64,000 nt of DNA from the NCBI GenBank assembly GCA_026196105.1, contig JAPHRK010000006.1, positions 1-64,000 of the forward strand, in the 5' to 3' direction. This stretch comes from Rhodospirillales bacterium (GTDB lineage: Bacteria; Pseudomonadota; Alphaproteobacteria; Rhodospirillales; JAPHRK01). The notes beneath the pieces are model-generated. The model was not told where the DNA came from, did no database searches, and saw only the letters and a list, made by a program, of their open reading frames with translations. Of the stretch, positions 1 to 64,000 are shown one piece after another (within the stretch, counting starts at the first letter, position 1; the number at the start of each line of letters is the position of its first letter). The translations under genes and the position numbers were made by a program.

Positions 1-535
1 AGGAAAAAGATAGGTTGCCTTGAGCCGAACAGGACCCCCAGCGTGAAGAGGTATCTCGCACCGTCAGTCGACCCATGGACTCACCAAGTTGTTGAGAATA
101 ATGAGCCGTTTGTTGAGCTAGGCGGGCCTTGGCTTCTTTTTTGAGCCAATCAGTTAATCGCCGTGAAAGATGTTCTTCGCCTCCTGCGACATTAAGGATT
201 CCGGGCGTCAACCAGACAGTCCCTCGTTTATCAGGATGATGCTCAATACGGTGCTCCTGGCCTCTGAAAGGAAAGGAACCGCCATCTTTAAAAGGAATAA
301 TGTCTGGGCGATTGGCTAATCTTGAAACCACCCAGCTCCTCTTTCGCTGCACCATTTCCAATGCCTCGGAAGCAGGAACCCTCTTGGGCAAAGTTACGAT
401 CACCCCTGCCTCAGCTTTTGGATCAAGGCGAAGGATCATACGTTTAGCCCGTACGTTACGCTTTATGGTGACCGTAACATCGGTCCCATCCAGGGTGAGC
501 GATTTTTTGTCAGAGCTTTTAAGCAAGTTCAACAT
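1..535 (-). CDS. YgjP/DUF45-family zinc metallopeptidase, 3' end cut by window
   Basis: Translating the minus strand from the ATG at 535 gives an open frame to the window edge (about 178 residues). It begins MLNLLKSSDKKSLTLDG, then has the basic strand VTIKRNVRAKRMILRL and, near the edge, DTSSRWGSCSAQGNLSFS. The RWGSC motif followed by NLSF is the signature of the YgjP/DUF45 (SprT-like, M48-related) predicted metallopeptidases. In the family the HExxH zinc motif lies shortly after this point, so it would fall outside the window and cannot be checked. A purine-rich AAAGG sits 5-9 bases before the ATG. The gene diverges from the YjfB-like gene. Its substrate is unknown. Confidence 0.82.
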   Translation of the reverse strand, partial: MLNLLKSSDKKSLTLDGTDVTVTIKRNVRAKRMILRLDPKAEAGVIVTLPKRVPASEALEMVQRKRSWVVSRLANRPDIIPFKDGGSFPFRGQEHRIEHHPDKRGTVWLTPGILNVAGGEEHLSRRLTDWLKKEAKARLAQQTAHYSQQLGESMGRLTVRDTSSRWGSCSAQGNLSFS

Positions 536-612
536 GCAGCCTTTATGGACTCTTTAACCAAATTTGAATAGGGTATTCACCTTCGTCCACCTCTAGAAAG
601 GAGACCGGACCC

Positions 613-810
613 ATGGACCTCGGAAGTCTTGCCGCTTTAGCGGTAAACACTAATTCGGCTATGGCGCGGCAAGAAACTAGTGTCGCTATGACGAAAATGG
701 CAATGGAATCAAAAACTCAAGTTGCCATTCAACTTACCGACCAAGTGACGGAAGCCGCGAAAGCGGCTGCAAAAGCCGCCACCACGGGCGGTATTGACAT
801 TCTTGTCTAA
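613..810 (+). CDS. YjfB-like putative motility protein, 65 aa
   Basis: This short protein starts MDLGSLAALAVNTNSA and ends TGGIDILV. A start of the MDI/MDL-xxLA type, a Met/Ala/Gln-rich middle and a final G-x-x-(I/L)-D-I-x-V are the hallmarks of the YjfB putative motility family (PF14070 type), first named from Bacillus and common in flagellated proteobacteria. Its biochemical role is not known. An AAGGAG ribosome binding site lies a few bases before the ATG, and a strong terminator starts right after the stop, so it is a stand-alone transcript. The assignment rests on length and end motifs only, because the family is short. Confidence 0.7.
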   Translation: MDLGSLAALAVNTNSAMARQETSVAMTKMAMESKTQVAIQLTDQVTEAAKAAAKAATTGGIDILV

Positions 811-845
811 AAAAACGCCCCACAATTTTTTGCTGGGGCGTTTTT
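811..845 (+). terminator. Intrinsic terminator after the YjfB-like gene
   Basis: A-rich left arm followed by a CGCCCC/GGGGCG stem, an AT-rich loop and a run of five T. The symmetric A/T flanks mean it could also terminate secB transcripts coming from the opposite strand. Confidence 0.88.
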
Positions 846-872
846 GATTTTCTTTTGTGAAGCTTTAGAGAT

Positions 873-1382
873 TTACTCTGAAGCTTCCTCTTCACCAGCG
901 GCTTCTTGAGCAGCACGAGCTTGGGCAACACGTTGTTGATACATGTTCACAAAGTCGATGGGTTGTAACATTAAAGGAGGGAAGCCGCCATCACGGGTAG
1001 CGTCACAAACGATATTGCGCGCAAACGGGAACAGAATGCGAGGGCACTCGATCAGTAGGGCAGGCTCCAAATGTTCTTGGGGCACATTAACGGTAAAATT
1101 GCCACTATAGGTAAGCTCCAAAAGAAATGCTGTGTCATCACCAACCTTAGCTTCGACCCGTAATTGCAGAGTGCTCTCAAAAGTATTCTCGTTCAGCCGA
1201 GAGGCATTTACGTCTACAGAAACACCAATTTTTGGCTCTGCATTTTGCATCTTGCCAAAAATCTCTGGGGTATTAGGTGCCTCAAAAGACATGTCTTTCG
1301 TATAAAGACCATTGATGGCAATTGGATTCTGGTTTGCTTGCTGTTCACCAGCTGCTTGGGCTGTATCTTTATCGTCGCTCAT
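873..1382 (-). CDS. secB: Protein-export chaperone SecB
   Basis: A 169-residue acidic protein. SecB is a tetrameric cytoplasmic chaperone that keeps secretory precursors unfolded and hands them to SecA. Recognisable family segments are the N-terminal INGLYTKDMSFEAPNTP, the central LELTYSGNFTV, and LLIECPRILFPFARNIVCDATRDGGFPPLMLQPIDF, which holds the SecB core. The tail is a Glu/Ala-rich extension. The frame is open upstream to 1445, but I chose the ATG at 1382 (MSDDKDTAQAAG) because it has a GGGAAGGG ribosome binding site and matches the usual SecB N-terminus. SecB next to FxsA, a Tim44-like protein and MltA is a familiar alphaproteobacterial arrangement. Confidence 0.97.
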   Translation of the reverse strand: MSDDKDTAQAAGEQQANQNPIAINGLYTKDMSFEAPNTPEIFGKMQNAEPKIGVSVDVNASRLNENTFESTLQLRVEAKVGDDTAFLLELTYSGNFTVNVPQEHLEPALLIECPRILFPFARNIVCDATRDGGFPPLMLQPIDFVNMYQQRVAQARAAQEAAGEEEASE

Positions 1383-1886
1383 GGGGTTCCCTTCCCTTGA
1401 AAAATTTTCTGGCGATTGGCTATCATGTATTAGCTTTTGAAACAACTAGTTATGGGAATAAGAGCAAAATATTGACCCATAGCAAATCAAGAGAAGTTAA
1501 CTCTGATGAAAAGTTCGCCTGAATCGAGCATTTTTATTTTTAAACTGTTTAATCTACAAAAAATAAATAAATTCTCATTAACGCGCTGTTTTAATTATAT
1601 ATATTGACGATAATTTTTGGATATCAACATTGTCTAGAGGCTTTTTAATAATCACGATTTATTTTAAAAGTCGCGTATCTTATTGACTTCTCACGGATTT
1701 CCTCTAAACATCCAACCCACGTGTTACATTTGTTTTGTGTTACCTAAAGAACTGGTTTGCTTTTTTAAGCGAAAATATTACCGTACGATTTAGCGTAGTT
1801 ATCCACTGACATTGTGAACGTTACACATAATGCTCCCTACATGGTGTAGGGGGCTACTTACGACCCTGTTAGAGGAAGATAATACT
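1383..1886. promoter_or_regulatory. secB-csp intergenic region with the cold-shock gene leader
   Basis: This AT-rich stretch holds no credible gene. It must carry the divergent promoters of secB and the cold-shock gene. A TTGACT hexamer at 1683-1688 is a possible -35 for the rightward transcript, though the -10 after it is weak. A long structured 5' leader is typical of cspA-type genes, and the leader here contains the hairpin at 1835-1851. The transcription start is not visible from sequence alone. Confidence 0.4.
1835..1851 (+). promoter_or_regulatory. Leader hairpin upstream of the cold-shock gene
   Basis: CCCTACA and TGTAGGG form a perfect 7-bp stem around a 3-base loop. It ends about 20 bases before the AGAGGAAG ribosome binding site of the cold-shock gene. 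A stem this close to the translation start may influence access to the ribosome or message stability at different temperatures; that role is inferred. Confidence 0.45.
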
Positions 1887-2096
1887 ATGGCTACTGGTAC
1901 AGTAAAATGGTTCAACCCAACCAAAGGTTTCGGATTTATTGAGCCTGAAGATGGTTCTCAAGACGCATTCGTTCACATCTCAGCCGTTGAACGTGCTGGC
2001 TTGAGCACCTTGAACGAAGGTCAAAAAGTTTCATTCGAGCTGCAAACTGGCCGTAACGGCAAATCTTCAGCTGAAAATCTGTCTGTTGTAGATTAA
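1887..2096 (+). CDS. CspA-family cold-shock protein, 69 aa
   Basis: A single OB-fold nucleic-acid-binding protein. It starts [18 protein letters not shown] and contains the two RNP motifs, KGFGFI and DAFVHIS. CspA-family proteins bind single-stranded RNA and DNA and melt secondary structure, aiding translation at low temperature or in stationary phase. The frame is open further upstream, but the ATG at 1887 has an AGAGGAAG site and matches the family start. A strong terminator follows, so it is monocistronic. Which of the organism's Csp paralogues this is cannot be told. Confidence 0.95.
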
Positions 2097-2154
2097 AGAC
2101 CGTTTAGGCGTTCCCTTCAATCTTGGTTGAAGGTGAGAGCTCTTAAATAAATAG

Positions 2155-2190
2155 AAAAACCCTCAAGTCTTCGCTTGGGGGTTTTTTATT
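2155..2190 (+). terminator. Intrinsic terminator of the cold-shock gene
   Basis: An ACCCTCAAG/CTTGGGGGT stem with a TCTTCG loop, followed by six T residues; 58 bases after the stop. Confidence 0.9.
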
Positions 2191-2210
2191 GCGGGTTATT
2201 CCATTCAACC

Positions 2211-2297
2211 CGTCATGCCCAATTTGATTGGATATCCAGGGTAAGTAAGAAATGCTGAAATTTAAAACTCTGGTTTCCCGCTTTCGCGAGAATGACG
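2211..2297. repeat. Dispersed palindromic repeat, copy 1 (87 bp)
   Basis: An imperfect palindrome with outer arms starting CGTCATGCC and ending GAATGACG, and inner arms ATCCAGG and CTCTGG. A second copy of the same length is at 48327-48413; by eye 65 of 87 positions agree, with most changes in the central loop. It lies between the Csp terminator and the 3' end of fxsA and resembles small non-coding palindromic elements that are widespread in proteobacterial intergenic regions. Confidence 0.75.
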
Positions 2298-2311
2298 CGA
2301 AGGAAAGGTTT

Positions 2312-2839
2312 TTAACCTTTGCCTGACCAAGGTGAGTCAGGATTGTTTTCTTGCGCTTCTATCTCAGCAGTTTCTTCAGGGTTAATCTCTTCATATTCTC
2401 CATCAATAACCGTTGGGTCATTAGGTCGCTGCCGTGGCCCTGCTTCGCCATATGTGGAGAAACCTTTTGCCCCTTGAGCATGATGAACTGTCATTTTTGT
2501 CGCTAAATAGGTACGCAGACCAAGTCTGACAAAAGGGACAAAAAGGAGAAACCCAATGGTATCGGTTAAAAAACCTGGCGTGAGGAGCAATGCCCCCGCC
2601 ACAACAAGACAAAGGCCATCAAAGGCCTCTTTGACCGGAAACACCCCTTGTTCCATATTTTTTTGAGCCTTAAACAACAAGGACAAACCTTGGGTCCGCA
2701 ACAAAAAAGAGCCGATAATAGCGGTTGCGACGACTGCGATGACTGTAGGCCAGAGGCCAAAAGCATCTCCGGCTTGAATAAAGATCATTATTTCAACGAT
2801 AGGCACGGCGATAAACATTAGAAGAAGAATTAAACCCAT
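2312..2839 (-). CDS. fxsA: FxsA-family inner membrane protein
   Basis: A 175-residue protein whose first about 105 residues hold the FxsA membrane domain. The N-terminus is strongly hydrophobic (MGLILLLMFIAVPIVEIMIF), followed by conserved AIIGSFLLRTQGL and DGLCLVVAGALLLTPGFLTDTIG, then an acidic hydrophilic tail. FxsA was named from E. coli, where overexpression stops phage T7 exclusion by F plasmids; its normal role is unknown. It diverges from timA, and its 3' end abuts the palindromic repeat. The identification is secure from the LTPGFLTD segment. Confidence 0.95.
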   Translation of the reverse strand: MGLILLLMFIAVPIVEIMIFIQAGDAFGLWPTVIAVVATAIIGSFLLRTQGLSLLFKAQKNMEQGVFPVKEAFDGLCLVVAGALLLTPGFLTDTIGFLLFVPFVRLGLRTYLATKMTVHHAQGAKGFSTYGEAGPRQRPNDPTVIDGEYEEINPEETAEIEAQENNPDSPWSGKG

Positions 2840-3058
2840 GATCCGTTCCTATTGGCCTGAAAACTTCCAGGCTGTCCCTTGCTCTTCGTTGCATTACGGC
2901 TTATCTAACCTACAAGGAGAAAGTGTCAACCTTGAGAAGAGTTGTTCTTAAGTTTACCTTATCCTGAAGAAGAGCTATTGTGTGTCAACGTCTTTAAAGT
3001 ACAAAGACAGACATATTTTGAAATAACAGCAACAGTTAAATGGCGGCGACTTAATACC

Positions 3059-3775
3059 ATGGACGGCGGATTTCAGTTTTTAGACATTATTTTATTCGCA
3101 ATGATTGCGATTTTTCTCATCCTTCGGCTGAGAGGAGCACTCGGGCGCCGTGATGGTACCGATGGCAATCACAAAGACCCCTTTACCCCCCACGATCATG
3201 GTGCTGACAGCCCTGACAACGATAATGTTGTTCAACTGCCAGATCGCAGTGACTCCAGCCAGCCTGCTAATCAAGACCGCGATTTTGATTTGAGTGACCA
3301 GGAAGAAGCAAAACCACAGACACCCATACAAGCTGGCATAACTCAAATTATGCTCGCTGATAGCTCTTTCCAGGAAGATGGTTTTAAAAAAGGCGCATCC
3401 ATGGCCTTTGAAATGATCCTCGATGCCTTTACCCGAGGAGATAGTAAAGCCCTAAAACCTCTCTTAAGCCCAGAAGTCTTCGCTAATTTCACCGATGCTA
3501 TTAATGCTAGAGAAGCGGCAGAAGAAAAAGTTGAAGACCAGTTGGTCGGTTTTAAAGTTGTCGAAATACTTGAAGCTGGAATGGAGGGTCGTGACGCCCT
3601 CGTAACTATCAAGTTCGTTACTGAACAGATTAACGCGACAATGGACAGTTATGGTAGAGTCGTTGATGGAGATCCCAACAAAGTTATTGAGGTCGTTGAT
3701 CTGTGGACTTTCAGTCGGGATACCAAATCACGTGATCCAAATTGGTTCCTGGTCGCAACCCATGTACCAGCCTGA
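3059..3775 (+). CDS. Tim44/TimA-family membrane-anchored protein
   Basis: A 239-residue protein. Residues 5-23 form one membrane anchor (FLDIILFAMIAIFLILRL), followed by an Asp/Asn/Gln-rich linker to about residue 90 and then a Tim44-like domain to the C-terminus, with FKKGASMAFEMILDAFTRGD and a final EVVDLWTFSRD. It is the bacterial relative of the mitochondrial import subunit Tim44 and is called TimA in alphaproteobacteria, where it is inner-membrane attached with an unclear role. The frame is open from 2942, but the ATG at 3059 gives the family N-terminus. The mltA gene follows 29 bases later, so the two are probably cotranscribed. Confidence 0.88.
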   Translation: MDGGFQFLDIILFAMIAIFLILRLRGALGRRDGTDGNHKDPFTPHDHGADSPDNDNVVQLPDRSDSSQPANQDRDFDLSDQEEAKPQTPIQAGITQIMLADSSFQEDGFKKGASMAFEMILDAFTRGDSKALKPLLSPEVFANFTDAINAREAAEEKVEDQLVGFKVVEILEAGMEGRDALVTIKFVTEQINATMDSYGRVVDGDPNKVIEVVDLWTFSRDTKSRDPNWFLVATHVPA

Positions 3776-3804
3776 TAAAAAATTTAAAAGGACTCAAGAT
3801 TTTC

Positions 3805-4992
3805 ATGAAACGGGGGAATGTTATTGCTGTAGCTGCTATGGGTTTAATCCTAGCATCTTGTACCCTTCCCAAACTTCCTAGCGCCCCCCCTAAGGAAAAG
3901 CCTTCTCCAGCAGAAAGCCTTATCACAACCCCTATAGAGTTCTCCCAACTACCCGGCTGGGATAATGACTCTCATGCTTTGGTCATGCCCGCTGTCAGAA
4001 GCAGCTGTAAAAAACTTAATAGCCAACCTGCAGATCGCTCTTTAGGCGGCGCAGGTATAGCGGGAACAATAGCAAACTGGAAACAAGCTTGTTACGCCGC
4101 GGCCTTTGTTGAATCCACCGATCATAAAAAAGCCAAATTGTATTTCGAAAAGTGGTTCCGGCCTTATGCCGTTGAAGGCACTGGGCTTTTCACGGGATAT
4201 TTTGAAGCTTCTTTAAAGGGCTCAACAACCCAAACTCCAAAATATCGTTTCCCGCTATATAAACGCCCAAGTGACCTAGTCCTGGTTGATCTCGGCAAGT
4301 TCAAGAGTACGCTTGATGGACAACGCACGGCAGGAAAAGTCGTCAATGGTCGATTACTACCTTACAAAGACCGTTCAGCTATTCGGCGAGGTGCTTTGCA
4401 AAACCAAGGTTTGGAACTGGTTTGGGTCGACGATCAAATTGACTCTTTTTTCCTTCATATCCAAGGCTCTGGCCGGGTTAAGTTTGAAGACGGCACATCA
4501 GCACGCATTGGCTATGATGGACACAATGGCCACGATTACTATGCCATCGGCCGAGAGTTGGTCAAAAGGAATATTCTGACCAAAGAAGAGATTTCTCTAC
4601 AGTCCATTCGCAAATGGTTGCGTGATAATCCAGGGCAAGCAAACCAAGTCATGGACCTCAATAAGTCTTATATTTTCTTCCGCGCCCTTCCGGATCAAGG
4701 TAGTGGACCAATTGGCGCTCAAAACGTACCCTTAACTCCCGGGCGCAGCCTTGCTATTGACAGACGCTTTATCCCTATGGGTATCCCCCTCTGGCTCGAC
4801 ACTACCGACCCAATTAAACCAGATACCCCCTTACAGCGACTTGTTGTTGCCCAAGATACGGGCGGAGCGATTAAAGGTACCGTGCGAGGGGATCTTTTCT
4901 GGGGCCATGGCCCGGAAGCCTTGGTTCGCGCAGGGGTAATGAAACAGCAAGGAAAGTATTACCTCCTTCTGCCAAGAGCTCTAAATAATTAA
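3805..4992 (+). CDS. mltA: Membrane-bound lytic murein transglycosylase A (MltA)
   Basis: A 395-residue lipoprotein. The ATG at 3805 gives a lipoprotein signal peptide ending LILASC, where Cys is the lipidated residue. The MltA barrel begins around residue 90. Hallmarks are GTGLFTGYFEASLKGS, VDDQIDSFFLHIQGSGRV, IGYDGHNGHDYYAIGREL, and the C-terminal 3D domain RRFIPMGIPLWLDTT ... VVAQDTGGAIKGTVRGDLFWG with its catalytic Asp residues. The enzyme cleaves peptidoglycan glycan strands to form 1,6-anhydro-muropeptides at the outer membrane's inner face; the AmpG-like protein at 53871-55226 could recycle them. It follows timA directly. The smr-XRE pair that commonly follows mltA in alphaproteobacteria is displaced by about 4.4 kb here. 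Confidence 0.96.
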   Translation: MKRGNVIAVAAMGLILASCTLPKLPSAPPKEKPSPAESLITTPIEFSQLPGWDNDSHALVMPAVRSSCKKLNSQPADRSLGGAGIAGTIANWKQACYAAAFVESTDHKKAKLYFEKWFRPYAVEGTGLFTGYFEASLKGSTTQTPKYRFPLYKRPSDLVLVDLGKFKSTLDGQRTAGKVVNGRLLPYKDRSAIRRGALQNQGLELVWVDDQIDSFFLHIQGSGRVKFEDGTSARIGYDGHNGHDYYAIGRELVKRNILTKEEISLQSIRKWLRDNPGQANQVMDLNKSYIFFRALPDQGSGPIGAQNVPLTPGRSLAIDRRFIPMGIPLWLDTTDPIKPDTPLQRLVVAQDTGGAIKGTVRGDLFWGHGPEALVRAGVMKQQGKYYLLLPRALNN

Positions 4993-5009
4993 AAAATTTC
5001 CCTCGGCTA

Positions 5010-5031
5010 GTTAGGAAGGAGAAATCCTAAC
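5010..5031. terminator. Weak hairpin between converging mltA and receiver gene
   Basis: GTTAGGA and TCCTAAC form a 7-bp stem with an 8-base loop in the 47-base gap between two converging genes. No T-run follows on either strand, so termination is only a possibility. Confidence 0.3.
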
Positions 5032-5039
5032 CTCCGTAG

Positions 5040-6302
5040 CTATGAGCTCTTCTTTTGCTGGAGAAGGTATTTAGGCAGCTTCGTTGTTTTGTCATAAATA
5101 GCGCGTTTTATTTGCGTTAAAATCAGGCCTTTTGCTGTCGAAAGGTTGGCTCCTTTAAGAATTGTTCCCTCAAGGTGGGCCGCACTCAGATTGCTATTTG
5201 ACAGATTGGCTCCCGTTAGATCAGCTTTAGAAAGGTCAGCACCACGCATATCTGACATGCTGAGATTGGCCTTTTTCAATTTGACCATTTTCAGGCGGCA
5301 AACGGCAAGATTAGCTTTAACCAAATTTGCACCAGTAAAATTAGAGCCACTTAAGTTAGATTTACGCAAAGTAATTCCCGAAAGGTCCATCCCCGTAAAC
5401 AAACCACCAATCACCTGAACTCCCGTCAGGTCAACTGTAGTTAATTCCCGGCCACGCATATCAATGCTTTTTAAAGCGGCCCGTTTACCTTCTTTATGGC
5501 CTGTATTGACCCAAAGAATATGGTCGTCTAAGGCATCCTCAAGATTAACGGGCTCTTCTTCTTTGACCGCTTCTTTTTTTGGGGCTTGTTTCTTGGGAGC
5601 TTCTTTAACTTCTACAGGTTTAGGTTCTTCTACTGGTTTTTGGGGGGGTACTTTAGCCGTTTTTTCGATAACAGGAGGAGCGGGAGGCTTAGGTTTAGGC
5701 TTTACAGCTTTTAACTCAGCTCCCGCTTCATTAACCATTTTCACCGCGCCATCTAAAGAGAGGTTTTTCTCTTTCTTTTCAAGAGGCTTTGCGGCTTCAC
5801 GTACTTCAGGAGGTTTCTTAGGGGTTGGCTCTTCTGAAAGGACCGTCCTTGAACTTTTATCATCTACCAATTTGAACGTATCAACACGCTCAACACCTAG
5901 CTGAATGCTTTTTTCAATAGCAACCTGAGTCATACGTAGGAGTTTACCAGACTCAAGTGGTTTACGAAGAGCGCCGTCAACACCAAGTTTACTAGCTTCT
6001 TTTAAGCGGTTTTGGGTGCTGCTATCAAATAAGATGACGGTGGGAAGTTTAGAGAATTTCCCTTCCATGTGAGAACGAATTCTGGAGAGAAGTTCAATAC
6101 CATCTGTATCGGGAAGGTCCATTCCAAAGATTACAACGTCAGGATCAAACACATCTATGGCATTTAATGCCTGCTCACCTGTTTCAAAACTAGTAAAATT
6201 AGTTAGACCTTTAAGGGCATAGGTCGTTCTGGCTTGGGCTATAGTATCTGGGCACGCATCTGCGATCATGACCCGGCGGTGAGTAAAATCAAAGGTTGCC
6301 AT
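5040..6302 (-). CDS. Degenerate response-regulator receiver fused to pentapeptide repeats
   Basis: A 420-residue three-part protein. Residues 8-130 are a CheY-like receiver: VMIADACPD at the first strand, VVIFGMDLPDTDG where the phosphorylation site should be, and the conserved lysine in ALRKP (K114). The phospho-acceptor aspartate is replaced by Gly60, and the usual N-terminal acidic pair is reduced to one Asp, so this looks like a phosphorylation-independent pseudo-receiver. Residues about 145-265 are a Lys/Pro/Glu-rich linker. Residues about 280-395 form a pentapeptide-repeat right-handed beta helix (repeating ANLxx/SNLSx units). The C-terminus has ILTQIKRAIYDKTTKLP, a tail seen in other alphaproteobacterial pentapeptide proteins. 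It diverges from lutA and its target is unknown. Confidence 0.85.
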   Translation of the reverse strand: MATFDFTHRRVMIADACPDTIAQARTTYALKGLTNFTSFETGEQALNAIDVFDPDVVIFGMDLPDTDGIELLSRIRSHMEGKFSKLPTVILFDSSTQNRLKEASKLGVDGALRKPLESGKLLRMTQVAIEKSIQLGVERVDTFKLVDDKSSRTVLSEEPTPKKPPEVREAAKPLEKKEKNLSLDGAVKMVNEAGAELKAVKPKPKPPAPPVIEKTAKVPPQKPVEEPKPVEVKEAPKKQAPKKEAVKEEEPVNLEDALDDHILWVNTGHKEGKRAALKSIDMRGRELTTVDLTGVQVIGGLFTGMDLSGITLRKSNLSGSNFTGANLVKANLAVCRLKMVKLKKANLSMSDMRGADLSKADLTGANLSNSNLSAAHLEGTILKGANLSTAKGLILTQIKRAIYDKTTKLPKYLLQQKKSS

Positions 6303-6477
6303 AGACTTAAGCTAACTATCCTCAAGTAGGGGATAAATATCCCGCCAAATGTTAAACTTTATTTCCCTTAACCTAGCCGATTTTTCTGAAACTGTCCTCA
6401 CTCATGTTAAGTGTTTTTTCAATTTCTTTCGTTTTTTCTGGCTTGCAATTTTCCTAAGTTAACCGCATTTTCGTTGA

Positions 6478-7263
6478 ATGGTTAGTACTCCAAACAATGC
6501 GCAATCCCTAAATGTTGGGTTATTTGTCACCTGTTTAGTTGACCTTTTCAGGCCTAGCATTGGTTTTGCTACGGTAAAATTACTGGAAGATAATGGCTGC
6601 ATTGTGTCAGTGCCTGAAAACCAAACATGCTGTGGACAACCTGCCTATAATTCTGGTGATCAAAAAAATTCGATTGAGATTGCCAAGCAGGTCATCAGCG
6701 CTTTTAAGGGTTTTGACTACGTGGTCCTACCGTCTGGGTCATGTGCCGCTATGATCAGTCAACACTACCCTCTTCTCTTTAAAGACGATAGCCAATGGGA
6801 AGCCCCTGCTAAAGAACTGGCCACTAAAACTTTTGAACTAACCACCTTCTTAACCGATATCCTTAAAGTCGAAACCGTAGAAGCAACCTTTGAGCAGCAA
6901 GCCACTTACCACGATTCATGTTCAGGCTTACGTGAACTAGGTATTAAAAATCAACCACGTAAGCTCCTGTCTTCAGTTAAAGGTTTAGAGCTCAAAGAAT
7001 CCAAAAAGGCTGAAGAATGTTGTGGTTTTGGAGGTTCCTTTTCCGTTAAATACCCCAAAATTTCTGAACGCATTGTCCGTGATAAAATCGAAGATGCCCA
7101 AAAGACTGAAACTCAGACTTTAATTGGCGGTGATTTAGGTTGTCTGATGAATATGGCGGGTAAGCTCAAACGGGAAAATGCCCCTATGGAAGTACGCCAT
7201 GTGGCTGAGGTTCTGGCGGGGATGACCGATGTACCGGCCATTGGCGAGGGGGAAGATAAATGA
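6478..7263 (+). CDS. lutA: L-lactate utilisation protein LutA (Fe-S oxidoreductase)
   Basis: A 261-residue member of the LutA/YkgE family with two cysteine-rich CCG domains: an N-terminal half with FVTCLVDLFRP and ENQTCCGQPAYNSG, and a C-terminal half with YHDSCSGLRELG and EECCGFGGSFS. In Bacillus and E. coli relatives, LutA, LutB and LutC together oxidise L-lactate to pyruvate, and the cysteine pairs bind iron-sulfur clusters. The last four bases overlap the lutB start (ATGA), showing translational coupling. The ribosome binding site before the ATG is poor, so the exact start is less sure; the family core begins at about residue 12. Confidence 0.95.
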   Translation: MVSTPNNAQSLNVGLFVTCLVDLFRPSIGFATVKLLEDNGCIVSVPENQTCCGQPAYNSGDQKNSIEIAKQVISAFKGFDYVVLPSGSCAAMISQHYPLLFKDDSQWEAPAKELATKTFELTTFLTDILKVETVEATFEQQATYHDSCSGLRELGIKNQPRKLLSSVKGLELKESKKAEECCGFGGSFSVKYPKISERIVRDKIEDAQKTETQTLIGGDLGCLMNMAGKLKRENAPMEVRHVAEVLAGMTDVPAIGEGEDK

Positions 7264-8681
7264 AACCCACCAGCGCCAATTTTTATACCAATGTAGACAA
7301 AGCCCTCGTCGATAAAACCTTGCAAAAAGCCTTGCGCAAAACGGCTGTTGGTTTCCCTATGTTGCGAGCCAAAGCGATTGACGCTTTACCTGAATTCGAT
7401 ACCCTACGCGATGACGCCGTTACTCTCAAAAATGATGTTCTCGATAATCTTGATTATTACCTTGAGCGCTTTGAGACCAAAGCCATAGAGCAAGGGGGTC
7501 AGGTTCACTGGTGCAGCGATACCCAAGAGGCTAACGAAACTGTCCTTAAGATTTGCCAAGCTGCTAATGCCAAAACAGTGACCAAAGGCAAATCCATGAT
7601 TGGCGAGGAAATGGGGGTTAACGAATACCTGGAAGAGCATGGTATTGAGCCCATTGAAACCGATTTAGGCGAGTATATTATTCAACTTCGTAACGAACCT
7701 CCAAGCCACATCGTCGGCCCTGCCATCCACGTGCCGAAAGAAGAAGTGGCAGAAGCTTTTAAGGAAGCTCATACAGAGCTCGATGCGGAACGCTCATTGG
7801 AAGAGCCTCAAGAATTGCTCGAAGAAGCCAGAGCAATTTTACGGGAAAAATTTATCAATGCTGATGTCGGGATTACTGGGGCCAATTTCTTAGTGGCTGA
7901 AACCGGAAGTTCAGCCATCGTCACCAATGAAGGCAATGGCGACCTGACGCAAATTCTCCCTCGGGTTCATATTGTCCTGGCCTCAATTGAAAAGGTTGTC
8001 CCGACTTTGGAAGATGCCAGCACCATCTTGCGGGTTTTAGCACGTTCAATCACCGGGCAGGATTTATCGGTCTATACCACCTTCAGCACAGGCCCCCGCC
8101 GGGACGATGATATTGATGGACCCGAAGAGTTTCATGTCATTTTGCTCGATAATGGGCGCAGTGAAATGCTCGGTAATGAGTTTCGAGATATGCTGCGTTG
8201 TATCCGTTGCGGCTCTTGCTTGGGCCATTGCCCGATCTACACCACCATTGGCGGGCATGCTTACGGTTGGGTTTATTCCGGCCCCATGGGTAAAGTACTC
8301 ATCCCCAACCTCATTGGCCATGAGCAAAGCAAACATCTGCCAAATGCCTGTACCATGTGTGGGAAATGTGAAGAGGTTTGCCCTTTGCGCATTCCAATCC
8401 CCACCATGAATCGGGTATGGCGGGGAAAAGAGCATGAGGCAAAATACAGTTCACGAGCCAGCAGAATCGCTCTTGGTTTCTGGGCTTTCATGGCGAAACG
8501 TCCCAAGCTCTATCATCTACTTGCCGGTTTTAAATACAGTATTCTTGGTAAAATTGGGCGCAAAAAAGGGCGTTTTACCTCGGTACCCTTTGCAAGCGCC
8601 TGGACGGAAGGACGGGACTTGCCCTCACCACAAGGACGTACCTTCCAGCAGCAATGGTCTGACAGAGGAGGAAAACGTTAA
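7260..8681 (+). CDS. lutB: L-lactate utilisation protein LutB (ferredoxin-like Fe-S protein)
   Basis: A 473-residue LutB. The N-terminal about 300 residues are a LUD domain (ANFLVAETGSSAIVTNEGNGDL is typical). Two ferredoxin-type 4Fe-4S motifs follow, CIRCGSCLGHCP and CTMCGKCEEVCP, then a LutB-type C-terminal segment. It probably carries electrons in the lactate dehydrogenase complex. The start overlaps lutA by 4 bases and the stop overlaps the lutC start by 1, so the three genes are one translationally linked unit. No lactate permease or LutR-type regulator is adjacent. Confidence 0.95.
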   Translation: MKPTSANFYTNVDKALVDKTLQKALRKTAVGFPMLRAKAIDALPEFDTLRDDAVTLKNDVLDNLDYYLERFETKAIEQGGQVHWCSDTQEANETVLKICQAANAKTVTKGKSMIGEEMGVNEYLEEHGIEPIETDLGEYIIQLRNEPPSHIVGPAIHVPKEEVAEAFKEAHTELDAERSLEEPQELLEEARAILREKFINADVGITGANFLVAETGSSAIVTNEGNGDLTQILPRVHIVLASIEKVVPTLEDASTILRVLARSITGQDLSVYTTFSTGPRRDDDIDGPEEFHVILLDNGRSEMLGNEFRDMLRCIRCGSCLGHCPIYTTIGGHAYGWVYSGPMGKVLIPNLIGHEQSKHLPNACTMCGKCEEVCPLRIPIPTMNRVWRGKEHEAKYSSRASRIALGFWAFMAKRPKLYHLLAGFKYSILGKIGRKKGRFTSVPFASAWTEGRDLPSPQGRTFQQQWSDRGGKR

Positions 8682-9367
8682 TGTCTTCTCGCGAAATCAT
8701 GCTTGCTAAAATCCGCAACTCCCTCGGGCGGGGTCCCCTTGGTGGTGATGCGATTCAAGCCATTGAAAAACGTCTCAAGAACCCCACACCAAACACTATC
8801 CCAGCTCGAGGCCAAGGGGGCGCTAAAGAAAGAGCCGCAACTTTTTCTAAAATGGCAAGTCAATGTGATTGCACAGTTGACCTCTTAAACGATGTAAGTG
8901 AAATTCCTGGAGCGCTTAAAACCTATCTTGAAACCAATAATCAGCCTATGGCTATACGCGTGGCTCCAGTGGCTGATTTGCAAGATATCCCATGGGATGA
9001 GGAACCAGCATTAGTCGTTAACTACGGTAATGCAGAGGAGACCGACCATGTCGGTCTTATCTCAGCCTGGGGCGGGGTGGCTGAATCTGGGACGATCGTC
9101 GCTCTTTCCGGGCCACAAAACCCTACGGCGTTGAATTTCCTACCCGATACCTTTGTTGCCCTGCTCTACAGCAAAAAAATTGCCAGCAACTATGAAGAGG
9201 CTTGGTCGCGGGTCCGCAGTGAGAGCAACCAGGATAACTTCATGCCCCGCACGGTGAACTGGATTACCGGTCCTTCGCGCACAGCGGATATTGAGCAAAC
9301 ACTTCTGCTCGGAGTTCATGGGCCCCGTCGGGTTCATATTCTGCTTTTGGATAACGAGAAGAGCTAA
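8681..9367 (+). CDS. lutC: L-lactate utilisation protein LutC (LUD domain)
   Basis: A 228-residue LutC/YkgG family protein (LUD/DUF162 domain). It has the N-terminal SREIMLAKIRNSLGRG and the C-terminal TGPSRTADIEQTLLLGVHGPRRVHILLLD, where the S-R-T-x-D-I-E motif is diagnostic. It is the third component needed for LutABC-dependent L-lactate oxidation; its own chemistry is not settled. A strong AGAGGAGG site precedes the ATG, which overlaps the lutB stop by one base. The smr gene follows only six bases after the stop, so the lut transcript may read into it. Confidence 0.95.
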   Translation: MSSREIMLAKIRNSLGRGPLGGDAIQAIEKRLKNPTPNTIPARGQGGAKERAATFSKMASQCDCTVDLLNDVSEIPGALKTYLETNNQPMAIRVAPVADLQDIPWDEEPALVVNYGNAEETDHVGLISAWGGVAESGTIVALSGPQNPTALNFLPDTFVALLYSKKIASNYEEAWSRVRSESNQDNFMPRTVNWITGPSRTADIEQTLLLGVHGPRRVHILLLDNEKS

Positions 9368-9373
9368 ACAACC

Positions 9374-9991
9374 ATGAGCAAAGCTATTTCCCGCGAACTT
9401 GAAAAAAAGCGCCGTAAAAAGAAAAACCCTTTGGAGGTCAGCCCTGAAGAGCTCTCCCTCTGGCGACAGGTCACCAGTAATGTTGACCCGATGAAAAAGA
9501 AGTCAACGCGCCTGAAAATTACAGACCACAAAGGGAACATGGACCAAGAGCCCCAACCAGCCGGCGGCAAAAAGGCAAAACCTTCGGCCTATCCCCAGGT
9601 TAAGCCTGTTAATCTGACACCCAAACCAAAGCCGAAGCCTAAAGAGCCAGAGCTTTCTCACGGGGTTGCTCCGGGTTTGGATAAACGCACAGCTCAAAAG
9701 CTTCGTCGTGGCAAAGTCCCCATTGAAGGCCGTCTCGACCTGCACGGTATGACCCAAAACGAGGCCCACCGAGCCCTGGATCGGTTTCTTGATGGGGCAG
9801 TCAATAAGGGCAAACGCTGCGTGACCATTATTACAGGCAAGGGATTCCAAGGGGAAGGCGTGTTGCGAACTCAAGTCCCAAGGTGGTTGAACCACACCCC
9901 TAACCGAGAAAAAATCATTTCCTTTACCTACGGGACGCCTTCACAAGGAGGAACGGGAGCTTTGGTCGTAATGCTAAGGAAAAAGAAATGA
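9374..9991 (+). CDS. Smr-domain protein
   Basis: A 205-residue protein with a long basic, Pro/Lys-rich N-terminal half and a C-terminal Smr domain (about residues 115-205). Key motifs are GRLDLHGMTQNEAHRAL, VTIITGKGFQGEGVL and a final GGTGALVVMLRK. Smr domains are nicking or RNA/DNA-cleaving modules related to the MutS2 C-terminus. The stop overlaps the start of the downstream XRE gene by 4 bases (ATGA). In many alphaproteobacteria Smr and XRE genes follow mltA; here the lut operon and the pseudo-receiver gene lie between. Confidence 0.92.
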   Translation: MSKAISRELEKKRRKKKNPLEVSPEELSLWRQVTSNVDPMKKKSTRLKITDHKGNMDQEPQPAGGKKAKPSAYPQVKPVNLTPKPKPKPKEPELSHGVAPGLDKRTAQKLRRGKVPIEGRLDLHGMTQNEAHRALDRFLDGAVNKGKRCVTIITGKGFQGEGVLRTQVPRWLNHTPNREKIISFTYGTPSQGGTGALVVMLRKKK

Positions 9992-10347
9992 CTCCCTTCG
10001 GCGTTAAAATTAGAGAGCTACGGGACGCCCATCATATCACCTTAAAAAAAATGGCGAAGGATATGGAAGTCTCCTCAGCTTACATCTCAGCTTTAGAGCA
10101 CGGGCACCGTGGACGCCCTGGTCCTGGTTTTGTTATGCAAGTTGCGGGATACTTTGGCCTGATTTGGGATGATGCCGAAGAACTCAAACGCCTTGCCCAA
10201 CTCTCCCACCCACGAGTCCCTATAGAAACCGCCGGCCTCACCGCCAACGCGACACTTCTTGCCAATGTCCTGGCTGAAAAAATCAAAGACCTGGACGAAG
10301 AGAAATTGGTCCAGATCCTTGGAGAATTGAACCAAGAACCTGTTTAG
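9988..10347 (+). CDS. XRE-family helix-turn-helix regulator
   Basis: A 119-residue DNA-binding protein. Residues 1-60 are a Cro/C1-type helix-turn-helix: FGVKIRELRDAHHITLKKMAKDMEVSSAYISALEHGHRG, in which the AYISALEHG recognition helix is clear. The rest is a helical region with a C-terminal DLDEEKLVQILGEL segment. It is translationally coupled to the Smr gene (4-base overlap), an association common in this group of bacteria. Its targets are unknown, and no operator is obvious nearby. Confidence 0.9.
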   Translation: MTPFGVKIRELRDAHHITLKKMAKDMEVSSAYISALEHGHRGRPGPGFVMQVAGYFGLIWDDAEELKRLAQLSHPRVPIETAGLTANATLLANVLAEKIKDLDEEKLVQILGELNQEPV

Positions 10348-10425
10348 GAACCCGATTCCTTCTGTACCCCCACTTAGGCTCCGATGAGTTAATTCACCGC
10401 GAGCCCAAGAGTATTGAAAAGAACA

Positions 10426-10977
10426 CTAAGCTCTCTTCAAAAATGGAATCATCCTCTCAGTAACACCGTCTTTGCTGACATATCGATGCCATAAAGCGCC
10501 AATAATATGCAGGACGACTGAGGCGACCATTAAACCAACGAGCAACTCATGTATTTCTTCCGCTCCTTCATGCAAAGGTTTTGAAAGGAGAAGGGGGCCA
10601 ACTTCAAATAGCCCAGGAAGAGGAACTGAAACGTCGATAGAGGTAACAGCAAGAAAACCTGTGACAGGAAGAGCAATCATCACCCCATAAAGGGCCATGT
10701 GTGCAATCCAGGATAGCTTTACCTCCCAGGCTGGCATGGTATCAGGTAAGGTTGGGGGCGGGTCCATACGGCGCCATAAAACACGGATAAGAATAAGAGC
10801 GAATATTACGCCTCCGACCAGCATATGCCATCCCATAATGGATAGTTTTTCTGCCCCTCTTGGGACATCCTCCATGATCTGTCCTGAGACAAAGCCCGCC
10901 ACCATCAAAACCGCCATAGCCCAATGAATAAACAGCCCGAAAGACCCAAAGCTGTCATAAGAATTACGTATCGCCAT
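10426..10977 (-). CDS. Cytochrome b561-type membrane protein
   Basis: A 183-residue protein with four predicted membrane segments. Histidines suited to bis-His haem b ligation lie at the ends of helices: LFIHWAMAVLM, MGWHMLVGGVIF, SWIAHMALYGVM, EIHELLVGLMVASVVLHIIGALWHR. This is the prokaryotic cytochrome b561 (CybB/YodB) pattern, an inner-membrane b-type cytochrome passing electrons between quinol and a periplasmic partner or superoxide. It is divergent from the diheme cytochrome c at 11255, which could be a redox partner. The family is clear; the specific donor and acceptor are not. Confidence 0.9.
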   Translation of the reverse strand: MAIRNSYDSFGSFGLFIHWAMAVLMVAGFVSGQIMEDVPRGAEKLSIMGWHMLVGGVIFALILIRVLWRRMDPPPTLPDTMPAWEVKLSWIAHMALYGVMIALPVTGFLAVTSIDVSVPLPGLFEVGPLLLSKPLHEGAEEIHELLVGLMVASVVLHIIGALWHRYVSKDGVTERMIPFLKRA

Positions 10978-11254
10978 AAGAAAAAAACTCCAAAATAAGT
11001 TTGTTTAAGTGTGGCGACCATAAAGGCTGCATGTAACGCCATTATGTGTGCTTTGTTTCAAAGTGTAACTCAATAGAGTTTAAGTGGTTTCCTAACAGGT
11101 TTTACTCATTTAGGTTTTTATAAAGATGGTTGAAGATATGAGCTTGCTTAAGTTGAATATCATCCGACAAATTAGTCTATAAATACCCTCTTCCCACAAA
11201 CCTTTCATTCGGCTAGCCTAACCCAACATTTAAAACTCGTTGGGGTTCAATTTA

Positions 11255-12121
11255 ATGTTTAAAACCATCTCTATTATAGCCTGTTTCATAGCCACCATTG
11301 CCTTGGGAACACCAGTAGTCGCACAAAACAATACAGAAAATGAATCTACTTCCATTACCCACAAAATGTACTTAGATATGAAGCTCGGTAAGCTTCATAT
11401 TGAAGGGGATAACGCGGTGGTGGATGCCTTAATTTTGCAACGTCACATTCCCATCACTTATGAGTATATTGCTACCTTGATGCGGACCCCAAACGCTTTT
11501 GGCGAAGGCCCTGCCTGCATCGTATGTCATAGCTCAAACGATCCTAATAAAAGTTATCGGGGGCTTGATCTTTCCAGTTGTGAAGGAATTTTGCGCGGCG
11601 CAACCGAGGCCCCAGCCCGTCCGGTTATTTATCCGGGACAAAGGGGGACTAACCTGATTGTCCATATGCTGCAAGATAACCGCATGCCTCTTGGTGTTCC
11701 GTTCTTCCAAAACATTGATACCCCAGCAATCAATGCAATTGGCGACTGGATCAATGCAGGCGCCAAGAACGATGAAAATTTCACGAAGAATGTCTTGCCC
11801 TTATTTAGCGACCCCGAAGCCTTTGGGGGCGAAGCGGCTTGTATTGAGTGCCACGAATCATTTCGTGATCCCCCAAGTTTTAACGAAGTCAACCTAACTA
11901 GCTATGATGCTATTATGACCGGGGCTTTTTCTAAAACTCGAAAGAAAGAAGGCAAGCCGGGCAAGCCTATTGTTGTTCCCTTTGATGCTGACAAAAGCCC
12001 TCTGTTTTTACGTCTAACCAAAAACCGTATGCCCCCAGGCGTCGATCCCGGTGCTGATATCAACCACCCTAACATCATGATGCTCAGCCGTTGGATAGAA
12101 CAGGGAGCCTGGTGTAAGTAA
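11255..12121 (+). CDS. Periplasmic diheme cytochrome c made of two repeated modules
   Basis: A 288-residue exported protein: MFKTISIIACFIATIALG is a signal peptide with probable cleavage after VVAQ. There are two CxxCH haem-attachment sites, CIVCH (88-92) and CIECH (196-200). Each is followed 50-57 residues later by NRMP (142-145 and 257-260), whose methionine is a candidate axial ligand, and then by a W-I-x-x-G-A segment. The protein is therefore a tandem duplication of one cytochrome module. The ATG at 11255 is preferred over the upstream TTG because it starts the signal peptide. It diverges from the b561-type gene. The function is probably electron transfer, partner unproven. Confidence 0.82.
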   Translation: MFKTISIIACFIATIALGTPVVAQNNTENESTSITHKMYLDMKLGKLHIEGDNAVVDALILQRHIPITYEYIATLMRTPNAFGEGPACIVCHSSNDPNKSYRGLDLSSCEGILRGATEAPARPVIYPGQRGTNLIVHMLQDNRMPLGVPFFQNIDTPAINAIGDWINAGAKNDENFTKNVLPLFSDPEAFGGEAACIECHESFRDPPSFNEVNLTSYDAIMTGAFSKTRKKEGKPGKPIVVPFDADKSPLFLRLTKNRMPPGVDPGADINHPNIMMLSRWIEQGAWCK

Positions 12122-12134
12122 GCCCTACTTTAAT

Positions 12135-12551
12135 CTACAGCCCCTTAAAGTTGCCATCTTCAGTTTTGAACAAAGTTGAAACAGATTGCCGGCGGGTGTC
12201 GTAGAGACGGTAGTGATCTTTGGCTTTTTCGACTCGGTAACAGGCTTGTTTGCCAACCCGAGTATGGTCGTACTGGTTACAATAGGTGCCGTCTTCATTC
12301 ACTTCCCATTTTCCGGTATCGGTTTTTCCCAGGAAGTTAAGAATTTTAAGACTGCCATCTTGATGCAGATAGACATAAAAAGTTTTGTCTTTGAGGTCAG
12401 CAAAACGTTGCAACTGGGTTTCACCCACCAAGGTTTTACCTGAGAGCAGAGCAATGATTTGCTCTTTATTGAGGACCTCGACCTTTTCTTCGGCTTGAAC
12501 CGGGAAAATGGCAAAGAGGGCAAAAAGAGTAGCGACAATTAGGCTTTTCAT
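12135..12551 (-). CDS. Exported small protein of unknown function (DUF995-like)
   Basis: A 138-residue protein with a signal peptide (MKSLIVATLFALFAIFPVQA). The mature part contains IALLSGKTLVGE, YVYLHQDGSL, GKWEVNEDGTYCNQY and KQACYRVEKAKDHYRLYD. This resembles a group of alphaproteobacterial periplasmic proteins annotated DUF995 or similar, which share an LxGKTL start, G-x-W-x-V and two cysteines that may form a disulfide. No function is known. It converges with the diheme cytochrome gene, 13 bases away. The family link is a tentative motif judgement. Confidence 0.65.
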   Translation of the reverse strand: MKSLIVATLFALFAIFPVQAEEKVEVLNKEQIIALLSGKTLVGETQLQRFADLKDKTFYVYLHQDGSLKILNFLGKTDTGKWEVNEDGTYCNQYDHTRVGKQACYRVEKAKDHYRLYDTRRQSVSTLFKTEDGNFKGL

Positions 12552-12573
12552 AAGGGATCATTCCAAAAACAAT

Positions 12574-13182
12574 TTAACTGTTCCCTTCCTTTAACACATC
12601 TTTGATGTTTTTGCGAAGGCCGGGGAGCAAGTCTTTTTCAAACCAGGGGTTTTTCTTCAGCCATGCTGTATTGCGCCAACTGGGATGGGGCAGAGGAATA
12701 ATAGAAGGAGCGTAGCGTCGCCAACGCCTAACTGTTTCAGTCATGGTCGGTTTTCTAAGGCCAGCTAAATGGTATTTTTGGGCGTACCCCCCCACCAAAA
12801 GGGTCAAGCGTACATCGGGCAATTGAGCCAGCAAAGGGCGATGCCATGTGGGAGCACATTCGGGACGCGGCGGTGCATCACCCCCGTTTTTATCACGCCC
12901 CGGATAACAAAAGCCCATGGGAACAATGGCAATTTTGCTCTCATCGTAAAACACACCCTCGTCAACCTGAAGCCATTCTCGCAGGCGATCCCCAGAACGA
13001 TCATGCCAGGGGATGCCACTTTCATGGACTTTTGTCCCCGGCGCTTGGCCGATAATCAGCAGTTTGGCACTTTCTTCCCCACGCAAAATAGGGCGGGGGC
13101 CTAAGGGCAAATGGTCAGCACAAAGGGTACAGGCTCGAACTTGAGCTTTAAGTTCGGCAAAATCATTCATTGTAATCAACAT
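12574..13182 (-). CDS. Uracil-DNA glycosylase family protein
   Basis: A 202-residue protein with the uracil-DNA glycosylase superfamily fold. Residues AKLLIIGQAPGTKVHESGIPWHDRSGDRLREWL form motif 1 (GQAPG), and IIPLPHPSWRN carries the C-terminal HPS motif. An N-terminal CTLCADHLPLGPRP matches the broad UDG-like COG1573 group. It would remove uracil or related lesions from DNA or belong to an uncharacterised sister group. The ATG at 13182 overlaps the sirtuin stop by one base (TAATG), suggesting coupling; a second ATG at 13170 is possible because neither has a good ribosome binding site. Confidence 0.85.
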   Translation of the reverse strand: MLITMNDFAELKAQVRACTLCADHLPLGPRPILRGEESAKLLIIGQAPGTKVHESGIPWHDRSGDRLREWLQVDEGVFYDESKIAIVPMGFCYPGRDKNGGDAPPRPECAPTWHRPLLAQLPDVRLTLLVGGYAQKYHLAGLRKPTMTETVRRWRRYAPSIIPLPHPSWRNTAWLKKNPWFEKDLLPGLRKNIKDVLKEGNS

Positions 13183-13910
13183 TAAGAGGTAAGCAGCTCT
13201 TCAACATAGGTCGGGACAATTTCAGTCGCCGCTCCATAAATAGATTGATGGAAAGTGGAAGCCCCATCAGACGGTTCCAGGTTAAGTTCAACAGTTTGAC
13301 CAAATCCATATCTTCGAACATGAGAAACAAAGCCAGCTGCCGGATAGACATTGCCCGATGTGCCGATAGAAATAAACAGAACACAATTTTCCAGGGCTTG
13401 ATAAATTTCTTCTATGTAAAAAGGCATTTCACCAAACCAGACCACATGGGGCCTCAAAGCACCTTGAGCACTGCATTCTGTGCAAGGCACCTCAACTGTG
13501 AGATCCTCTTTCCAGGGAAGGACCATATTGCATTTTTCACAGCGAATTTTCAGCATTTCACCGTGCATATGCAGGATTTTGTCTGACCCCCCTTGTTCAT
13601 GGAGATCATCGATATTCTGAGTAACAATCACCACCTCGCCGCCCCACTCCTTTTCCAGGCGTGCTAAGGCATGGTGAGCGGCATTGGGTTTAATGTTGCC
13701 AGAGGCCATGGTTTTGCGTCGGGCATTATAAAATTCTTGAACCATCTTGGGGTTGCGCATGAATGCTTCAGGTGTTGCGACATCCTCAATATTGACTTTG
13801 CTCCACAGGCCATCCGCATCTCGGAAGGTATCAAGGCCTGATTCTTTTGAAATTCCTGCTCCGGTCAGGATAACAATTGTCCCGTCTTTAGGAATATTTG
13901 TTGAAGACAT
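13182..13910 (-). CDS. cobB: NAD-dependent protein deacylase, Sir2 family
   Basis: A 242-residue sirtuin. It has the NAD-binding GAGISKESGLDTFRDADGLW, the TQNIDDLHEQGG catalytic-core motif, the active-site histidine in HMHGE, and four zinc cysteines as CEKC and CTEC. The segment RPHVVWFGEMPF is typical of class III bacterial CobB proteins. Such enzymes remove acetyl or succinyl groups from lysines and release O-acyl-ADP-ribose and nicotinamide. It shares an operon with the glycosylase gene downstream. The closeness to protein-repair-type genes at 13979-15959 may be coincidental. Confidence 0.95.
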   Translation of the reverse strand: MSSTNIPKDGTIVILTGAGISKESGLDTFRDADGLWSKVNIEDVATPEAFMRNPKMVQEFYNARRKTMASGNIKPNAAHHALARLEKEWGGEVVIVTQNIDDLHEQGGSDKILHMHGEMLKIRCEKCNMVLPWKEDLTVEVPCTECSAQGALRPHVVWFGEMPFYIEEIYQALENCVLFISIGTSGNVYPAAGFVSHVRRYGFGQTVELNLEPSDGASTFHQSIYGAATEIVPTYVEELLTS

Positions 13911-13978
13911 TCACAAGGCTCCCTGCCTAGAATAGGTTTATTAGAAAATACCATAACCTAAAATTTGGAGGTAGGGGA

Positions 13979-14458
13979 GTGGCTGTTCGCGTTCTTTTTG
14001 TCTGTTTAGGAAATATTTGCCGTTCACCTGCTGCCGAAGGCGTCTTCCGGCACCTCGTCGAACAAGAAGGGTTGGCAGGGGAAATTGAAATCGATTCTGC
14101 TGGAACTGCCTCATATCACGTAGGCGAATCCCCTGATCAGCGCTCTCAGGCCTCGGCTTTACGTCGCGGCATTGATATGAGCCACCAACGGGCTCGGCAA
14201 ACCAAACCCTCTGATTTTGAAACCTTTGATTACGTTCTAGCCATGGATGAGGATAATTTAAGAAATCTACAAGCCATTTGTCCTGATCCTAAAACACACA
14301 ATCCAGGCTTATTCCTTTCTTTCGCTCCTCAAGCGGGACGCATGGATGTGCCCGACCCTTACTACGGTGGCCCTAATGGATTTGAGATCGTTCTCGACCT
14401 TATCGAAGATGCTTCAAAAGGCCTGCTGAAAGATATTAAAGAGCACCATCCTTTATGA
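13979..14458 (+). CDS. Low-molecular-weight protein-tyrosine-phosphatase family protein
   Basis: A 159-residue LMW-PTP. The P-loop is VCLGNICRSP (C-x5-R-S near the N-terminus), and the general acid loop is DVPDPYYGG (DPY). It starts at a GTG with a GGAGG site. The stop overlaps the fructosamine-kinase-family start by 4 bases. LMW-PTPs usually dephosphorylate tyrosine, but where the gene immediately precedes a fructosamine-3-kinase homologue, published work on bacterial homologues indicates a role in removing the 5-phosphate of sugar phosphates attached to protein amines. The coupling here favours that second role (inference). Confidence 0.93.
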   Translation: MAVRVLFVCLGNICRSPAAEGVFRHLVEQEGLAGEIEIDSAGTASYHVGESPDQRSQASALRRGIDMSHQRARQTKPSDFETFDYVLAMDEDNLRNLQAICPDPKTHNPGLFLSFAPQAGRMDVPDPYYGGPNGFEIVLDLIEDASKGLLKDIKEHHPL

Positions 14459-15312
14459 TCCCTGAAATCCTCAAAACTGCTTGCCAGCTCGCTGGTTATG
14501 CCGATCCGACAGGGTTATCACCTTTAAGCGGCGGGTGCATTGGCGATGTTTTTGCTGTCCAGCTTGAGGATGGTAAGAAATTGGTCGCAAAGCTTGGTGA
14601 TATTGGTTCCGGTCTTGAGATTGAAGGGGATATGCTGCGATATCTTAAAGGGCATAGCTCGCTTCCGGTTCCTCAAGTTATCCATAGTGAAGATAGCTTG
14701 CTCTTGATGGCATATCTTGAAACCAGCGGTTCCCTTAATAGCCAGGCTCAACTCCATGCGGCTGAACTGGTTGCTGATCTTCATAATAAAACCTGGGAAA
14801 AATTTGGCTTGCCGCATGACACCTTAATTGGTGGCTTGCACCAACCCAATCCACCAACTGAAAAATGGGTGGCGTTTTTCAGGGATCAACGTTTACACCA
14901 TATGGGTTGGGAAGGGGTCAGCACAGACCAACTACCCACAGCGGTTTTTGCCCGCCTGGAAGCCTTTTTAGGAAAATTAGAGAGGTGGATCGAAGAACCA
15001 GAAAAACCTTCGCTCATTCATGGAGACATGTGGACCGGAAATGTGTTGTGTAATAACGGCAAAATATCTGGTTTCGTTGATCCAGCGATCTATTACGCCC
15101 ACCCAGAAATCGAGCTTGCCTTCACCACCATGTTTGGCACTTTTGGGGATACCTTCTTTGGCCGTTACCAGGAGCTTCGCCCTATTACTCCTGGTTTTTT
15201 CGAGGAAAGGTTAGAGATTTACAACCTCTATCCTCTCCTGGTTCACGTCCGCTTATTTGGTGGCTCTTACGTTAGGTCCGTAGAGAGTACCCTTAGTAAG
15301 TTTGGCTTTTAA
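14455..15312 (+). CDS. Fructosamine/ketosamine-3-kinase family protein
   Basis: A 285-residue kinase with the aminoglycoside-phosphotransferase-like fold. Visible motifs: the N-lobe SGGCIGDVFAVQLEDGKKLVAKLG (glycine loop and catalytic lysine), the hinge LLLMAYLE, the catalytic loop SLIHGDMWTGNVL, and FVDPAIYYAHPEIELAFTTMFG as the metal-binding and substrate region. Bacterial members phosphorylate ribulosamines, erythrulosamines or fructosamines on glycated proteins, which makes the adduct fall off. The 4-base overlap with the LMW-PTP gene links the two steps. Its 3' end overlaps the converging elbB gene by 4 bases. Confidence 0.93.
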   Translation: MIPEILKTACQLAGYADPTGLSPLSGGCIGDVFAVQLEDGKKLVAKLGDIGSGLEIEGDMLRYLKGHSSLPVPQVIHSEDSLLLMAYLETSGSLNSQAQLHAAELVADLHNKTWEKFGLPHDTLIGGLHQPNPPTEKWVAFFRDQRLHHMGWEGVSTDQLPTAVFARLEAFLGKLERWIEEPEKPSLIHGDMWTGNVLCNNGKISGFVDPAIYYAHPEIELAFTTMFGTFGDTFFGRYQELRPITPGFFEERLEIYNLYPLLVHVRLFGGSYVRSVESTLSKFGF

Positions 15313-15959
15313 ACCAAATCTAATACTGCCTTAACTGCGTTATCAGCCCCTTCAGCAATTTGGGCAACATTCGCGTCGAGCATGTAACAAGGCGTCGTGA
15401 CCAATTTGTGGGCCATATCAACAATGACTTCACCATGATCGGTGATTTTGTGAGTGGCTCCCATGGTTTCAAGAGCTGCGGCTGTGTCGGCATCTTGACC
15501 AATAGTAAGTTTTGGACCGTCTATGATCTTAGCCATTATCGCTGGAGCAATACAGAGAGCCCCAATGGGTTTGCTGGCGGCCAACATGGTTTTTACTGCT
15601 TGAGCAACATCTTCATTGACTGAGCAGTCAGCACCTTCAAAGGCAAAGGAAGAGAGGTTTTTCGCCGCGCCAAAGCCACCGGGGAAGATTAGAGCGTCAA
15701 AATTTGCTGCACTAAATTCTTTGAGGTCTTTAATATCACCGCGAGCAATACGGGAAGATTCAATCAGTACATTACGGGTCTCGCTCATTTCTTCACCCGT
15801 CATATGATTGAGGACATGATGCTGGTCCACATTAGGGGCAAAGCACTGATAGGCCGCGCCTTGCTTTTGCAGGGCGAGTAAAGTCAACACTGACTCATGA
15901 ATTTCCGCTCCATCAAAAACCCCACAACCTGATAGAACAACAGCAACTTTGGCAGACAT
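15309..15959 (-). CDS. elbB: ElbB-type DJ-1/PfpI family glyoxalase
   Basis: A 216-residue DJ-1 superfamily protein. It contains VAVVLSGCGVFDGAEIHESVLTLLAL, the ElbB signature FAPNVDQHHVLNHMTGEEM, ALIFPGGFGAAKNLS, and the nucleophile elbow GALCIAPA with its reactive cysteine. E. coli ElbB (once linked to isoprenoid synthesis) has weak glyoxalase activity on glyoxal. It converges on, and overlaps by 4 bases, the fructosamine-kinase-family gene. A glyoxalase next to a deglycation kinase/phosphatase pair suggests a shared theme of carbonyl damage control (inference). Confidence 0.95.
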   Translation of the reverse strand: MSAKVAVVLSGCGVFDGAEIHESVLTLLALQKQGAAYQCFAPNVDQHHVLNHMTGEEMSETRNVLIESSRIARGDIKDLKEFSAANFDALIFPGGFGAAKNLSSFAFEGADCSVNEDVAQAVKTMLAASKPIGALCIAPAIMAKIIDGPKLTIGQDADTAAALETMGATHKITDHGEVIVDMAHKLVTTPCYMLDANVAQIAEGADNAVKAVLDLV

Positions 15960-16303
15960 AGTCCCCTCCTAATACTGGAAATTGATCTTTGAATTAGACT
16001 GTAAAGGATAAGGGGTATGCAAGGAGATATTTTTGACTTTGATCAATTTTTTTTACGGGCTTTTTCGCAAATGCGCAAACAAGTAACCATTTGTTTTATT
16101 AGAATATTTTACCATATATTAGAATATTTTTACATAAAGAACACTTGTTAGTATGTATAGTTGTTAGTGGAATAATGTTGAGAAAGCCAATAAACATCTG
16201 TATTGATTGAAACTTAATAGATTTTTTTAAGTTTCACTTATATGACTATTCCATGTGCGTATATTTTAAGATGCGCCAAAAAGAATGAGATCAGGGGGAC
16301 TAA
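15960..16303. promoter_or_regulatory. Upstream region of the oxidase cluster with direct repeats and hairpin
   Basis: No gene seen. Two near-identical AT-rich direct repeats, TATTAGAATATTTTAC at 16097-16112 and a copy with one extra T at 16117-16133, start 20 bases apart, i.e. two helical turns. A perfect 9-bp inverted repeat GAAACTTAA/TTAAGTTTC lies at 16209-16235. AGGGGG at 16294-16299 is the coxC ribosome binding site. The region presumably holds the oxidase promoter plus regulator sites; no standard FNR or ArcA box was recognised. Confidence 0.5.
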
Positions 16304-17068
16304 ATGACAACCGATTCTTCTTCCGGTGTTCACGAACACCATTGGGAGACAAGCTGGTCACCTTTCGCAGTGGTGATTGGCATTTTCTTCTTAGTGGTTT
16401 TAACTTTTTCCGCTCATTATGTTTATGAGAACACGCTCTTAACAATCGTGTGCGCGGGCATTGGTACCCCTTTCCTGTTAGCAGGTATTGCTAAGTGGGT
16501 TCATGAAGGTTTGACAGAAAAACCTCTCATCTCCGGCGTTGCTGGTGTGGGGCTGCCGATCTTCATCATTTCAGAAGTTTTCATCTTCCTGGCCTTGTTT
16601 GTCACTTACTGGGTGATGCGGCTTAGCGCACCTGAATGGCCCCCAGAAGGAACGCCGCACATTAATACGGCATTGCCGATCATTATGACGATTATCCTGG
16701 TTTCTTCTTCTTGGACAGCTCACGTTGCTGAGGAAAAAGCCGAAGCAAATGACCTCGCAGGTTTCCGCACCTGGATTTGGTATACGATTATTCTTGGAAC
16801 GCTATTCTTTGGCTGTACAGCATATGAATACAACCATCTGCTTAGCGAAGGCTTTGGCCCAAGCACCAATGCTTTTAGTACGATCTTTTATACGATAACT
16901 GGCTTCCACGCTTCACACGTTCTTATCGGTCTTGGTGCTTTTTTTGCTGTGCTTATCCCAGCCTATAAAGGCATGACCAACCATACACTAACAACTTGTG
17001 TATCGGTGTATTGGCACTTTGTTGACGTGGTTTGGTTCTTCGTTCTCTCTCAGATTTACTTCTGGTAG
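16304..17068 (+). CDS. coxC: Cytochrome c oxidase subunit III
   Basis: A 254-residue membrane protein with seven predicted helices. Subunit III hallmarks include GLPIFIISEVFIFLALFVTYWVMRLSAPEWPP (the conserved SE in helix III), FYTITGFHASHVLIGLGAF and the final SVYWHFVDVVWFFVLSQIYFW. It stabilises the oxidase core and supports long-term turnover. It is unusual that subunit III leads the cluster, ahead of SCO, subunit II and subunit I. The SCO gene begins 12 bases after its stop, so they are one transcript. Confidence 0.96.
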   Translation: MTTDSSSGVHEHHWETSWSPFAVVIGIFFLVVLTFSAHYVYENTLLTIVCAGIGTPFLLAGIAKWVHEGLTEKPLISGVAGVGLPIFIISEVFIFLALFVTYWVMRLSAPEWPPEGTPHINTALPIIMTIILVSSSWTAHVAEEKAEANDLAGFRTWIWYTIILGTLFFGCTAYEYNHLLSEGFGPSTNAFSTIFYTITGFHASHVLIGLGAFFAVLIPAYKGMTNHTLTTCVSVYWHFVDVVWFFVLSQIYFW

Positions 17069-17079
17069 GCCAACCAAAA

Positions 17080-17925
17080 ATGGGTAGGTTTTTGCAAGCT
17101 TTGTTAACCGCTGTTGTCCTTGTGGGAATTTTCTCCACGGGGGCTTCAGCTGCTTATATGAGGCAACCTGAAAGTGACATAGATCCATCTGTTTTTAAGC
17201 TCGATGAGAAACATCTTCTGGGGCAAAAACTAGATAAATCTTACCGGTTTTCTGACCTAGAAGGTAAAGAGTTCAGCCTTGGTGATCTCTACGGCAAGCC
17301 AACCATCCTCGTCCTTTCTTATTATACCTGTGACGGTGCCTGTTCAGTGATCAACAATGATTTACTGGATTTATTAGTTCTGTTGGAAGAAGCCGAAAAC
17401 ATAACGATAGGTAAGGATTTTAATGTCCTCACTCTTTCATTTGATGAAAATGATACCCTTGAAACTCTGACAGAATTTAAGAATAACCTTAGACTTCCAA
17501 AAGATATCAAGGACCATTGGACATTTGCCGTGGCTCCTGATTTTACCCATCTTCAAGCTTTGACTAAAAGCTTGGGATATAAATATTTTTGGTCTCCACA
17601 GGATCGAACTTTTTACCATCCTGGGGCTTTTATTTTCCTAACGCCAAAAGGGCGTGTGAGCCGGGTTCTTTATGCCCTGGCAAACGAAGCAAAAGACATT
17701 GAACTGGCTGTGCTTGAATCCAAGCAAGGGCAGTTCAAAGTTAGTGAAATTGTTAATTACGCAGCCAGCCTTTGTTACAGTTATAACTACAAAGAAGGCC
17801 GCTATACATATAATATTCCCTTATTTGTTGCCGTCGGCTCCCTGACCCTGGGAGTTATCACTTTTTCTGGTTCCGTGGTTTTTTTCGGACGTCGGCGTAA
17901 AAAAAGACTCATGGAGGGGTCATGA
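17080..17925 (+). CDS. SCO1/SenC-type copper chaperone with extra C-terminal anchor
   Basis: A 281-residue protein. The ATG at 17080 opens a signal peptide ending STGASA. The thioredoxin-like SCO domain has the copper-binding YYTCDGACSV (CxxxC) and the distal histidine in FYHPGAFIFL. After this domain comes a C-terminal hydrophobic segment, IPLFVAVGSLTLGVITFSG, then a basic tail, which could tether the chaperone to the membrane; common SCO proteins have an N-terminal anchor instead. SCO proteins load copper into the CuA site of subunit II, encoded by the next gene, whose start overlaps this stop by 4 bases. Confidence 0.93.
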   Translation: MGRFLQALLTAVVLVGIFSTGASAAYMRQPESDIDPSVFKLDEKHLLGQKLDKSYRFSDLEGKEFSLGDLYGKPTILVLSYYTCDGACSVINNDLLDLLVLLEEAENITIGKDFNVLTLSFDENDTLETLTEFKNNLRLPKDIKDHWTFAVAPDFTHLQALTKSLGYKYFWSPQDRTFYHPGAFIFLTPKGRVSRVLYALANEAKDIELAVLESKQGQFKVSEIVNYAASLCYSYNYKEGRYTYNIPLFVAVGSLTLGVITFSGSVVFFGRRRKKRLMEGS

Positions 17926-18635
17926 AATTTTTTAATACTATTCTTAGTGGACTAATGGGAGCTCTGCTTCCTTTTGCTGCCATGGCGAATGAAGCCTACG
18001 AAGGGGACATGAATCCTGCCGATCAGTGGGATCGTTTGTGGAATACGATCCTCCTAGATATTACGGTGATTGGTGTCATTTTTGGTGTTGCCGCTATCTG
18101 GATGATGGTGAAATACCGTGCCAAAAGCCCAGATGATGTAGGCTCTTTACCCAAACTGACAAGAGCCCAAACTATGGCCTGGATATTTATTCCCTGTGCC
18201 CTCTTTTTAGCTGATGACCTTTTCCTGTCAGCAAAAGGCTGGTCTTTATGGAATGTCTACCGCCAAGTGCCTGAAGATGCCCTTGAGATTAAAGTAACGT
18301 CCTATCAATGGTATTGGGAGTTCGATTATGGCGATGGCATTGTCACAGAAGAACTAACCGTACCTGTTGGGAAACCTGTCGTTCTGCGTATGACCTCTGA
18401 AGACGTCCTCCATTCCTTCTTTATCCCTGAATACAGGGTCAAGGAAGACGTGATGCCAGGTCGTGTGACCTATATTTGGTTCCAACCCAAAAAAGCAGGC
18501 ACCACTGTAGCAACATGCACAGAGTTCTGTGGGACTGCCCACGGCAATATGTACACTGACGTGATTGCAGTTCCGCCCGATGATTTTACAGCGTGGCGCG
18601 TTAAGGCGAAAGCCGAAGCGGAAAACGAGAGCTGA
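17922..18635 (+). CDS. coxB: Cytochrome c oxidase subunit II (CuA)
   Basis: A 237-residue protein: signal peptide (cleavage near MAMA/NEAYEG), two membrane helices (residues about 40-65 and 88-103), then the periplasmic cupredoxin domain. The aromatic cluster SYQWYWEFDYGDG and the CuA ligand set CTEFCGTAHGNM with an upstream His in VLHSFFIPEY are complete. CuA accepts electrons from cytochrome c. No fused cytochrome c domain is present, so it is not a caa3 in the strict sense. It overlaps sco by 4 bases and precedes coxA by 23 bases. Confidence 0.96.
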   Translation: MKFFNTILSGLMGALLPFAAMANEAYEGDMNPADQWDRLWNTILLDITVIGVIFGVAAIWMMVKYRAKSPDDVGSLPKLTRAQTMAWIFIPCALFLADDLFLSAKGWSLWNVYRQVPEDALEIKVTSYQWYWEFDYGDGIVTEELTVPVGKPVVLRMTSEDVLHSFFIPEYRVKEDVMPGRVTYIWFQPKKAGTTVATCTEFCGTAHGNMYTDVIAVPPDDFTAWRVKAKAEAENES

Positions 18636-18658
18636 TCGGTGAAGGAGAAAATATAAAA

Positions 18659-20251
18659 ATGAGTACAGAAACAGAAACCTTCAATTGGAAGGAATGGGTA
18701 TTCACCACCGATCATAAACGTATCGGTGTTCTTTACCTTATCGGCTCTATGGCTGCCTTTGCGGTTGCAGGTGTTATGGCTTTGTTGATCCGCATTGAGC
18801 AAAGCACACTTGGCCCAACCATTATTGAAGATGGGACCACCTATAACGAATGGCTCTATTTCCACGGGGCTGCCATGATCCTGGCCTTCTTGATCCCAGG
18901 ATTAACAGGTTTTGCCGCGAACTACTTCCTGCCTTTGATGATCGGGGCCAAAGATGTGGCTTTCCCGCGGATTAATGCTTTTAGTATTTGGTTATTTTAT
19001 GCCGCTATCGTTTTGGCCTTGGTCTCAATCGTGATCCCAGACAGCCCGGACATTATGTGGACAGGCTATCCGCCTTACTCGATAACGACCAATGCAAACA
19101 CGGCCTTTTATGTATTTACGGTTCACTTGCTCGGCTTCTCCTCGATTCTGGGTGCGGTGAACTTCTTGGTAACGGTTATTTATATGCGGGCTCCCGGCAT
19201 GGGCTGGAACCAGCTCAATATATTTGTCTGGACCACTGTGGCTGCTTTTGCCATTCAGTTAGTATTCATCCCCGTTTTGGCTGCAGCCGTGACCATGCTG
19301 CTGTTTGACAAATACCTGGGTACTCACTTCTTTGATCCTGCAGAAGGTGGTGATGTACTGCTCTATCAGAACTTGTTCTGGTTCTACTCTCACCCTGCTG
19401 TGTACGTGATCTTCCTGCCTGCCGTTGGCATCTTGTTTGAAGTTGTTGCTTCAATGGCAAAAAACCGAGTCTTCAACTACAAAGCCTGCGTTTATGGCGG
19501 TATCTTAGGTATCGTGATCATTACTGGCGAAGTGTGGGTCCACCACCTTTATGTAGCGGGTATGCCTGACTGGTTGCGTATCGGACAGATGGTAACAACT
19601 TTGTTAATCTCGGTACCTGTGGGACTAATCGTACTTTCCCTTTGGGGGACACTCTATAAAGCATCAATCACCTACAATGTTGCCATGCTCTATGCGGCAG
19701 CTTGTTTCTTCCTGGTTCTGGTTGGTGGTTTGACAGGTATTCCGCTAGCACTCACGGTGGTAACGGTACATCTGTCGGAGACTTCCTTCGTCCATGCTCA
19801 CTTCCACTTCATTATGGCCCTGTTTGCCGCTTTTGCCATGTTCTCAGGAATCTACTACTGGTTCCCGAAAATGACCGGGCGTTCGGCTGATGGTAAGTTG
19901 GCAGTCTTTAGCTTCTGGTCCAATGTCATTGGGGTGAATGTTACCTTCTGGCCTCTGTTCATCATTGGTGTTGAAGGTATGCCGCGTCGTTATTGGGATT
20001 ATGAAATGTTCCCCCACTTTGAGCCTTATCATCAGGTCGCCACCGCAGGGGCCTTCTTGATTGCAATTGGCATGGCGGGAACCATGATCAACTGGATTAT
20101 CGCCGCGCGCTCTGGTGAGAAAGTGGGTGAAAACCCCTGGAAATCCAAATCACTTGAATGGACACACTGCCCAAGTCCTCCAGGCCCAGGCAACTTCCCT
20201 GAGGATGTGGTCGTGAGTGAAGATTGGACCCCATACGATTACAATAAGTAA
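18659..20251 (+). CDS. coxA: Cytochrome c oxidase subunit I, A2-type
   Basis: A 530-residue haem-copper oxidase catalytic subunit with twelve predicted helices. Ligand motifs: YFHGAAMILAFLIPGL (low-spin haem), FWFYSHPAVYVIFLP (first CuB His and the cross-linked Tyr), GEVWVHHLYVAGM (CuB His pair), and FVHAHFHFIMALFAAFA (high- and low-spin haem His). The D-channel glutamate of the HPEVY motif is absent; instead there is a YSHPAVY motif, the mark of A2-type oxidases such as the Thermus caa3 group. It reduces oxygen to water and pumps protons. GAAGGAG precedes the ATG, and a strong terminator follows. Confidence 0.97.
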   Translation: MSTETETFNWKEWVFTTDHKRIGVLYLIGSMAAFAVAGVMALLIRIEQSTLGPTIIEDGTTYNEWLYFHGAAMILAFLIPGLTGFAANYFLPLMIGAKDVAFPRINAFSIWLFYAAIVLALVSIVIPDSPDIMWTGYPPYSITTNANTAFYVFTVHLLGFSSILGAVNFLVTVIYMRAPGMGWNQLNIFVWTTVAAFAIQLVFIPVLAAAVTMLLFDKYLGTHFFDPAEGGDVLLYQNLFWFYSHPAVYVIFLPAVGILFEVVASMAKNRVFNYKACVYGGILGIVIITGEVWVHHLYVAGMPDWLRIGQMVTTLLISVPVGLIVLSLWGTLYKASITYNVAMLYAAACFFLVLVGGLTGIPLALTVVTVHLSETSFVHAHFHFIMALFAAFAMFSGIYYWFPKMTGRSADGKLAVFSFWSNVIGVNVTFWPLFIIGVEGMPRRYWDYEMFPHFEPYHQVATAGAFLIAIGMAGTMINWIIAARSGEKVGENPWKSKSLEWTHCPSPPGPGNFPEDVVVSEDWTPYDYNK

Positions 20252-20265
20252 TCAAAACCCATAGG

Positions 20266-20294
20266 GCGGGGGGCAGGTTTGCCCCCCGTTTTTT
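20266..20294 (+). terminator. Intrinsic terminator after coxA
   Basis: A GC-rich stem CGGGGGGCA/TGCCCCCCG with a short GGTT-type loop and six T. It sits between coxA and the assembly genes, so it may lower expression of the downstream part relative to the structural subunits. Confidence 0.88.
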
Positions 20295-20316
20295 CTTTCA
20301 ATTTATAGAGCAGCTT

Positions 20317-20433
20317 ATGACCAACCCGACCAAAGCCCCTAAAAGTAAATGGGCCATCGCCGCCGTTTTAATCATCTTTGCCCTTTGCATGTACGTCAGC
20401 ATTTTCTACAAAGTATCTAAATACGGAGCTTAA
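20317..20433 (+). CDS. 38-aa single-span membrane protein of the oxidase cluster
   Basis: A short frame from the ATG at 20317 encodes MTNPTKAPKSKWAIAAVLII followed by FALCMYVSIFYKVSKYGA. It has a basic N-terminal stretch, one membrane helix (residues about 12-31) and a short basic tail. Tiny single-helix proteins of this build are often encoded in oxidase operons as accessory or small assembly subunits. The gene lies between the coxA terminator and the DUF420 gene. The ribosome binding site is weak (AGAG). Conservation could not be checked, so function is inferred from position and topology. Confidence 0.6.
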   Translation: MTNPTKAPKSKWAIAAVLIIFALCMYVSIFYKVSKYGA

Positions 20434-20441
20434 TCTTAGTT

Positions 20442-20529
20442 TCTCCTCTGTTAGGGGAGGCCAGATGAGGCGCTAAAAGCAACCTTCATCTTCCTAAGTT
20501 TACCCCTCCAGTTCCCCTTAGAAGGGGCC
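20442..20529. repeat. Nested inverted-repeat element in the oxidase cluster
   Basis: Two hairpins face each other. The left arm (20442-20470) contains CTCCTCT-GTT-AGGGGAG; the right arm (20501-20529) contains CCCCTT-AG-AAGGGG. The whole left arm also pairs imperfectly with the whole right arm (GGGGAGGCCAGATGAGG against CCCCTCCAGTTCCCC). This looks like a REP/BIME-type or other small palindromic element inserted in the gap before the DUF420 gene. No second copy was found in the window. Confidence 0.55.
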
Positions 20530-20551
20530 TGAAACCTTGGAGAGTTTGTTA

Positions 20552-20983
20552 ATGATTGACGTAACGCCCCTGCCACATTTAAACGCAGGGCTTAATGCAA
20601 CCGCCGCCGTACTTCTAACTTTCGGTGTTTTTCAGATTAAACGTGGTAATAAGCGTCTTCACCAAATTGCCATGTTTTCTGCCTCTGTAGTCTCAGCTCT
20701 CTTCCTCGCTAGTTACCTGACCTATCATTACAATGCGCCGATCTTCTTATTTAACGGGGAGGGGGGAATTAGGATTTTTTATTATACTGTCCTCATTACC
20801 CACGTCATCCTCGCCACTGTAAACGCGCCAATGATTTTGTGGACCCTGTGGCGGGCCTTTAAAGGGGACTTTGAAAAGCATAAAAAAATTGCCCGTTTGA
20901 CTGCACCCTTGTGGTTTTATGTTTCCGTCAGCGGCATCGTAGTTTATTTGATGCTTTATCAATTCAATCCAGCGGCAGCATGA
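20552..20983 (+). CDS. DUF420/CtaM-family oxidase assembly protein
   Basis: A 143-residue membrane protein with four predicted helices. Family features are PHLNAGLNATAAVLLTFGVFQIKRGNKRLHQIAMFSASVVSALFLASYLTYHY (two conserved histidines), YYTVLITHVILATVNAPMIL and HKKIARLTAPLWFYVSVSGIVVYLMLY. DUF420 (PF04238) includes Staphylococcus CtaM, which is needed for making haem-A-type terminal oxidases. It is found next to A2-type cox genes as here. I chose ATG 20552 with a GGAGA site; an in-frame TTG exists 15 bases upstream. Confidence 0.9.
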   Translation: MIDVTPLPHLNAGLNATAAVLLTFGVFQIKRGNKRLHQIAMFSASVVSALFLASYLTYHYNAPIFLFNGEGGIRIFYYTVLITHVILATVNAPMILWTLWRAFKGDFEKHKKIARLTAPLWFYVSVSGIVVYLMLYQFNPAAA

Positions 20984-20987
20984 GCTC

Positions 20988-22376
20988 ATGAGATTTTCTG
21001 ATTTTGAAACTGTTTTAACCACTCCCCAGGCCCGCGGCGAGCTACGGGGTTGGGCGGGGCTGGCTATTGGCTCTCTTGCCATTGCTGGGATTTTTGCTGT
21101 TCTGCTGGCGATATCTCGTATACCCGGTATTCAGAACATCTCTCTCTGGCCCATTGATTTCTTTAAAAAAGGCCTGGTCATTCATGTGGTCTTCTCCTTC
21201 GTGGTTTGGTTCTTAGCTGTAATGGGAGCTTTATGGCAGCTCTCAACTCTAAGGCTTTCAAAAGGGCAGCCCGCATTAGAGAGCTGGGGGAAAATCGGTT
21301 TTATTCTTGGCTGGATCTCTTGCCTCTTCCTTTTTGTTCCTGCTTTTATGGACCGAGGACATGCGTCGCTTAATAATTACATTCCTGTGATTATCGACCC
21401 CCTTTATTATATTGGGCTGTTAATTCTAGCTGTTGGGCTCACGATGACAGCCTTACGCCTACTGATCAATGTGAAGCAACGGACTGCAGAGCTTGATACG
21501 GTTTCATTTGCCGCCATGACCTCAGCCCTAATTTATCTGATCGCTTTAGTTTGCTTTATTTTGGGGTGGGTATTTCAGCTTGATGAGCCTTTTTCAGAAG
21601 CCTTCAATGAAGATCTCTTCTGGGGTGGTGGACATATTCTGCAATTTGCTAATACCACTTTATTGCTCAGTGCTTGGTACATCTTAGGGGCTTTGGCATT
21701 TGGCCACCCCTTAGTGACAGACCGGATACACCGCACAGCAACCTTGTTGCTTTTATTCTTCGCTCTATTCGGCCCGATGATCTATGGGGCTTATGAAACA
21801 TTTTCCCACGAGCAAAACCTCGCTTTCACAGATCTACAATATGGGCTTGGCCCTTCTGCTTTCTTGATGGCAATAGCCATGTTAATTGGTGCCAAACAAG
21901 AATCTATTGCTGGCCTGCCCTGGAAAGACCCCGCATTCCTTTGCCTCATCCTTTCTATGCTCGTATTTGGCCTGGGGGGTATCTTTGGTTTCTTCGTCGA
22001 TGGGGCTGATACCCGCACCCCATCACATTACCATGCCATGATTGGTGGTATCGGTCTCACCTACATGGGGCTGTTCTATGTCCTCTTCCTCCCCTTACTC
22101 AAGCGGGATTTGCGAAAAGGAAAACCCCTTTATTGGCAAATCTATCTTTACGCTTTTGGGCAAGTTTTGCAGTGCATTGGCCTTTATTTAGCTGGAAGCG
22201 CTGGGACTGCACGCAAAGCAGCCGGAGCTGATCAAGCGCTTGATGGAATGTTGGCAAAAGTCGGTATGGGCCTTAATGGATTAGGCGGGTTAACAGCTGT
22301 AATTGGTGGTGTTATGTTTATCTGGATGTGTAGCGCAGCATTGTTGCGCAACCAAAAAGACACAAAACTTACGTAG
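20988..22376 (+). CDS. Haem-copper oxidase subunit I-like membrane protein lacking the CuB His pair
   Basis: A 462-residue protein with about twelve hydrophobic helices. It shares landmarks with oxidase and NO-reductase catalytic subunits: KGLVIHVVFSFVVWFLAVMGALW (helix II His), WGGGHILQFANTTLLLSAW (position of the first CuB ligand) and TPSHYHAMIGGIGLTYMGLFYVL (H-x-H of the haem ligands). However, the adjacent His-His pair of helix VII, needed for CuB, is not seen between these segments. It may be a divergent subunit I or an assembly relative. It sits four bases after the DUF420 gene and ahead of ctaB, so it belongs to the oxidase operon. Confidence 0.72.
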   Translation: MRFSDFETVLTTPQARGELRGWAGLAIGSLAIAGIFAVLLAISRIPGIQNISLWPIDFFKKGLVIHVVFSFVVWFLAVMGALWQLSTLRLSKGQPALESWGKIGFILGWISCLFLFVPAFMDRGHASLNNYIPVIIDPLYYIGLLILAVGLTMTALRLLINVKQRTAELDTVSFAAMTSALIYLIALVCFILGWVFQLDEPFSEAFNEDLFWGGGHILQFANTTLLLSAWYILGALAFGHPLVTDRIHRTATLLLLFFALFGPMIYGAYETFSHEQNLAFTDLQYGLGPSAFLMAIAMLIGAKQESIAGLPWKDPAFLCLILSMLVFGLGGIFGFFVDGADTRTPSHYHAMIGGIGLTYMGLFYVLFLPLLKRDLRKGKPLYWQIYLYAFGQVLQCIGLYLAGSAGTARKAAGADQALDGMLAKVGMGLNGLGGLTAVIGGVMFIWMCSAALLRNQKDTKLT

Positions 22377-22483
22377 TATTTGAAAAATCTATCAATATGT
22401 AAATTCTATCAACTGGTAGAACTTGCAACAGTGTGATATAACACAAGAGTTATTATTTAGAATGGTTCTCAGGTTGGCGTATA

Positions 22484-23443
22484 ATGGGAAATGGTATTAG
22501 CGATTCAGTTGACGGCTTGAAAGACAGCGTAGAGCAGTCAAAGGTTGAGATAACCGATGCTGAGGTTCTGGTTCAACGGGCACGGTTAAGTGATTATGCC
22601 GTTCTCCTTAAGCCTCGCGTAATGTCTCTAGTAGTTTTCACAGGTTATGCTGGGCTTTACTTAGCGCCGGGTCATATTGGTTTTTGGCCTGCCTTTGTTG
22701 CTGTACTTTGCATTGCCATTGGCGCCGGAGCATCTGGTGCCATTAATATGTGGTACGACCGCGATATTGACAGCAAAATGGAACGCACCATCAATCGCCC
22801 TATTCCAGCCGGACGGATGAAACCAAACAACGCTCTATGGTTTGGTATTCCTTTAGCGGTTGGCTCCGTTATCCTCATGGCCGCTGTGGTTAACAATATT
22901 GCGGCAGCTTTGCTGGCCATGACCATCGCCTATTATGTTTTCCTCTATACCATGTGGCTCAAGCGCCGCACCCCGCAAAATATCGTCATCGGTGGGGCTT
23001 CTGGTGCTTTCCCTCCCATGATCGGGTGGGCTGCTGTTACCGGGGGTGTTGATTTAAACGCCGTCCTTTTGTTCGCAATTATCTTCATGTGGACTCCCCC
23101 TCACTTCTGGGCTTTAGCCTTGTTTAGAGCGGGCGATTATGAAAAGGCAGGCGTTCCTATGTTGCCTGTGGTTGCGGGTGTTAGAGAAACTAAAAAGCAG
23201 ATCTTCATCTATACAGTTCTGCTAGCGCCTATTGTAATTTTACCTGCCTTCACCGGGATGGCGAGCCTCTATTACGGAATTTTTGCCGTACTGATCAGCG
23301 CCGGGTTTATCTACCATGCTATCAAAGTATGGAACGATGAAACCGTTAAAGCGCCTAAGCGCATGTTCTTCTTCTCACTCCTGCATTTGTTCTTGGTTTT
23401 TGCTGCTCTCCTCGCCGATAAAGCACTGACAGGTATTTTCTAA
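22484..23443 (+). CDS. ctaB: Protoheme IX farnesyltransferase (heme O synthase)
   Basis: A 319-residue UbiA-superfamily enzyme with multiple helices. The prenyl-diphosphate site is NMWYDRDIDSKMERTINRPIPAGRM (N-x-x-x-D-x-x-x-D followed by the R-T-x-x-R-P-I-P motif), and YTMWLKRRTPQNIVIGGASGAFPPMIGW is typical of CtaB/CyoE. It converts haem b to haem O, the precursor of haem A for the oxidase. An N-terminal hydrophilic extension of about 35 residues precedes the core, so a later start is possible. SURF1 follows after three bases. Confidence 0.96.
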   Translation: MGNGISDSVDGLKDSVEQSKVEITDAEVLVQRARLSDYAVLLKPRVMSLVVFTGYAGLYLAPGHIGFWPAFVAVLCIAIGAGASGAINMWYDRDIDSKMERTINRPIPAGRMKPNNALWFGIPLAVGSVILMAAVVNNIAAALLAMTIAYYVFLYTMWLKRRTPQNIVIGGASGAFPPMIGWAAVTGGVDLNAVLLFAIIFMWTPPHFWALALFRAGDYEKAGVPMLPVVAGVRETKKQIFIYTVLLAPIVILPAFTGMASLYYGIFAVLISAGFIYHAIKVWNDETVKAPKRMFFFSLLHLFLVFAALLADKALTGIF

Positions 23444-23446
23444 AGA

Positions 23447-24163
23447 GTGACCACTCAACCTTCTAAATTCCCCATGGGGTTTCTGCTGGTTACCGTCTTT
23501 TTGCTGGTAATCCTCTGCGGCCTCGGATCGTGGCAGCTCATTAACTATAATTGGCAAGATAAGGTCATTACCTTCAGCAGTGAACGCCTCCAGAAAGAAC
23601 CTGTGCCTCTTAAAGACGACATGGGCCGCCCTTGGGAATACGCTTTTAATATTGTTAAGGTAAAAGGCACTTTTCTTCATGACAAAGAGCTCTTTGTTAC
23701 CAGTAAGGTCCATGAAGGGAAGCTAGGATTCGACTTAATTACCCCCTTAAAGTTAGAGACCGGAACGATCCTTTTTGTTGATCGAGGTTGGATTCCCCTA
23801 GACAAAAAAGAGGCCTCAGAGAGAGAGCTTAGTAGACAAAACGGAATGGTTGAGGTGGTTGGCGCTGTAATGGCACCAGCTCATCGGGGCCTTTTCCGCC
23901 CCGCAAATGACCCTCTGAATGGGAAGTGGTACGGGGTTGACCCTCGCTTGATGGCCCAAAGCCTATCCATTGAAAAATTTCGCCCTTTCTACTTACAAGC
24001 GGGCCCTTTTCCTAATCCTGGAGGCCTCCCCATTGGCGGTTATACCCCTTTTCAGAAAAGTGACCGCTCCCTAATCTTTGCCATTGCCTGGTTCGTGATG
24101 GCTTTTGGTGTTCTCATTGTTATTGCCGAACGAGTCAGACGTCACTACCGGGCAAACTCATGA
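23447..24163 (+). CDS. SURF1-family oxidase assembly protein
   Basis: A 238-residue protein starting at GTG. Two membrane helices (residues about 10-29 and 208-228) flank a periplasmic domain with the SURF1 features LGSWQL near the first helix, PWEYAFNIVKVKGTF, TILFVDRGWIP and GGYTPFQKSDRSLIFAIAWFVMAFG. SURF1 helps haem A insertion into subunit I. It follows ctaB by three bases and overlaps the M32 carboxypeptidase start by four (ATGA). No CtaG/Cox11 gene is present in this cluster. Confidence 0.93.
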   Translation: MTTQPSKFPMGFLLVTVFLLVILCGLGSWQLINYNWQDKVITFSSERLQKEPVPLKDDMGRPWEYAFNIVKVKGTFLHDKELFVTSKVHEGKLGFDLITPLKLETGTILFVDRGWIPLDKKEASERELSRQNGMVEVVGAVMAPAHRGLFRPANDPLNGKWYGVDPRLMAQSLSIEKFRPFYLQAGPFPNPGGLPIGGYTPFQKSDRSLIFAIAWFVMAFGVLIVIAERVRRHYRANS

Positions 24164-25653
24164 AAAACCAAACCTACCAAAAACTGGAAACTTTGTTTAA
24201 ACGCCGCCATCTGATTAACGAATCACAAGGGATGCTTCATTGGGATATGGCCGCGATGATGCCTCCTGGCGGGGCGGAAAGCAGAGGGGAACAGCTAGCC
24301 GTTCTTGCAACCCTTTCCCATGGCATCCTCACTGGACCTGAAGTCGGTGATCTCCTGGGAGAAGCCGATGACCTTGGAAATTTAAGTGAATGGCAATCAG
24401 CTAATTTGCGCGAGATGCGCCGTCAGTGGGTTCATGCAACAGCTGTCAGTTCTGAACTTGTTGAAGCACATTCCAAAGCTTGTTCAACTTCAGAAACCCT
24501 TTGGCGCAGTGCCCGGGCTGAAGGTGACTTCAAAGCAGTTCTTCCGGCTTTAGAAAAAGTGCTTTCCCTAACCATTGAAATTGCTGAAGCGAAGGCGGAG
24601 GCCCTGGATTGTTCACCCTATGATGCTCTGCTGAGCCAATACGAGCCAGATTATTCATCTAAAGAGATTGATATTCTCTTTTCAAAACTCGAAGAATTCT
24701 TGCCTGATTTCATTGAAGAGGTCATTGCCAAACAAGCAGCTGAGCCTGCCGTTCTTGCTCTTAAAGGCCCTTTTGATATTGAAAAACAAAAGGCTCTCGG
24801 CATGACCTTCATGAAAGCTCTTGGCTTTGATTTTGACCATGGGCGCTTAGATGTCAGCTTACATCCGTTTTGTGGCGGGACAGCTCAGGATGTCCGTATC
24901 ACCACCCGGTATGATGAGAGCGATTTCACCTCAGCTTTGATGGGAGTTCTCCACGAGACCGGTCATGCCATGTATGAGCGCGGCCTGCCGAAAGAGTGGC
25001 AGCACCAACCTGTCGGGCAAGCTTTGGGTATGAGCGTTCATGAAAGCCAGTCTTTACTAATTGAAATGCAAGCCTGTCGTTCTCTAGAGTTTTTGCAATA
25101 TGCCGTCCCCCTGATGAATAAAACCTTCAAAGGGTCTGGCCCGGCTTGGGACCTAGATAACTTTCAACGGCTCTATACGCGGGTTGAGCGCAGCTTCATT
25201 CGCGTTGATGCTGATGAAGCAACCTATCCAGCCCATGTGATTATGCGCTATAATTTAGAACACGCCTTAGTCAGCGGTGACCTAAAAGCGGCTGATTTAC
25301 CCACGGCTTGGAACGAGTCATTAAAGAAAATACTCAACATTACGCCCCCGAGTGACCGGGAAGGGGTGTTGCAGGATATTCATTGGTTTGACGGGGCCAT
25401 AGGTTACTTCCCAACCTATACACTCGGGGCCATGACTGCTGCCCAACTTTTCGACTCTGCTCTTACCCAAGATAAAACCATCCTCTCTGGCATTGCTAAA
25501 GGTGATTTTTCTTCTCTCATGGGGTGGCTAACGGACGCAGTACATAGCCATGGTTCCTGCCTTTCCGCCCACGATATCCTCACCAAAGCAACGGGCCGCC
25601 CTTTAGATGTAGAGGTCTTTAAAAAACACCTTCAAACCCGTTATCTGGACTAG
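24160..25653 (+). CDS. M32-family metallocarboxypeptidase
   Basis: A 497-residue carboxypeptidase Taq-type enzyme. The catalytic zinc motif is LMGVLHETGHAMYERGLP (HExxH), followed by MSVHESQSLLIEMQ with the third zinc ligand glutamate. Other family motifs are HPFCGGTAQDVRITTRYDESDF, RYNLEHALVSGDL and GAIGYFPTYTLGAM. Such enzymes remove C-terminal residues from peptides in the cytoplasm. It is translationally coupled to SURF1 by a 4-base overlap although no functional link is known. It separates SURF1 from thrC, genes that often sit closer together in alphaproteobacteria. Confidence 0.95.
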   Translation: MKNQTYQKLETLFKRRHLINESQGMLHWDMAAMMPPGGAESRGEQLAVLATLSHGILTGPEVGDLLGEADDLGNLSEWQSANLREMRRQWVHATAVSSELVEAHSKACSTSETLWRSARAEGDFKAVLPALEKVLSLTIEIAEAKAEALDCSPYDALLSQYEPDYSSKEIDILFSKLEEFLPDFIEEVIAKQAAEPAVLALKGPFDIEKQKALGMTFMKALGFDFDHGRLDVSLHPFCGGTAQDVRITTRYDESDFTSALMGVLHETGHAMYERGLPKEWQHQPVGQALGMSVHESQSLLIEMQACRSLEFLQYAVPLMNKTFKGSGPAWDLDNFQRLYTRVERSFIRVDADEATYPAHVIMRYNLEHALVSGDLKAADLPTAWNESLKKILNITPPSDREGVLQDIHWFDGAIGYFPTYTLGAMTAAQLFDSALTQDKTILSGIAKGDFSSLMGWLTDAVHSHGSCLSAHDILTKATGRPLDVEVFKKHLQTRYLD

Positions 25654-25744
25654 ACCTAAGCAAGATATTCATAGCCTTGCAACGGGGATATAGCCCTGTA
25701 TAGTCGGACCCATAATATAGAATATTTGCCCTTGGAGGGGTTTG

Positions 25745-27157
25745 GTGAAATACGTAAGTACCCGGGGTAATGCCCCAGAACTCACATTCGACGACGCACT
25801 CTTAACTGGCTTGGCACGGGACGGTGGGCTGTACTTGCCTAAAGTCTGGCCTCAATTTTCTAAAGCCGACATCCTTGCAATGCAGAACATGTCTTATGCA
25901 GACGTTGCCATCAAAGTTATGAGCCCTTTTGTGGCTGGTAGCTGCATTGAACAAGATGATTTTGAAAAGATTGTTCGTGAGACTTACGCTGTTTTTGACC
26001 ATGACGCCGTCGCCCCTTTAAAGCAACTAGCCCCTGGCCAATGGGTGATGGAACTTTTCCACGGCCCGACGTTAGCCTTTAAAGATTATGCCCTTCAGTT
26101 AGTTGGTCGCTTGTTTGACTATGTGTTGACCAAACGCAATGAAAAGGTCACCATCGTTGGCGCTACTTCAGGTGATACGGGCTCAGCCGCAATTGAAGCC
26201 TGCCGAGATAAAGACTCCATCGAGATTTTTATTCTCCACCCCAATGGGCGGGTCTCCGACGTTCAGCGTCGTCAGATGACCACCATTATGTCTGCCAATG
26301 TTCACAACGTTGCCATTGAAGGTACCTTTGACGATTGCCAAGATATGGTTAAGGCCATGTTTAACGATGAGGCTTACCGCGATAAACTCAATCTTTCAGC
26401 GGTGAATTCCATCAACTGGGCTCGGATCATGGCCCAAATTGTCTATTATTTTTATAGTGCGGCTCAATTGGGTTCGCCTCATCGTGACGTTGCTTTCTCT
26501 GTTCCAACAGGAAACTTCGGCAATGTTTTCGCGGGCTATTGCGCGCAACAAATGGGTTTGCCTGTTTCACAGTTTATCGTTGCGTCAAATCGCAATGATA
26601 TTCTTACACGGTTCTTAAACCACCGAGGCGGTAACACCCCTCAAGTGCCTGTTGAGCCTTCACATAGCCCCAGCATGGATATTCAAGTTTCAAGCAATTT
26701 TGAACGCCTTCTCTATGAATTTAGTGGGCGTGATGGTGCTTTTATTGCGGAAATTATGGACGAATTCCGTAAGAAAAAAGCCATGTTCCTCGATGAAAAC
26801 CAAGCTGGAGATATGTTTGAAATGTTCCATGGTTATAGCCTCAGTGATAAAGGTACCTTGGAAGCGATTTCAGACTATTACAAAAGCACTGGGGAGTTAT
26901 TTGACCCCCATTCCGTTGTCGGCATTCGAGCTGCTGCAGATTGGGCTGGACAAGATTTACCGATTGTTTCTTTGGCGACTGCCCATCCAGCGAAGTTCCC
27001 TGATGCGGTCAAACAAGCCAGTGGGGTCCACCCAAACTTACCCCCCCGCCTTTCAGACTTGCTGGAACGCAAAGAGCGTTATGTTGAAGTCCCCAATGAT
27101 CTTGACGTGGTCAAGCTGTACGTAACTGATAAGATTGCCGATAGGAATAATTCATGA
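25745..27157 (+). CDS. thrC: Threonine synthase
   Basis: A 470-residue PLP enzyme that converts O-phosphohomoserine to threonine. It begins MKYVSTRGNAPELTFDDALL from a GTG with a TTGGAGGGG site (a TTG three bases earlier is also in frame). The PLP lysine lies in GPTLAFKDYALQ, followed by the phosphate-binding TIVGATSGDTGSAAIEA, and FSVPTGNFGNVFAGY is typical. The length fits the longer fungal/proteobacterial type. The last four bases overlap the M16 peptidase start, a known alphaproteobacterial neighbour pair. Confidence 0.97.
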   Translation: MKYVSTRGNAPELTFDDALLTGLARDGGLYLPKVWPQFSKADILAMQNMSYADVAIKVMSPFVAGSCIEQDDFEKIVRETYAVFDHDAVAPLKQLAPGQWVMELFHGPTLAFKDYALQLVGRLFDYVLTKRNEKVTIVGATSGDTGSAAIEACRDKDSIEIFILHPNGRVSDVQRRQMTTIMSANVHNVAIEGTFDDCQDMVKAMFNDEAYRDKLNLSAVNSINWARIMAQIVYYFYSAAQLGSPHRDVAFSVPTGNFGNVFAGYCAQQMGLPVSQFIVASNRNDILTRFLNHRGGNTPQVPVEPSHSPSMDIQVSSNFERLLYEFSGRDGAFIAEIMDEFRKKKAMFLDENQAGDMFEMFHGYSLSDKGTLEAISDYYKSTGELFDPHSVVGIRAAADWAGQDLPIVSLATAHPAKFPDAVKQASGVHPNLPPRLSDLLERKERYVEVPNDLDVVKLYVTDKIADRNNS

Positions 27158-28410
27158 CCGTACGCACAACAGACCTCGGTAACGGCCTTCGTGTCGTCAC
27201 AGACTCCATGGAAACGGTAGAGACTGTTTCTATCGGGACTTGGGTCGAGGCTGGCACCCGTCATGAAAAACCTGAAATAAACGGTGTTTCTCACCTTTTA
27301 GAACATATGGCTTTCAAAGGGACAAAGCGTCGTAGTGCCTTGCAAATTGCCGAAGAAATTGAGGCCGTTGGGGGGCATCTAAACGCCTATACATCCCGAG
27401 AAAACACGGCCTACTACGCCAAAGTACTTAAAGAAGATACCGGTTTAGCGCTTGATATAATGGCGGATATTCTCCAGCACTCAACCTTTGAGCAAGAAGA
27501 GCTTGAGCGAGAACGCACCGTTATTTTGCAGGAAATCAACCAGGCTAACGACACTCCTGACGATATAATTTTCGACAAGTTTCAAGAAACCGCTTTTCCT
27601 AACCAAGCCATTGGGCGCCCTGTTCTCGGCCTGGCCGAATTAGTCCAATCCATGCCTCGGGAAACCGTGATTGATTACATGCGGGAAAACTATTCTGCCC
27701 CACGTATTATTGTTGCTGCTTCTGGCAAAGTTGACCATGAGGCTGTGGTCAAAATGGCGGAAGATAAGTTTATTGATTTACCAGACTCCTGTGACTTTGA
27801 GATGGAAACCGCCAACTATGTGGGTGGTGAGATCAGTGAAACCAAAGACCTAGAGCAAATTCAGATGCTTTTGGGTTTTGCGGGTATTTCTTACACAGAT
27901 CCAGATTACTATTCTCTTTCAGTTCTTTCGGCCATTTTAGGCGGCGGGATGTCCTCTCGCCTCTTCCAGGAAGTTCGAGAAAAACGCGGCCTAGTTTATA
28001 GCGTTTATGCTTTTGGTTCTTGTTACAAAGACAGTGGTATTTTTGGCATCTATGCCGGAACGGGTAATGATGAAATGAAGCAACTCATGCCCGTGATCTG
28101 CGATGAGTTACTTAAAATTCGTGAAAGCGTCACTGAAGAGGAACTTGCCCGAGCACGCGCTCAACTTAAATCCAGCATCCTCATGTCCTTGGAGAGCACC
28201 GCATCACGCTGTGAGCAACTGGCTCGCCAAATGATCCTTTATGATCGTCCGATCCCGGTTGAGGAAGTCGTTGAAAAGGTTGAGGCGGTTGATATTGATG
28301 CGGTCACGCGCGTCGCCCAAAGGGTTACTTCCAGCACGCCAACATTGGCAACCATCGGTCCCGTAGGTGACATTAGTGTCTATGATGAAGTGGTGAAACG
28401 GTTAAGCTAG
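27154..28410 (+). CDS. M16-family zinc peptidase (mitochondrial processing peptidase-like)
   Basis: A 418-residue pitrilysin-superfamily protein. The inverted zinc motif is SHLLEHMAFKGTKRRS (HxxEH), with the downstream glutamate in the helix after ENTAYYAKVL. The C-terminal half has the family's second domain with GGGMSSRLFQEVREKRGLVYSVYAF. Alphaproteobacterial members are the closest bacterial relatives of the mitochondrial processing peptidase beta subunit. It probably degrades or processes peptides. It overlaps thrC by four bases and converges with yqgE. Confidence 0.95.
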   Translation: MTVRTTDLGNGLRVVTDSMETVETVSIGTWVEAGTRHEKPEINGVSHLLEHMAFKGTKRRSALQIAEEIEAVGGHLNAYTSRENTAYYAKVLKEDTGLALDIMADILQHSTFEQEELERERTVILQEINQANDTPDDIIFDKFQETAFPNQAIGRPVLGLAELVQSMPRETVIDYMRENYSAPRIIVAASGKVDHEAVVKMAEDKFIDLPDSCDFEMETANYVGGEISETKDLEQIQMLLGFAGISYTDPDYYSLSVLSAILGGGMSSRLFQEVREKRGLVYSVYAFGSCYKDSGIFGIYAGTGNDEMKQLMPVICDELLKIRESVTEEELARARAQLKSSILMSLESTASRCEQLARQMILYDRPIPVEEVVEKVEAVDIDAVTRVAQRVTSSTPTLATIGPVGDISVYDEVVKRLS

Positions 28411-28436
28411 AACCTGCCTAGGGTCAAATTTTGGGT

Positions 28437-29072
28437 TTAGCTATGTCCGGCTTCAGTGGAGAGCATGCTGATGTCAAAACCGAGCTTGTTAATGGCGTTG
28501 TCCCATTTGATGCCGATATCTAAATCGAAGATTAAGTCATCATCGGGCTCAACCGTGAGCCAGCCATTTTCAATAATTTCTTCGTCTAATTGACCTGGTG
28601 ACCATCCGGCATAGCCAAGAGTTAGAAGGCATTTTTCTGGACCACGGCCTTGGGTAATCGCTTTGAGAACATCAATCGTCGCAGTCAGGGAGACCTGTTC
28701 ATCAATAGCCAAAGTGGATTCTTGGAGATAGTCAGAAGAATGCAATACAAAGCCTCGTCCTGATTCAACAGGCCCCCCAAAGTGAATGTTGATATCTTGT
28801 CCAACAGGACCCAGGGGAATATCTAATTGTTCCAGCAAATCTGGGAACATCATCTTGCCCAAATTGCGGTTAATGACCAAGCCCATAGCCCCTTCTTCAC
28901 CGTGGGCACAAATATAAACAACAGACTTGGCAAAACGAGGGTCACTCATACTTGGCATAGCTATGAGAAGTTGCCCGGTGAGATAATCATCGCCACCATC
29001 AACTGGCTTGAGCCCAAGAGGGTCTCGAGAGCGGGAGTCTTTCGATCTCGGGTTGCCAAAGGATGTATTCAT
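28437..29072 (-). CDS. YqgE/AlgH-family protein
   Basis: A 211-residue cytoplasmic protein. Family motifs are LTGQLLIAMPSMSDPRFAKSVVYICAHGEEGAMGLVINR near the N-terminus, and INIHFGGPVESGRGFVLHSSDY, LGYAGWSPGQLDEEI and NGWLTV in the rest. AlgH was tied to alginate regulation in Pseudomonas, but the general function of the UPF0301 family is unknown. It converges with the M16 peptidase gene and stands alone on the minus strand. The first about 28 residues are hydrophilic and family-variable. Confidence 0.94.
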   Translation of the reverse strand: MNTSFGNPRSKDSRSRDPLGLKPVDGGDDYLTGQLLIAMPSMSDPRFAKSVVYICAHGEEGAMGLVINRNLGKMMFPDLLEQLDIPLGPVGQDINIHFGGPVESGRGFVLHSSDYLQESTLAIDEQVSLTATIDVLKAITQGRGPEKCLLTLGYAGWSPGQLDEEIIENGWLTVEPDDDLIFDLDIGIKWDNAINKLGFDISMLSTEAGHS

Positions 29073-29273
29073 TAGATCGCCTCCAAAAGTGCGTCTTTAG
29101 CGATTGAGCTTATTATATATCTTTTTTAGCCCAATTCCCAGAAATCTTGCCGCTAATCATTCACAATGAGTAAAACTCCTGTGATAAAGCCCCTTAAAAA
29201 CTGGTTTTTCCTTTTTTTCGCCTTAGTTTGAGAATAGGTATTCAACCTGCCTTTTTAAAGAGACCGCTTTCTT

Positions 29274-31385
29274 ATGAACCAAATTTTAAAAGTTTTCAGC
29301 CTCCTGATCCTAAGTGCCCTTTGGGGGACAGAAGTTCACGCGGCTGCATCTGAGTGGTCTAAAACAGATTATGCCACCGTGCGCCTGATTTCAGCAACCA
29401 AAAATTTAGGAAATGAAAAATTTATTCCTTTGGGGTTGCATTTTAAACTTCAACCTGGATGGAAAGTTTATTGGCGTTCTCCAGGAGATGCGGGATATCC
29501 CCCACGCCTTAAGTGGGATGGATCAGAAAATTTCAAATCGGCAACCATGAAATGGCCACAGCCTAAACAGTTTAGCATCTTAGGGCTGGAGACCTTGGGA
29601 TATAAAGAGGAAGTCGTCTTCCCTCTTAATATGGAAATCAACTCTGCCAGTACCCCCGCACACCTTAAGCTCGCTGTTGATTTTTTAACTTGTAGTGATA
29701 TTTGCGTTCCTCTCCAAGCTGACCTCACCCTTACCCTTGATCCTGGAAAAGGGGTGCCAAGCGAACATATGCAATTGGTCAGTCGATTTGCTTCCCAAGT
29801 GCCGGGTGTTCAGCAAGCCAACAATGACTGGATACAGGGATTATCTCTGAGTGCTGTTGGGCTAACCAGTGACAGCAAGCAAACAACCCTTTGGGTCCAG
29901 GGAAAATCAAAAACGGCCTTAACGAAGCCGGACCTCTATGTTGAAGGGCCCGTTGATTATATTTTCAAGGCCGTGAAAACAGGCACAACAAGTGACGCCA
30001 AAGAAGTTCTTTTCCAAGTTCCGGTTGATGGCAAATATGCTGAAGGGAAAATTATTGGCGAACCCATAACCCTGACCATGGTGGACAAAACCCGGTCAGT
30101 TGAGAAAAGCTTCACTTTAAAAGTCCAACCGATTCCGCAAATGTCGGTCTCAACCCTAAACCCTTCTTCCTCGAGTAAGGGAAGCGGTGGCATATGGCTT
30201 ATGCTGGGTTTTGCTCTCATTGGCGGGCTCATCCTTAATCTCATGCCCTGCGTTTTGCCTGTGCTTTCTATTAAGCTGCTCGGTGTCATTAAACACGGCG
30301 GTGGGGATGTCGGCCATGTCAGATTGAGTTTTCTCGCTTCTGCAGCCGGAATTATTACCAGTTTTTTAGGGCTTGCCGCTGTATTAATTTTCTTGAAAAG
30401 CGCTGGTATAACAATAGGGTGGGGGATTCAATTCCAACAATCTTGGTTCCTGATCGCCATGGTGATGATGATCAGTATTTTTGCCTTCAACCTTTGGGGG
30501 TTGTTTGAAATCTCCCTTCCCAGCTGGGCCGGGCAAGCAGGTGAACGTTCAAGCCGTGTCGAAGGCTTAAGCGGTCATTTCCTCTCTGGTGCCTTAGCCA
30601 CTTTATTGGCAACCCCGTGTTCAGCACCCTTCCTTGGGACTGCTGTTGGTTTTGCTTTCTCCAAAGGCGCAATTGAAATTGGCGCCATATTCTTGGCCTT
30701 GGGTATTGGCCTTGCCTTGCCATACTTGCTCGTTGCTGCCAGGCCTACTTTGGCGACTCGCTTGCCTAAACCCGGGCCGTGGATGGTTACCTTAAGAAAG
30801 ATTCTTGGTTTTGCCTTGGCAGCAACTGCGATTTGGTTGCTCTCCGTTTTGGAAGTACAAACGGGCATGACGACTGTTTTAGTTATTGGCGGGCTTATGA
30901 TTTTAGCTGGAATTGTTCTTAAAGTAGGCAGCAAGCCGATCGCTTGGACCAGCGTTGCTCTCATTGCTTTGGTTGCCTTTTTGTCTCCCAGTCAGTTTCC
31001 TGCTTCAAAGGCTGAGGCTGAACAGGTTATGGACGATGGTGTTTGGGCCCCCTTTGACCAAAGCAAAATCCCTACCCTTATCGATGGCGGTAAGTTAGTT
31101 ATTGTCGATGTTACAGCTGATTGGTGTATCACCTGTCAGGTCAATAAAAAATTCGTTTTTGGCGATTCGACCGTTATGGCTCAACTTGCCAGTGACAGTA
31201 TTGTCGCTATGAAAGCTGACTGGACAAAACCTAACGAAACCATTGCTGACTACCTCTCAAGTTACAACCGATATGGCATCCCCTTTAATGTTGTCTATGG
31301 CCCGGGAGCCCCGGAAGGTATTGTTCTTCCCGAGGTGATGACGCCTGATATGGTAATGGCTGCAATTAAAAAAGCTAAAGAATAA
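29274..31385 (+). CDS. DsbD/ScsB-type thiol:disulfide interchange protein
   Basis: A 703-residue membrane reductase. Order: signal peptide (about 1-25); periplasmic DsbD-alpha-like part with LGLHFKLQPGWKVYWRSPGDAGYPP and CSDICVPL (residues about 30-280); an eight-helix membrane domain with the cysteine motifs LNLMPCVLPVLSIKLLG and LATPCSAPFLGTAVGFAFSKG (about 305-575); and a C-terminal thioredoxin domain with ADWCITCQVNKK (CxxC). The protein moves reducing power from cytoplasmic thioredoxin to periplasmic partners. The N-terminal type matches the alphaproteobacterial ScsB/DipZ-like branch. It is a single gene; no partner oxidoreductase is adjacent. Confidence 0.93.
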   Translation: MNQILKVFSLLILSALWGTEVHAAASEWSKTDYATVRLISATKNLGNEKFIPLGLHFKLQPGWKVYWRSPGDAGYPPRLKWDGSENFKSATMKWPQPKQFSILGLETLGYKEEVVFPLNMEINSASTPAHLKLAVDFLTCSDICVPLQADLTLTLDPGKGVPSEHMQLVSRFASQVPGVQQANNDWIQGLSLSAVGLTSDSKQTTLWVQGKSKTALTKPDLYVEGPVDYIFKAVKTGTTSDAKEVLFQVPVDGKYAEGKIIGEPITLTMVDKTRSVEKSFTLKVQPIPQMSVSTLNPSSSSKGSGGIWLMLGFALIGGLILNLMPCVLPVLSIKLLGVIKHGGGDVGHVRLSFLASAAGIITSFLGLAAVLIFLKSAGITIGWGIQFQQSWFLIAMVMMISIFAFNLWGLFEISLPSWAGQAGERSSRVEGLSGHFLSGALATLLATPCSAPFLGTAVGFAFSKGAIEIGAIFLALGIGLALPYLLVAARPTLATRLPKPGPWMVTLRKILGFALAATAIWLLSVLEVQTGMTTVLVIGGLMILAGIVLKVGSKPIAWTSVALIALVAFLSPSQFPASKAEAEQVMDDGVWAPFDQSKIPTLIDGGKLVIVDVTADWCITCQVNKKFVFGDSTVMAQLASDSIVAMKADWTKPNETIADYLSSYNRYGIPFNVVYGPGAPEGIVLPEVMTPDMVMAAIKKAKE

Positions 31386-31478
31386 TAAATAGATACAAGA
31401 AATTTGAATAAATTTTCCTCTTCTCAATCAGCTTAATTTACGTTATCGTTTTTGCTGACTATAGGGATATGTTTTTAG

Positions 31479-31509
31479 TTACACGGTATTTGGGGTTGTT
31501 GCCGTGTAA
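31479..31509 (+). promoter_or_regulatory. Inverted repeat upstream of the hybrid histidine kinase
   Basis: TTACACGG at 31479-31486 and CCGTGTAA at 31502-31509 are perfect 8-base inverted copies separated by 15 bases, ending 24 bases before the TTG start. It could be an operator or an RNA hairpin before the ribosome binding site. Confidence 0.5.
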
Positions 31510-31532
31510 TTAAGTCAGGGAGGGGAACTTAT

Positions 31533-33491
31533 TTGGAATTATCCGATTTAGGCTCACGGCAACTGCATAATATATTTAATGCAGCGACTCTTGTTTCGAT
31601 TATTTCGACAGATTCAGATGGTTTGATTACCATCTTTAACTCAGGCGCTGAGCGTATGCTTGGCTATAAAGCTGAAGAGATGGTCGGAAAGCATACCCCT
31701 GCAAAAATTCACCTTGAATCAGAAATTATTTCTCGCGGTCAAGAACTCACAAATGAAATGGATCGTCCAGTAGGAGGATTCGAAGTTTGTGTCCTCAAAG
31801 CTGTTTTGGACGGTTATGAGGAAAGGGAATGGACATATATCCGCAAAGATGGTGTTCATATTCAAGTGAACTTGGGTGTCACCACTATCCGTGATGATCG
31901 AGGCGAAATTGTGGGTTTTCTTGGTATCGGCACTGATATTACCAAGCGTAAAAGAGCTGAAATAGAACTCGCCAAAAGCGAAGAGCGGTATCATTTTTTC
32001 CTCGATAATGTGGAAGAAGGTGTACTCCTTACTGAAAATGAGAAGATCATTGATGTCAGCGATGGCTGGCTCGCCATGTTGCGTTGTGATCGTGAATATG
32101 CCCTAGGGCGCAGCCCCCTTGAGTTCGTTGCCTCTGACGATAAAGAACATGTCATCAAACAAATTCAAGCTAAACACTCAGAACCCTATGAAGCCGAGTT
32201 GCTTCGCAAAGACGGTACGACATTTCCGGCCCAAGTAAGAGGGCGAATGCTTCGTTTTGGGGGCAGTAAAGTGCGACTTGCGACAGTACATGATATTTCC
32301 AGGCACAAAGAAAATGAAGCTGCTTTAAAGGCTGCTAAAGCAGAAGCCGAAAAAGCCAACCAAGCAAAATCAAAATTTCTTTCCTCTATGAGCCACGAAT
32401 TACGCACCCCACTAAACGCCATATTAGGTTTTAGCCAAATGATGGCTCTCAACCCGGATGAGCCTTTAACTGAAACCCAGGAAACTTGTATTGACCACAT
32501 TACAAATGGAGGGGAGCATCTACTTCAATTGGTTAATCAGGTTCTTGATTTAACCAAAATTGAGGTTGGGAAAATGGATATTTCTATTGAGGATATAAAC
32601 ACCCGAACAATCCTCAATGAATGCCTCTCTCTGATCGAAACAATAGCAAATTCACATCATATTGAGATCGTTATTGGTGACGGTTTCCAGATGGTTCCAT
32701 GGGTGCGTGCAGATCAAACCCGGCTGAAACAATCTCTTCTCAACCTGCTCTCTAATGCCATTAAATATAACAGCAAAAATGGTAAACTTACTTTAGATTG
32801 CCAGGAAACTTCTCATAGTGCACTTCGAATTTCTATCGCTGACACAGGCGTGGGTATTCCTGCTGATCAACTAAATGAACTCTTTGAGCCTTTTAATCGG
32901 TTAAAAGCAGAGGGGTCAAAGATTGAGGGGACAGGGATCGGCCTCACGATCACAAAACAATTAATCGAAATGATGGGAGGACAAATTGGGGTCCAATCAG
33001 AAGTTGGCAAAGGCACAACTTTTTGGATAGACCTCCCCTTATCAACAGAGAGCAATACTTCTGAGCATACGACCAAAAAACAAATAAGGAAGAAAAGTAG
33101 GCCCATACAGCTTCCAAATTTATCCGGCAAAATGCTTTATGTTGAAGACAATCCAGCTAACTTGAAGCTAATGGAGATGATTGTAAGGCGGATCGATAGC
33201 TTAACGATGGTCTCAGCAGAAAGTGCAGAATCAGGCATTGAATATGCAAAGGACAATCCTCTTGATCTCATCATCTTAGATATAAATTTACCAGGAATGG
33301 ATGGGTTTGAGGCTCTCAAAAAGCTTCAGGAGATTGAAAATACTAAAAATATCCCAACAATTGCTATGAGCGCAAATGTCATGCCTGAAGATATTAGAAA
33401 AGGATTAGAAGCTGGCTTCATGGATTATATTTCCAAACCCATTGAAGTAGACGAAGTCATGGGCACCATTAAAGAAATAATGGAAAAGTAA
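31533..33491 (+). CDS. Hybrid sensor histidine kinase, PAS-PAS-HisKA-HATPase-REC
   Basis: A 652-residue cytoplasmic kinase with no membrane helix. Residues about 15-130 are a PAS domain (IFNSGAERMLGYKAEEMVGK, ending IGTDITKRK), and about 148-262 a second PAS. The HisKA box FLSSMSHELRTPLNAILGF places the phospho-histidine at H288. The ATPase domain has NLLSNAIKYN, DTGVGIP and GTGIGLTITKQL. The receiver has the acceptor D583 in LIILDINLPGMDG and the lysine in YISKPIE. I chose the TTG start because an AGGGAGGGG site precedes it and no ATG lies near. No response regulator with an output domain is adjacent, so a phosphorelay partner is elsewhere. Confidence 0.94.
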   Translation: MELSDLGSRQLHNIFNAATLVSIISTDSDGLITIFNSGAERMLGYKAEEMVGKHTPAKIHLESEIISRGQELTNEMDRPVGGFEVCVLKAVLDGYEEREWTYIRKDGVHIQVNLGVTTIRDDRGEIVGFLGIGTDITKRKRAEIELAKSEERYHFFLDNVEEGVLLTENEKIIDVSDGWLAMLRCDREYALGRSPLEFVASDDKEHVIKQIQAKHSEPYEAELLRKDGTTFPAQVRGRMLRFGGSKVRLATVHDISRHKENEAALKAAKAEAEKANQAKSKFLSSMSHELRTPLNAILGFSQMMALNPDEPLTETQETCIDHITNGGEHLLQLVNQVLDLTKIEVGKMDISIEDINTRTILNECLSLIETIANSHHIEIVIGDGFQMVPWVRADQTRLKQSLLNLLSNAIKYNSKNGKLTLDCQETSHSALRISIADTGVGIPADQLNELFEPFNRLKAEGSKIEGTGIGLTITKQLIEMMGGQIGVQSEVGKGTTFWIDLPLSTESNTSEHTTKKQIRKKSRPIQLPNLSGKMLYVEDNPANLKLMEMIVRRIDSLTMVSAESAESGIEYAKDNPLDLIILDINLPGMDGFEALKKLQEIENTKNIPTIAMSANVMPEDIRKGLEAGFMDYISKPIEVDEVMGTIKEIMEK

Positions 33492-33506
33492 TTACAGGTT
33501 TATTGC

Positions 33507-33947
33507 TTAAAGCGGGTATTCATAGCGGACATAGTCCGTGAGTTTTGCCAGTTTGTCATACAAGCCTCTGGCCCGATCATTTTTCGTATCTGTCATCCAA
33601 TAGAGCCGTCCCCAACCTTGTTTTTTAACCTCAACGCGCAGGGCCTCAATCAACGCTTTCCCTGCACCAGACCCTCGAATATTTTCGTCCACATAAAGGT
33701 CTTCTAGATAGCAAATTGAGCTGCTGTTCCAAGTGTTAAGGTGGATAACGTAATGAAGAAGGCCAATCACTTGGCCATCAGAGTTTTCTGCAACCAAACC
33801 ATTAATGGGAACTTCGGGACTATGAAGCCTATCCCATAAAGTATCGGTAATTTCTGGGGCCAGAGTGGCTTTATAAAAATCGAGATAACCTTGCCATAAC
33901 TCTTGCCATCGGGGGCGATCTGTAGACGCGATAGGACGAATTTTCAT
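33507..33947 (-). CDS. GNAT-family N-acetyltransferase
   Basis: A 146-residue acetyltransferase starting at the ATG at 33947 (MKIRPIASTDRPRWQELW). The acetyl-CoA site is LYVDENIRGSGAGKALIEAL (motif A, R/Q-x-x-G-x-G/A type), and the C-terminal MTDTKNDRARGLYDKLA is common in the family. The substrate is unknown. The start overlaps the stop of the LpxL-type gene by one base (TAATG), so it is the last gene of the lipid A operon, where acetylation of an envelope intermediate is possible but unproven. Confidence 0.9.
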   Translation of the reverse strand: MKIRPIASTDRPRWQELWQGYLDFYKATLAPEITDTLWDRLHSPEVPINGLVAENSDGQVIGLLHYVIHLNTWNSSSICYLEDLYVDENIRGSGAGKALIEALRVEVKKQGWGRLYWMTDTKNDRARGLYDKLAKLTDYVRYEYPL

Positions 33948-34855
33948 TAGTCTGGCCATCGTTTGTGGGGCCAAAGCCATTGACCAGGGTTTTGACGAAT
34001 CCACTGCTCTAAAATCGCGTTTACTTCACTCATCAATACCCTGGCATCTTGCTGGCGGTCCCCGGTTTTTTTCACTTCCATAGAAGGATTAATAATGATT
34101 TTAAACTTGGCAGAGCGACCTTGACGGATCAACTGACAGGGAAAGAAATCACAATCATATTTTAAAGCGAGTTGAGCTGGTGCCGGCGCGGTCATGGCGT
34201 CACGCCCGAAGAAGGGAACAGCGATGCCGTCATTCATCTTCTGGTCGACCATAAACCCAACCACCCCTTTGTTGCGCAAGGTTTCCATAGAAGCCTTCGC
34301 TCCAAGACGGCCTTTGGGATGGACATCAATATTAGATTGCCCGGAACGTTTATAAAAAATCTTGGTCACCCATGGGTTATCAGGCATGCGCACAACAGCG
34401 GTCATGGGCGTATCATGCTGGGCAATGGACATGGGCAAAATTTCCCAATTGCCTAAGTGACCGCCCCAATAGATTGCTGGTTTATCCAATTTATTTTGCT
34501 GCTCAATCAGCTCGGCCCCAACAAATGTAAAGCGTTCGCTGTCATTCACTGTGTCCAAGGTTCCCATATGTGGAAACTCAAAAGTGGTACGCCCTAGGTT
34601 ATCCCACATGTCATCAAGGATAGTGGCAATTTCTTCTGGAGATTTCTCCGGGAAAACCGTCGTTAAGTTATTTATCGCGCGTTTATGCACTTTAAGCTTT
34701 GGCCCAAGAGTTCGCCCAAACCACCCGCCGAATTTTGACGCTGTATCAACCGACACCAATCTGACAGCACCAACCACCAGCCAGAGCAATATTGCCTGCA
34801 GAGGGTGCCCGAGATATTTTTGCCAGAAGAGATATGTTTCGCTACGGATTGCCAT
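33947..34855 (-). CDS. lpxL: Lipid A late acyltransferase (LpxL/HtrB family)
   Basis: A 302-residue inner-membrane acyltransferase with an N-terminal anchor (residues about 18-33). The HX4E catalytic motif is in IYWGGHLGNWEILP. Other landmarks are RMPDNPWV, GVVGFMVDQKMNDGIAVPFFGR and the C-terminal PGQWLWPHKRWPD. It adds a secondary fatty acid to Kdo-lipid A. Whether it acts as LpxL, LpxM or a long-chain variant cannot be told. It begins one base after the lpxK stop and is followed by a GNAT gene. Confidence 0.92.
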   Translation of the reverse strand: MAIRSETYLFWQKYLGHPLQAILLWLVVGAVRLVSVDTASKFGGWFGRTLGPKLKVHKRAINNLTTVFPEKSPEEIATILDDMWDNLGRTTFEFPHMGTLDTVNDSERFTFVGAELIEQQNKLDKPAIYWGGHLGNWEILPMSIAQHDTPMTAVVRMPDNPWVTKIFYKRSGQSNIDVHPKGRLGAKASMETLRNKGVVGFMVDQKMNDGIAVPFFGRDAMTAPAPAQLALKYDCDFFPCQLIRQGRSAKFKIIINPSMEVKKTGDRQQDARVLMSEVNAILEQWIRQNPGQWLWPHKRWPD

Positions 34856-34856
34856 T

Positions 34857-35819
34857 TTAAGTGAAAAGTTTCCCTAGAAGTGTATCGAGTTCTGCTTCGT
34901 TCTCCCATTGCAGGGAAATTGTCAAGACAGCGATGGTCTCTTGGTGATTTTTTGGCAAACGTACTGCATCTTTTTCAGTCGTTACCAACCTAGCATCCAA
35001 TGCTGCAGCTTCTTTTATCAACCCCTCTATTTCCTCTTGGGAAAAGGGATGGTGGTCAGGAAAATCTTTAGTGCCAACAATCTCACAACCGATATTCTCA
35101 AGAGTTTGATAAAACTTACTTGGGCGACCAATGCCAGCAAAAGCAAAAACTTTTTTACCCGAAATGCCTTTGGCTTCTCGACCCGGTTTGAAAGAAGCTT
35201 TGATCACGGGGAGATTTTGATTTGCCAAGTTTTGGTCATCTGAACCAACGATAACTAACCCATCAGCTCGGCTCAAGCCACCAGATACCGTCTCTCGCAA
35301 GGGCCCTGCCGGGATCATGTGACCATTGCCAAAACCTACTCCACCATCAACCACGACGAGAGAGAGGTCTTTCTCAAGAGACGGGTTTTGAAACCCGTCA
35401 TCCATAATCACTAAATCTGCCCCTCCAAGGGCAGCGGCCTCGGCTCCTTTACGCCGATCGGCACAAACCCATGTAGGTGCTTGCCCAGCTAGTAGAAGAG
35501 CTTCGTCTCCGACTTCAGAACAATTGTGTTTTTCAGCTTCCACTTCAACTGGGCCAGTTACTGACCCGCCATATCCCCGAGTCAAAAAGTGAGGCCGAAC
35601 CCCCTTCTTTTGGAGCTTTGCCGCCAAAGCAATGGCGACAGGTGTTTTTCCGGTTCCCCCGGCTGTTAAGTTACCAATGCAAATCACAGGAACAGAAGTT
35701 TTCCAAGGTGTGGTTACCACCCGGCGCACCACCCCGGCCAGATGATATCCCCAGCCCAGAGGGGCAAGCACCAAACTCAAGGGGTGCCCTTGATGGTTCC
35801 AGAAATCAGGAACCTTCAT
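34857..35819 (-). CDS. lpxK: Tetraacyldisaccharide 4'-kinase
   Basis: A 320-residue P-loop kinase of lipid A synthesis. Motifs: PVICIGNLTAGGTGKTPVAIALA (Walker A), HFLTRGYGG, ADLVIMDDGFQNPSLEKDLSLVVVDG, GPLRE and FPDHHPFSQEEI. It phosphorylates the 4' position of the lipid A disaccharide at the membrane face. The start overlaps the waaA 3' end by 14 bases, and lpxL follows after one base, so translation is tightly linked. Confidence 0.96.
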   Translation of the reverse strand: MKVPDFWNHQGHPLSLVLAPLGWGYHLAGVVRRVVTTPWKTSVPVICIGNLTAGGTGKTPVAIALAAKLQKKGVRPHFLTRGYGGSVTGPVEVEAEKHNCSEVGDEALLLAGQAPTWVCADRRKGAEAAALGGADLVIMDDGFQNPSLEKDLSLVVVDGGVGFGNGHMIPAGPLRETVSGGLSRADGLVIVGSDDQNLANQNLPVIKASFKPGREAKGISGKKVFAFAGIGRPSKFYQTLENIGCEIVGTKDFPDHHPFSQEEIEGLIKEAAALDARLVTTEKDAVRLPKNHQETIAVLTISLQWENEAELDTLLGKLFT

Positions 35820-37098
35820 GGTTTACATCCTTAAGGGTTAATCGATGAAGATAGGGGGTCAGGTCTTCCATAATTGCTTCAAGAACCCCGGCTCGTTCTT
35901 CCGCCAGAGATTGCGCAGCCTCCCCCAAAGTTTCTCTCTCGACTTCATCTTTTAGTAAGCGAGCAATAACTTCGATGAGTTCATCTTCGTCGGTAACGGT
36001 AATAGCTGCTTTTTTCTCAGAAAAATCTTGGGAGATTTCAACAAAATTATCCATATGAGGGCCATGTACGATTGAGCAGCCTAAAAGGGCTGGCTCAAGT
36101 GGATTTTGCCCCCCTCTTGCGATGAGGGATTTCCCCATGAAGACCAGATTAGCCGCTCTAAAAAACAAGCCTAACTCGCCCATAGTATCAGCTAAATAGA
36201 TATCGGTATTTTCGCGAATCGGTTGGTTATGGGAGCGGACAGAAATCTTAAAACCAATATCAAGCAGATCAGTCGCAATCACCTTGCCACGGTCTGGATG
36301 ACGCGGGGCAATAATGGTCAGCAAGTTAGGGTATTGAGCTTTAAGCTTTTCATGTACCCGACCAACCAGGAGTTCTTCTCCCGCATGGGTGCTTGCCGCA
36401 AACCAAACGGGCCTATCTCCGATAGCTTGCTTCATCTGCAGCAATTCTTCGTCATCAACAGGCAATGGAGGAGCCGCGAATTTTAAATTGCCATGGCATT
36501 TAGTTTTTTTAGCCCCAAGCCGCCCCAGGCGAGAAGCATCTTCTTTAGTTTGACCAATACAAAGATCAAATCGACTAAGAACTTTAGCAATTAAACTACG
36601 TGCTTTTTGCCAACCCCGAAAAGATTTTTCCGACACCCGCCCATTGACCAAAATAAGTGGGGTACCGCGTTCATTGGTCTCACAAATAAGATTGGGCCAA
36701 AATTCTGATTCGCACCAAACTGCTAAATCAGGCTTCCAATGATCTAAAAAATTTTTCACATAAGGCAAACGATCAACGGGGATGTATTGATGTATAACGT
36801 TCTCAGGCAACCGTTTTGCCATCAAAGCCGCTGAGGTGACGCTACCCGTAGTGATGAGGATATTAAGCGCCTTCCATTTGTTGAGCTCGTTAATCAACGG
36901 CAACAAGGAAGCGGCTTCACCTACACTGGCTCCATGAAGCCATACAAGCGGCCCAACCGGGCGGACAACTCCAGGATTACCTAAGCGTTCCCCAAAGCGA
37001 ACCGGATCTTCTTTACCTTCCATCTTTCTCTTGTTGAGATAAGCGGTAATGACGGGGCCACCGATATGGGTCAAGATGCGATAAAAACGGAAGATCAT
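35806..37098 (-). CDS. waaA: 3-deoxy-D-manno-octulosonic acid transferase (Kdo transferase)
   Basis: A 430-residue GT30 glycosyltransferase. It has the N-terminal membrane-associated helix, FGERLGNPG, WLHGASVGEA (the catalytic region), LITTGSVTSAALMAKRLP, APRHPDRG, GELGLFFRAANLVFMGKSLIARGGQNPLEPALLGCSIVHGP. It attaches Kdo to lipid IVA using CMP-Kdo. Its start overlaps the DUF374 acyltransferase by 4 bases (ATGA), and its end overlaps lpxK by 14. Mono- or bifunctionality cannot be judged from sequence. Confidence 0.96.
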   Translation of the reverse strand: MIFRFYRILTHIGGPVITAYLNKRKMEGKEDPVRFGERLGNPGVVRPVGPLVWLHGASVGEAASLLPLINELNKWKALNILITTGSVTSAALMAKRLPENVIHQYIPVDRLPYVKNFLDHWKPDLAVWCESEFWPNLICETNERGTPLILVNGRVSEKSFRGWQKARSLIAKVLSRFDLCIGQTKEDASRLGRLGAKKTKCHGNLKFAAPPLPVDDEELLQMKQAIGDRPVWFAASTHAGEELLVGRVHEKLKAQYPNLLTIIAPRHPDRGKVIATDLLDIGFKISVRSHNQPIRENTDIYLADTMGELGLFFRAANLVFMGKSLIARGGQNPLEPALLGCSIVHGPHMDNFVEISQDFSEKKAAITVTDEDELIEVIARLLKDEVERETLGEAAQSLAEERAGVLEAIMEDLTPYLHRLTLKDVNHEGS

Positions 37099-37814
37099 GA
37101 GTTTTGTCCTTCCGGTAAAGCTTCAGCAGGTTCAACTGTCGGCACCCCACAATATTGATCTGCTTCACCTGTCAGAACGGTCAACCGACTTTCCAAACCC
37201 AACCGGGCGGCTTCTAACTCATCCGCAGTGGCCTTACGATCAACGATGAGAGGTTGCCCCCAAGTAAACACTCCTTTGGTAAAAGGCAAAGGTACATTAA
37301 AGCGGTCCCAACTCCGCGCGACCTTACGCCAAGAGGAGGAACAACCAACGGGAATAATGGGACAACCAGAAATTTTAGCAAGATTAATCACCCCCATGGA
37401 GGCCCGCATCCTAGGGCCACGAGGCCCATCGGGAGTAATACCGACATATTCTCCCCGTTTTAAGGCTTTAACCATTTGGCGCAATGCTTGTGCGCCCCCT
37501 TTGCTTGAAGAGCCCGCAATTGAATCTAAACCCAAATGACCAATGGTGCGTGCGATAATTCGACCATCTCGATGAGACGAAATCAACATGTGAAACTTAT
37601 GAGGGCTGTGCCAGCATTTGGTTTGTAATAATAAACGCCCATGCCAAAGGGCTAAGATAAAAGGCTTTCCCTCTTGCCAGTATTTTTCAGGGATTTCCCG
37701 GCGAATATCGCCCCAACTCCCGGTGAAAAAAACAATCCGGACATAAAAAGCAGCAATCCAACACAAGATAATTTGCAGTGCATCGCTTTGCAAAATTTTC
37801 TTAGCTAACGACAT
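37095..37814 (-). CDS. DUF374-family lysophospholipid acyltransferase-like protein
   Basis: A 239-residue protein. It contains an N-terminal hydrophobic segment, FILALWHGRLLLQTKCW, ISSHRDGRIIARTIGHLGLDSIAGSSSKGGAQALRQM and the hallmark GITPDGPRGPRMRASMGVINLAKISGCPIIPVG. DUF374 proteins are LPLAT-like and are regularly encoded between msbA and waaA in alphaproteobacteria, implying lipid A or phospholipid acylation. The ATG at 37814 is chosen (GAGAGG site); an in-frame TTG 15 bases upstream would overlap msbA by 4 bases. Confidence 0.9.
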   Translation of the reverse strand: MSLAKKILQSDALQIILCWIAAFYVRIVFFTGSWGDIRREIPEKYWQEGKPFILALWHGRLLLQTKCWHSPHKFHMLISSHRDGRIIARTIGHLGLDSIAGSSSKGGAQALRQMVKALKRGEYVGITPDGPRGPRMRASMGVINLAKISGCPIIPVGCSSSWRKVARSWDRFNVPLPFTKGVFTWGQPLIVDRKATADELEAARLGLESRLTVLTGEADQYCGVPTVEPAEALPEGQNS

Positions 37815-37825
37815 TGACCAGCCTC

Positions 37826-39622
37826 TCAAGCGTTAGCAGCAGCCGGGACATCGACCGCTCCTGGCTCATCGGCAAATTGCAGGGCATAGAGCTTGGCGTA
37901 AGCCCCGTTCTTATCCAAGAGTTCTTTATGGGTTCCCTGTTCAAGAACGGCCCCTTGGTCGATAACATAAATGATATCAGCATCCACCACAGTAGAAAGA
38001 CGATGTGCAATGACGAGGGTAGTGCGATCTTTCATGAGCTCTTGCAAAACAACTTGGACTTTACGCTCAGATTCCGTATCCAAAGCCGAGGTTGCTTCAT
38101 CCAAAAGCAGAATTGGCGCATTTTTTAACATGGCTCTAGCAATGGCAAGACGTTGGCGTTGCCCACCGGAAAGCCGAACCCCATGTTCCCCAACAATCGT
38201 GTCGTAGCCTTTAGGGAGTTCCTGAATAAAGTCATGTGCAGCCGCATTTTTCGCGGCCTCAATGACATCTTCCTCACTGGCATCAGACCGACCATATTTA
38301 ATATTTGCCCGAACGGTGTCATCAAACAGAGTGATTTCTTGACTAACTAAAGCCAATTTACTCCGTAGGGAGGCCATAGTTACTTCTGAAACGTCTTGGT
38401 CATCGATGGTAATTGAGCCACTGTCGATATCATAAAATCTGGGAATGAGATTTAAGACTGTAGATTTACCCGCGCCAGAAGGACCAACTAATGCAACAGT
38501 TTGTCCCGCTGGGGCTGTTAAAGTAATATTAGTGAGGGCAGGTTTCACAGGATCGTAGGCGAAGGATACATTCTTCAATGCGATTTCAGCACCTTCTACG
38601 TTAAGTTTTTTGGCATCGGGTTTATCGACGACGCTGGGTTTTATATCAAGCAACACAAACAAACGATCTGCACCTGCCAAACCTTCTTGTAGGTTAGCAT
38701 TAAGATTGGCAAGTCGTTTTGCTGGTTCGTATGCAGACAACGCAGCCGCTATAAAGGTGAAGAACTCGCCCACTGTTGTTACCCCATCTATGACACGCAA
38801 ACCTCCATAGACAATCACCAAAGTTATACCAATCCCAGCCAAAGACTCCATTATAGGTGAAGAAAGAGCGCGAATTCGGGCGGCTTTGTAAAAAAGATCG
38901 AAAATGACGTTGGCTAGGGAGCGAACACGCCCCTTTTCATAGTCGGCCATTCCGTAGGCTTTCACATGTCGAATGCCCTGAAAGGTTTGTTCAAGCAGAG
39001 TAATAAACTCTCCTTGCTGAACTTGGTTATTAGCAGTCACCTTACGCATCCGCTTCCCCAACCGGGAAATGGGAATAATTGCGGCTGGAATGACGATGAA
39101 TGCGATGAGTGATAATTGTGCATCCTGGTAAAACATAAGGCCAATAAATCCAACCAGCTTCGTCGCATCTTTACCAACTGCCGTCAGAGTGTTTTGAACC
39201 GCAAAACGCATCATATTGATATCAGTGGTAAAACGGGAGAGGAGCTTACCGGTTGAGGTGCCATGGAAAAAAGCTAAATCCATGCACATCAGGTGGTTAT
39301 AAAGCCTGATTTGTGTATCGGTAAGTATTCTTTGACCAACCCAGCTCATGATCACAGATTGGGCGTAATCAGCAATTCCTTTGACTGTGAATGTTACAAA
39401 AATTGCACCAGCAATCAGCCAAAGCATTTCCTGGTTCTTGTTAACGAGAACATCATCTAAAATCGGTCGGAGTAGCCCAATAGAAACAGCAGATGCACCA
39501 GCAACCCACATCATGAAAAAAACTGCCCAGAGAACTTTACCTATTTGGGGCTTAATACTTTCCCTAAAAAGTCGTTCAAAAAGTTCGGTTGTTGATCGAT
39601 GTAAATGTGGTGTTTCGTTCAA
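37826..39622 (-). CDS. msbA: Lipid A export ABC transporter, MsbA-type
   Basis: A 598-residue half-transporter: six-helix ABC exporter domain (residues about 25-325) and a C-terminal ATPase. Walker A is VGPSGAGKSTVLNLI, the Q-loop VSQEITLFDDTV, the signature RLSGGQRQRLAIARAM, Walker B ILLLDEATSALD, and the H-switch VIAHRLSTV. MsbA homodimers flip lipid A core across the inner membrane. It is the first gene of the operon msbA-DUF374-waaA-lpxK-lpxL-GNAT. The transporter subtype is inferred from the operon; the C-terminus carries a short Ala/Val-rich tail. Confidence 0.94.
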   Translation of the reverse strand: MNETPHLHRSTTELFERLFRESIKPQIGKVLWAVFFMMWVAGASAVSIGLLRPILDDVLVNKNQEMLWLIAGAIFVTFTVKGIADYAQSVIMSWVGQRILTDTQIRLYNHLMCMDLAFFHGTSTGKLLSRFTTDINMMRFAVQNTLTAVGKDATKLVGFIGLMFYQDAQLSLIAFIVIPAAIIPISRLGKRMRKVTANNQVQQGEFITLLEQTFQGIRHVKAYGMADYEKGRVRSLANVIFDLFYKAARIRALSSPIMESLAGIGITLVIVYGGLRVIDGVTTVGEFFTFIAAALSAYEPAKRLANLNANLQEGLAGADRLFVLLDIKPSVVDKPDAKKLNVEGAEIALKNVSFAYDPVKPALTNITLTAPAGQTVALVGPSGAGKSTVLNLIPRFYDIDSGSITIDDQDVSEVTMASLRSKLALVSQEITLFDDTVRANIKYGRSDASEEDVIEAAKNAAAHDFIQELPKGYDTIVGEHGVRLSGGQRQRLAIARAMLKNAPILLLDEATSALDTESERKVQVVLQELMKDRTTLVIAHRLSTVVDADIIYVIDQGAVLEQGTHKELLDKNGAYAKLYALQFADEPGAVDVPAAANA

Positions 39623-39746
39623 GGGTCTAGGAGCCTTTATTTATTGGGGTTTTTCGACAATAACATGCTGGTGATTGGAGGCCAACAGGTTGACACCATA
39701 GTTACAGACGGTTATGCCGTTCTAATAGCTGGTTGGAAAGACCTAA

Positions 39747-40541
39747 ATGACTGAGCCCAAGACATTTTCTCCCTCTGACGCCATGGTTACTCTCGTAAAA
39801 GAGGGTCGAACCACTGCCAGGCATCGCGCTTTTGTTATTGAGTGGCAAGGCGACAAGGTTTGGGTTAAGGATAAAGCACCTTATAATTATTATCACTGGC
39901 ATAAAGTTCAAAAAATCTTTGCCACTTTATTTAGGATACCTATGTTACGCCCCACAGTAAGCATTGGTGGGCAAGAAGGGCTTTATTTTGAGTTTTCCAG
40001 GCTCGTTCAACTGCATAAAAAAGGCGTCCCCGTTGCGAGGCCAGTTGCCCTTGGCAAAGGTTGGCTCGCAACTTGTCACTTTGGCACCCCTCTTCAAGAT
40101 CTTCTTGATCAAGAAGACAGCCTAACTGACAGGGAAAAGCTGCTTATCACAGGTGCACAAGCTCTCGCAAAACTACACCAAGATGGTGAATGGCATGGCA
40201 GCGGACAAGTTAGAGATTTAGTCAAAACATCCAACGGAGTTGGGTTTATCGATTTTGAAGAAGACTTGCTGGCAGAAATGACCCTTGTTCAAGCCCAAGC
40301 CCGGGACATCTTGCTCTTTCTCATCTCAGCGGCTCGTTACGCCTCCTTAGAGCACAATCCTCTGCCCGCAGCTTTGAGTGCTTATCAACAAATTGCCCCA
40401 GAAGCTGTCTGGCCAGAACTAAAACGACTTCGTGGGCTCACTAGGTTTTTCGGTTTTCTGCTTAAACCCTGGCGACAGAAATTAGGTCGAGATGCAAGAC
40501 AGGCTTTGCTCGCTGTTGAAGCTTTAGAGGGGCATATTTAG
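39747..40541 (+). CDS. LPS-kinase-like protein (WaaP/KdkA/InaA group)
   Basis: A 264-residue kinase-like protein. Features: a basic strand RHRAFVIEWQGDKVWVKDKAP with a candidate catalytic lysine, a tract LVQLHKKGVPVARPVALGKGWLAT, an ALAKLHQDGEWHGSGQVRDLVKT catalytic-loop-like region (H-x-G-x-x-x-x-x-D/N instead of canonical HxD), and VGFIDFEEDL in place of DFG. This layout fits the Kdo/heptose kinase and InaA-like branch, which phosphorylates LPS core sugars. Its position next to and divergent from the msbA lipid A operon supports an LPS role, but substrate and even activity are unproven. Confidence 0.68.
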   Translation: MTEPKTFSPSDAMVTLVKEGRTTARHRAFVIEWQGDKVWVKDKAPYNYYHWHKVQKIFATLFRIPMLRPTVSIGGQEGLYFEFSRLVQLHKKGVPVARPVALGKGWLATCHFGTPLQDLLDQEDSLTDREKLLITGAQALAKLHQDGEWHGSGQVRDLVKTSNGVGFIDFEEDLLAEMTLVQAQARDILLFLISAARYASLEHNPLPAALSAYQQIAPEAVWPELKRLRGLTRFFGFLLKPWRQKLGRDARQALLAVEALEGHI

Positions 40542-40678
40542 AGCCCTTAAAGGTTATGGTTTCAATTTTCATGTCTTGTTTGAAATCAGTTCGTCTCAAG
40601 AAACACAAATTCGGTTCTAAAATTTTCCTCTTTCAAGAAAATCAGAATAACAAAAGGGACCAATATTAAAATAGTTAT

Positions 40679-40699
40679 TGCGAATAATTATTAATTGCA
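40679..40699. promoter_or_regulatory. Fur-like palindrome upstream of the cysteine-motif gene
   Basis: A 21-bp dyad with TGC/GCA ends and an AATAATTATT core; 8 of 10 base pairs are symmetric. The shape resembles alphaproteobacterial Fur/Irr-type sites (TGCxAAT...ATTxGCA). It lies 66 bases before the ATG of the 167-aa gene. Iron control is inferred. Confidence 0.4.
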
Positions 40700-40764
40700 C
40701 TATCTAGGTGAAGTGGATCAACACAAACGATTGATATCCAACACCAGTAATTTGAGGCCCTTCT

Positions 40765-41268
40765 ATGATGACATTTGAAACAGCAACCCTTTCCTCTTCT
40801 GAACAATTCGCCCTTGCCCTCATCCGTGAACGAGGAGCGGCAGTGGTTCTTCAAGGAGCAAGGCCCTGCGCTGGCAAAGGCGGTTGTGGTAAAACCTGTG
40901 CCAAGCGTGCAGCAACGGTGATGATGTCTGTTCTAGCTATGGATGGTCGTCGCAGGATTACGTTGCATAGTGGTGCCAATCCCAAGGTCAGCCCTGATGA
41001 AATGAGCCTACTCTGCCTCATTGCCGCAACTCAGCTGGACCAAAAGCACCTGGCAAAAGCGTTAACTTTGTGGCTCGTTCCACCTTCTCATGGAGATCAA
41101 ATGCTTGAATCAGCTCGTTTGGTTGGTGATATTTTTGCCGCAGGGAAAAAGGTGCTCCCCCTTCGTTTTATGGCACCCCCAATGCGCAGGGGAGATACGT
41201 CAGGTCTTTATGCTTTGACGAAACCCCAACCTCACCAAACGATAGCTCTTCCAAGATCCCAAAACTAA
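40765..41268 (+). CDS. Unrecognised 167-aa protein with a CX5CX3C motif
   Basis: I do not recognise this protein. It has 167 residues, no signal peptide or membrane helix, and a glycine/cysteine cluster near residue 35-50: ARPCAGKGGCGKTCAKRAATVMM (cysteines in a C-x5-C-x3-C pattern), which could bind a metal or cluster or form a redox pair. The centre is helical and mildly hydrophobic (MSLLCLIAATQL). It has a private promoter region with a Fur-like palindrome and its own terminator, so it is monocistronic. A second ATG three bases downstream could also be the start. Confidence 0.7.
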   Translation: MMTFETATLSSSEQFALALIRERGAAVVLQGARPCAGKGGCGKTCAKRAATVMMSVLAMDGRRRITLHSGANPKVSPDEMSLLCLIAATQLDQKHLAKALTLWLVPPSHGDQMLESARLVGDIFAAGKKVLPLRFMAPPMRRGDTSGLYALTKPQPHQTIALPRSQN

Positions 41269-41290
41269 AACTCCGCCATATGCTGAAAAT

Positions 41291-41324
41291 AAAAGCCCCA
41301 AAGAAATTTTCCTATGGGGCTTTT
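41291..41324. terminator. Terminator between the 167-aa gene and the chemoreceptor gene
   Basis: AAAAGCCCCA and TGGGGCTTTT form a 10-bp stem around a 14-base loop. The A/T flanks on both sides make it usable from both strands, which suits the two converging genes. Confidence 0.88.
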
Positions 41325-41345
41325 GCTTGTCGTTTAAAGGTAGTT

Positions 41346-43343
41346 TTATCCGGCACGAACTCTATCAAGGAAACTACTAACTTCTCGTTTTAAATCAGAA
41401 GACTGCTGTGACAGAGAACCAGAGATATCCAAAATTTCAGCTGAGGCTGTCCCTGTTTCTGTCGCGGCCTGGTTAACGTTGGAAATATTGGTATTAACTT
41501 CTTGAGTACCAGCAGCAGCTTGTTGAACATTACTCGCTATTTCTTGAGTAGCGGCTTGTTGCTGCTCTACTGCAGCCGCAATGTTGGTCGCAAATTCACT
41601 AATATCACCAATGATATTACCGATGCCCTCAACCGCATTAGCGGCATCTTGTGTTGCTCCTTGGACCGATCCAATCTGGCTCCCAATTTCCTCCGTGGCT
41701 TTGGCGGTTTGGTTTGCCAAATTCTTGACTTCAGAAGCAACGACAGCAAAACCTTTACCCGCATCACCGGCACGGGCTGCTTCGATCGTTGCGTTCAAAG
41801 CCAACAGGTTGGTTTGTTCTGCAATATCAGTAATTAAGCTTACCACCTCACCAATTTTTTGGGCTGAAACCACAAGGCCTTGAATGGTATCGTGGGTATT
41901 ATTTGCTTCACCTACAGCTTTTTCTGCAATCTCTCGAGATTGGCCCACTTGACGGCTAATCTCGGTGATGGAGGCAGAAAGCTCTTCCGTAGCAGCAGCA
42001 ACAGTTTGAACATTGGTTGAGGCTTCTTCAGAGGCTGAGGCAACCGCAACCGACTGTTCACTGGCCTGGGCTGCCATGCGTGACATATTTTCTGCCGAAG
42101 ATTTAACTTGGTTTGAGCCCGTTGAAACGCTTTCAACAATGCCACCAACGCTTGATTCAAAGCTGTTTGCAAGTTCATTCATCGCTTGCATCTTTTCTTC
42201 CTCAGCGCGGATAATTCCTTGCTGTTGCTCTTCTTCAAGGCGCTTTACTTCAAGAGCATTATTTTTGAAAATCTGCACAGCACCAGCCATTTCACCGACT
42301 TCATCCTCACGGTCTTGCCCAGGAACTTCTGTCTTAAGATCACCTTTCGCCAAACCCTTCATAGCTTCTGTCATCGCAACAACAGGACCTGAAGTGCTTT
42401 TACCAATGAAAAGAGCTGCCACGATGCCAGCAAGGGCTGCTATGATGGAGATGACTAAGGTCATTTTCGTGTTAGTTTCAACAGTATCAACCATCTCTGG
42501 TCCTAACACATCTTGCTCACTCTTAACGTCCAACTTCAGCGTTTCAATTTCATGTGCGATCCTGGGGCCAATTTGATCCAACGTACCTTCGATAATTTTG
42601 TTACGTGCGTTGATGGTGTCATAAACACTTTGGAAAGCCATATCGTAGGTTGCCGTTAACTCAATTGATTCTTTGATCAATCGTTGGCGTTCTGGGTTTT
42701 TCAAAGTTGCGGCTAAGTGTTCTGCCTCACCTTTAAAAGCGTTGATTTCTTTATTTACCCGTTCGTAAGCAGCATCATTGTTATTCAACAAATACTTGGT
42801 CACATAAATCCGTGCTAACAAAAGTTGGCGTAAAGCTGTACCAGCATTAAAAGCCGACTCAGCATCATCATCATCTTTGGCACTTTTCATAATTTGTGAA
42901 AGATTACGCTCAATTTGGGGGCCGATTTTATCTAATTGGTTATTGACCAAATTGTTACGTTTATTTTGTAGTGTTGTCACATTTGTGAAGGATTTCAAAT
43001 AATCTCCAAGTTCAGCTTGGACAGTTTTAACAACCTCTTTTTTGTCATCCTGTTCCACTTTTCCTAACAAGCCATTGGTTAATTCAAGGGTTGCCGATGC
43101 CCGTTTTTGTACATTATTAATATTATCATCTGAAGCATTGAGGATGTAGTTCTTAACAAATAAACGGGTCATCAGCATATTTGCGAGTACCTGACCAGCT
43201 TGATTTGTTTGAACGGCTAACGCACGATACCGAACAAAACCGTTACCAATGTTATTAATCGCATAAATGCCGATAAAAGCGACAATGCCTAAAAGAAGGA
43301 TAACACCAAAGAAACCCGTGAACACTCTCGTAGAGATTTTCAT
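41346..43343 (-). CDS. Methyl-accepting chemotaxis protein with HBM-like sensor
   Basis: A 665-residue receptor. Order: membrane helix 1 (about 8-30); a periplasmic all-helical region of about 250 residues in two similar halves, each with ...IERNLSQI / RIAHEIE- and LLxRxYVxxYLLN-type segments, typical of helical bimodular (HBM) sensors; membrane helix 2 ([21 protein letters not shown]); HAMP; a coiled coil; the signalling hairpin [40 protein letters not shown]; and a C-terminal [11 protein letters not shown] receptors sense small organic acids. The ATG at 43343 starts [13 protein letters not shown]; another ATG lies six bases upstream. No che genes are nearby. Confidence 0.94.
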
Positions 43344-43481
43344 GACCATCACCAATCACAAGTATTTGTTAAATTTTTATTTTTGATACAATAGCCAGCA
43401 ACAACTAGATAATTTTCATGGGCTAGCTTCACACAAATAAGGATGGGGAGCTCAAGATTTCAAGTATTTTGTTTATGAATT

Positions 43482-43509
43482 ATACTTTGGTATATCATAC
43501 TTTAGTATT
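43482..43509. promoter_or_regulatory. Tandem ATACT-AGTAT type palindromes upstream of the chemoreceptor
   Basis: ATACTTTGGTAT (43482-43493) and ATACTTTAGTAT (43498-43509) repeat at a 16-bp spacing, 139-166 bases upstream of the receptor start. They look like two half-overlapping operators; the regulator is unknown. Confidence 0.45.
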
Positions 43510-43527
43510 AGGTGATAAATGGCGCAG

Positions 43528-43567
43528 AAAAGTGGGAGGAGAAGGTCCTTTCACCCCCACTTTTTTT
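43528..43567 (-). terminator. Terminator after purD
   Basis: On the minus strand a run of A is followed by AGTGGGGG, a loop and a CCCACTTTT right arm, 15 bases after the purD stop. Confidence 0.75.
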
Positions 43568-43581
43568 ACTTAAGATTATAA

Positions 43582-44853
43582 TTATCTGTTGATAGCCCGC
43601 CAGCCGATATCGAATCGGCAGAAGCCTTCAGGCCAGTCAATTGTACCGACGGCTTTGTAGGCTTGTTTTTGCGCAGCGGCAACGGTGGGTGCCATAGCAG
43701 TAACACCGAGAACCCGGCCTCCGCTTGCCAGCACTTTATCACCCTCAGCTTTGGTTCCAGCATGAAAAACCGTGACGCCCTCAACCTCATCAGCCTCTTT
43801 GAGATTTTTAATCTCGGTGCCTTTTTCGTAAGACCCAGGATAACCTTGAGTTGCCATAACAACCACCATGGCCGCCATGTCATGCCACTCAAGGTCAATA
43901 TCATCCAAACGACCTTCAGCTGCAGCCACCAAAGCCAGCAAAGCATCAGATTTCAAACGCATCATCAGGACCTGACACTCAGGGTCACCAAATCGCACGT
44001 TATATTCTAGAACCTTCGGCACCCCATCTTTGATCATCAAGCCAACAAAAAGCACACCTTTATAGGGGCAACCTTCAGAGGCCATACCTTTGATGGTCGG
44101 GGCGACAATTTCATCCATGATATGATCGATCATCCCAGGCACCACCACTGGAGCCGGGGTATAAGCGCCCATACCACCTGTGTTAGGGCCCGTATCACCT
44201 TCGCCCACAGCCTTGTGGTCTTGAGCCGCAATCAGGGGTAAAGCACGTTCACCGTCAACCAAGGCAAAGAAGCTCGCCTCTTCCCCTTCTAGAAATTCTT
44301 CAATGACAACTTCGTTACCCGCGCTGCCAAAAACCTGATCGGTCATCATGGAATCAATGGCGGCGTAGGCTTCTTCATTGGTTTGGCACAGGATCACCCC
44401 TTTCCCCGCAGCCAAACCATCGGTCTTGACTACGATGGGGGCTCCCTTTTCCGTCACATAAGCTTTCGCGGCTTCAATGTCGGTAAAGCGCCCATAATAA
44501 GCGGTGGGGATATTGTATTTTGCCAGGATGTCTTTCATGAAGCCTTTGGAGCCTTCAAGAACGGCGGCTTTCGCACTGGGTCCAAAGGCTTTGATGCCTT
44601 TTTCTTCTAGGCGGTCAACCAGACCCAAAACCAAGGTCACTTCAGGGCCAACCACCACAAAATCAATGGCGTTATCCACAGCAAAAGCAACCAGCCCGTC
44701 GATGTCTTCTGCCCCCACGTTGACGCACTCAGCTACATCAGCAATCCCGGCGTTTCCCGGGGCGCAAAAGAGCTTGGCGCACTTTGGTGATTTAGCAATC
44801 GCCCAACACAGAGCATGTTCGCGGCCCCCGCCGCCGACTACCAGAACCTTCAT
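43582..44853 (-). CDS. purD: Phosphoribosylamine-glycine ligase
   Basis: A 423-residue ATP-grasp enzyme of purine synthesis that joins glycine to phosphoribosylamine. It begins MKVLVVGGGGREHALCWAI (GARS N-domain loop) and contains FVVVGPEVTLVLGLVD, VKTDGLAAGKGVILC, EEFLEGEEASFFALVDG, DHKAVGEGDTGPNTGGMGAYTPAP, and YNVRFGDPECQVLMMRL. The length is standard. It is a single gene and divergent from xseA, with 99 bases between starts. Confidence 0.97.
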   Translation of the reverse strand: MKVLVVGGGGREHALCWAIAKSPKCAKLFCAPGNAGIADVAECVNVGAEDIDGLVAFAVDNAIDFVVVGPEVTLVLGLVDRLEEKGIKAFGPSAKAAVLEGSKGFMKDILAKYNIPTAYYGRFTDIEAAKAYVTEKGAPIVVKTDGLAAGKGVILCQTNEEAYAAIDSMMTDQVFGSAGNEVVIEEFLEGEEASFFALVDGERALPLIAAQDHKAVGEGDTGPNTGGMGAYTPAPVVVPGMIDHIMDEIVAPTIKGMASEGCPYKGVLFVGLMIKDGVPKVLEYNVRFGDPECQVLMMRLKSDALLALVAAAEGRLDDIDLEWHDMAAMVVVMATQGYPGSYEKGTEIKNLKEADEVEGVTVFHAGTKAEGDKVLASGGRVLGVTAMAPTVAAAQKQAYKAVGTIDWPEGFCRFDIGWRAINR

Positions 44854-44952
44854 TTTGACCCATCCCTAATTTTGAGTGCTTGTCAGAGTTGGGCATCTTG
44901 TACCATATTTGATCGGTATTTCGACTCTAAAAGGCATCCCCAAAGGCACTCC

Positions 44953-46443
44953 ATGTCCGACCAAGGCCATAACGCTCCCATCTTCTCTGTTTCAGAGATA
45001 TCTCAAGCCCTGAAACGCACTGTCGAAGACAGCTTTTCACACGTGCGGGTTCGAGGCGAAATCTCTGGTTTTAAGCGCGCCGCCTCGGGTCATATGTATA
45101 TGGCGCTTAAAGATGATGGCGCAGTGATGGATGGGGTCTGCTGGAAAGGTGTTGCTTCCCGCCTTGGCCTTAACCCGGAAGACGGCATGGAAGTGATCAT
45201 TCAAGGTCGCTTAACCACCTATCCGGGGCGATCAAAATACCAAATCGTTATCGAATCCATGGAGCTCGCTGGGGAAGGGGCTCTCCTTAAGCTCCTTGAA
45301 GACCGCAAAAAGAAATTAGCCGCCGAAGGATTGTTTGATCCCGCCCGGAAAAAACCAATCCCCTTCCTGCCCAAAGTCATCGGCGTTGTCACCTCTCCCA
45401 CGGGAGCCGTTTTCCGCGATATCATGCATCGCCTCAATGATCGCTTCCCCCGCCATGTCTTGCTTTGGCCTGTTCTGGTCCAAGGGGAAAATGCTGCTGA
45501 GCAAGTTGCCTCTGCCATTTACGGCTTTAATGCCATTGCTCCCGGCGGGAGTGTTCCTCGTCCGGACTTACTGATTGTTGCCCGAGGTGGCGGAAGCCTT
45601 GAAGACCTCTGGGGGTTTAACGAAGAAGTGGTGGTGCGCGCTGCCGCTGACAGTGACATCCCGTTAATTTCCGCCGTTGGTCATGAAACCGACACCACCT
45701 TGATTGATTACGCCTCTGATCAACGCGCCCCGACCCCAACAGCGGCAGCAGAAATGGCAGTACCGGTGCGCCTTGACCTCTTGGCTCAAGTCATGGATGA
45801 CGGCTCACGGTTGGTCTCCAGCATGGGCCGAATGATTGTGGACCGGGAAAACCGTCTTGAAGGCTTAGGACGGGGCTTGCCTGACCTAGGGCGCTTGGTT
45901 GAAGAGATGGAACAACGTCTAGATGACCGGGTTGAGCGTCTGGGCAATGCGCGGGCAACCTATTTTGACCGTAAAGAGAACCAAATAAACCAGCTCACCG
46001 CCAAGCTCATCCACCCCAAACAGCAAGTGCAAAATGCATCAGACCGTTTCACGGCTTTAACGCGGGCTTTCAGTATGGCGGGGAAAAATATAATCACTGC
46101 CAAAACCAACGCCTATGAAAAAACTCGTGCAGGGGAGCGTCTTTCAAGCGGCATGGGTCATAGTCTTGAAAAAACTGAGAACAAACTTTCAAACCTTGGT
46201 AGTTTGCTGGAAAGCTACTCCCACAAAAGCGCCCTCAGTCGAGGCTATACGGTCATTCGAGATCAAAACAACTTGCCCGTCACCAAGGCCAAAGGCCTTA
46301 AAACTGGTGATGGATTGGAGATCGAATTTGCCGATGGACGCACCCCGGTGGTTGTCTCTTCAAGCGGGAGGACGCCGCCATCACCTAAACCGAAGCCCAA
46401 GAAAAAGCCCTCCCCTGATATACGCCAAGGAGAATTGCTTTGA
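44953..46443 (+). CDS. xseA: Exodeoxyribonuclease VII large subunit
   Basis: A 496-residue nuclease subunit. The frame is open far upstream, but ATG 44953 gives the family start (APIFSVSEISQALKRTVEDSFSHVRVRGEISGF), an N-terminal OB fold. The catalytic domain has GVVTSPTGAVFRDI, LLIVARGGGSLEDLWGFNEE, SAVGHETDTTLIDYASDQRAPTPTAAAE, and the C-terminal long coiled coil ends SRGYTVIRD. XseA with XseB degrades single-stranded DNA. The xseB gene is not adjacent. The downstream M23 peptidase start (TTG) overlaps this stop. Confidence 0.96.
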   Translation: MSDQGHNAPIFSVSEISQALKRTVEDSFSHVRVRGEISGFKRAASGHMYMALKDDGAVMDGVCWKGVASRLGLNPEDGMEVIIQGRLTTYPGRSKYQIVIESMELAGEGALLKLLEDRKKKLAAEGLFDPARKKPIPFLPKVIGVVTSPTGAVFRDIMHRLNDRFPRHVLLWPVLVQGENAAEQVASAIYGFNAIAPGGSVPRPDLLIVARGGGSLEDLWGFNEEVVVRAAADSDIPLISAVGHETDTTLIDYASDQRAPTPTAAAEMAVPVRLDLLAQVMDDGSRLVSSMGRMIVDRENRLEGLGRGLPDLGRLVEEMEQRLDDRVERLGNARATYFDRKENQINQLTAKLIHPKQQVQNASDRFTALTRAFSMAGKNIITAKTNAYEKTRAGERLSSGMGHSLEKTENKLSNLGSLLESYSHKSALSRGYTVIRDQNNLPVTKAKGLKTGDGLEIEFADGRTPVVVSSSGRTPPSPKPKPKKKPSPDIRQGELL

Positions 46444-47252
46444 GGCGTTTCGTCTTTGCTACATTCTTTTGCCTAATAAACTTTTCCGCTTTGGCGACTC
46501 CTGTGTCTCTGGAAGGGGATTTAAGACAAGGAGGTCTTGTCATTGGCATGGTTGAACCCGGTGTTTTGGTTGACCTGGAGGGGAAGCCCGTTCGGGTGTC
46601 AAAAGACGGCTTGTTTGTCCTTGGCTTTGGTCGGAATGCAAAACAGGAGTGGGAGCTGGTTACAACGACACCAAATGGGATAAGTGAAAGCAAATTTCTG
46701 GAGGTCAAACCTCGCAGATTTAACATCCAACGTATCAACGGCCTTCCGAACCGCAAAGTTACCCCTAATCCGGTAGACGTTGCGCGAATCAAAGATGACA
46801 ACAAAGGGATCGGGCAGGTAAGACGTTTAGACACAGACAACCCACTATTTATATCGGGGTTTCAATGGCCCTTGAAGGGACGCATCTCAGGGGTATTTGG
46901 TAGCCAACGAATCCTTAACGGTAAAGCCCGCAACCCCCATAATGGCGTCGATATCGCCGCCCCTGAAGGGACGAATATTGTCGCCCCCGCCGATGGTATC
47001 ATCGCCCTTGTACACCAGGATATGTTCTATACAGGCAAAACCATGATGATCGACCATGGGCATGGCCTCTCCACTGTCTATGCCCACATGAGTGAGATTA
47101 ATGTCACTGAAGGTCAAGAAATCAAAAAGGGACAAATCATCGGTAAAGTCGGACAAACCGGGCGTGCCACTGGCCCCCACCTCCATTGGGGTATGAGCCT
47201 TTTTAGCACCCACCTCGACCCCGCTTTAGCGGCGGGGGAGATGGGGAAATAA
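46440..47252 (+). CDS. M23-family peptidase (LytM-like), secreted
   Basis: A 270-residue exported protein. It starts at a TTG that overlaps the xseA stop (TTGA), followed by a signal peptide (RRFVFATFFCLINFSALA). The middle region (residues about 20-130) is beta-rich and of unclear type. The C-terminal LytM domain has PHNGVDIAAPEGTNIVAPADG (first zinc His and Asp), YTGKTMMIDHGHGLSTVYAHMSE and GPHLHWGMSL (HxH). The complete ligand set suggests an active peptidoglycan endopeptidase rather than a degenerate activator. It is coupled to xseA only by position. Confidence 0.92.
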   Translation: MRRFVFATFFCLINFSALATPVSLEGDLRQGGLVIGMVEPGVLVDLEGKPVRVSKDGLFVLGFGRNAKQEWELVTTTPNGISESKFLEVKPRRFNIQRINGLPNRKVTPNPVDVARIKDDNKGIGQVRRLDTDNPLFISGFQWPLKGRISGVFGSQRILNGKARNPHNGVDIAAPEGTNIVAPADGIIALVHQDMFYTGKTMMIDHGHGLSTVYAHMSEINVTEGQEIKKGQIIGKVGQTGRATGPHLHWGMSLFSTHLDPALAAGEMGK

Positions 47253-47258
47253 CACCCC

Positions 47259-48218
47259 TTACCCCATAATCGCCTCAAAGCTATAGCCCGTCACCACAGC
47301 GATGGTCAGCACAGAAGCCAGAAAAGCCAGCATCAGCGGGAGCTTAAACATGCGTTTGAGCATGACAACTTCCGGGATACTTGCTCCTGCAGCCCCAATG
47401 ATCAGGGCTGCGATGGCACCAAGGGCTACCCCTTTTGCTGCCAAAGGCATAATCATCGGCACCATGACACTGCCGCGGATATAAAGTGGAATACCAATCA
47501 TAGCCGATACAGGGATGGCCCAAGGGTTGTCAGACCCAGCGATTTCCACCAAAAAATCTTCCGGCACAAAGCCATGTGTCACCGCCCCAATCGCAATACC
47601 AACAGCAATAAAGGGCAGGAATTTACGGTAATCAATCACCGCGCCGCGCCAAAGTTCTTTCAAACGAAGTTTGTTGGCAAAAAGTCGACGGGCTTTAGCA
47701 CGAATGGATGTGTCGTTTACGGGCATTGATTGTTCTGCCCCACAAGAACGAGCCGGGCTGGTGATAACATCGGCGCGGATAAAACGCTCAAAGCCAAAGC
47801 GATCGAGAAGATAAGAAAGGCCAATGGTCAGGCTCAAAGCCACGATCACGTAAATGGCTGTGAATTCTAGCCCTAGAGCCATCCACAATAGAGCAACGAG
47901 CATAGGGTTCACCAAAGGCGACGTGAAGAGAAAAGCCATGGTGGGACCAAATCCGGCGTTAGCATTAAGCAACCCTTTGGTAACGGGAATGGTCGAGCAA
48001 CTGCAAAAAGGCGTCAACGCCCCTAGTCCGGCCCCAATGAGATAACCTTTACCTCGCTTGGCAGAAAGGAGATTACTGATTTTTTCAGCAGGGAGCAGGT
48101 CCATCATTACCCCCACCAGAAAGGTAATCCCAACAAACAAAATCGCCATCTCCGCCATAACAGCAACAAAAAATATCAGCGAATCTTGTAACTGGGGTAG
48201 GTGTTCCGTGAACCACAT
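47259..48218 (-). CDS. DUF318-type permease (COG0701)
   Basis: A 319-residue membrane protein with eight or so helices. The conserved GALTPFCSCSTIPVTKGLL motif and its second-half repeat RGSVMVPMIMPLAAKGVALGAIAALIIGAAGASIPEVVMLKRMF identify the permease family that includes ArsP-like organoarsenical exporters. It contains a central hydrophilic loop with a cysteine (SCGAEQ). An ArsR-type regulator lies upstream in the same direction, and matching operator-like sites precede both genes, so it is probably metal or metalloid induced. The true substrate is not known. Confidence 0.88.
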   Translation of the reverse strand: MWFTEHLPQLQDSLIFFVAVMAEMAILFVGITFLVGVMMDLLPAEKISNLLSAKRGKGYLIGAGLGALTPFCSCSTIPVTKGLLNANAGFGPTMAFLFTSPLVNPMLVALLWMALGLEFTAIYVIVALSLTIGLSYLLDRFGFERFIRADVITSPARSCGAEQSMPVNDTSIRAKARRLFANKLRLKELWRGAVIDYRKFLPFIAVGIAIGAVTHGFVPEDFLVEIAGSDNPWAIPVSAMIGIPLYIRGSVMVPMIMPLAAKGVALGAIAALIIGAAGASIPEVVMLKRMFKLPLMLAFLASVLTIAVVTGYSFEAIMG

Positions 48219-48232
48219 TTAAATCTCCATTA

Positions 48233-48249
48233 TTCTAGAATATTCGAAT
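48233..48249. promoter_or_regulatory. Operator-like site before the permease
   Basis: TTCTAGAATATTCGAAT, 15 bases upstream of the permease start, matches 14 of 17 positions of the site before the ArsR gene (48770-48786). A probable ArsR-family operator. Confidence 0.6.
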
Positions 48250-48326
48250 CAATTTCGTTTCGTTTAACCTTAGTCTGTGTGTGTCTCAAAAATTATTGGC
48301 TTAGGTTTCTATGGCTGGTCTTTTTT

Positions 48327-48413
48327 CGTCATACCCAGCTTGATCGGGCATCCAGGACAAGTAAGAAGCATTTGAGTTCGAGACTCTGGATTCCTGCTTT
48401 CGCGGGAATGACA
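48327..48413. repeat. Dispersed palindromic repeat, copy 2 (87 bp)
   Basis: Starts CGTCATACC and ends GGAATGACA, with inner arms ATCCAGG and CTCTGGAT. Same length as, and 65/87 identical by eye to, the copy at 2211-2297. It sits between arsR and the permease, just 12 bases after the arsR stop, where its hairpin could also affect read-through. Confidence 0.78.
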
Positions 48414-48424
48414 GTGACGATAAT

Positions 48425-48727
48425 TCAACACTTCTCATTCCCCACACCGACACAACATTCTTCCATCAAATATTGCATAACCTCATTGAGGGTTTCGAGT
48501 TGGGGGATACAATGCAAAACTCGGCTTTCACGTTCTTGGTGAATAAGACCGACGCCCACCAAACGTGAAATATGATGAGAAAGGGTCGACCCGGGAATCT
48601 CCAAGGCCTCTTGAATAGCACCAACAGGCGCCCCTTCAGGCCCCGCTTTGACCAAAAAGCGGAAGATCGCGAGGCGGGTTGAATTGCCAAGCTCGGCAAG
48701 GGTTTTTGCAGCATCATCATGTTTCAT
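48425..48727 (-). CDS. ArsR-family metalloregulator
   Basis: A 100-residue winged-helix repressor, starting at the ATG at 48727 (MKHDDAAKTLAELGNSTRLAIFRFLVKAG). The recognition helix is GSTLSHHISRLVGVGLIHQERESRVLHC. Vicinal cysteines EECC plus a terminal C (NEKC) at the C-terminus are candidate metal or metalloid ligands; the ELCVCD motif of classic ArsR is absent. It probably represses itself and the DUF318 permease through the two shared sites. The inducer is unknown. Confidence 0.9.
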   Translation of the reverse strand: MKHDDAAKTLAELGNSTRLAIFRFLVKAGPEGAPVGAIQEALEIPGSTLSHHISRLVGVGLIHQERESRVLHCIPQLETLNEVMQYLMEECCVGVGNEKC

Positions 48728-48769
48728 GAGACTACCATTACGCCCAGCAAAAGTGATTGTCAACTATAT

Positions 48770-48786
48770 TTCTAGTATTATCGAAT
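48770..48786. promoter_or_regulatory. Operator-like site before the ArsR-type gene
   Basis: TTCTAGTATTATCGAAT, 43 bases upstream of the ArsR start, pairs with the similar site in front of the permease at 48233-48249. Shared ends are TTCTAG and TCGAAT. Confidence 0.6.
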
Positions 48787-48900
48787 TATTGCATTCAAAA
48801 CAAAACCCAACACCCATTCACCTCTTGCTACCTATTCTTGTCTTCAGTAGTCTCAAAGAGTTGTTTTAGGAAGTGTTATTTTAGTCGGGAGGGGGCGTAA

Positions 48901-49356
48901 TTGGGACTAAAGGTTTTCATATCTTACGCCCATGCAGACAAAAGTATGCTTAAGGCTTTCAGGAAACACCTGAACCTTTTAACCCTTGGTGACGGCCCGT
49001 TGGTAGACAGCATTTGGACTGATTTTGAAATCAAAGCTGGCGACATATGGAAAACGGAACTTCTTGGTGCCCTCGAAGAATGCGACCTCTTTCTTTATTT
49101 AGTCTCCGCCGATTCTCTTTTTTCAAAATTTTGCTATGAAAAAGAGTTTGGGCGGGCAACCGAGCGCCATTGGGAGGGGGAATGCATCATTATCCCCGTT
49201 ATTCTTAAAGACGTTGCTTGGGAATTCACCCCCCTAAAACATTTTCAAGCTGTCCCACAAGAAGCTCGCGCCATCCAAAATTGGGGTAAACATGCCAGTG
49301 GCTATACCAACGCCGTAAAACTGATCCATAAAAAGTTAGATGAGGACAGGAAATGA
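48901..49356 (+). CDS. TIR-domain protein, first gene of a TIR-LRR pair
   Basis: A 151-residue protein consisting of essentially one TIR domain. It begins MGLKVFISYAHADKSMLKAF (beta-A strand and box 1), then IWTDFEIKAGDIWKTELLGALEECDLFLYLVSADSLFSKFCYEKEFGRATER (box 2 region; the C-Y-E-K-E segment places a candidate catalytic glutamate where NAD-cleaving TIRs have one) and IIPVILKDV. Many bacterial TIRs cut NAD+ or make cyclic ADP-ribose signals in phage defence. The TTG start has a GGGAGGGGG site. The stop overlaps the LRR gene start by 4 bases, so the two are one operon and probably made together. Enzyme activity is inferred, not shown. Confidence 0.88.
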   Translation: MGLKVFISYAHADKSMLKAFRKHLNLLTLGDGPLVDSIWTDFEIKAGDIWKTELLGALEECDLFLYLVSADSLFSKFCYEKEFGRATERHWEGECIIIPVILKDVAWEFTPLKHFQAVPQEARAIQNWGKHASGYTNAVKLIHKKLDEDRK

Positions 49357-50717
49357 GCGATACATTTCATAAACGCCTTGAAACTGTCCAAACAGCCATC
49401 AAAAAGCTTCAGGAAGGACGATTTAATCACAAACCAGATAATATTGATGAGTTACTCAATATTATTTCCCGGCTCCCAACAGAAATCCGCAGCGATATTG
49501 CTGTAGAACTTGGATATTGCCGTGAGCAACTAATGGTCGCTTCAGAGGAATGGTATGACAAAGAAGAATTTACCGCCTTTGCAGAATGTATGGATAGTTT
49601 AACGGCGAGTATCGAATATGTCATACGCGAAGCCATCAAACTTGGGCTTGATAAGCCTTTGGGCAGTCTGGTTATTACGGAACCCTTCAATGATACAGCG
49701 CCAAGGATACAGGCAGATCAACTTGGGGATGTTTTAGAACATCTAGAAAATTACGACAAAAAACTCGATGAAATGCTGGATTTAGTCAAAAAAGGGCCCC
49801 AGGAAGTTCAGCATCAATATTTCATTTCCTTCGTGAACACCTTCATCGACAACAGCAAAATCAAAATCGATCTTATCCGCTCGCTCTCCGGTTTTGCCAT
49901 TGGCATAAAAATCACCGCTCTTGACCAATTAACCGGTGGGCTAACAAAGCTTGCAGATTTGTTTAGCAAAACCCTCACAACAAAAGCCGCCACAGTACTT
50001 TATAAAGTCGTTAAACCAAGTGTAACTGTCCTGCTTAAGGCCGGAAAAAAAGTCACAGGGGCTTTGGTTAAGGTTGTTAAAAAAGTACTTAAGAGCACAC
50101 CAGAGCAAGAACCAACGACTGAAGAAAGGTTGGATGTTTCTGAAATTGAGCCTGAACTTCTCGAAGTCATAAGCAATACCCTCGGCAAGCCTTTCAGTCA
50201 GGCAACGAAAGAAGAGCTCAACAATCTGCAATACCTTAACCTTAGCAAAACCTCTGTCACCAACATCGCACCTCTGACAGAGATTAAAAACCTGCAATAC
50301 CTTACTCTTAGCAAAACCTCTGTCATCGATATCGCACCTCTGGTAGTGCACAAAGATCTGCAAACCCTTTACCTTAGCGGCACCTCCATTAGCGACATTA
50401 CACCGCTGGCGGAACTCAAAAATCTGCTTAAACTTTACCTTAGCGGCACCTCCATCAGCGACATCACACCGCTGGCGGAACTCAAAAATCTACAATACCT
50501 ATACCTTAGCAACACCTCTGTCAGCGACATCGCACCCCTGGCTGAATTCAAAAATCTGCGATGCCTTCACCTTAGTGGCACGTCAGTCAATAACTACGTG
50601 GTCTTAAAACAATTAGACAAACTTGAAAGATTATATTTGAGTTCAACAAGCCAAATGCGAGAGTTGAGGGAAGAGCTGCAAAAGGCAAACCCTTATTTAG
50701 TAATCGAATATGACTAA
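49353..50717 (+). CDS. Leucine-rich-repeat protein coupled to the TIR gene
   Basis: A 454-residue protein in three parts. Residues 1-150 are helical and of no family I know (MSDTFHKRLETVQTAIKKLQ ...). Residues about 153-249 hold a hydrophobic then strongly cationic amphipathic stretch (FISFVNTF..., LSGFAIGIKITAL, ending KVTGALVKVVKKVLKS), with no charged break typical of a globular core. Residues 291-454 are seven 22-residue leucine-rich repeats of the LxxLxLSxTSIxDIxPLAEL kind (internalin-like), the last one capped. It is translationally coupled to the TIR gene and is the likely sensor or target-binding partner, perhaps membrane-acting. The combination looks like an immune module, but function is inferred. 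Confidence 0.85.
   Translation: MSDTFHKRLETVQTAIKKLQEGRFNHKPDNIDELLNIISRLPTEIRSDIAVELGYCREQLMVASEEWYDKEEFTAFAECMDSLTASIEYVIREAIKLGLDKPLGSLVITEPFNDTAPRIQADQLGDVLEHLENYDKKLDEMLDLVKKGPQEVQHQYFISFVNTFIDNSKIKIDLIRSLSGFAIGIKITALDQLTGGLTKLADLFSKTLTTKAATVLYKVVKPSVTVLLKAGKKVTGALVKVVKKVLKSTPEQEPTTEERLDVSEIEPELLEVISNTLGKPFSQATKEELNNLQYLNLSKTSVTNIAPLTEIKNLQYLTLSKTSVIDIAPLVVHKDLQTLYLSGTSISDITPLAELKNLLKLYLSGTSISDITPLAELKNLQYLYLSNTSVSDIAPLAEFKNLRCLHLSGTSVNNYVVLKQLDKLERLYLSSTSQMRELREELQKANPYLVIEYD
50223..50618 (+). repeat. Tandem 66-bp repeats encoding LRRs
   Basis: Six in-frame 66-base units (residues 291-422), each encoding 22 residues. Units three (50355-50420) and four (50421-50486) are nearly identical in their last about 50 bases, differing there mainly at third codon positions, which suggests a recent duplication. 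The array could gain or lose units without a frameshift. Confidence 0.85.
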
Positions 50718-50784
50718 TAGTTTCTGAAACGGCCCGTTCAAGAAGGTCTCAATTTGACAAAGACTTGAACCCATTGTTCCCCTC

Positions 50785-51006
50785 TCAATAATGGGGAGGA
50801 GGTTGGTTGTCGGGTTGTTGGGCGCCTTCTTGTTGGGCGGCGGATTTTACCCGTTCGGTGAGGATTTCCACATTGCGAGAGAGTTTCTCAATGAGCTTCC
50901 AATGATCATAGAGGGACTTGTTCAGTTCCTCGATTTGGTCTTCTTGATAAGCGATTTTGATCTCTAACTCGCTTATCCGTTCTTCAGCATTCATTTTTTC
51001 ACTCAC
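50785..51006 (-). CDS. slyX: SlyX-family small coiled-coil protein
   Basis: A 73-residue protein. It has a heptad-rich coiled coil (ISELEIKIAYQEDQIEELNKSLYDHW) and the diagnostic PPPHY C-terminus of the SlyX family. SlyX is found in many proteobacteria and has no settled function. It is short, starts at 51006 (another ATG at 50994) and diverges from msrP, with only 94 bases between starts. Confidence 0.93.
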   Translation of the reverse strand: MSEKMNAEERISELEIKIAYQEDQIEELNKSLYDHWKLIEKLSRNVEILTERVKSAAQQEGAQQPDNQPPPHY

Positions 51007-51100
51007 AACTTTGTGACCCTAGTTTACTTTGAAATCACTCTAAACTCTGTGACATTGCTCTAAAGAGTTTACAGGCAAAACCACCTAAGGGAAATCAAGG

Positions 51101-52057
51101 ATGCTGATAAAGATCAAGAAAGCTTCGGATGTTCGGGAATCAGAGGTCACAGACCACGGCGTTTATCTCAATCGGCGCAAGTTTCTTAAGACCGCTGCCT
51201 TTGCCGGAGCCGGCCTCGCTGTTGCTCCTTCCTTGGTCCTCCCACCGCACGCCCAAGCCGCAACCAAGCTCCCCGGCGTGATGAAAAGTAAATATACAGT
51301 GGATGAAAAGCTCACCCCTTTAAAAGACGTGACCTCTTACAATAATTTTTATGAGTTCGGCACAGGCAAAGGCGATCCTGTTAAAAATGCCCATAAGCTT
51401 AAGCCCCGTCCCTGGACCGTACAAATTGACGGTGAAGTGGCCAAGCCAAAGACTGTGGGTATCGATGATTTGATTAATGCCCATTTGCTGGAAGAACGCA
51501 TCTACCGCTTCCGCTGCGTCGAGGCCTGGTCCATGGTGATCCCCTGGGTTGGCTTCCCCCTCGCAGCACTTTTGAAAATGGTTGAACCGACCTCAAAAGG
51601 TAAATACGTCGCCTTTGAAACCCTGGTTGATCCTGAGCAAATGCCAGGGCAAGTTTATAACGCCCTTGATTGGCCCTACCGTGAAGGGCTGCGCATTGAT
51701 GAAGCTATGAACCCGCTCACCTTGATGTCAATCGGCCTCTATGGAGAGCAACTCCCCAATCAAAACGGTGCCCCGATCCGCTTGGTGGTGCCATGGAAAT
51801 ATGGCTATAAATCGATCAAGTCCATTGTCCGTATAACCTTGGTTGAAAAAATGCCCCCAACCACTTGGAATCTTCAGTCAGCTAAGGAATATGGATTTTA
51901 CTCCAACGTTAACCCCGACCGGGACCATCCTCGCTGGAGCCAACGCAAAGAGCGCAGGATTGGAGAATTCCTCAAACGTAAAACACTACCCTTTAATGGT
52001 TACACTGAAGAAGTCGCCAGTCTTTATGCTGGAATGGATTTACAGAAATTCCATTAA
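51101..52057 (+). CDS. msrP: Protein-methionine-sulfoxide reductase catalytic subunit MsrP
   Basis: A 318-residue periplasmic molybdoenzyme (YedY). The Tat signal is [20 protein letters not shown], ending AQA; twin arginines are present. The molybdenum-binding cysteine lies in [20 protein letters not shown]. Other landmarks are [29 protein letters not shown] and [16 protein letters not shown]. It reduces methionine sulfoxide in periplasmic proteins. The membrane haem partner MsrQ, usually encoded next door, is not downstream: an SLC13 permease follows. Confidence 0.96.
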
Positions 52058-52107
52058 GTTTCTGTCGGTTTAGGCTTATAGTGATGTCTTAACTTTAAAG
52101 GCATCGA

Positions 52108-53874
52108 ATGTTTGACCAAATTTTACTCGGCGTTTTATTGACAGCAGCCATCGTCCTCTTTCTTTGGGGGAGATGGCGTCATGACATTGTTGCCTTTATG
52201 GTTTTGGTTGCCGCTGTGCTCTGCGGGGTGGTCCCGGTAGATAAAGCCTTTATGGGCTTTGGGCATCCAGCCGTTATCATGGTGGCGCTGATCCTGGTGA
52301 TCAGCAAAGCCTTAGAAGTTAGCGGTTTGATCGATCGAATCGCCAAACGAATCGCCTACATCACCCGTACCCCCTTTGCCAACTTAGCCCTGCTCACCTG
52401 TTTAGGTGCGGTGCTTTCTGGTTTTATGAATAACGTTGGTGCTTTGGCTTTATTGATGCCTCTCGCCATGCAGACCTCCCGCCAACCTGCTTTGGTCCTC
52501 ATGCCTTTGAGTTTCGGCACTATTTTAGGCGGTATGCTGACCGAAATCGGTACCCCGCCTAACATTATTATCGCCGCTTACCGGGAACAGGTCACAGGGG
52601 AAGAGTTTCATCTTTTTGATTTTGCCCCTGTGGGTGGAGTCGTTACCGTTGCCGGCATCTTGTTCCTTGTTCTCATTGGTTGGCGTCTTATTCCCAGCAA
52701 TCGGCAGAGCACAAAACGCGTCGCCAACCTGTTAAAGGGGGTTGGGTATATTACCGAGGCTAGTGTTCCCGCAGAGTCCAGCTCAATCGGCAAATCGGTC
52801 CGCCAATTAGAGCGCTCCGTTGATAATGAAGCTTTGGTGGTGGGGATTGTTCGCAAAGGAAACCGCTTGCTCGGGGCCTTGCGTCGGGAAATCCTTAGCG
52901 AGGGGGATATTTTGATCCTGCGTACCGAGGAGAATGCCCTTCATCGCTTAGAGGAAACAGCGGGCTTGAGCTTTATCATAGGCTCTCACACCGCCATGGA
53001 AAATGTTCTCTATTCTGACGACGTTATTTTGCAAGAAGTGGTTATCAAACCCAATAGTCGTTTAGTGAATCAAACCGTAAAAGATATCGGCTTGCGGAGG
53101 CGTTTTGACCTTAATCTCCTCGCGATCTCCCGCCATGGTGAACGCATTAATGAGCGGATTGGTAAAGTGGTTTTGGCCGCTGGTGATGTACTCTTAGTGC
53201 AAGGTGCCAAAGCAAATGTCACAGACCGTATGGTCTCTCTCGGCTGTCTCCCTTTGGCGCAACGGGGTCTAAAAACACCGCGCAAAAAACAAACCTTCCT
53301 GCCCGGAATTCTTTTTGCCGGAGCGATTTTAGCTGTCGCTTTTGATCTCCTCCCCATCCAAATTGCCTTGGCAGCAGTCGTTGTCTTATTGGTCTTGATC
53401 AATGCCATTAAACCACGGCAAATCTATGAATCAGTGGATTGGTCCGTGATTGTTTTGCTGGCGGCTTTGATCCCCTTTGGCCAAGCTTTGGAAACCTCTG
53501 GGGCCATCGATACTCTATCGAATGGCTTACTTGCTTCTGCCGGGGAACAACCGCCTTGGGTGATGTTATTGCTCTTAATGACGGTCACCATGGGGCTAAC
53601 CAACTTGATTAATAACGCGGCGGCAGCGGTGGTGATGGCACCCTTAGCAGTCGCGCTTGCAACAGGCATTGGAGTTAATGTTGATACTTTCTTGATGGGA
53701 ACGGCAATTGCAGCAAGTTCTGCCTTCCTCACCCCGATAGGGCACCAAAACAATGTGTTGATTATGAGTGCAGGCGGGTATCACTTCGGTGATTACTGGA
53801 AGCTTGGGTTGCCCTTGCAGATCATGATCCTCGCCATCTCTGTTCCCTTATTACCCATGGTCTGGGGATTTTAA
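52108..53874 (+). CDS. SLC13-family transporter with two TrkA-C domains
   Basis: A 588-residue permease. Helices occupy about residues 1-190 and 395-588 and flank two TrkA-C-like (RCK_C) domains (about 215-385; SIGKSVRQLERSVDNEALVVGIVRKGNRLLG and SRLVNQTVKDIGLRRRFDLNLLAISRHG). Family motifs are GGMLTEIGTPPNIIIAAYR and GLTNLINNAAAAVVMAPLA with SSAFLTPIGHQNN. Relatives carry sulfate, dicarboxylates or other anions with sodium or protons. The 3' end overlaps the converging AmpG-like gene by 4 bases. Confidence 0.92.
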   Translation: MFDQILLGVLLTAAIVLFLWGRWRHDIVAFMVLVAAVLCGVVPVDKAFMGFGHPAVIMVALILVISKALEVSGLIDRIAKRIAYITRTPFANLALLTCLGAVLSGFMNNVGALALLMPLAMQTSRQPALVLMPLSFGTILGGMLTEIGTPPNIIIAAYREQVTGEEFHLFDFAPVGGVVTVAGILFLVLIGWRLIPSNRQSTKRVANLLKGVGYITEASVPAESSSIGKSVRQLERSVDNEALVVGIVRKGNRLLGALRREILSEGDILILRTEENALHRLEETAGLSFIIGSHTAMENVLYSDDVILQEVVIKPNSRLVNQTVKDIGLRRRFDLNLLAISRHGERINERIGKVVLAAGDVLLVQGAKANVTDRMVSLGCLPLAQRGLKTPRKKQTFLPGILFAGAILAVAFDLLPIQIALAAVVVLLVLINAIKPRQIYESVDWSVIVLLAALIPFGQALETSGAIDTLSNGLLASAGEQPPWVMLLLLMTVTMGLTNLINNAAAAVVMAPLAVALATGIGVNVDTFLMGTAIAASSAFLTPIGHQNNVLIMSAGGYHFGDYWKLGLPLQIMILAISVPLLPMVWGF

Positions 53875-55226
53875 GACGCCTCTTGAGGTTCTGCCTTAGG
53901 TTCAGGCGGGTAAGCCTTGATCATCCAGACCAAAAGGAGAAGTCCGGGGACCGCAGCAGCGGTGGTAATCAGGAAAAAAGTAACCCACTCTACCTGATCC
54001 GCGAGCCAACCAGAACCTGAAGACATAATAGTACGAGAAAATCCCATCAAAGATGTCAGCAAAGCATATTGGGTCGCGGTATAGGCAACGTTGCAAAGGG
54101 ATGATAGATAGGCAACAAAAGCTGTTGTTCCCATGCCTGTGGTAATATTTTCAATGGCAATGGTTAGGGTTAATACCCAAAGGTCGTGCCCTGCCAGGGC
54201 CTGAAACACAAAGATAAGGTTAGAGGCCCCCATAAGAACACCACAAACCAGCAACCCCCGCATAATCCCCAACCGAGCCAATACGATCCCACCGAGAATA
54301 CCGCCGGCGATAATGGCGTTGAAGCCGAAGAGTTTCGTCACGGCAGCAATTTCGGTTTTGCTAAAACCAATCTCTAAGAAAAACGGGGTTTTCATCACAC
54401 CGAGAACGGCGTCACCAAACTTATAAAGTAGAATAAAGGCAAGCACCGCGAGCCAACCTCGGCGGTTCATGAACTCGGCAAAGGGACCAACAACAGCGGA
54501 GTAAAACCAAGCGATAGTATGGGCGAGACGAGGCGGAAGGTGCTGGCGACTTTCTAAGATCGCCTCAACCTCAGCTTCCATTCTTTCAGCTTCATCGCTT
54601 TTTGGAACTGCAGGTTCAGGATTCAGAAGAATGGCGGCCAAGCCAACTAAAACCAAAGCTGCCAATATGGTGAAAACCATAGGCCAAGGCAGTAAATCAG
54701 CGACGAAAAGCCCGGCAGCACCACTGCCAACTTGTCCAAGCCGCCAACCAAAAACAACTGTTGCGGCTCCAGCAGCGAGTTTTTCCTCTGCCAGAATCTC
54801 TACCCTGTAAGCATCAACAACAATATCTTGACTGGCAGATGAAAAGGCAACCATGACAGCAAAAAGTGCCGTCCAATACAGGTTTTCAGCAGGGTTGCTC
54901 AGCCCCATACCGAGAATTGCTCCTAGCAACATAACTTGTGTCAGCAGGACCCACCCGCGCCGCCGACCAAAAACAGTCGTCAACAGGGGCAAGGGCAACC
55001 TATCCATCAAAGGTGCCCAAATGAACTTAAGGGAATAGGGAAGGCTAACGAGGGCAAAAAGACCAATAGCCGTTTTGGTCACCCCTGATTCAGCCAACCA
55101 TGCCGTTAAAGGATCAGCCAACACCCCAAAAGGCAAACCACTGGAAAAGCCTAAAAAGATCATGGCCAAGACACGACGGTCTCGATAAACAATCGCCGCA
55201 TCCCACCAATTTTTAAGCTGCTTCAT
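53871..55226 (-). CDS. ampG: AmpG-type muropeptide permease (MFS)
   Basis: A 451-residue MFS transporter with about twelve helices. Signature segments are GFSSGLPFGVLADPLTAWLAESGVTKTAIGLFALVSLPYSLKFIWAPLMDRLPLPLL, GRRRGWVLLTQ and ASQDIVVDAYRVEILAEEKLAAGAA. AmpG imports 1,6-anhydro-muropeptides for cell-wall recycling and beta-lactamase signalling. Lytic enzymes such as MltA (3805-4992) would supply its substrate. The ABC-2 permease gene lies seven bases upstream. Confidence 0.93.
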   Translation of the reverse strand: MKQLKNWWDAAIVYRDRRVLAMIFLGFSSGLPFGVLADPLTAWLAESGVTKTAIGLFALVSLPYSLKFIWAPLMDRLPLPLLTTVFGRRRGWVLLTQVMLLGAILGMGLSNPAENLYWTALFAVMVAFSSASQDIVVDAYRVEILAEEKLAAGAATVVFGWRLGQVGSGAAGLFVADLLPWPMVFTILAALVLVGLAAILLNPEPAVPKSDEAERMEAEVEAILESRQHLPPRLAHTIAWFYSAVVGPFAEFMNRRGWLAVLAFILLYKFGDAVLGVMKTPFFLEIGFSKTEIAAVTKLFGFNAIIAGGILGGIVLARLGIMRGLLVCGVLMGASNLIFVFQALAGHDLWVLTLTIAIENITTGMGTTAFVAYLSSLCNVAYTATQYALLTSLMGFSRTIMSSGSGWLADQVEWVTFFLITTAAAVPGLLLLVWMIKAYPPEPKAEPQEAS

Positions 55227-55232
55227 GGGTGA

Positions 55233-56036
55233 TTAAGCTTTCAACCGATAGCCAGATTTAAACAAGCGATAACAGGTGATCCACAAAACGAGATTAACAC
55301 CTGTGAGAACGGCAACACCGAGCCAGGGATTGGTATCTGAATAGCCAATAAAGCCATAACGAAAACCATCAATCATGAAAAAGAAGGGGTTGAAATATGC
55401 CCCTATTTGCACGGTTTCTGGCAAACGCTGGATTGAGTAGAAGGTACCGGATAAAAAGCTCAAAGGGGTGATGATAAAGTTGGTGACGGCAGCAATATGG
55501 TCAAATTTTTCAGCCCAAATTCCCCCAAGCACCCCCAGCAGGGACAACATCAAGGCGGCAGCTATGCAATGGAAAACCACAAAGAAAAGGTTGTGGATGC
55601 TCATATCGACAAAAAAAGACATCACAATACCCACGCCAACAGCGACAATAACCCCTCTTGTTGCCCCCCCAAGGGCATAGCCGATGGTGAGATCATGAGG
55701 GGTAAGAGGGGGCATTATGGTATCAACGATATTTCCTTGAATCTTTGAAACCAGAATGGAAGACGAGGTATTAGCAAAAGCGTTTTGCGCCACCGCCATC
55801 ATGATCAAACCCGGTGCCAAGAACTGAGAAAAAGATACCCCCCCAATGACCTCTACGGAGCGCCCCAAAGCCAAGGTGAAGATGGCGAGAAACAGCAAAG
55901 TCGTCACAATGGGGGCCATTAAAGTTTGGGTATAAACCTTGAGAAACCTTTGCACCTCCCGCGAATAAAGCGTCCAGACAGCTAAAAAATTAGACATCTC
56001 AATTTCTTGCGGGATTACTTTTTCTTCCGTCGCCAT
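55233..56036 (-). CDS. ABC-2 type transporter permease without adjacent ATPase
   Basis: A 267-residue protein with six helices: an N-terminal amphipathic segment (YSREVQRFLKVYTQTLMAPIVTTLLFLAIF), the central coupling motif GNIVDTIMPPLTPHDL and FIITPLSFLSGTFYSIQRLPETVQ. This is the YadH/NodJ-like ABC-2 permease type, an exporter of lipids or polymers. Its ATPase partner (YadG-like) usually lies directly upstream; here recX diverges upstream and ampG follows, so the ATPase must be encoded elsewhere. Confidence 0.9.
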   Translation of the reverse strand: MATEEKVIPQEIEMSNFLAVWTLYSREVQRFLKVYTQTLMAPIVTTLLFLAIFTLALGRSVEVIGGVSFSQFLAPGLIMMAVAQNAFANTSSSILVSKIQGNIVDTIMPPLTPHDLTIGYALGGATRGVIVAVGVGIVMSFFVDMSIHNLFFVVFHCIAAALMLSLLGVLGGIWAEKFDHIAAVTNFIITPLSFLSGTFYSIQRLPETVQIGAYFNPFFFMIDGFRYGFIGYSDTNPWLGVAVLTGVNLVLWITCYRLFKSGYRLKA

Positions 56037-56107
56037 TTATAATTCTCACTTTATTTTTTCATGCGCCTATCCATGACACAGCACCATTAATATGTCATTT
56101 AGAACGA

Positions 56108-56671
56108 ATGGAAAAGGAAGCTCCTAAACGAAAAGTCCCCCGCAAAGCGACGCGACGCTATTTAGAGAACGCCGCCGAGTATTATTTGCAGCGGTTTTCG
56201 ACCTCAACAGCCAATTTCCGCCGAGTCATGATGCGCAAAGTTCAGCTTTCCGCCCAACATCACGAAACCGACCCTCAGGAAGGGGCTGAAATCATCGAAG
56301 AACTGATTGCTCGTTTCCAGCGTGTTGGGGTCCTTAATGATGAACAGTACGCTGAACTTCGAGCGAGCTCCTTGCATCGCCGTGGCAACTCTAAACGCCT
56401 GATCAACGCCAAACTTAAACAAAAGGGCCTCGACGATGAGGTAATTGAGGGAGCCTACAACAGCCTCAAAGAAGAGAGCAAAAACCCAGAACTTGATGCA
56501 GCTCGTGCTTTTGCTAAACGCCGTCGCTTGGGGCCCTACCGCACCCGCCCCCCAAAAGAAAACCAGCAAGAAAAAGACCTCGCGGCTATGGCAAGAGCTG
56601 GTTTTTCCTATGACCTCGCGATTAAAGTACTCGGAAAACTAGATGACATGGACGGGGAAGTCTTTGACTAG
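56108..56671 (+). CDS. recX: RecX-family regulator
   Basis: A 187-residue helical protein with RecX three-helix repeats. Recognisable are YLENAAEYYLQRFSTSTANFRRVMMRKV, GVLNDEQYAELRASSLHRRGNSKRLINAKLKQKGLDDEVI and a C-terminal FSYDLAIKVLG. RecX binds RecA filaments and limits their activity. The gene is not beside recA, as is common outside the enterobacteria. It ends six bases before the converging thioesterase gene. Confidence 0.88.
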   Translation: MEKEAPKRKVPRKATRRYLENAAEYYLQRFSTSTANFRRVMMRKVQLSAQHHETDPQEGAEIIEELIARFQRVGVLNDEQYAELRASSLHRRGNSKRLINAKLKQKGLDDEVIEGAYNSLKEESKNPELDAARAFAKRRRLGPYRTRPPKENQQEKDLAAMARAGFSYDLAIKVLGKLDDMDGEVFD

Positions 56672-56676
56672 ACAAT

Positions 56677-57702
56677 CTACCTCGGAGCAAAAACCATACA
56701 GGTGGTGCTGGCATGGGCGTAGAGCTTGCCGTTGGCATCGGTAATTCGACCCTCAGCAGTCGCCATAGACCGACCCCCGTGCACCAGCCAACCCTCAGCT
56801 TTTATGGGTCCGGTGTCTTTGGTCATGGGACGGACCAAATTAACTTTAAATTCTAAGGTAGTGTAACCCACACCCGCTGGCATGGTGGTGTGAACGGCAC
56901 AGCCCATAGCGGAATCTAGCAAAGTTCCCGCATAACCACCATGAACAGAGCCCATAGGATTATAGTGATACTCAGCAGGGGTTGAGGCAAAGGTTATTCT
57001 TCCTTTCTCAACAGTAGCCAAATCCATACCCATCGTGTCCCCAATGGGAGGACGGAAGGATTTTTCTTCCAGGCGGTTCTGAAACTGCTCAAGCCCTGGC
57101 ACAGATAAATCCATTTCATGGGATTTTTCCCCAAAGGAATAATTATAGGTGCGCTCATGCACAGCGTCGTCATCACTAATAATTAAATCCTGATTTGGCT
57201 TATCCCCTGAGCTTTTGGTTGGAAAAATCATGCAAGTGGTACTGCCGTGGGCATAGATTTTACCGTCTTCACCGACTAACCGCCCTTCGGCAGTTGCCAT
57301 ACGACGCCCCCGATGAACCACCCAGCCTTCCGCCCGGATCGGTCCGGTTTTTACATTGAGGCCGCGAACAAGATTAACCTTATATTCCAAAGTTGTATGG
57401 CCTTCCCCCGCAGCTAAAGTGGTGTTTACTGCGCAGCCCATAGCCGAATCGAGCAGAATAGCAAAGTAACCCCCATGGACGGTTCCAATAGGATTGTAAT
57501 GAAACTCTTGAGGAGTGCCAACAAAGGCAGAGGTTCCTTCACCCACATCTGTCAGGGTGAAATCAATGGTTTTTGACATTGGCGGAACTTGCCCGCCGAT
57601 ACGAATAGCTTCTTGAAGTCTTTCAAGGCCACTGGTGTTTTCCATGGCTTCTTGCATGGGGCGAACCGAGCGCCATTGGTAAGTTCTTTCTTTGCGTTCC
57701 AA
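56677..57702 (-). CDS. Double-hotdog PaaI-type thioesterase
   Basis: A 341-residue protein made of two tandem hotdog (4HBT/PaaI) domains. Domain 1 has NPIGTVHGGYFAILLDSAMGCAVNTTL, and domain 2 has the parallel NPMGSVHGGYAGTLLDSAMGCAVHTTM; both are followed by TTLEY/FKVNLVR. Each half also starts with an ERTY segment, so the duplication covers the full unit. The HGG and D motifs of the active site are intact in both. A TTG start at 57702 is proposed because AAGGAG lies seven bases before it. It may hydrolyse aromatic or short acyl-CoAs; substrate unknown. Confidence 0.88.
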   Translation of the reverse strand: MERKERTYQWRSVRPMQEAMENTSGLERLQEAIRIGGQVPPMSKTIDFTLTDVGEGTSAFVGTPQEFHYNPIGTVHGGYFAILLDSAMGCAVNTTLAAGEGHTTLEYKVNLVRGLNVKTGPIRAEGWVVHRGRRMATAEGRLVGEDGKIYAHGSTTCMIFPTKSSGDKPNQDLIISDDDAVHERTYNYSFGEKSHEMDLSVPGLEQFQNRLEEKSFRPPIGDTMGMDLATVEKGRITFASTPAEYHYNPMGSVHGGYAGTLLDSAMGCAVHTTMPAGVGYTTLEFKVNLVRPMTKDTGPIKAEGWLVHGGRSMATAEGRITDANGKLYAHASTTCMVFAPR

Positions 57703-57772
57703 AAGGAAACTCCTTGCCGAAATCAATTATAAATTTCGGCAAGGGTAACCAAAAAACGAAAGAAGGCAAAGT

Positions 57773-58525
57773 CTAAATAGTGAATTCAGCCTTTTGTTTT
57801 GCTACGGCTTCAGGAAGTGATCCCTCTAAAGGGGTTCCCCACTGGTCTTTATAAAGCAGCTCTTCTAAAGGAAGGCGTTGCCGCCACCCCGCAGATTCTA
57901 GCTCTGGTTTGTCATAAAAATGGCTAACATACCCAACACAAAGATAAGCAACAGGAAAAATATTATCTGGTAGTTTAAGGGCCTCTTTGAGGCTTTCTTG
58001 CTCAATAATACTCACCCAGCCAACACCAAGGCCTTCAGCCCGAGCTGCCAACCAGAGGTTCTGCACGGCGCAAACTGAACTGAACAGGTCCATCTCCGGG
58101 ATATGGGTACGCCCGATAACCACAGGTCCGGCGCGCTCCCGGTCACAGGTGACACAAATATTGATCGGAGATTCTAAAATCCCTTCCAATTTTAGTTTGC
58201 TATAGACCTCGCCTTTTTCAGGGCCAAACATTTCAGCAGCTTCTTGATGGGCTTGGGTAAAGCCAGCGTGAACCTTCTTTTTCACATCCTGGTCTTGCAC
58301 CATAACAAAGTTCCAGGGCTGCATAAAGCCGACAGACGGCGCATGGTGAGCTGCGAGCAGAACGCGGGCCATAACCTCATCAGGGACAGATTGAGGCAGA
58401 AACTGACCCCGAACATCCCGGCGGCTGAAAATGGTTTTATAAAGCCCGTCTCTGAGCCCATCTGTGAAGTATTGGTCGTCTTGAATTGCCTGCCCATTAC
58501 GGACAGCTTTTTGACTGTTTTCCAT
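57773..58525 (-). CDS. bluB: 5,6-dimethylbenzimidazole synthase BluB
   Basis: A 250-residue flavin-destructase of the nitroreductase fold. Landmarks: FSRRDVRGQFLPQSVPDEVMARVLLAAHHAPSVGFMQPWNFV (FMN region), CDRERAGPVVIGRTHIPEMDLFSSVCAVQNLWLAARAEGLGVGWVSI and YLCVGYV. BluB cleaves reduced FMN with oxygen to make the lower ligand of vitamin B12. The ATG at 58525 follows an AAGGGG site. A cobalamin riboswitch lies about 60 bases upstream, so expression falls when B12 is plentiful. No other cobalamin genes are adjacent. Confidence 0.95.
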   Translation of the reverse strand: MENSQKAVRNGQAIQDDQYFTDGLRDGLYKTIFSRRDVRGQFLPQSVPDEVMARVLLAAHHAPSVGFMQPWNFVMVQDQDVKKKVHAGFTQAHQEAAEMFGPEKGEVYSKLKLEGILESPINICVTCDRERAGPVVIGRTHIPEMDLFSSVCAVQNLWLAARAEGLGVGWVSIIEQESLKEALKLPDNIFPVAYLCVGYVSHFYDKPELESAGWRQRLPLEELLYKDQWGTPLEGSLPEAVAKQKAEFTI

Positions 58526-58587
58526 GTGATTCCCCTTAAATAGAAAACGTTTAAGTGAGCTCCTGCCGTTCCAGGGCAAAACTCAAG

Positions 58588-58785
58588 GGGCAATCAGGCC
58601 GGTCTTCTGACTTGGGGTTTAAACTCTTCCACCTCGCCTTCCCGATCTAATGATCAGTGGCATATGAGATGAAAAATCCTCCCTTACAGCGTTGGGCACG
58701 TGCCGGATTTTCACCAGCTTCCCGATTCTCTCACCTCCTATGAGGCGAACACCTGTTGCCAAGGCCGAATGTGCCTTTTTAAGCA
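58588..58785 (-). ncRNA. Cobalamin riboswitch controlling bluB
   Basis: On the minus strand the region carries the B12-riboswitch landmarks in order: GGTGTTCGCCTC and GGAGGTGAGA near the 5' side, GGGAAGCTGGTGAAAATCCGGC, then GGGAAGGCGAGG, and finally AAGTCAGAAGACCGGCC, the B12-box relative (positions 58598-58614). The bluB start lies 63 bases further on. The exact element ends are estimated. It binds adenosylcobalamin and shuts off translation or transcription. Confidence 0.9.
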
Positions 58786-58806
58786 TCCAATGGCAAGTGA
58801 GTTTTA

Positions 58807-58835
58807 ATTGTAGGTACTTAGATTTATTTTGAAAA
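58807..58835 (-). promoter_or_regulatory. Possible promoter of the riboswitch-bluB transcript
   Basis: On the minus strand TTTTCA (58835-58830) and TACAAT (58812-58807) stand 17 bases apart, about 20 bases before the riboswitch 5' end. The -35 match is weak. From 58836 to 59055 I see no gene or clear site. Confidence 0.45.
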
Positions 58836-59055
58836 TTATGCCCAAAGCAGCCCTATTTTATCGTACAAATCCGCTCAACTCTTGACGACAGACATTTATA
58901 TATCCCGTATGTATGCGGTTTTTATTTCAGCTCAGAGCTATTAACTGACAAGAGAAGAGTTTTGTAAAAACGATATCTGTAGATGGCCCAGCTTATCTTT
59001 ATTCCACCCAGCGCAAATTGAGCTTCCCAAAAAAAATCGAAAAACAAAAGGTTGC

Positions 59056-59095
59056 TTGACATAAATAAAATACCATACTAATTTAGTAAGGTATT
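59056..59095 (+). promoter_or_regulatory. Promoter with embedded 27-bp palindrome
   Basis: TTGACA at 59056-59061 and TAATTT at 59079-59084 are 17 bases apart, a good sigma-70-type promoter. The -10 lies inside a 27-bp near-perfect palindrome (59069-59095; arms AATACCATACTAA and TTAGTAAGGTATT, one mismatch), the classic arrangement of a repressor operator. It serves the 55-aa gene starting at 59116. Confidence 0.7.
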
Positions 59096-59115
59096 AGATA
59101 ATAATGGAGGCCACA

Positions 59116-59283
59116 ATGAAGCAATCTATCGATTATAAAATGGACAGCCACGGGCGCATCCTTGTCGTATGTGCAGACGGCATTGAACGGCACGCTACCC
59201 AAGAAGAATCGCTTCTAATGGACTATGTGATGCCTGGTATGTCAGCAGGCAGCCAATCAATCAGTCACCCAGATTGTCGCTAA
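59116..59283 (+). CDS. Unrecognised 55-aa protein with its own promoter and terminator
   Basis: A small frame from ATG 59116, preceded by a GGAGG site seven bases upstream. The product begins MKQSIDYKMDSHGRILVVCA and continues DGIERHATQEESLLMDYVMP, ending with a Ser/Gly-rich tail and DCR. It is acidic/neutral, soluble, with two cysteines, and fits no family I know. The gene is flanked by a strong promoter with palindromic operator and by a perfect terminator, so it is a compact, independently controlled unit. Codon use is ordinary, which supports it being a real gene. Confidence 0.72.
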   Translation: MKQSIDYKMDSHGRILVVCADGIERHATQEESLLMDYVMPGMSAGSQSISHPDCR

Positions 59284-59285
59284 AT

Positions 59286-59322
59286 GGTAAAAAGTGGGGT
59301 TTCCCTCACCCCACTTTTTACC
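59286..59322 (+). terminator. Terminator of the 55-aa gene
   Basis: A perfect 14-bp stem, GGTAAAAAGTGGGG and CCCCACTTTTTACC, with a 9-base loop, starting two bases after the stop. The TTTTT in the right arm serves as the T-run. Confidence 0.88.
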
Positions 59323-59416
59323 AAAGTAATTTAGTCAACTACTAGCTGTTGGGGTACGGTTTTTGGGCACTCCCCAAATAACTAAAATACGGAGTTATGC
59401 CCTGAAATGGTATGTT

Positions 59417-60721
59417 TCAAGGAGTAAAAGCTACAACCTGATTGCGCCCTTTTTCTTTGGCGATGTATAAATTTTTATCTGCGGCTTTTAGCAACGTATT
59501 AGGCTGTTTGCTCGAGTTCCTGTTCGGAGATATGCTGGAAACGCCGGCACTTATCGTGATACACCCTGCTTCCTTAGCATAAGCATGAGGTATGTTCAGA
59601 GCTTGAATGGATATACGCGTCTTTTCGGCGATTTGATATGCGGCCTCTAAATCCGTATTGCCAAGAATTATTGCAAATTCCTCCCCGCCGTAGCGAGCAA
59701 CTAAATCATCGGGACGGTGCAAAATATCTTTCAAAGCTTCACCAACCTGTTGCAAACATTTGTCACCAGCAACATGTCCGTAATTGTCATTGAACGGTTT
59801 GAAAAAATCAATATCTAACAATACCAATGACACAGGCTGAGACAATCGACGTGCACGTAACCATTCTTTCTCCAAAAAATCGTCAAAGTACCTGCGGTTA
59901 GGAATTCCCGTAAGTCCATCGGTAGTTGCCAGTTCTTCGAGCTTGATTTCGGCTAGTTTTCGCTCTGTAATGTTTTCGTGCGAAATAACATAGTGATATG
60001 GACCGTTCCATTCGAGCGGGCGAATACGCATCATGAACCATCTTTGTTCAGTTGGCGAATGGCAGGGGTACTCGAAATAGAACTCTGTAGCCTCGCCATT
60101 CATTACGGATTGAATTCCACTCATCGCATCACTGCTATCGTTGTCTCCAACGTAACTCCCAGCTTTGCAAACTGATAGGTAGTTGGCGTAAAGCCACGCT
60201 TCGTCAGAAGGGGCTCCATTTTCCTGCGAAAAGCCTTTCCAAGCATCATTCACCCACTGAATAAGCCCCGTGCCATCAATAACCGTAATCTGTTGTGAGA
60301 GGGAGTTTAGACTTGCCTCAAAGGGAATCTCTGACTTGTTGGCCGTGATATCGATGAATGTAACGACGATCTTAGAGATTTGACCTCCCCTGTTGAGCTC
60401 CGGATAAGCGTTTACAAGAACCCAAGTAATTGCAGTGGTTTCACCATCAATAACTCCGATTTCCTGATTGCTTACTGGATTGCGCGTCAAAAGTACCCGA
60501 TTAACGGGGTAATCTTCAACGGATAGAGGGACCTTATCGCCATCCAGCAGCTGCCACAGTGGATCAAGCGCATCTCTGCCCAAGATTTGTGCTTCCGTCA
60601 GGTGCAAAATTTCCAGCGCCTTTGGATTGGCGTAAGCTACAGAGGTGTCAGGATTGTGCACCACCACACCTGCATGAAGGGTTGTGATAAGTGCATGAGC
60701 ATCTAATTCATCGAACTCCAT
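59417..60721 (-). CDS. Diguanylate cyclase with two PAS domains
   Basis: A 434-residue cytoplasmic enzyme. PAS 1 (about residues 8-125) has HAGVVVHNPDTSVAYANPKALEILHL; PAS 2 (about 140-262) has FSQEN... and ends HENITERK. The GGDEF domain (about 275-434) has LTGIPNRRYFDDFL, the active-site GGEEF in RYGGEEFAIILG, and an upstream RPDD that fits the product-inhibition I-site RxxD five residues before GGEEF. It should make cyclic di-GMP in response to a PAS signal. The ATG at 60721 has a GAGGGTGGG site; the frame is open a little further up. Confidence 0.94.
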   Translation of the reverse strand: MEFDELDAHALITTLHAGVVVHNPDTSVAYANPKALEILHLTEAQILGRDALDPLWQLLDGDKVPLSVEDYPVNRVLLTRNPVSNQEIGVIDGETTAITWVLVNAYPELNRGGQISKIVVTFIDITANKSEIPFEASLNSLSQQITVIDGTGLIQWVNDAWKGFSQENGAPSDEAWLYANYLSVCKAGSYVGDNDSSDAMSGIQSVMNGEATEFYFEYPCHSPTEQRWFMMRIRPLEWNGPYHYVISHENITERKLAEIKLEELATTDGLTGIPNRRYFDDFLEKEWLRARRLSQPVSLVLLDIDFFKPFNDNYGHVAGDKCLQQVGEALKDILHRPDDLVARYGGEEFAIILGNTDLEAAYQIAEKTRISIQALNIPHAYAKEAGCITISAGVSSISPNRNSSKQPNTLLKAADKNLYIAKEKGRNQVVAFTP

Positions 60722-60950
60722 CCCACCCTCGTGTGTCTGGAATAATAACAAAATTTCTTAAAAGTGAAACAATTGCGCCATCTTATGTGCTAGCAGATAA
60801 TAAATTACAAGTTATTTATGTAAGAACATCAACTATCCGCCTTGGGTCAACTACGGCCCACTAAACCTATTTCTAGTACTGGGCGCTCTACCGTTAACAA
60901 CGGCCCCTCTTTACCTTGAACACGCCCATATGTGTGTCGGTCTCAAATGG

Positions 60951-60969
60951 TACTGAGTCAGACTCGGTA
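60951..60969. repeat. 19-bp palindrome between diguanylate cyclase and MscS genes
   Basis: TACTGAGTC-A-GACTCGGTA, one mismatch between the arms. The gap 60722-61016 holds no other gene or clear signal. The palindrome lies 48 bases beyond the mscS 3' end and could be a regulator site or a weak terminator. Confidence 0.4.
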
Positions 60970-61016
60970 GGAACCTGCAAGCGCGGATTTCAGATCAAAT
61001 CGGAGCTACATATTAA

Positions 61017-62162
61017 TTACACCTTCACTTCTTTTTCTGACGGCGGAATAAAGATTTCAGGGGCTTCTGAAGGGGTGGTTTCGAGGTAAACAGTACGACT
61101 TGGGAAGGCAAAACCTGTCCCTGCCCCTTCGACGATATCTTTGATTTTACACGCCAGCTCTTCTTTGATTTTCAGCCATTCGCCCCAGTTGGTGGTATTG
61201 GTGAAGCAATAGAGCAAAATATCGATGGAGGAATCAGAAAAGCGGTCAATGCGGACGAAAGTTGCGACATCACTTGGGGAGGCAAAATCTTTGTTCTCTA
61301 GAACGTAGGCCTCGATCTGATCACGAATTTGACGGAGCTGATCAATGGTGGCGTTATATTCGATGCCAATCATCCATTTGATGCGCCGATGAGTCATTTT
61401 GGAAAAATTGGTCACGGCGCTATCAGAGAGCCTCGTGTTAGGCACATAAACCGGAGCTTTATCAAAACGCCGGACGACTGTAGAGCGGAAACCAATTTGC
61501 TCAACGGTGCCCTCAACCACCCCGTCAACGAGCACCCAATCACCAATATTATAGCGTTTTTCGGCAATAATCAGGATGCCGGAAATCAAATTCTTGAATA
61601 GGTCTTGGGCACCCAAAGCGACAGCCACACCAAAAAGACCAAAACCAGCGAGGATCGGCCCCACTTCAATACCCCAAATTTCCAAAATGGCGGCAGCGCC
61701 TATGAAAATAATCAGAGTTTTGATCGCCTTAAGCATCCACACCACCATGGCATGGGAAAGCTTTTGTTCAAATTGAGAAATCAGATAGCTAAGGGGCTCA
61801 ACAAGCCGGTAAATACTCCAGAAAATAACAAAGGCGATAAGAGAGCGGATAAAGTTTGTCGCTAATTCATCAAACCCCCCATCAAGTTCCAGATATTCTG
61901 TAGCAAAGAAGACACCTAAAACAACAGGGATCAGCCGAAGCGGTTTTTCTAAAGCTTCAAAAGCTTTATCATCAACCAAAGTTTCTGTTTTTGCCGCCGC
62001 CGCTTCCAACCGGACCAAAACTAAACGAGAGAAGAGGCGACGCATAACGAGCGAAATGATGAGAATGCTGAGCGCAATTATAATCTGACCCACGTCTATT
62101 CCGTAAAGACCGTCACTCCATACTTCTAGAACCAGTTGCCAGAATTCATCTAACTTCAGCAT
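61017..62162 (-). CDS. MscS-family mechanosensitive channel
   Basis: A 381-residue channel protein. Helices lie near residues 25-45, 75-90, 105-130 and 145-165, followed by the pore helix of MscS (ILAGFGLFGVAVALGAQDLFKNLISGILIIAEKRYNIGDWVLVDGVVEGTVEQIGFRSTVVR), in which GAQDLFKNLISG is the TM3b signature. The C-terminal half is the beta/vestibule domain (VYVPNTRLSDSAVTNFSKMTHRRIKW). It releases solutes on hypo-osmotic shock. The gene stands alone and diverges from arsC. Confidence 0.94.
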   Translation of the reverse strand: MLKLDEFWQLVLEVWSDGLYGIDVGQIIIALSILIISLVMRRLFSRLVLVRLEAAAAKTETLVDDKAFEALEKPLRLIPVVLGVFFATEYLELDGGFDELATNFIRSLIAFVIFWSIYRLVEPLSYLISQFEQKLSHAMVVWMLKAIKTLIIFIGAAAILEIWGIEVGPILAGFGLFGVAVALGAQDLFKNLISGILIIAEKRYNIGDWVLVDGVVEGTVEQIGFRSTVVRRFDKAPVYVPNTRLSDSAVTNFSKMTHRRIKWMIGIEYNATIDQLRQIRDQIEAYVLENKDFASPSDVATFVRIDRFSDSSIDILLYCFTNTTNWGEWLKIKEELACKIKDIVEGAGTGFAFPSRTVYLETTPSEAPEIFIPPSEKEVKV

Positions 62163-62226
62163 TGACTTTCCTCTTCGTAACCTTAATTCAATAGACTAAA
62201 TCGACACATTATATGGATACCATCTC

Positions 62227-62565
62227 ATGAGCGTTATTATTTACCACAATCCTCGCTGCAGTAAATCCCGTCAGACCCTGGAACTGATCAAAGAGAAGGG
62301 TATTGAGCCGGTTATCGTTGATTATCTGGAAAACCCACCTGGAGTTATGGAAATTCGCAATATCCTCAAGATGCTTGATAAGAAGCCTATTGAGGTGATT
62401 CGTAAGAAAGAAGCCAAAGAAGAAGGGGTGGATATGGGTGGAGATGATATGTCCCTGATGAAAGCCATGGCTGCTAACCCTCGCATCATTGAGAGACCCA
62501 TCGTTTGCAAAGGCGACAAAGCCGTATTAGGTCGTCCCCCCGAGAACGTTCACGACCTTCTTTAA
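62227..62565 (+). CDS. ArsC-family reductase (arsenate reductase-like)
   Basis: A 112-residue thioredoxin-fold ArsC/YfgD protein. The catalytic cysteine is in HNPRCSKSRQTLELI, and the substrate-binding part is ANPRIIERPIVCKGDKAVLGRPPENV. These glutaredoxin-dependent ArsC-type proteins reduce arsenate to arsenite, though many genomic members (YfgD) have unknown substrates. There is no arsenic transporter beside it, and the ArsR/permease unit is 14 kb away. A clean terminator follows 33 bases after the stop. Confidence 0.9.
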   Translation: MSVIIYHNPRCSKSRQTLELIKEKGIEPVIVDYLENPPGVMEIRNILKMLDKKPIEVIRKKEAKEEGVDMGGDDMSLMKAMAANPRIIERPIVCKGDKAVLGRPPENVHDLL

Positions 62566-62597
62566 AGTTCAATATGATTACATTTCATAGATGCGAT

Positions 62598-62622
62598 TAA
62601 GGCCCTTCGGGGCCTTTTTATT
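62598..62622 (+). terminator. Terminator after the arsC-like gene
   Basis: AAGGCCC-TTCG-GGGCCTT stem with a stable tetraloop and five T. Confidence 0.92.
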
Positions 62623-62735
62623 ATATAAATAGAAATATATAACACGCTAGGATTTAGCGGTATGTTTGATTTTTCTACCAATATGATGTATAGTCACCTC
62701 AATATAATTAATAAATGATCAAACCTGGGGGAATC

Positions 62736-64000
62736 ATGACTTTATTCAACATGATAAAATTATGCAGTACAGGGCTGTTATTCATCGCATTTTCTGGCTG
62801 CGCTAATCTCAACACTATTAATAGAACAACGAACCTTCCTTCAGCAGGAAATGGAACGGCAATTCACCTTGATGCTCAGCAACGCTTAGTCATGGGCAAT
62901 GCTATGAAATTCTGCGCTGAGCCAAGTCCAGATGCCTTATCTTCCTATGCTGCATCCCTTGGTTTTGGCGCCTCTATCCCTGGAGAAGGTGCCGTTTCTG
63001 TTGCCAATGCGCTTCAAAGCAACAGCGCCAGTATTGGGCTGCGCACCCAATCAATTACCCTAATGCGGGATGCTCTTTATCGTATGTGTGAGGCTGCTTA
63101 TGCAAATAAAATGGGTAAGATCCAAGTCGCGAGCTTTTTACGCCGCAGCCAAGATTTAACTGTCGTAATATTAGCCATAGAGCAACTGACCGGTGTGGTT
63201 AAAGCTGATCCCGTGATTTTAACCAGCAACGCCAGCGCCAACACTTCAGCCAGTCTTTTAAGCAATGAAAAAGCGTTAGAAGAAGCCAGTAAATTGGTGG
63301 CGAAGAGAAAAACCACCGTAACTGAAGCAACAAAAGCTCTTGAAGGTGCGGAAAAAGAACTTGTAACTGCTCAAGCTAACATCACTACAATAAAGACTGA
63401 TATTTCTATACTTGAAGGACAGACACCACCAGGAGACACTACAGCAAAAAAGGCTGAACTTAAAAAAGCAAATGAAGTTCAAGCTGATAAGCAAACAGCT
63501 GTCGATCAAGCTGAAAATAACCTGAAAACAGCAAGAGCTTCCTTAAAGACCGCTGAAGAAACTTTGGACGCGATAAGCAAGTACCGGGATGTCGATTTAA
63601 CAAATTCCTATGCCACCGCAACAGGCCAAGGAAAATTCATAATAAATACACCGAAGCAAGACCTTGACGCAGCTCAAACCAAAGATATTGCTGCTGCGGT
63701 AACAAAAATTGTGACAACGGCTTTAAAGAAAGACGATAGCTTAAGTGTTTGCTTAATCTACCTAACATCTTCAAAGGAAGAGAAAGTTAGGACTGAAGAA
63801 AATATTGAAAAACTAAGTGAATCCATAGAGATGAAGGTCCAAAAACTTACAGGCAACAAAGTAACTGGTCAGGATAGAAACACTTTAGAAGCAGAAGCCG
63901 TCAAAGAAGAAAACCAGAGAAAGAAAGCTCAGAAAAAGCTAGATTCAATAGAAGCTGATCCTGCAGTTAAATTCTGCAATAGGTTAATAGAAAATTCTTC
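62736..64000 (+). CDS. Coiled-coil lipoprotein, 3' end cut by window
   Basis: An open frame runs from the ATG at 62736 (GGGGGA site) to the window edge, 421 residues so far. The N-terminus is a lipoprotein signal with lipobox FSGC (Cys at residue 22). Residues about 25-165 are a compact helical part with four cysteines (FCAEPSPDALSSYAASLGFG, MRDALYRMCEAAYANKMGK). From about 175 to 285 follows a long Lys/Glu/Ala-rich coiled coil (TEATKALEGAEKELVTAQAN). Then come a conserved-looking block (KDIAAAVTKIVTTALKKDDSLSVCLIYLTSS), a second coiled coil and an FCNRLIE segment. I do not recognise the family. The tail is missing. Confidence 0.8.
   Translation, partial: MTLFNMIKLCSTGLLFIAFSGCANLNTINRTTNLPSAGNGTAIHLDAQQRLVMGNAMKFCAEPSPDALSSYAASLGFGASIPGEGAVSVANALQSNSASIGLRTQSITLMRDALYRMCEAAYANKMGKIQVASFLRRSQDLTVVILAIEQLTGVVKADPVILTSNASANTSASLLSNEKALEEASKLVAKRKTTVTEATKALEGAEKELVTAQANITTIKTDISILEGQTPPGDTTAKKAELKKANEVQADKQTAVDQAENNLKTARASLKTAEETLDAISKYRDVDLTNSYATATGQGKFIINTPKQDLDAAQTKDIAAAVTKIVTTALKKDDSLSVCLIYLTSSKEEKVRTEENIEKLSESIEMKVQKLTGNKVTGQDRNTLEAEAVKEENQRKKAQKKLDSIEADPAVKFCNRLIENS

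Follow-up and report, generated by a model that had tools for sequence, protein, structure and literature searches.

A small-protein gene of Rhodospirillales bacteria with a predicted IscR type-1 operator over its promoter

The Fe-S accessory protein IscX is small and is subject to Fe-S-linked control. In E. coli, according to the account in PMC3899308, [2Fe-2S]-IscR represses the isc operon from type-1 sites, and the operon is derepressed by oxidative stress and by iron limitation. The same account is one of four papers in which the E. coli IscR type-1 consensus, ATASYYGACTRWWWYAGTCRRSTAT, appears in print, and for P. aeruginosa it describes type-1 sites that overlap the iscR promoter (PMC3899308). 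Among the Alphaproteobacteria, Rhodobacter sphaeroides IscR is described in PMC4618611 as repressing iron-related genes from promoter palindromes, the Iron-Rhodo-box. Here we analyze a small gene in a window of 64,000 nucleotides (the whole stretch of DNA studied) from a Rhodospirillales bacterium, where a palindrome that looks like an IscR type-1 operator lies over the -10 element of a lone 55-codon frame.

The first-pass annotation of this locus had set out a TTGACA-17-TAATTT promoter, a 27-bp palindrome over the -10, a GGAGG site and a 55-aa frame, and direct reading of the sequence confirmed this layout (Table 1). The two promoter hexamers are separated by a 17-bp spacer and have 9 of 12 consensus matches in the hexamer table. 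A generic sigma-70 scan did not include the promoter of the small gene among those it listed in the window, because TAATTT agrees with TATAAT at only three of six positions; a paralogue in the same genome carries TATAAT at the operator place where the window has TAATTT. Within the palindrome, 12 of the 13 pairs match around a central T. An alternative in-frame ATG at 59104 would give a protein of 59 aa, but the GGAGG then falls within the frame. The terminator had been described as a perfect 14-bp structure; its stem is indeed perfect but extends over 16 bp (59285-59300 pairing with 59308-59323), and none of 200 shuffled sequences was as stable (-25.4 kcal/mol, z -7.6). On the right-hand side, a PAS-GGDEF gene converges on this terminator. 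To the left, a cobalamin riboswitch aptamer is directly followed by a nitroreductase-family gene that is BluB-like by eye.

Table 1. Positions of the features at the small-gene locus and of related features elsewhere (window positions unless a locus or contig is named).
Feature	Position	Strand	Remarks
-35 hexamer TTGACA	59056-59061	+	read from sequence; among the first bases common to the window and paralogue units
-10 hexamer TAATTT	59079-59084	+	inside the operator core, at operator position 9
27-bp palindrome	59069-59095	no strand	over the -10; inner 25 bp at 59070-59094
GGAGG ribosome site	59106-59110	+	5 nt before the ATG; kept in the paralogue
55-aa small protein ORF	59116-59283	+	ATG 59116, TAA 59281-59283; 55 codons
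Intrinsic terminator	59285-59323	no strand	16-bp stem with A tract and T tract; between the small gene and the convergent PAS-GGDEF gene
Cobalamin riboswitch aptamer	58580-58771	minus	109.6 bits; left of the small gene
Nitroreductase-family gene	57773-58579		directly after the riboswitch
Paralogue ORF	L020:5356-5517		window genome
Near type-1 site, 3 mismatches	G000:C56:12687-12711 (L056:1501-1525)		between nnrS-like and fumarylacetoacetate-hydrolase-like genes

A short single-gene transcript is predicted from this arrangement, and together with the very stable terminator and the lack of conserved neighbours it could also be read as a regulatory or dual-function RNA in which the frame is secondary. 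We regard this as very improbable, since synonymous differences exceeded non-synonymous differences per site in all 12 pairs compared, homology of the protein reaches across families, the paralogue has kept the ribosome site, and Rfam gave no match at the small gene. Judged by these comparisons, the 55-codon frame is a true gene under protein-level selection. In an alignment of 21 sequences (A3), two residues, Y7 and E31, are invariant, and three more, R25, A27 and P40, are nearly so. The same 21 sequences contain no conserved cysteine column, and because no cysteine is conserved, the small protein is unlikely to carry an Fe-S cluster of its own.

Models of the window protein and of its L029 homologue (mean pLDDT 70 and 84, respectively) both predicted three strands followed by two helices, and a Foldseek search of PDB and BFVD with the two models returned no match at E <= 0.001. 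An apparent kinship with chemokines (Z up to 4.1, 41 aligned, rmsd 1.9) was rejected as reflecting a common strand-meander-plus-helix arrangement. Searched by sequence, PDB yielded best E values of 0.33 with the window protein and 0.087 with the profile, and Pfam, NCBIfam, PHROGs and PADLOC gave no informative match. Among 26 members, none matched Pfam-A over the cut-off, none produced an IscX row against Pfam-A and NCBIfam at E <= 0.1, and none matched PADLOC, which covers mainly anti-phage systems. DSPc, RecT and flgK (E 0.02 to 0.11) were each matched by one or two members, below the cut-off where one exists, and were discarded. In searches of the literature on IscR combined with small proteins or sORFs, Rhodospirillales, alpha-proteobacteria, Magnetospirillum, Terasakiella and Azospirillum, we recognised no paper on this small-protein family. 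Thus, the family is uncatalogued in the libraries searched (Pfam, NCBIfam, PHROGs, PADLOC and PDB), and the original description of the protein as of unknown family holds as far as libraries are concerned, though homologues exist.

One of these homologues is the paralogue in the window genome, which is 58% identical over 45 residues (E 5.7e-12) and follows a recurrence of the palindrome. In a local alignment the two copies match over a stretch that starts at CTTGAC and takes in the first 92 coding bases, so that the conserved unit consists of promoter, operator, ribosome site and protein. The paralogue is flanked by a secretion-adaptor-like gene (L020:3772-5211) and a potassium-channel-like gene (L020:5636-6793), both named by eye, with no iron genes near. 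The homologue search proposed in the first-pass annotation returned this paralogue and, across the order, homologues in at least 22 of 317 genomes, with the frame conserved as a protein. A first profile had matched 24 of the 297 genomes searched in the order; in G065 and G157 the matches were weak ones in long frames, and both were left out before the analyses of 27 members. A better profile reported at least 23 of 317 genomes, of which at least 22 were accepted after G077 was set aside, as was G233:C152, both of these matches lying in long frames. A survey of 385 genomes of the class gave, besides the window genome, at least one dubious match, in G608, where only profile positions 12-38 were matched within a 171-aa frame, and a survey of 398 genomes of the phylum gave no homologue besides the window genome among the candidates scored. 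In these surveys the family is nearly absent outside the order. The family protein of G044 is 100% identical to the one encoded in a Magnetospira MAG, which is assigned to Rhodospirillales. No relative of the small protein was found by tblastn against phages or by a scan of viral contigs with the L-type alignment, and tblastn against plasmids gave a single match, at E 0.8.

With up to three mismatches, the palindrome occurs at one other place in the 3.9-Mb window genome (82 contigs), the promoter of the paralogue, while the backwards control occurs nowhere; the window palindrome is above chance. Of its inner 25 bp, 22 agree with the E. coli type-1 consensus, and at the paralogue site 23 of 25 do. 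Five places in the genome lie within three mismatches of the type-1 consensus and none lies within three mismatches of the backwards pattern; the paralogue site is the best of the five, and the other four, the window site among them, have three mismatches each. The ACT/AGT core of the window site is not flanked by the G and C of the consensus. Of the three remaining places (names by eye), one adjoins a tRNA-like stretch, one is intergenic, and one falls in the gap between an nnrS-like and a fumarylacetoacetate-hydrolase-like gene.

The window genome also encodes a regulator to which such a site would be suited. It has one IscR with the Cys3His motif (three Cys and one His where they are expected), which matches E. 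coli IscR structures with an E value of 8e-39 and largely shares their helix-turn-helix. The curated TIGR02010 cut-off was passed by none of the IscR proteins. This iscR lies on contig C57 in an isc operon with the order cysE-iscR-nifS-like-iscS-iscU-iscA-hscB-hscA (names by eye, iscR and iscU also by family models), and ahead of cysE stands AAACTTGACCAATTTGGTCGGATAT, which agrees with the type-1 consensus at 21 of 25 positions. Among iscR loci from family-bearing genomes, 16 of 20 have a site of at least 18/25. G121 and G198 had weak Rrf2 matches only. IscU was found over the cut-off in 13 of 22 family-bearing genomes, compared with 134 of all 317, raw counts that show no clear association; its absence from G087 means little because that genome is only 67% complete.

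Across the family, a type-1 site of at least 19/25 was found within 150 bp of the start in 18 of 27 members, which are not independent and represent 11 of the 16 family-holding genera. For each of these 18, no control window from the same locus reached the observed score. Furthermore, the -10 falls inside the operator core in 14 of the 18, at position 9 in 13 of them and at position 8 in one. The G121 member carries a 22/25 operator, though the Rrf2 match of that genome is weak. A matrix built only from 16 isc-operon sites, one per locus and symmetrised, placed 18 of 27 family upstream regions beyond the 99th percentile of 1256 control windows, and 10 of these scored higher than any control, whereas 20 column-permuted matrices placed between 0 and 5 of the 27 above the threshold. 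The nine members without a good site within 150 bp are L041, L042 and L049 (one divergent group, family f19), the G008 tandem pair, the second gene of the G044 tandem pair, and L035, L037 and L043; when the search was widened to 500 bp, L043 alone among them reached 18/25.

A different regulator with a similar palindrome, for instance another Rrf2 protein, might produce the same pattern, the likeness to IscR sites then being a family resemblance. Binding sites of Rrf2 proteins do look alike, PMC4618611 describes a similarity between the Iron-Rhodo-box and the RirA box, and the window genome encodes two further Rrf2 proteins. Neither of these has the three-cysteine motif, however, one of them adjoins cysK, and a matrix derived from isc-operon sites alone finds the operators of the family; we therefore consider a different regulator improbable. 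The gene next to cysK appears, by eye, to stand in a context of cysteine metabolism.

Neighbourhoods differ between family-bearing genomes, and no conserved neighbour genes were found. Two genomes carry tandem family pairs, L044 with L050 (G008:C211:8055-8643) and L029 with L051 (G044:C47:1438-1959); in G044 only one of the two copies carries the operator, and in G008 neither does. L041 and L042, of the divergent group with no operator, lie near ribosomal-protein genes that resemble L20 and L35 by eye. In G003, two overlapping opposite-strand frames beside the family gene (L021:9082-9752) look by eye like a HigB/HigA-type toxin-antitoxin pair, and a neighbour of this kind is absent at most other members. 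The small size of the protein and a palindrome over the -10 had suggested, as an argument from layout, a toxin-antitoxin-like element or a small DNA-binding protein that uses the palindrome to repress its own promoter. However, no partner frame can be seen, the neighbours are not conserved, PADLOC matched 0 of 26 members, and the isc operon carries an operator of the same kind, so that we find a self-regulating element of either kind barely credible. The idea that regulation is self-contained likewise finds no support, as the operator suits a regulator that acts in trans and is encoded at another place in the genome.

Together, these data make it probable that the small gene belongs to the IscR regulon as a transcription unit by itself, encoding an IscR-repressed small protein that would be made when Fe-S clusters are short. 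IscR regulation of the small gene is strongly supported by sequence, from which we infer IscR binding, derepression and expression at this gene. When Fe-S clusters are sufficient, [2Fe-2S]-IscR would occupy the type-1 palindrome and cover the -10, blocking transcription; a shortage of iron or of Fe-S clusters, or loss of the IscR cluster to oxidants, would end repression; and the derepressed gene would give a short mRNA that ends at the strong terminator and codes for the 55-aa protein. The original suggestion of a tightly repressed stress peptide fits this scheme, with a type-1-like operator over the -10 and repression predicted while Fe-S clusters are abundant. The action of the protein is more speculative: its small size and the lack of conserved neighbours and conserved cysteines would favour an adaptor that works in trans during Fe-S or iron stress. 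Tentatively, and with more doubt than confidence, we suggest that in Rhodospirillales-like bacteria the family is dedicated to Fe-S shortage and extends the IscR response to the post-translational level. Its members would be produced solely after IscR has lost its cluster and might bind and retune a partner, such as an iron-using enzyme, the cysteine desulfurase or an assembly scaffold, so that Fe-S supply is adjusted faster than transcription alone allows.

Annotation easily overlooks small proteins, and assigning a regulator offers an inexpensive approach to what they do. For this family the analysis supplies a candidate regulator, a list of genomes and a condition, shortage of iron or Fe-S clusters, under which induction is predicted. 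If the assignment is true, an uncharacterised protein family would join the IscR response in the part of the Alphaproteobacteria with E. coli-like type-1 sites at isc promoters.

Like IscX, the product is a small protein under predicted Fe-S-linked control, a possible functional analogy only; unlike IscX, it is encoded by a lone gene outside the isc operon, and the 26 members scanned gave no IscX match at E <= 0.1. As at the isc promoters of E. coli and Pseudomonas aeruginosa, a 25-bp type-1 palindrome, here a predicted site, overlaps the RNA polymerase site, but the putative site would control a lone small gene instead of Fe-S assembly genes. The locus shares with the Iron-Rhodo-box regulon of R. 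sphaeroides, as described in PMC4618611, the combination of an alphaproteobacterial IscR and a palindrome at the promoter. The two differ in that the Iron-Rhodo-box is a 19-bp motif whereas the site here follows the E. coli type-1 pattern, and in that IscR of Rhodobacteraceae has a single cysteine whereas IscR of the window genome has three.
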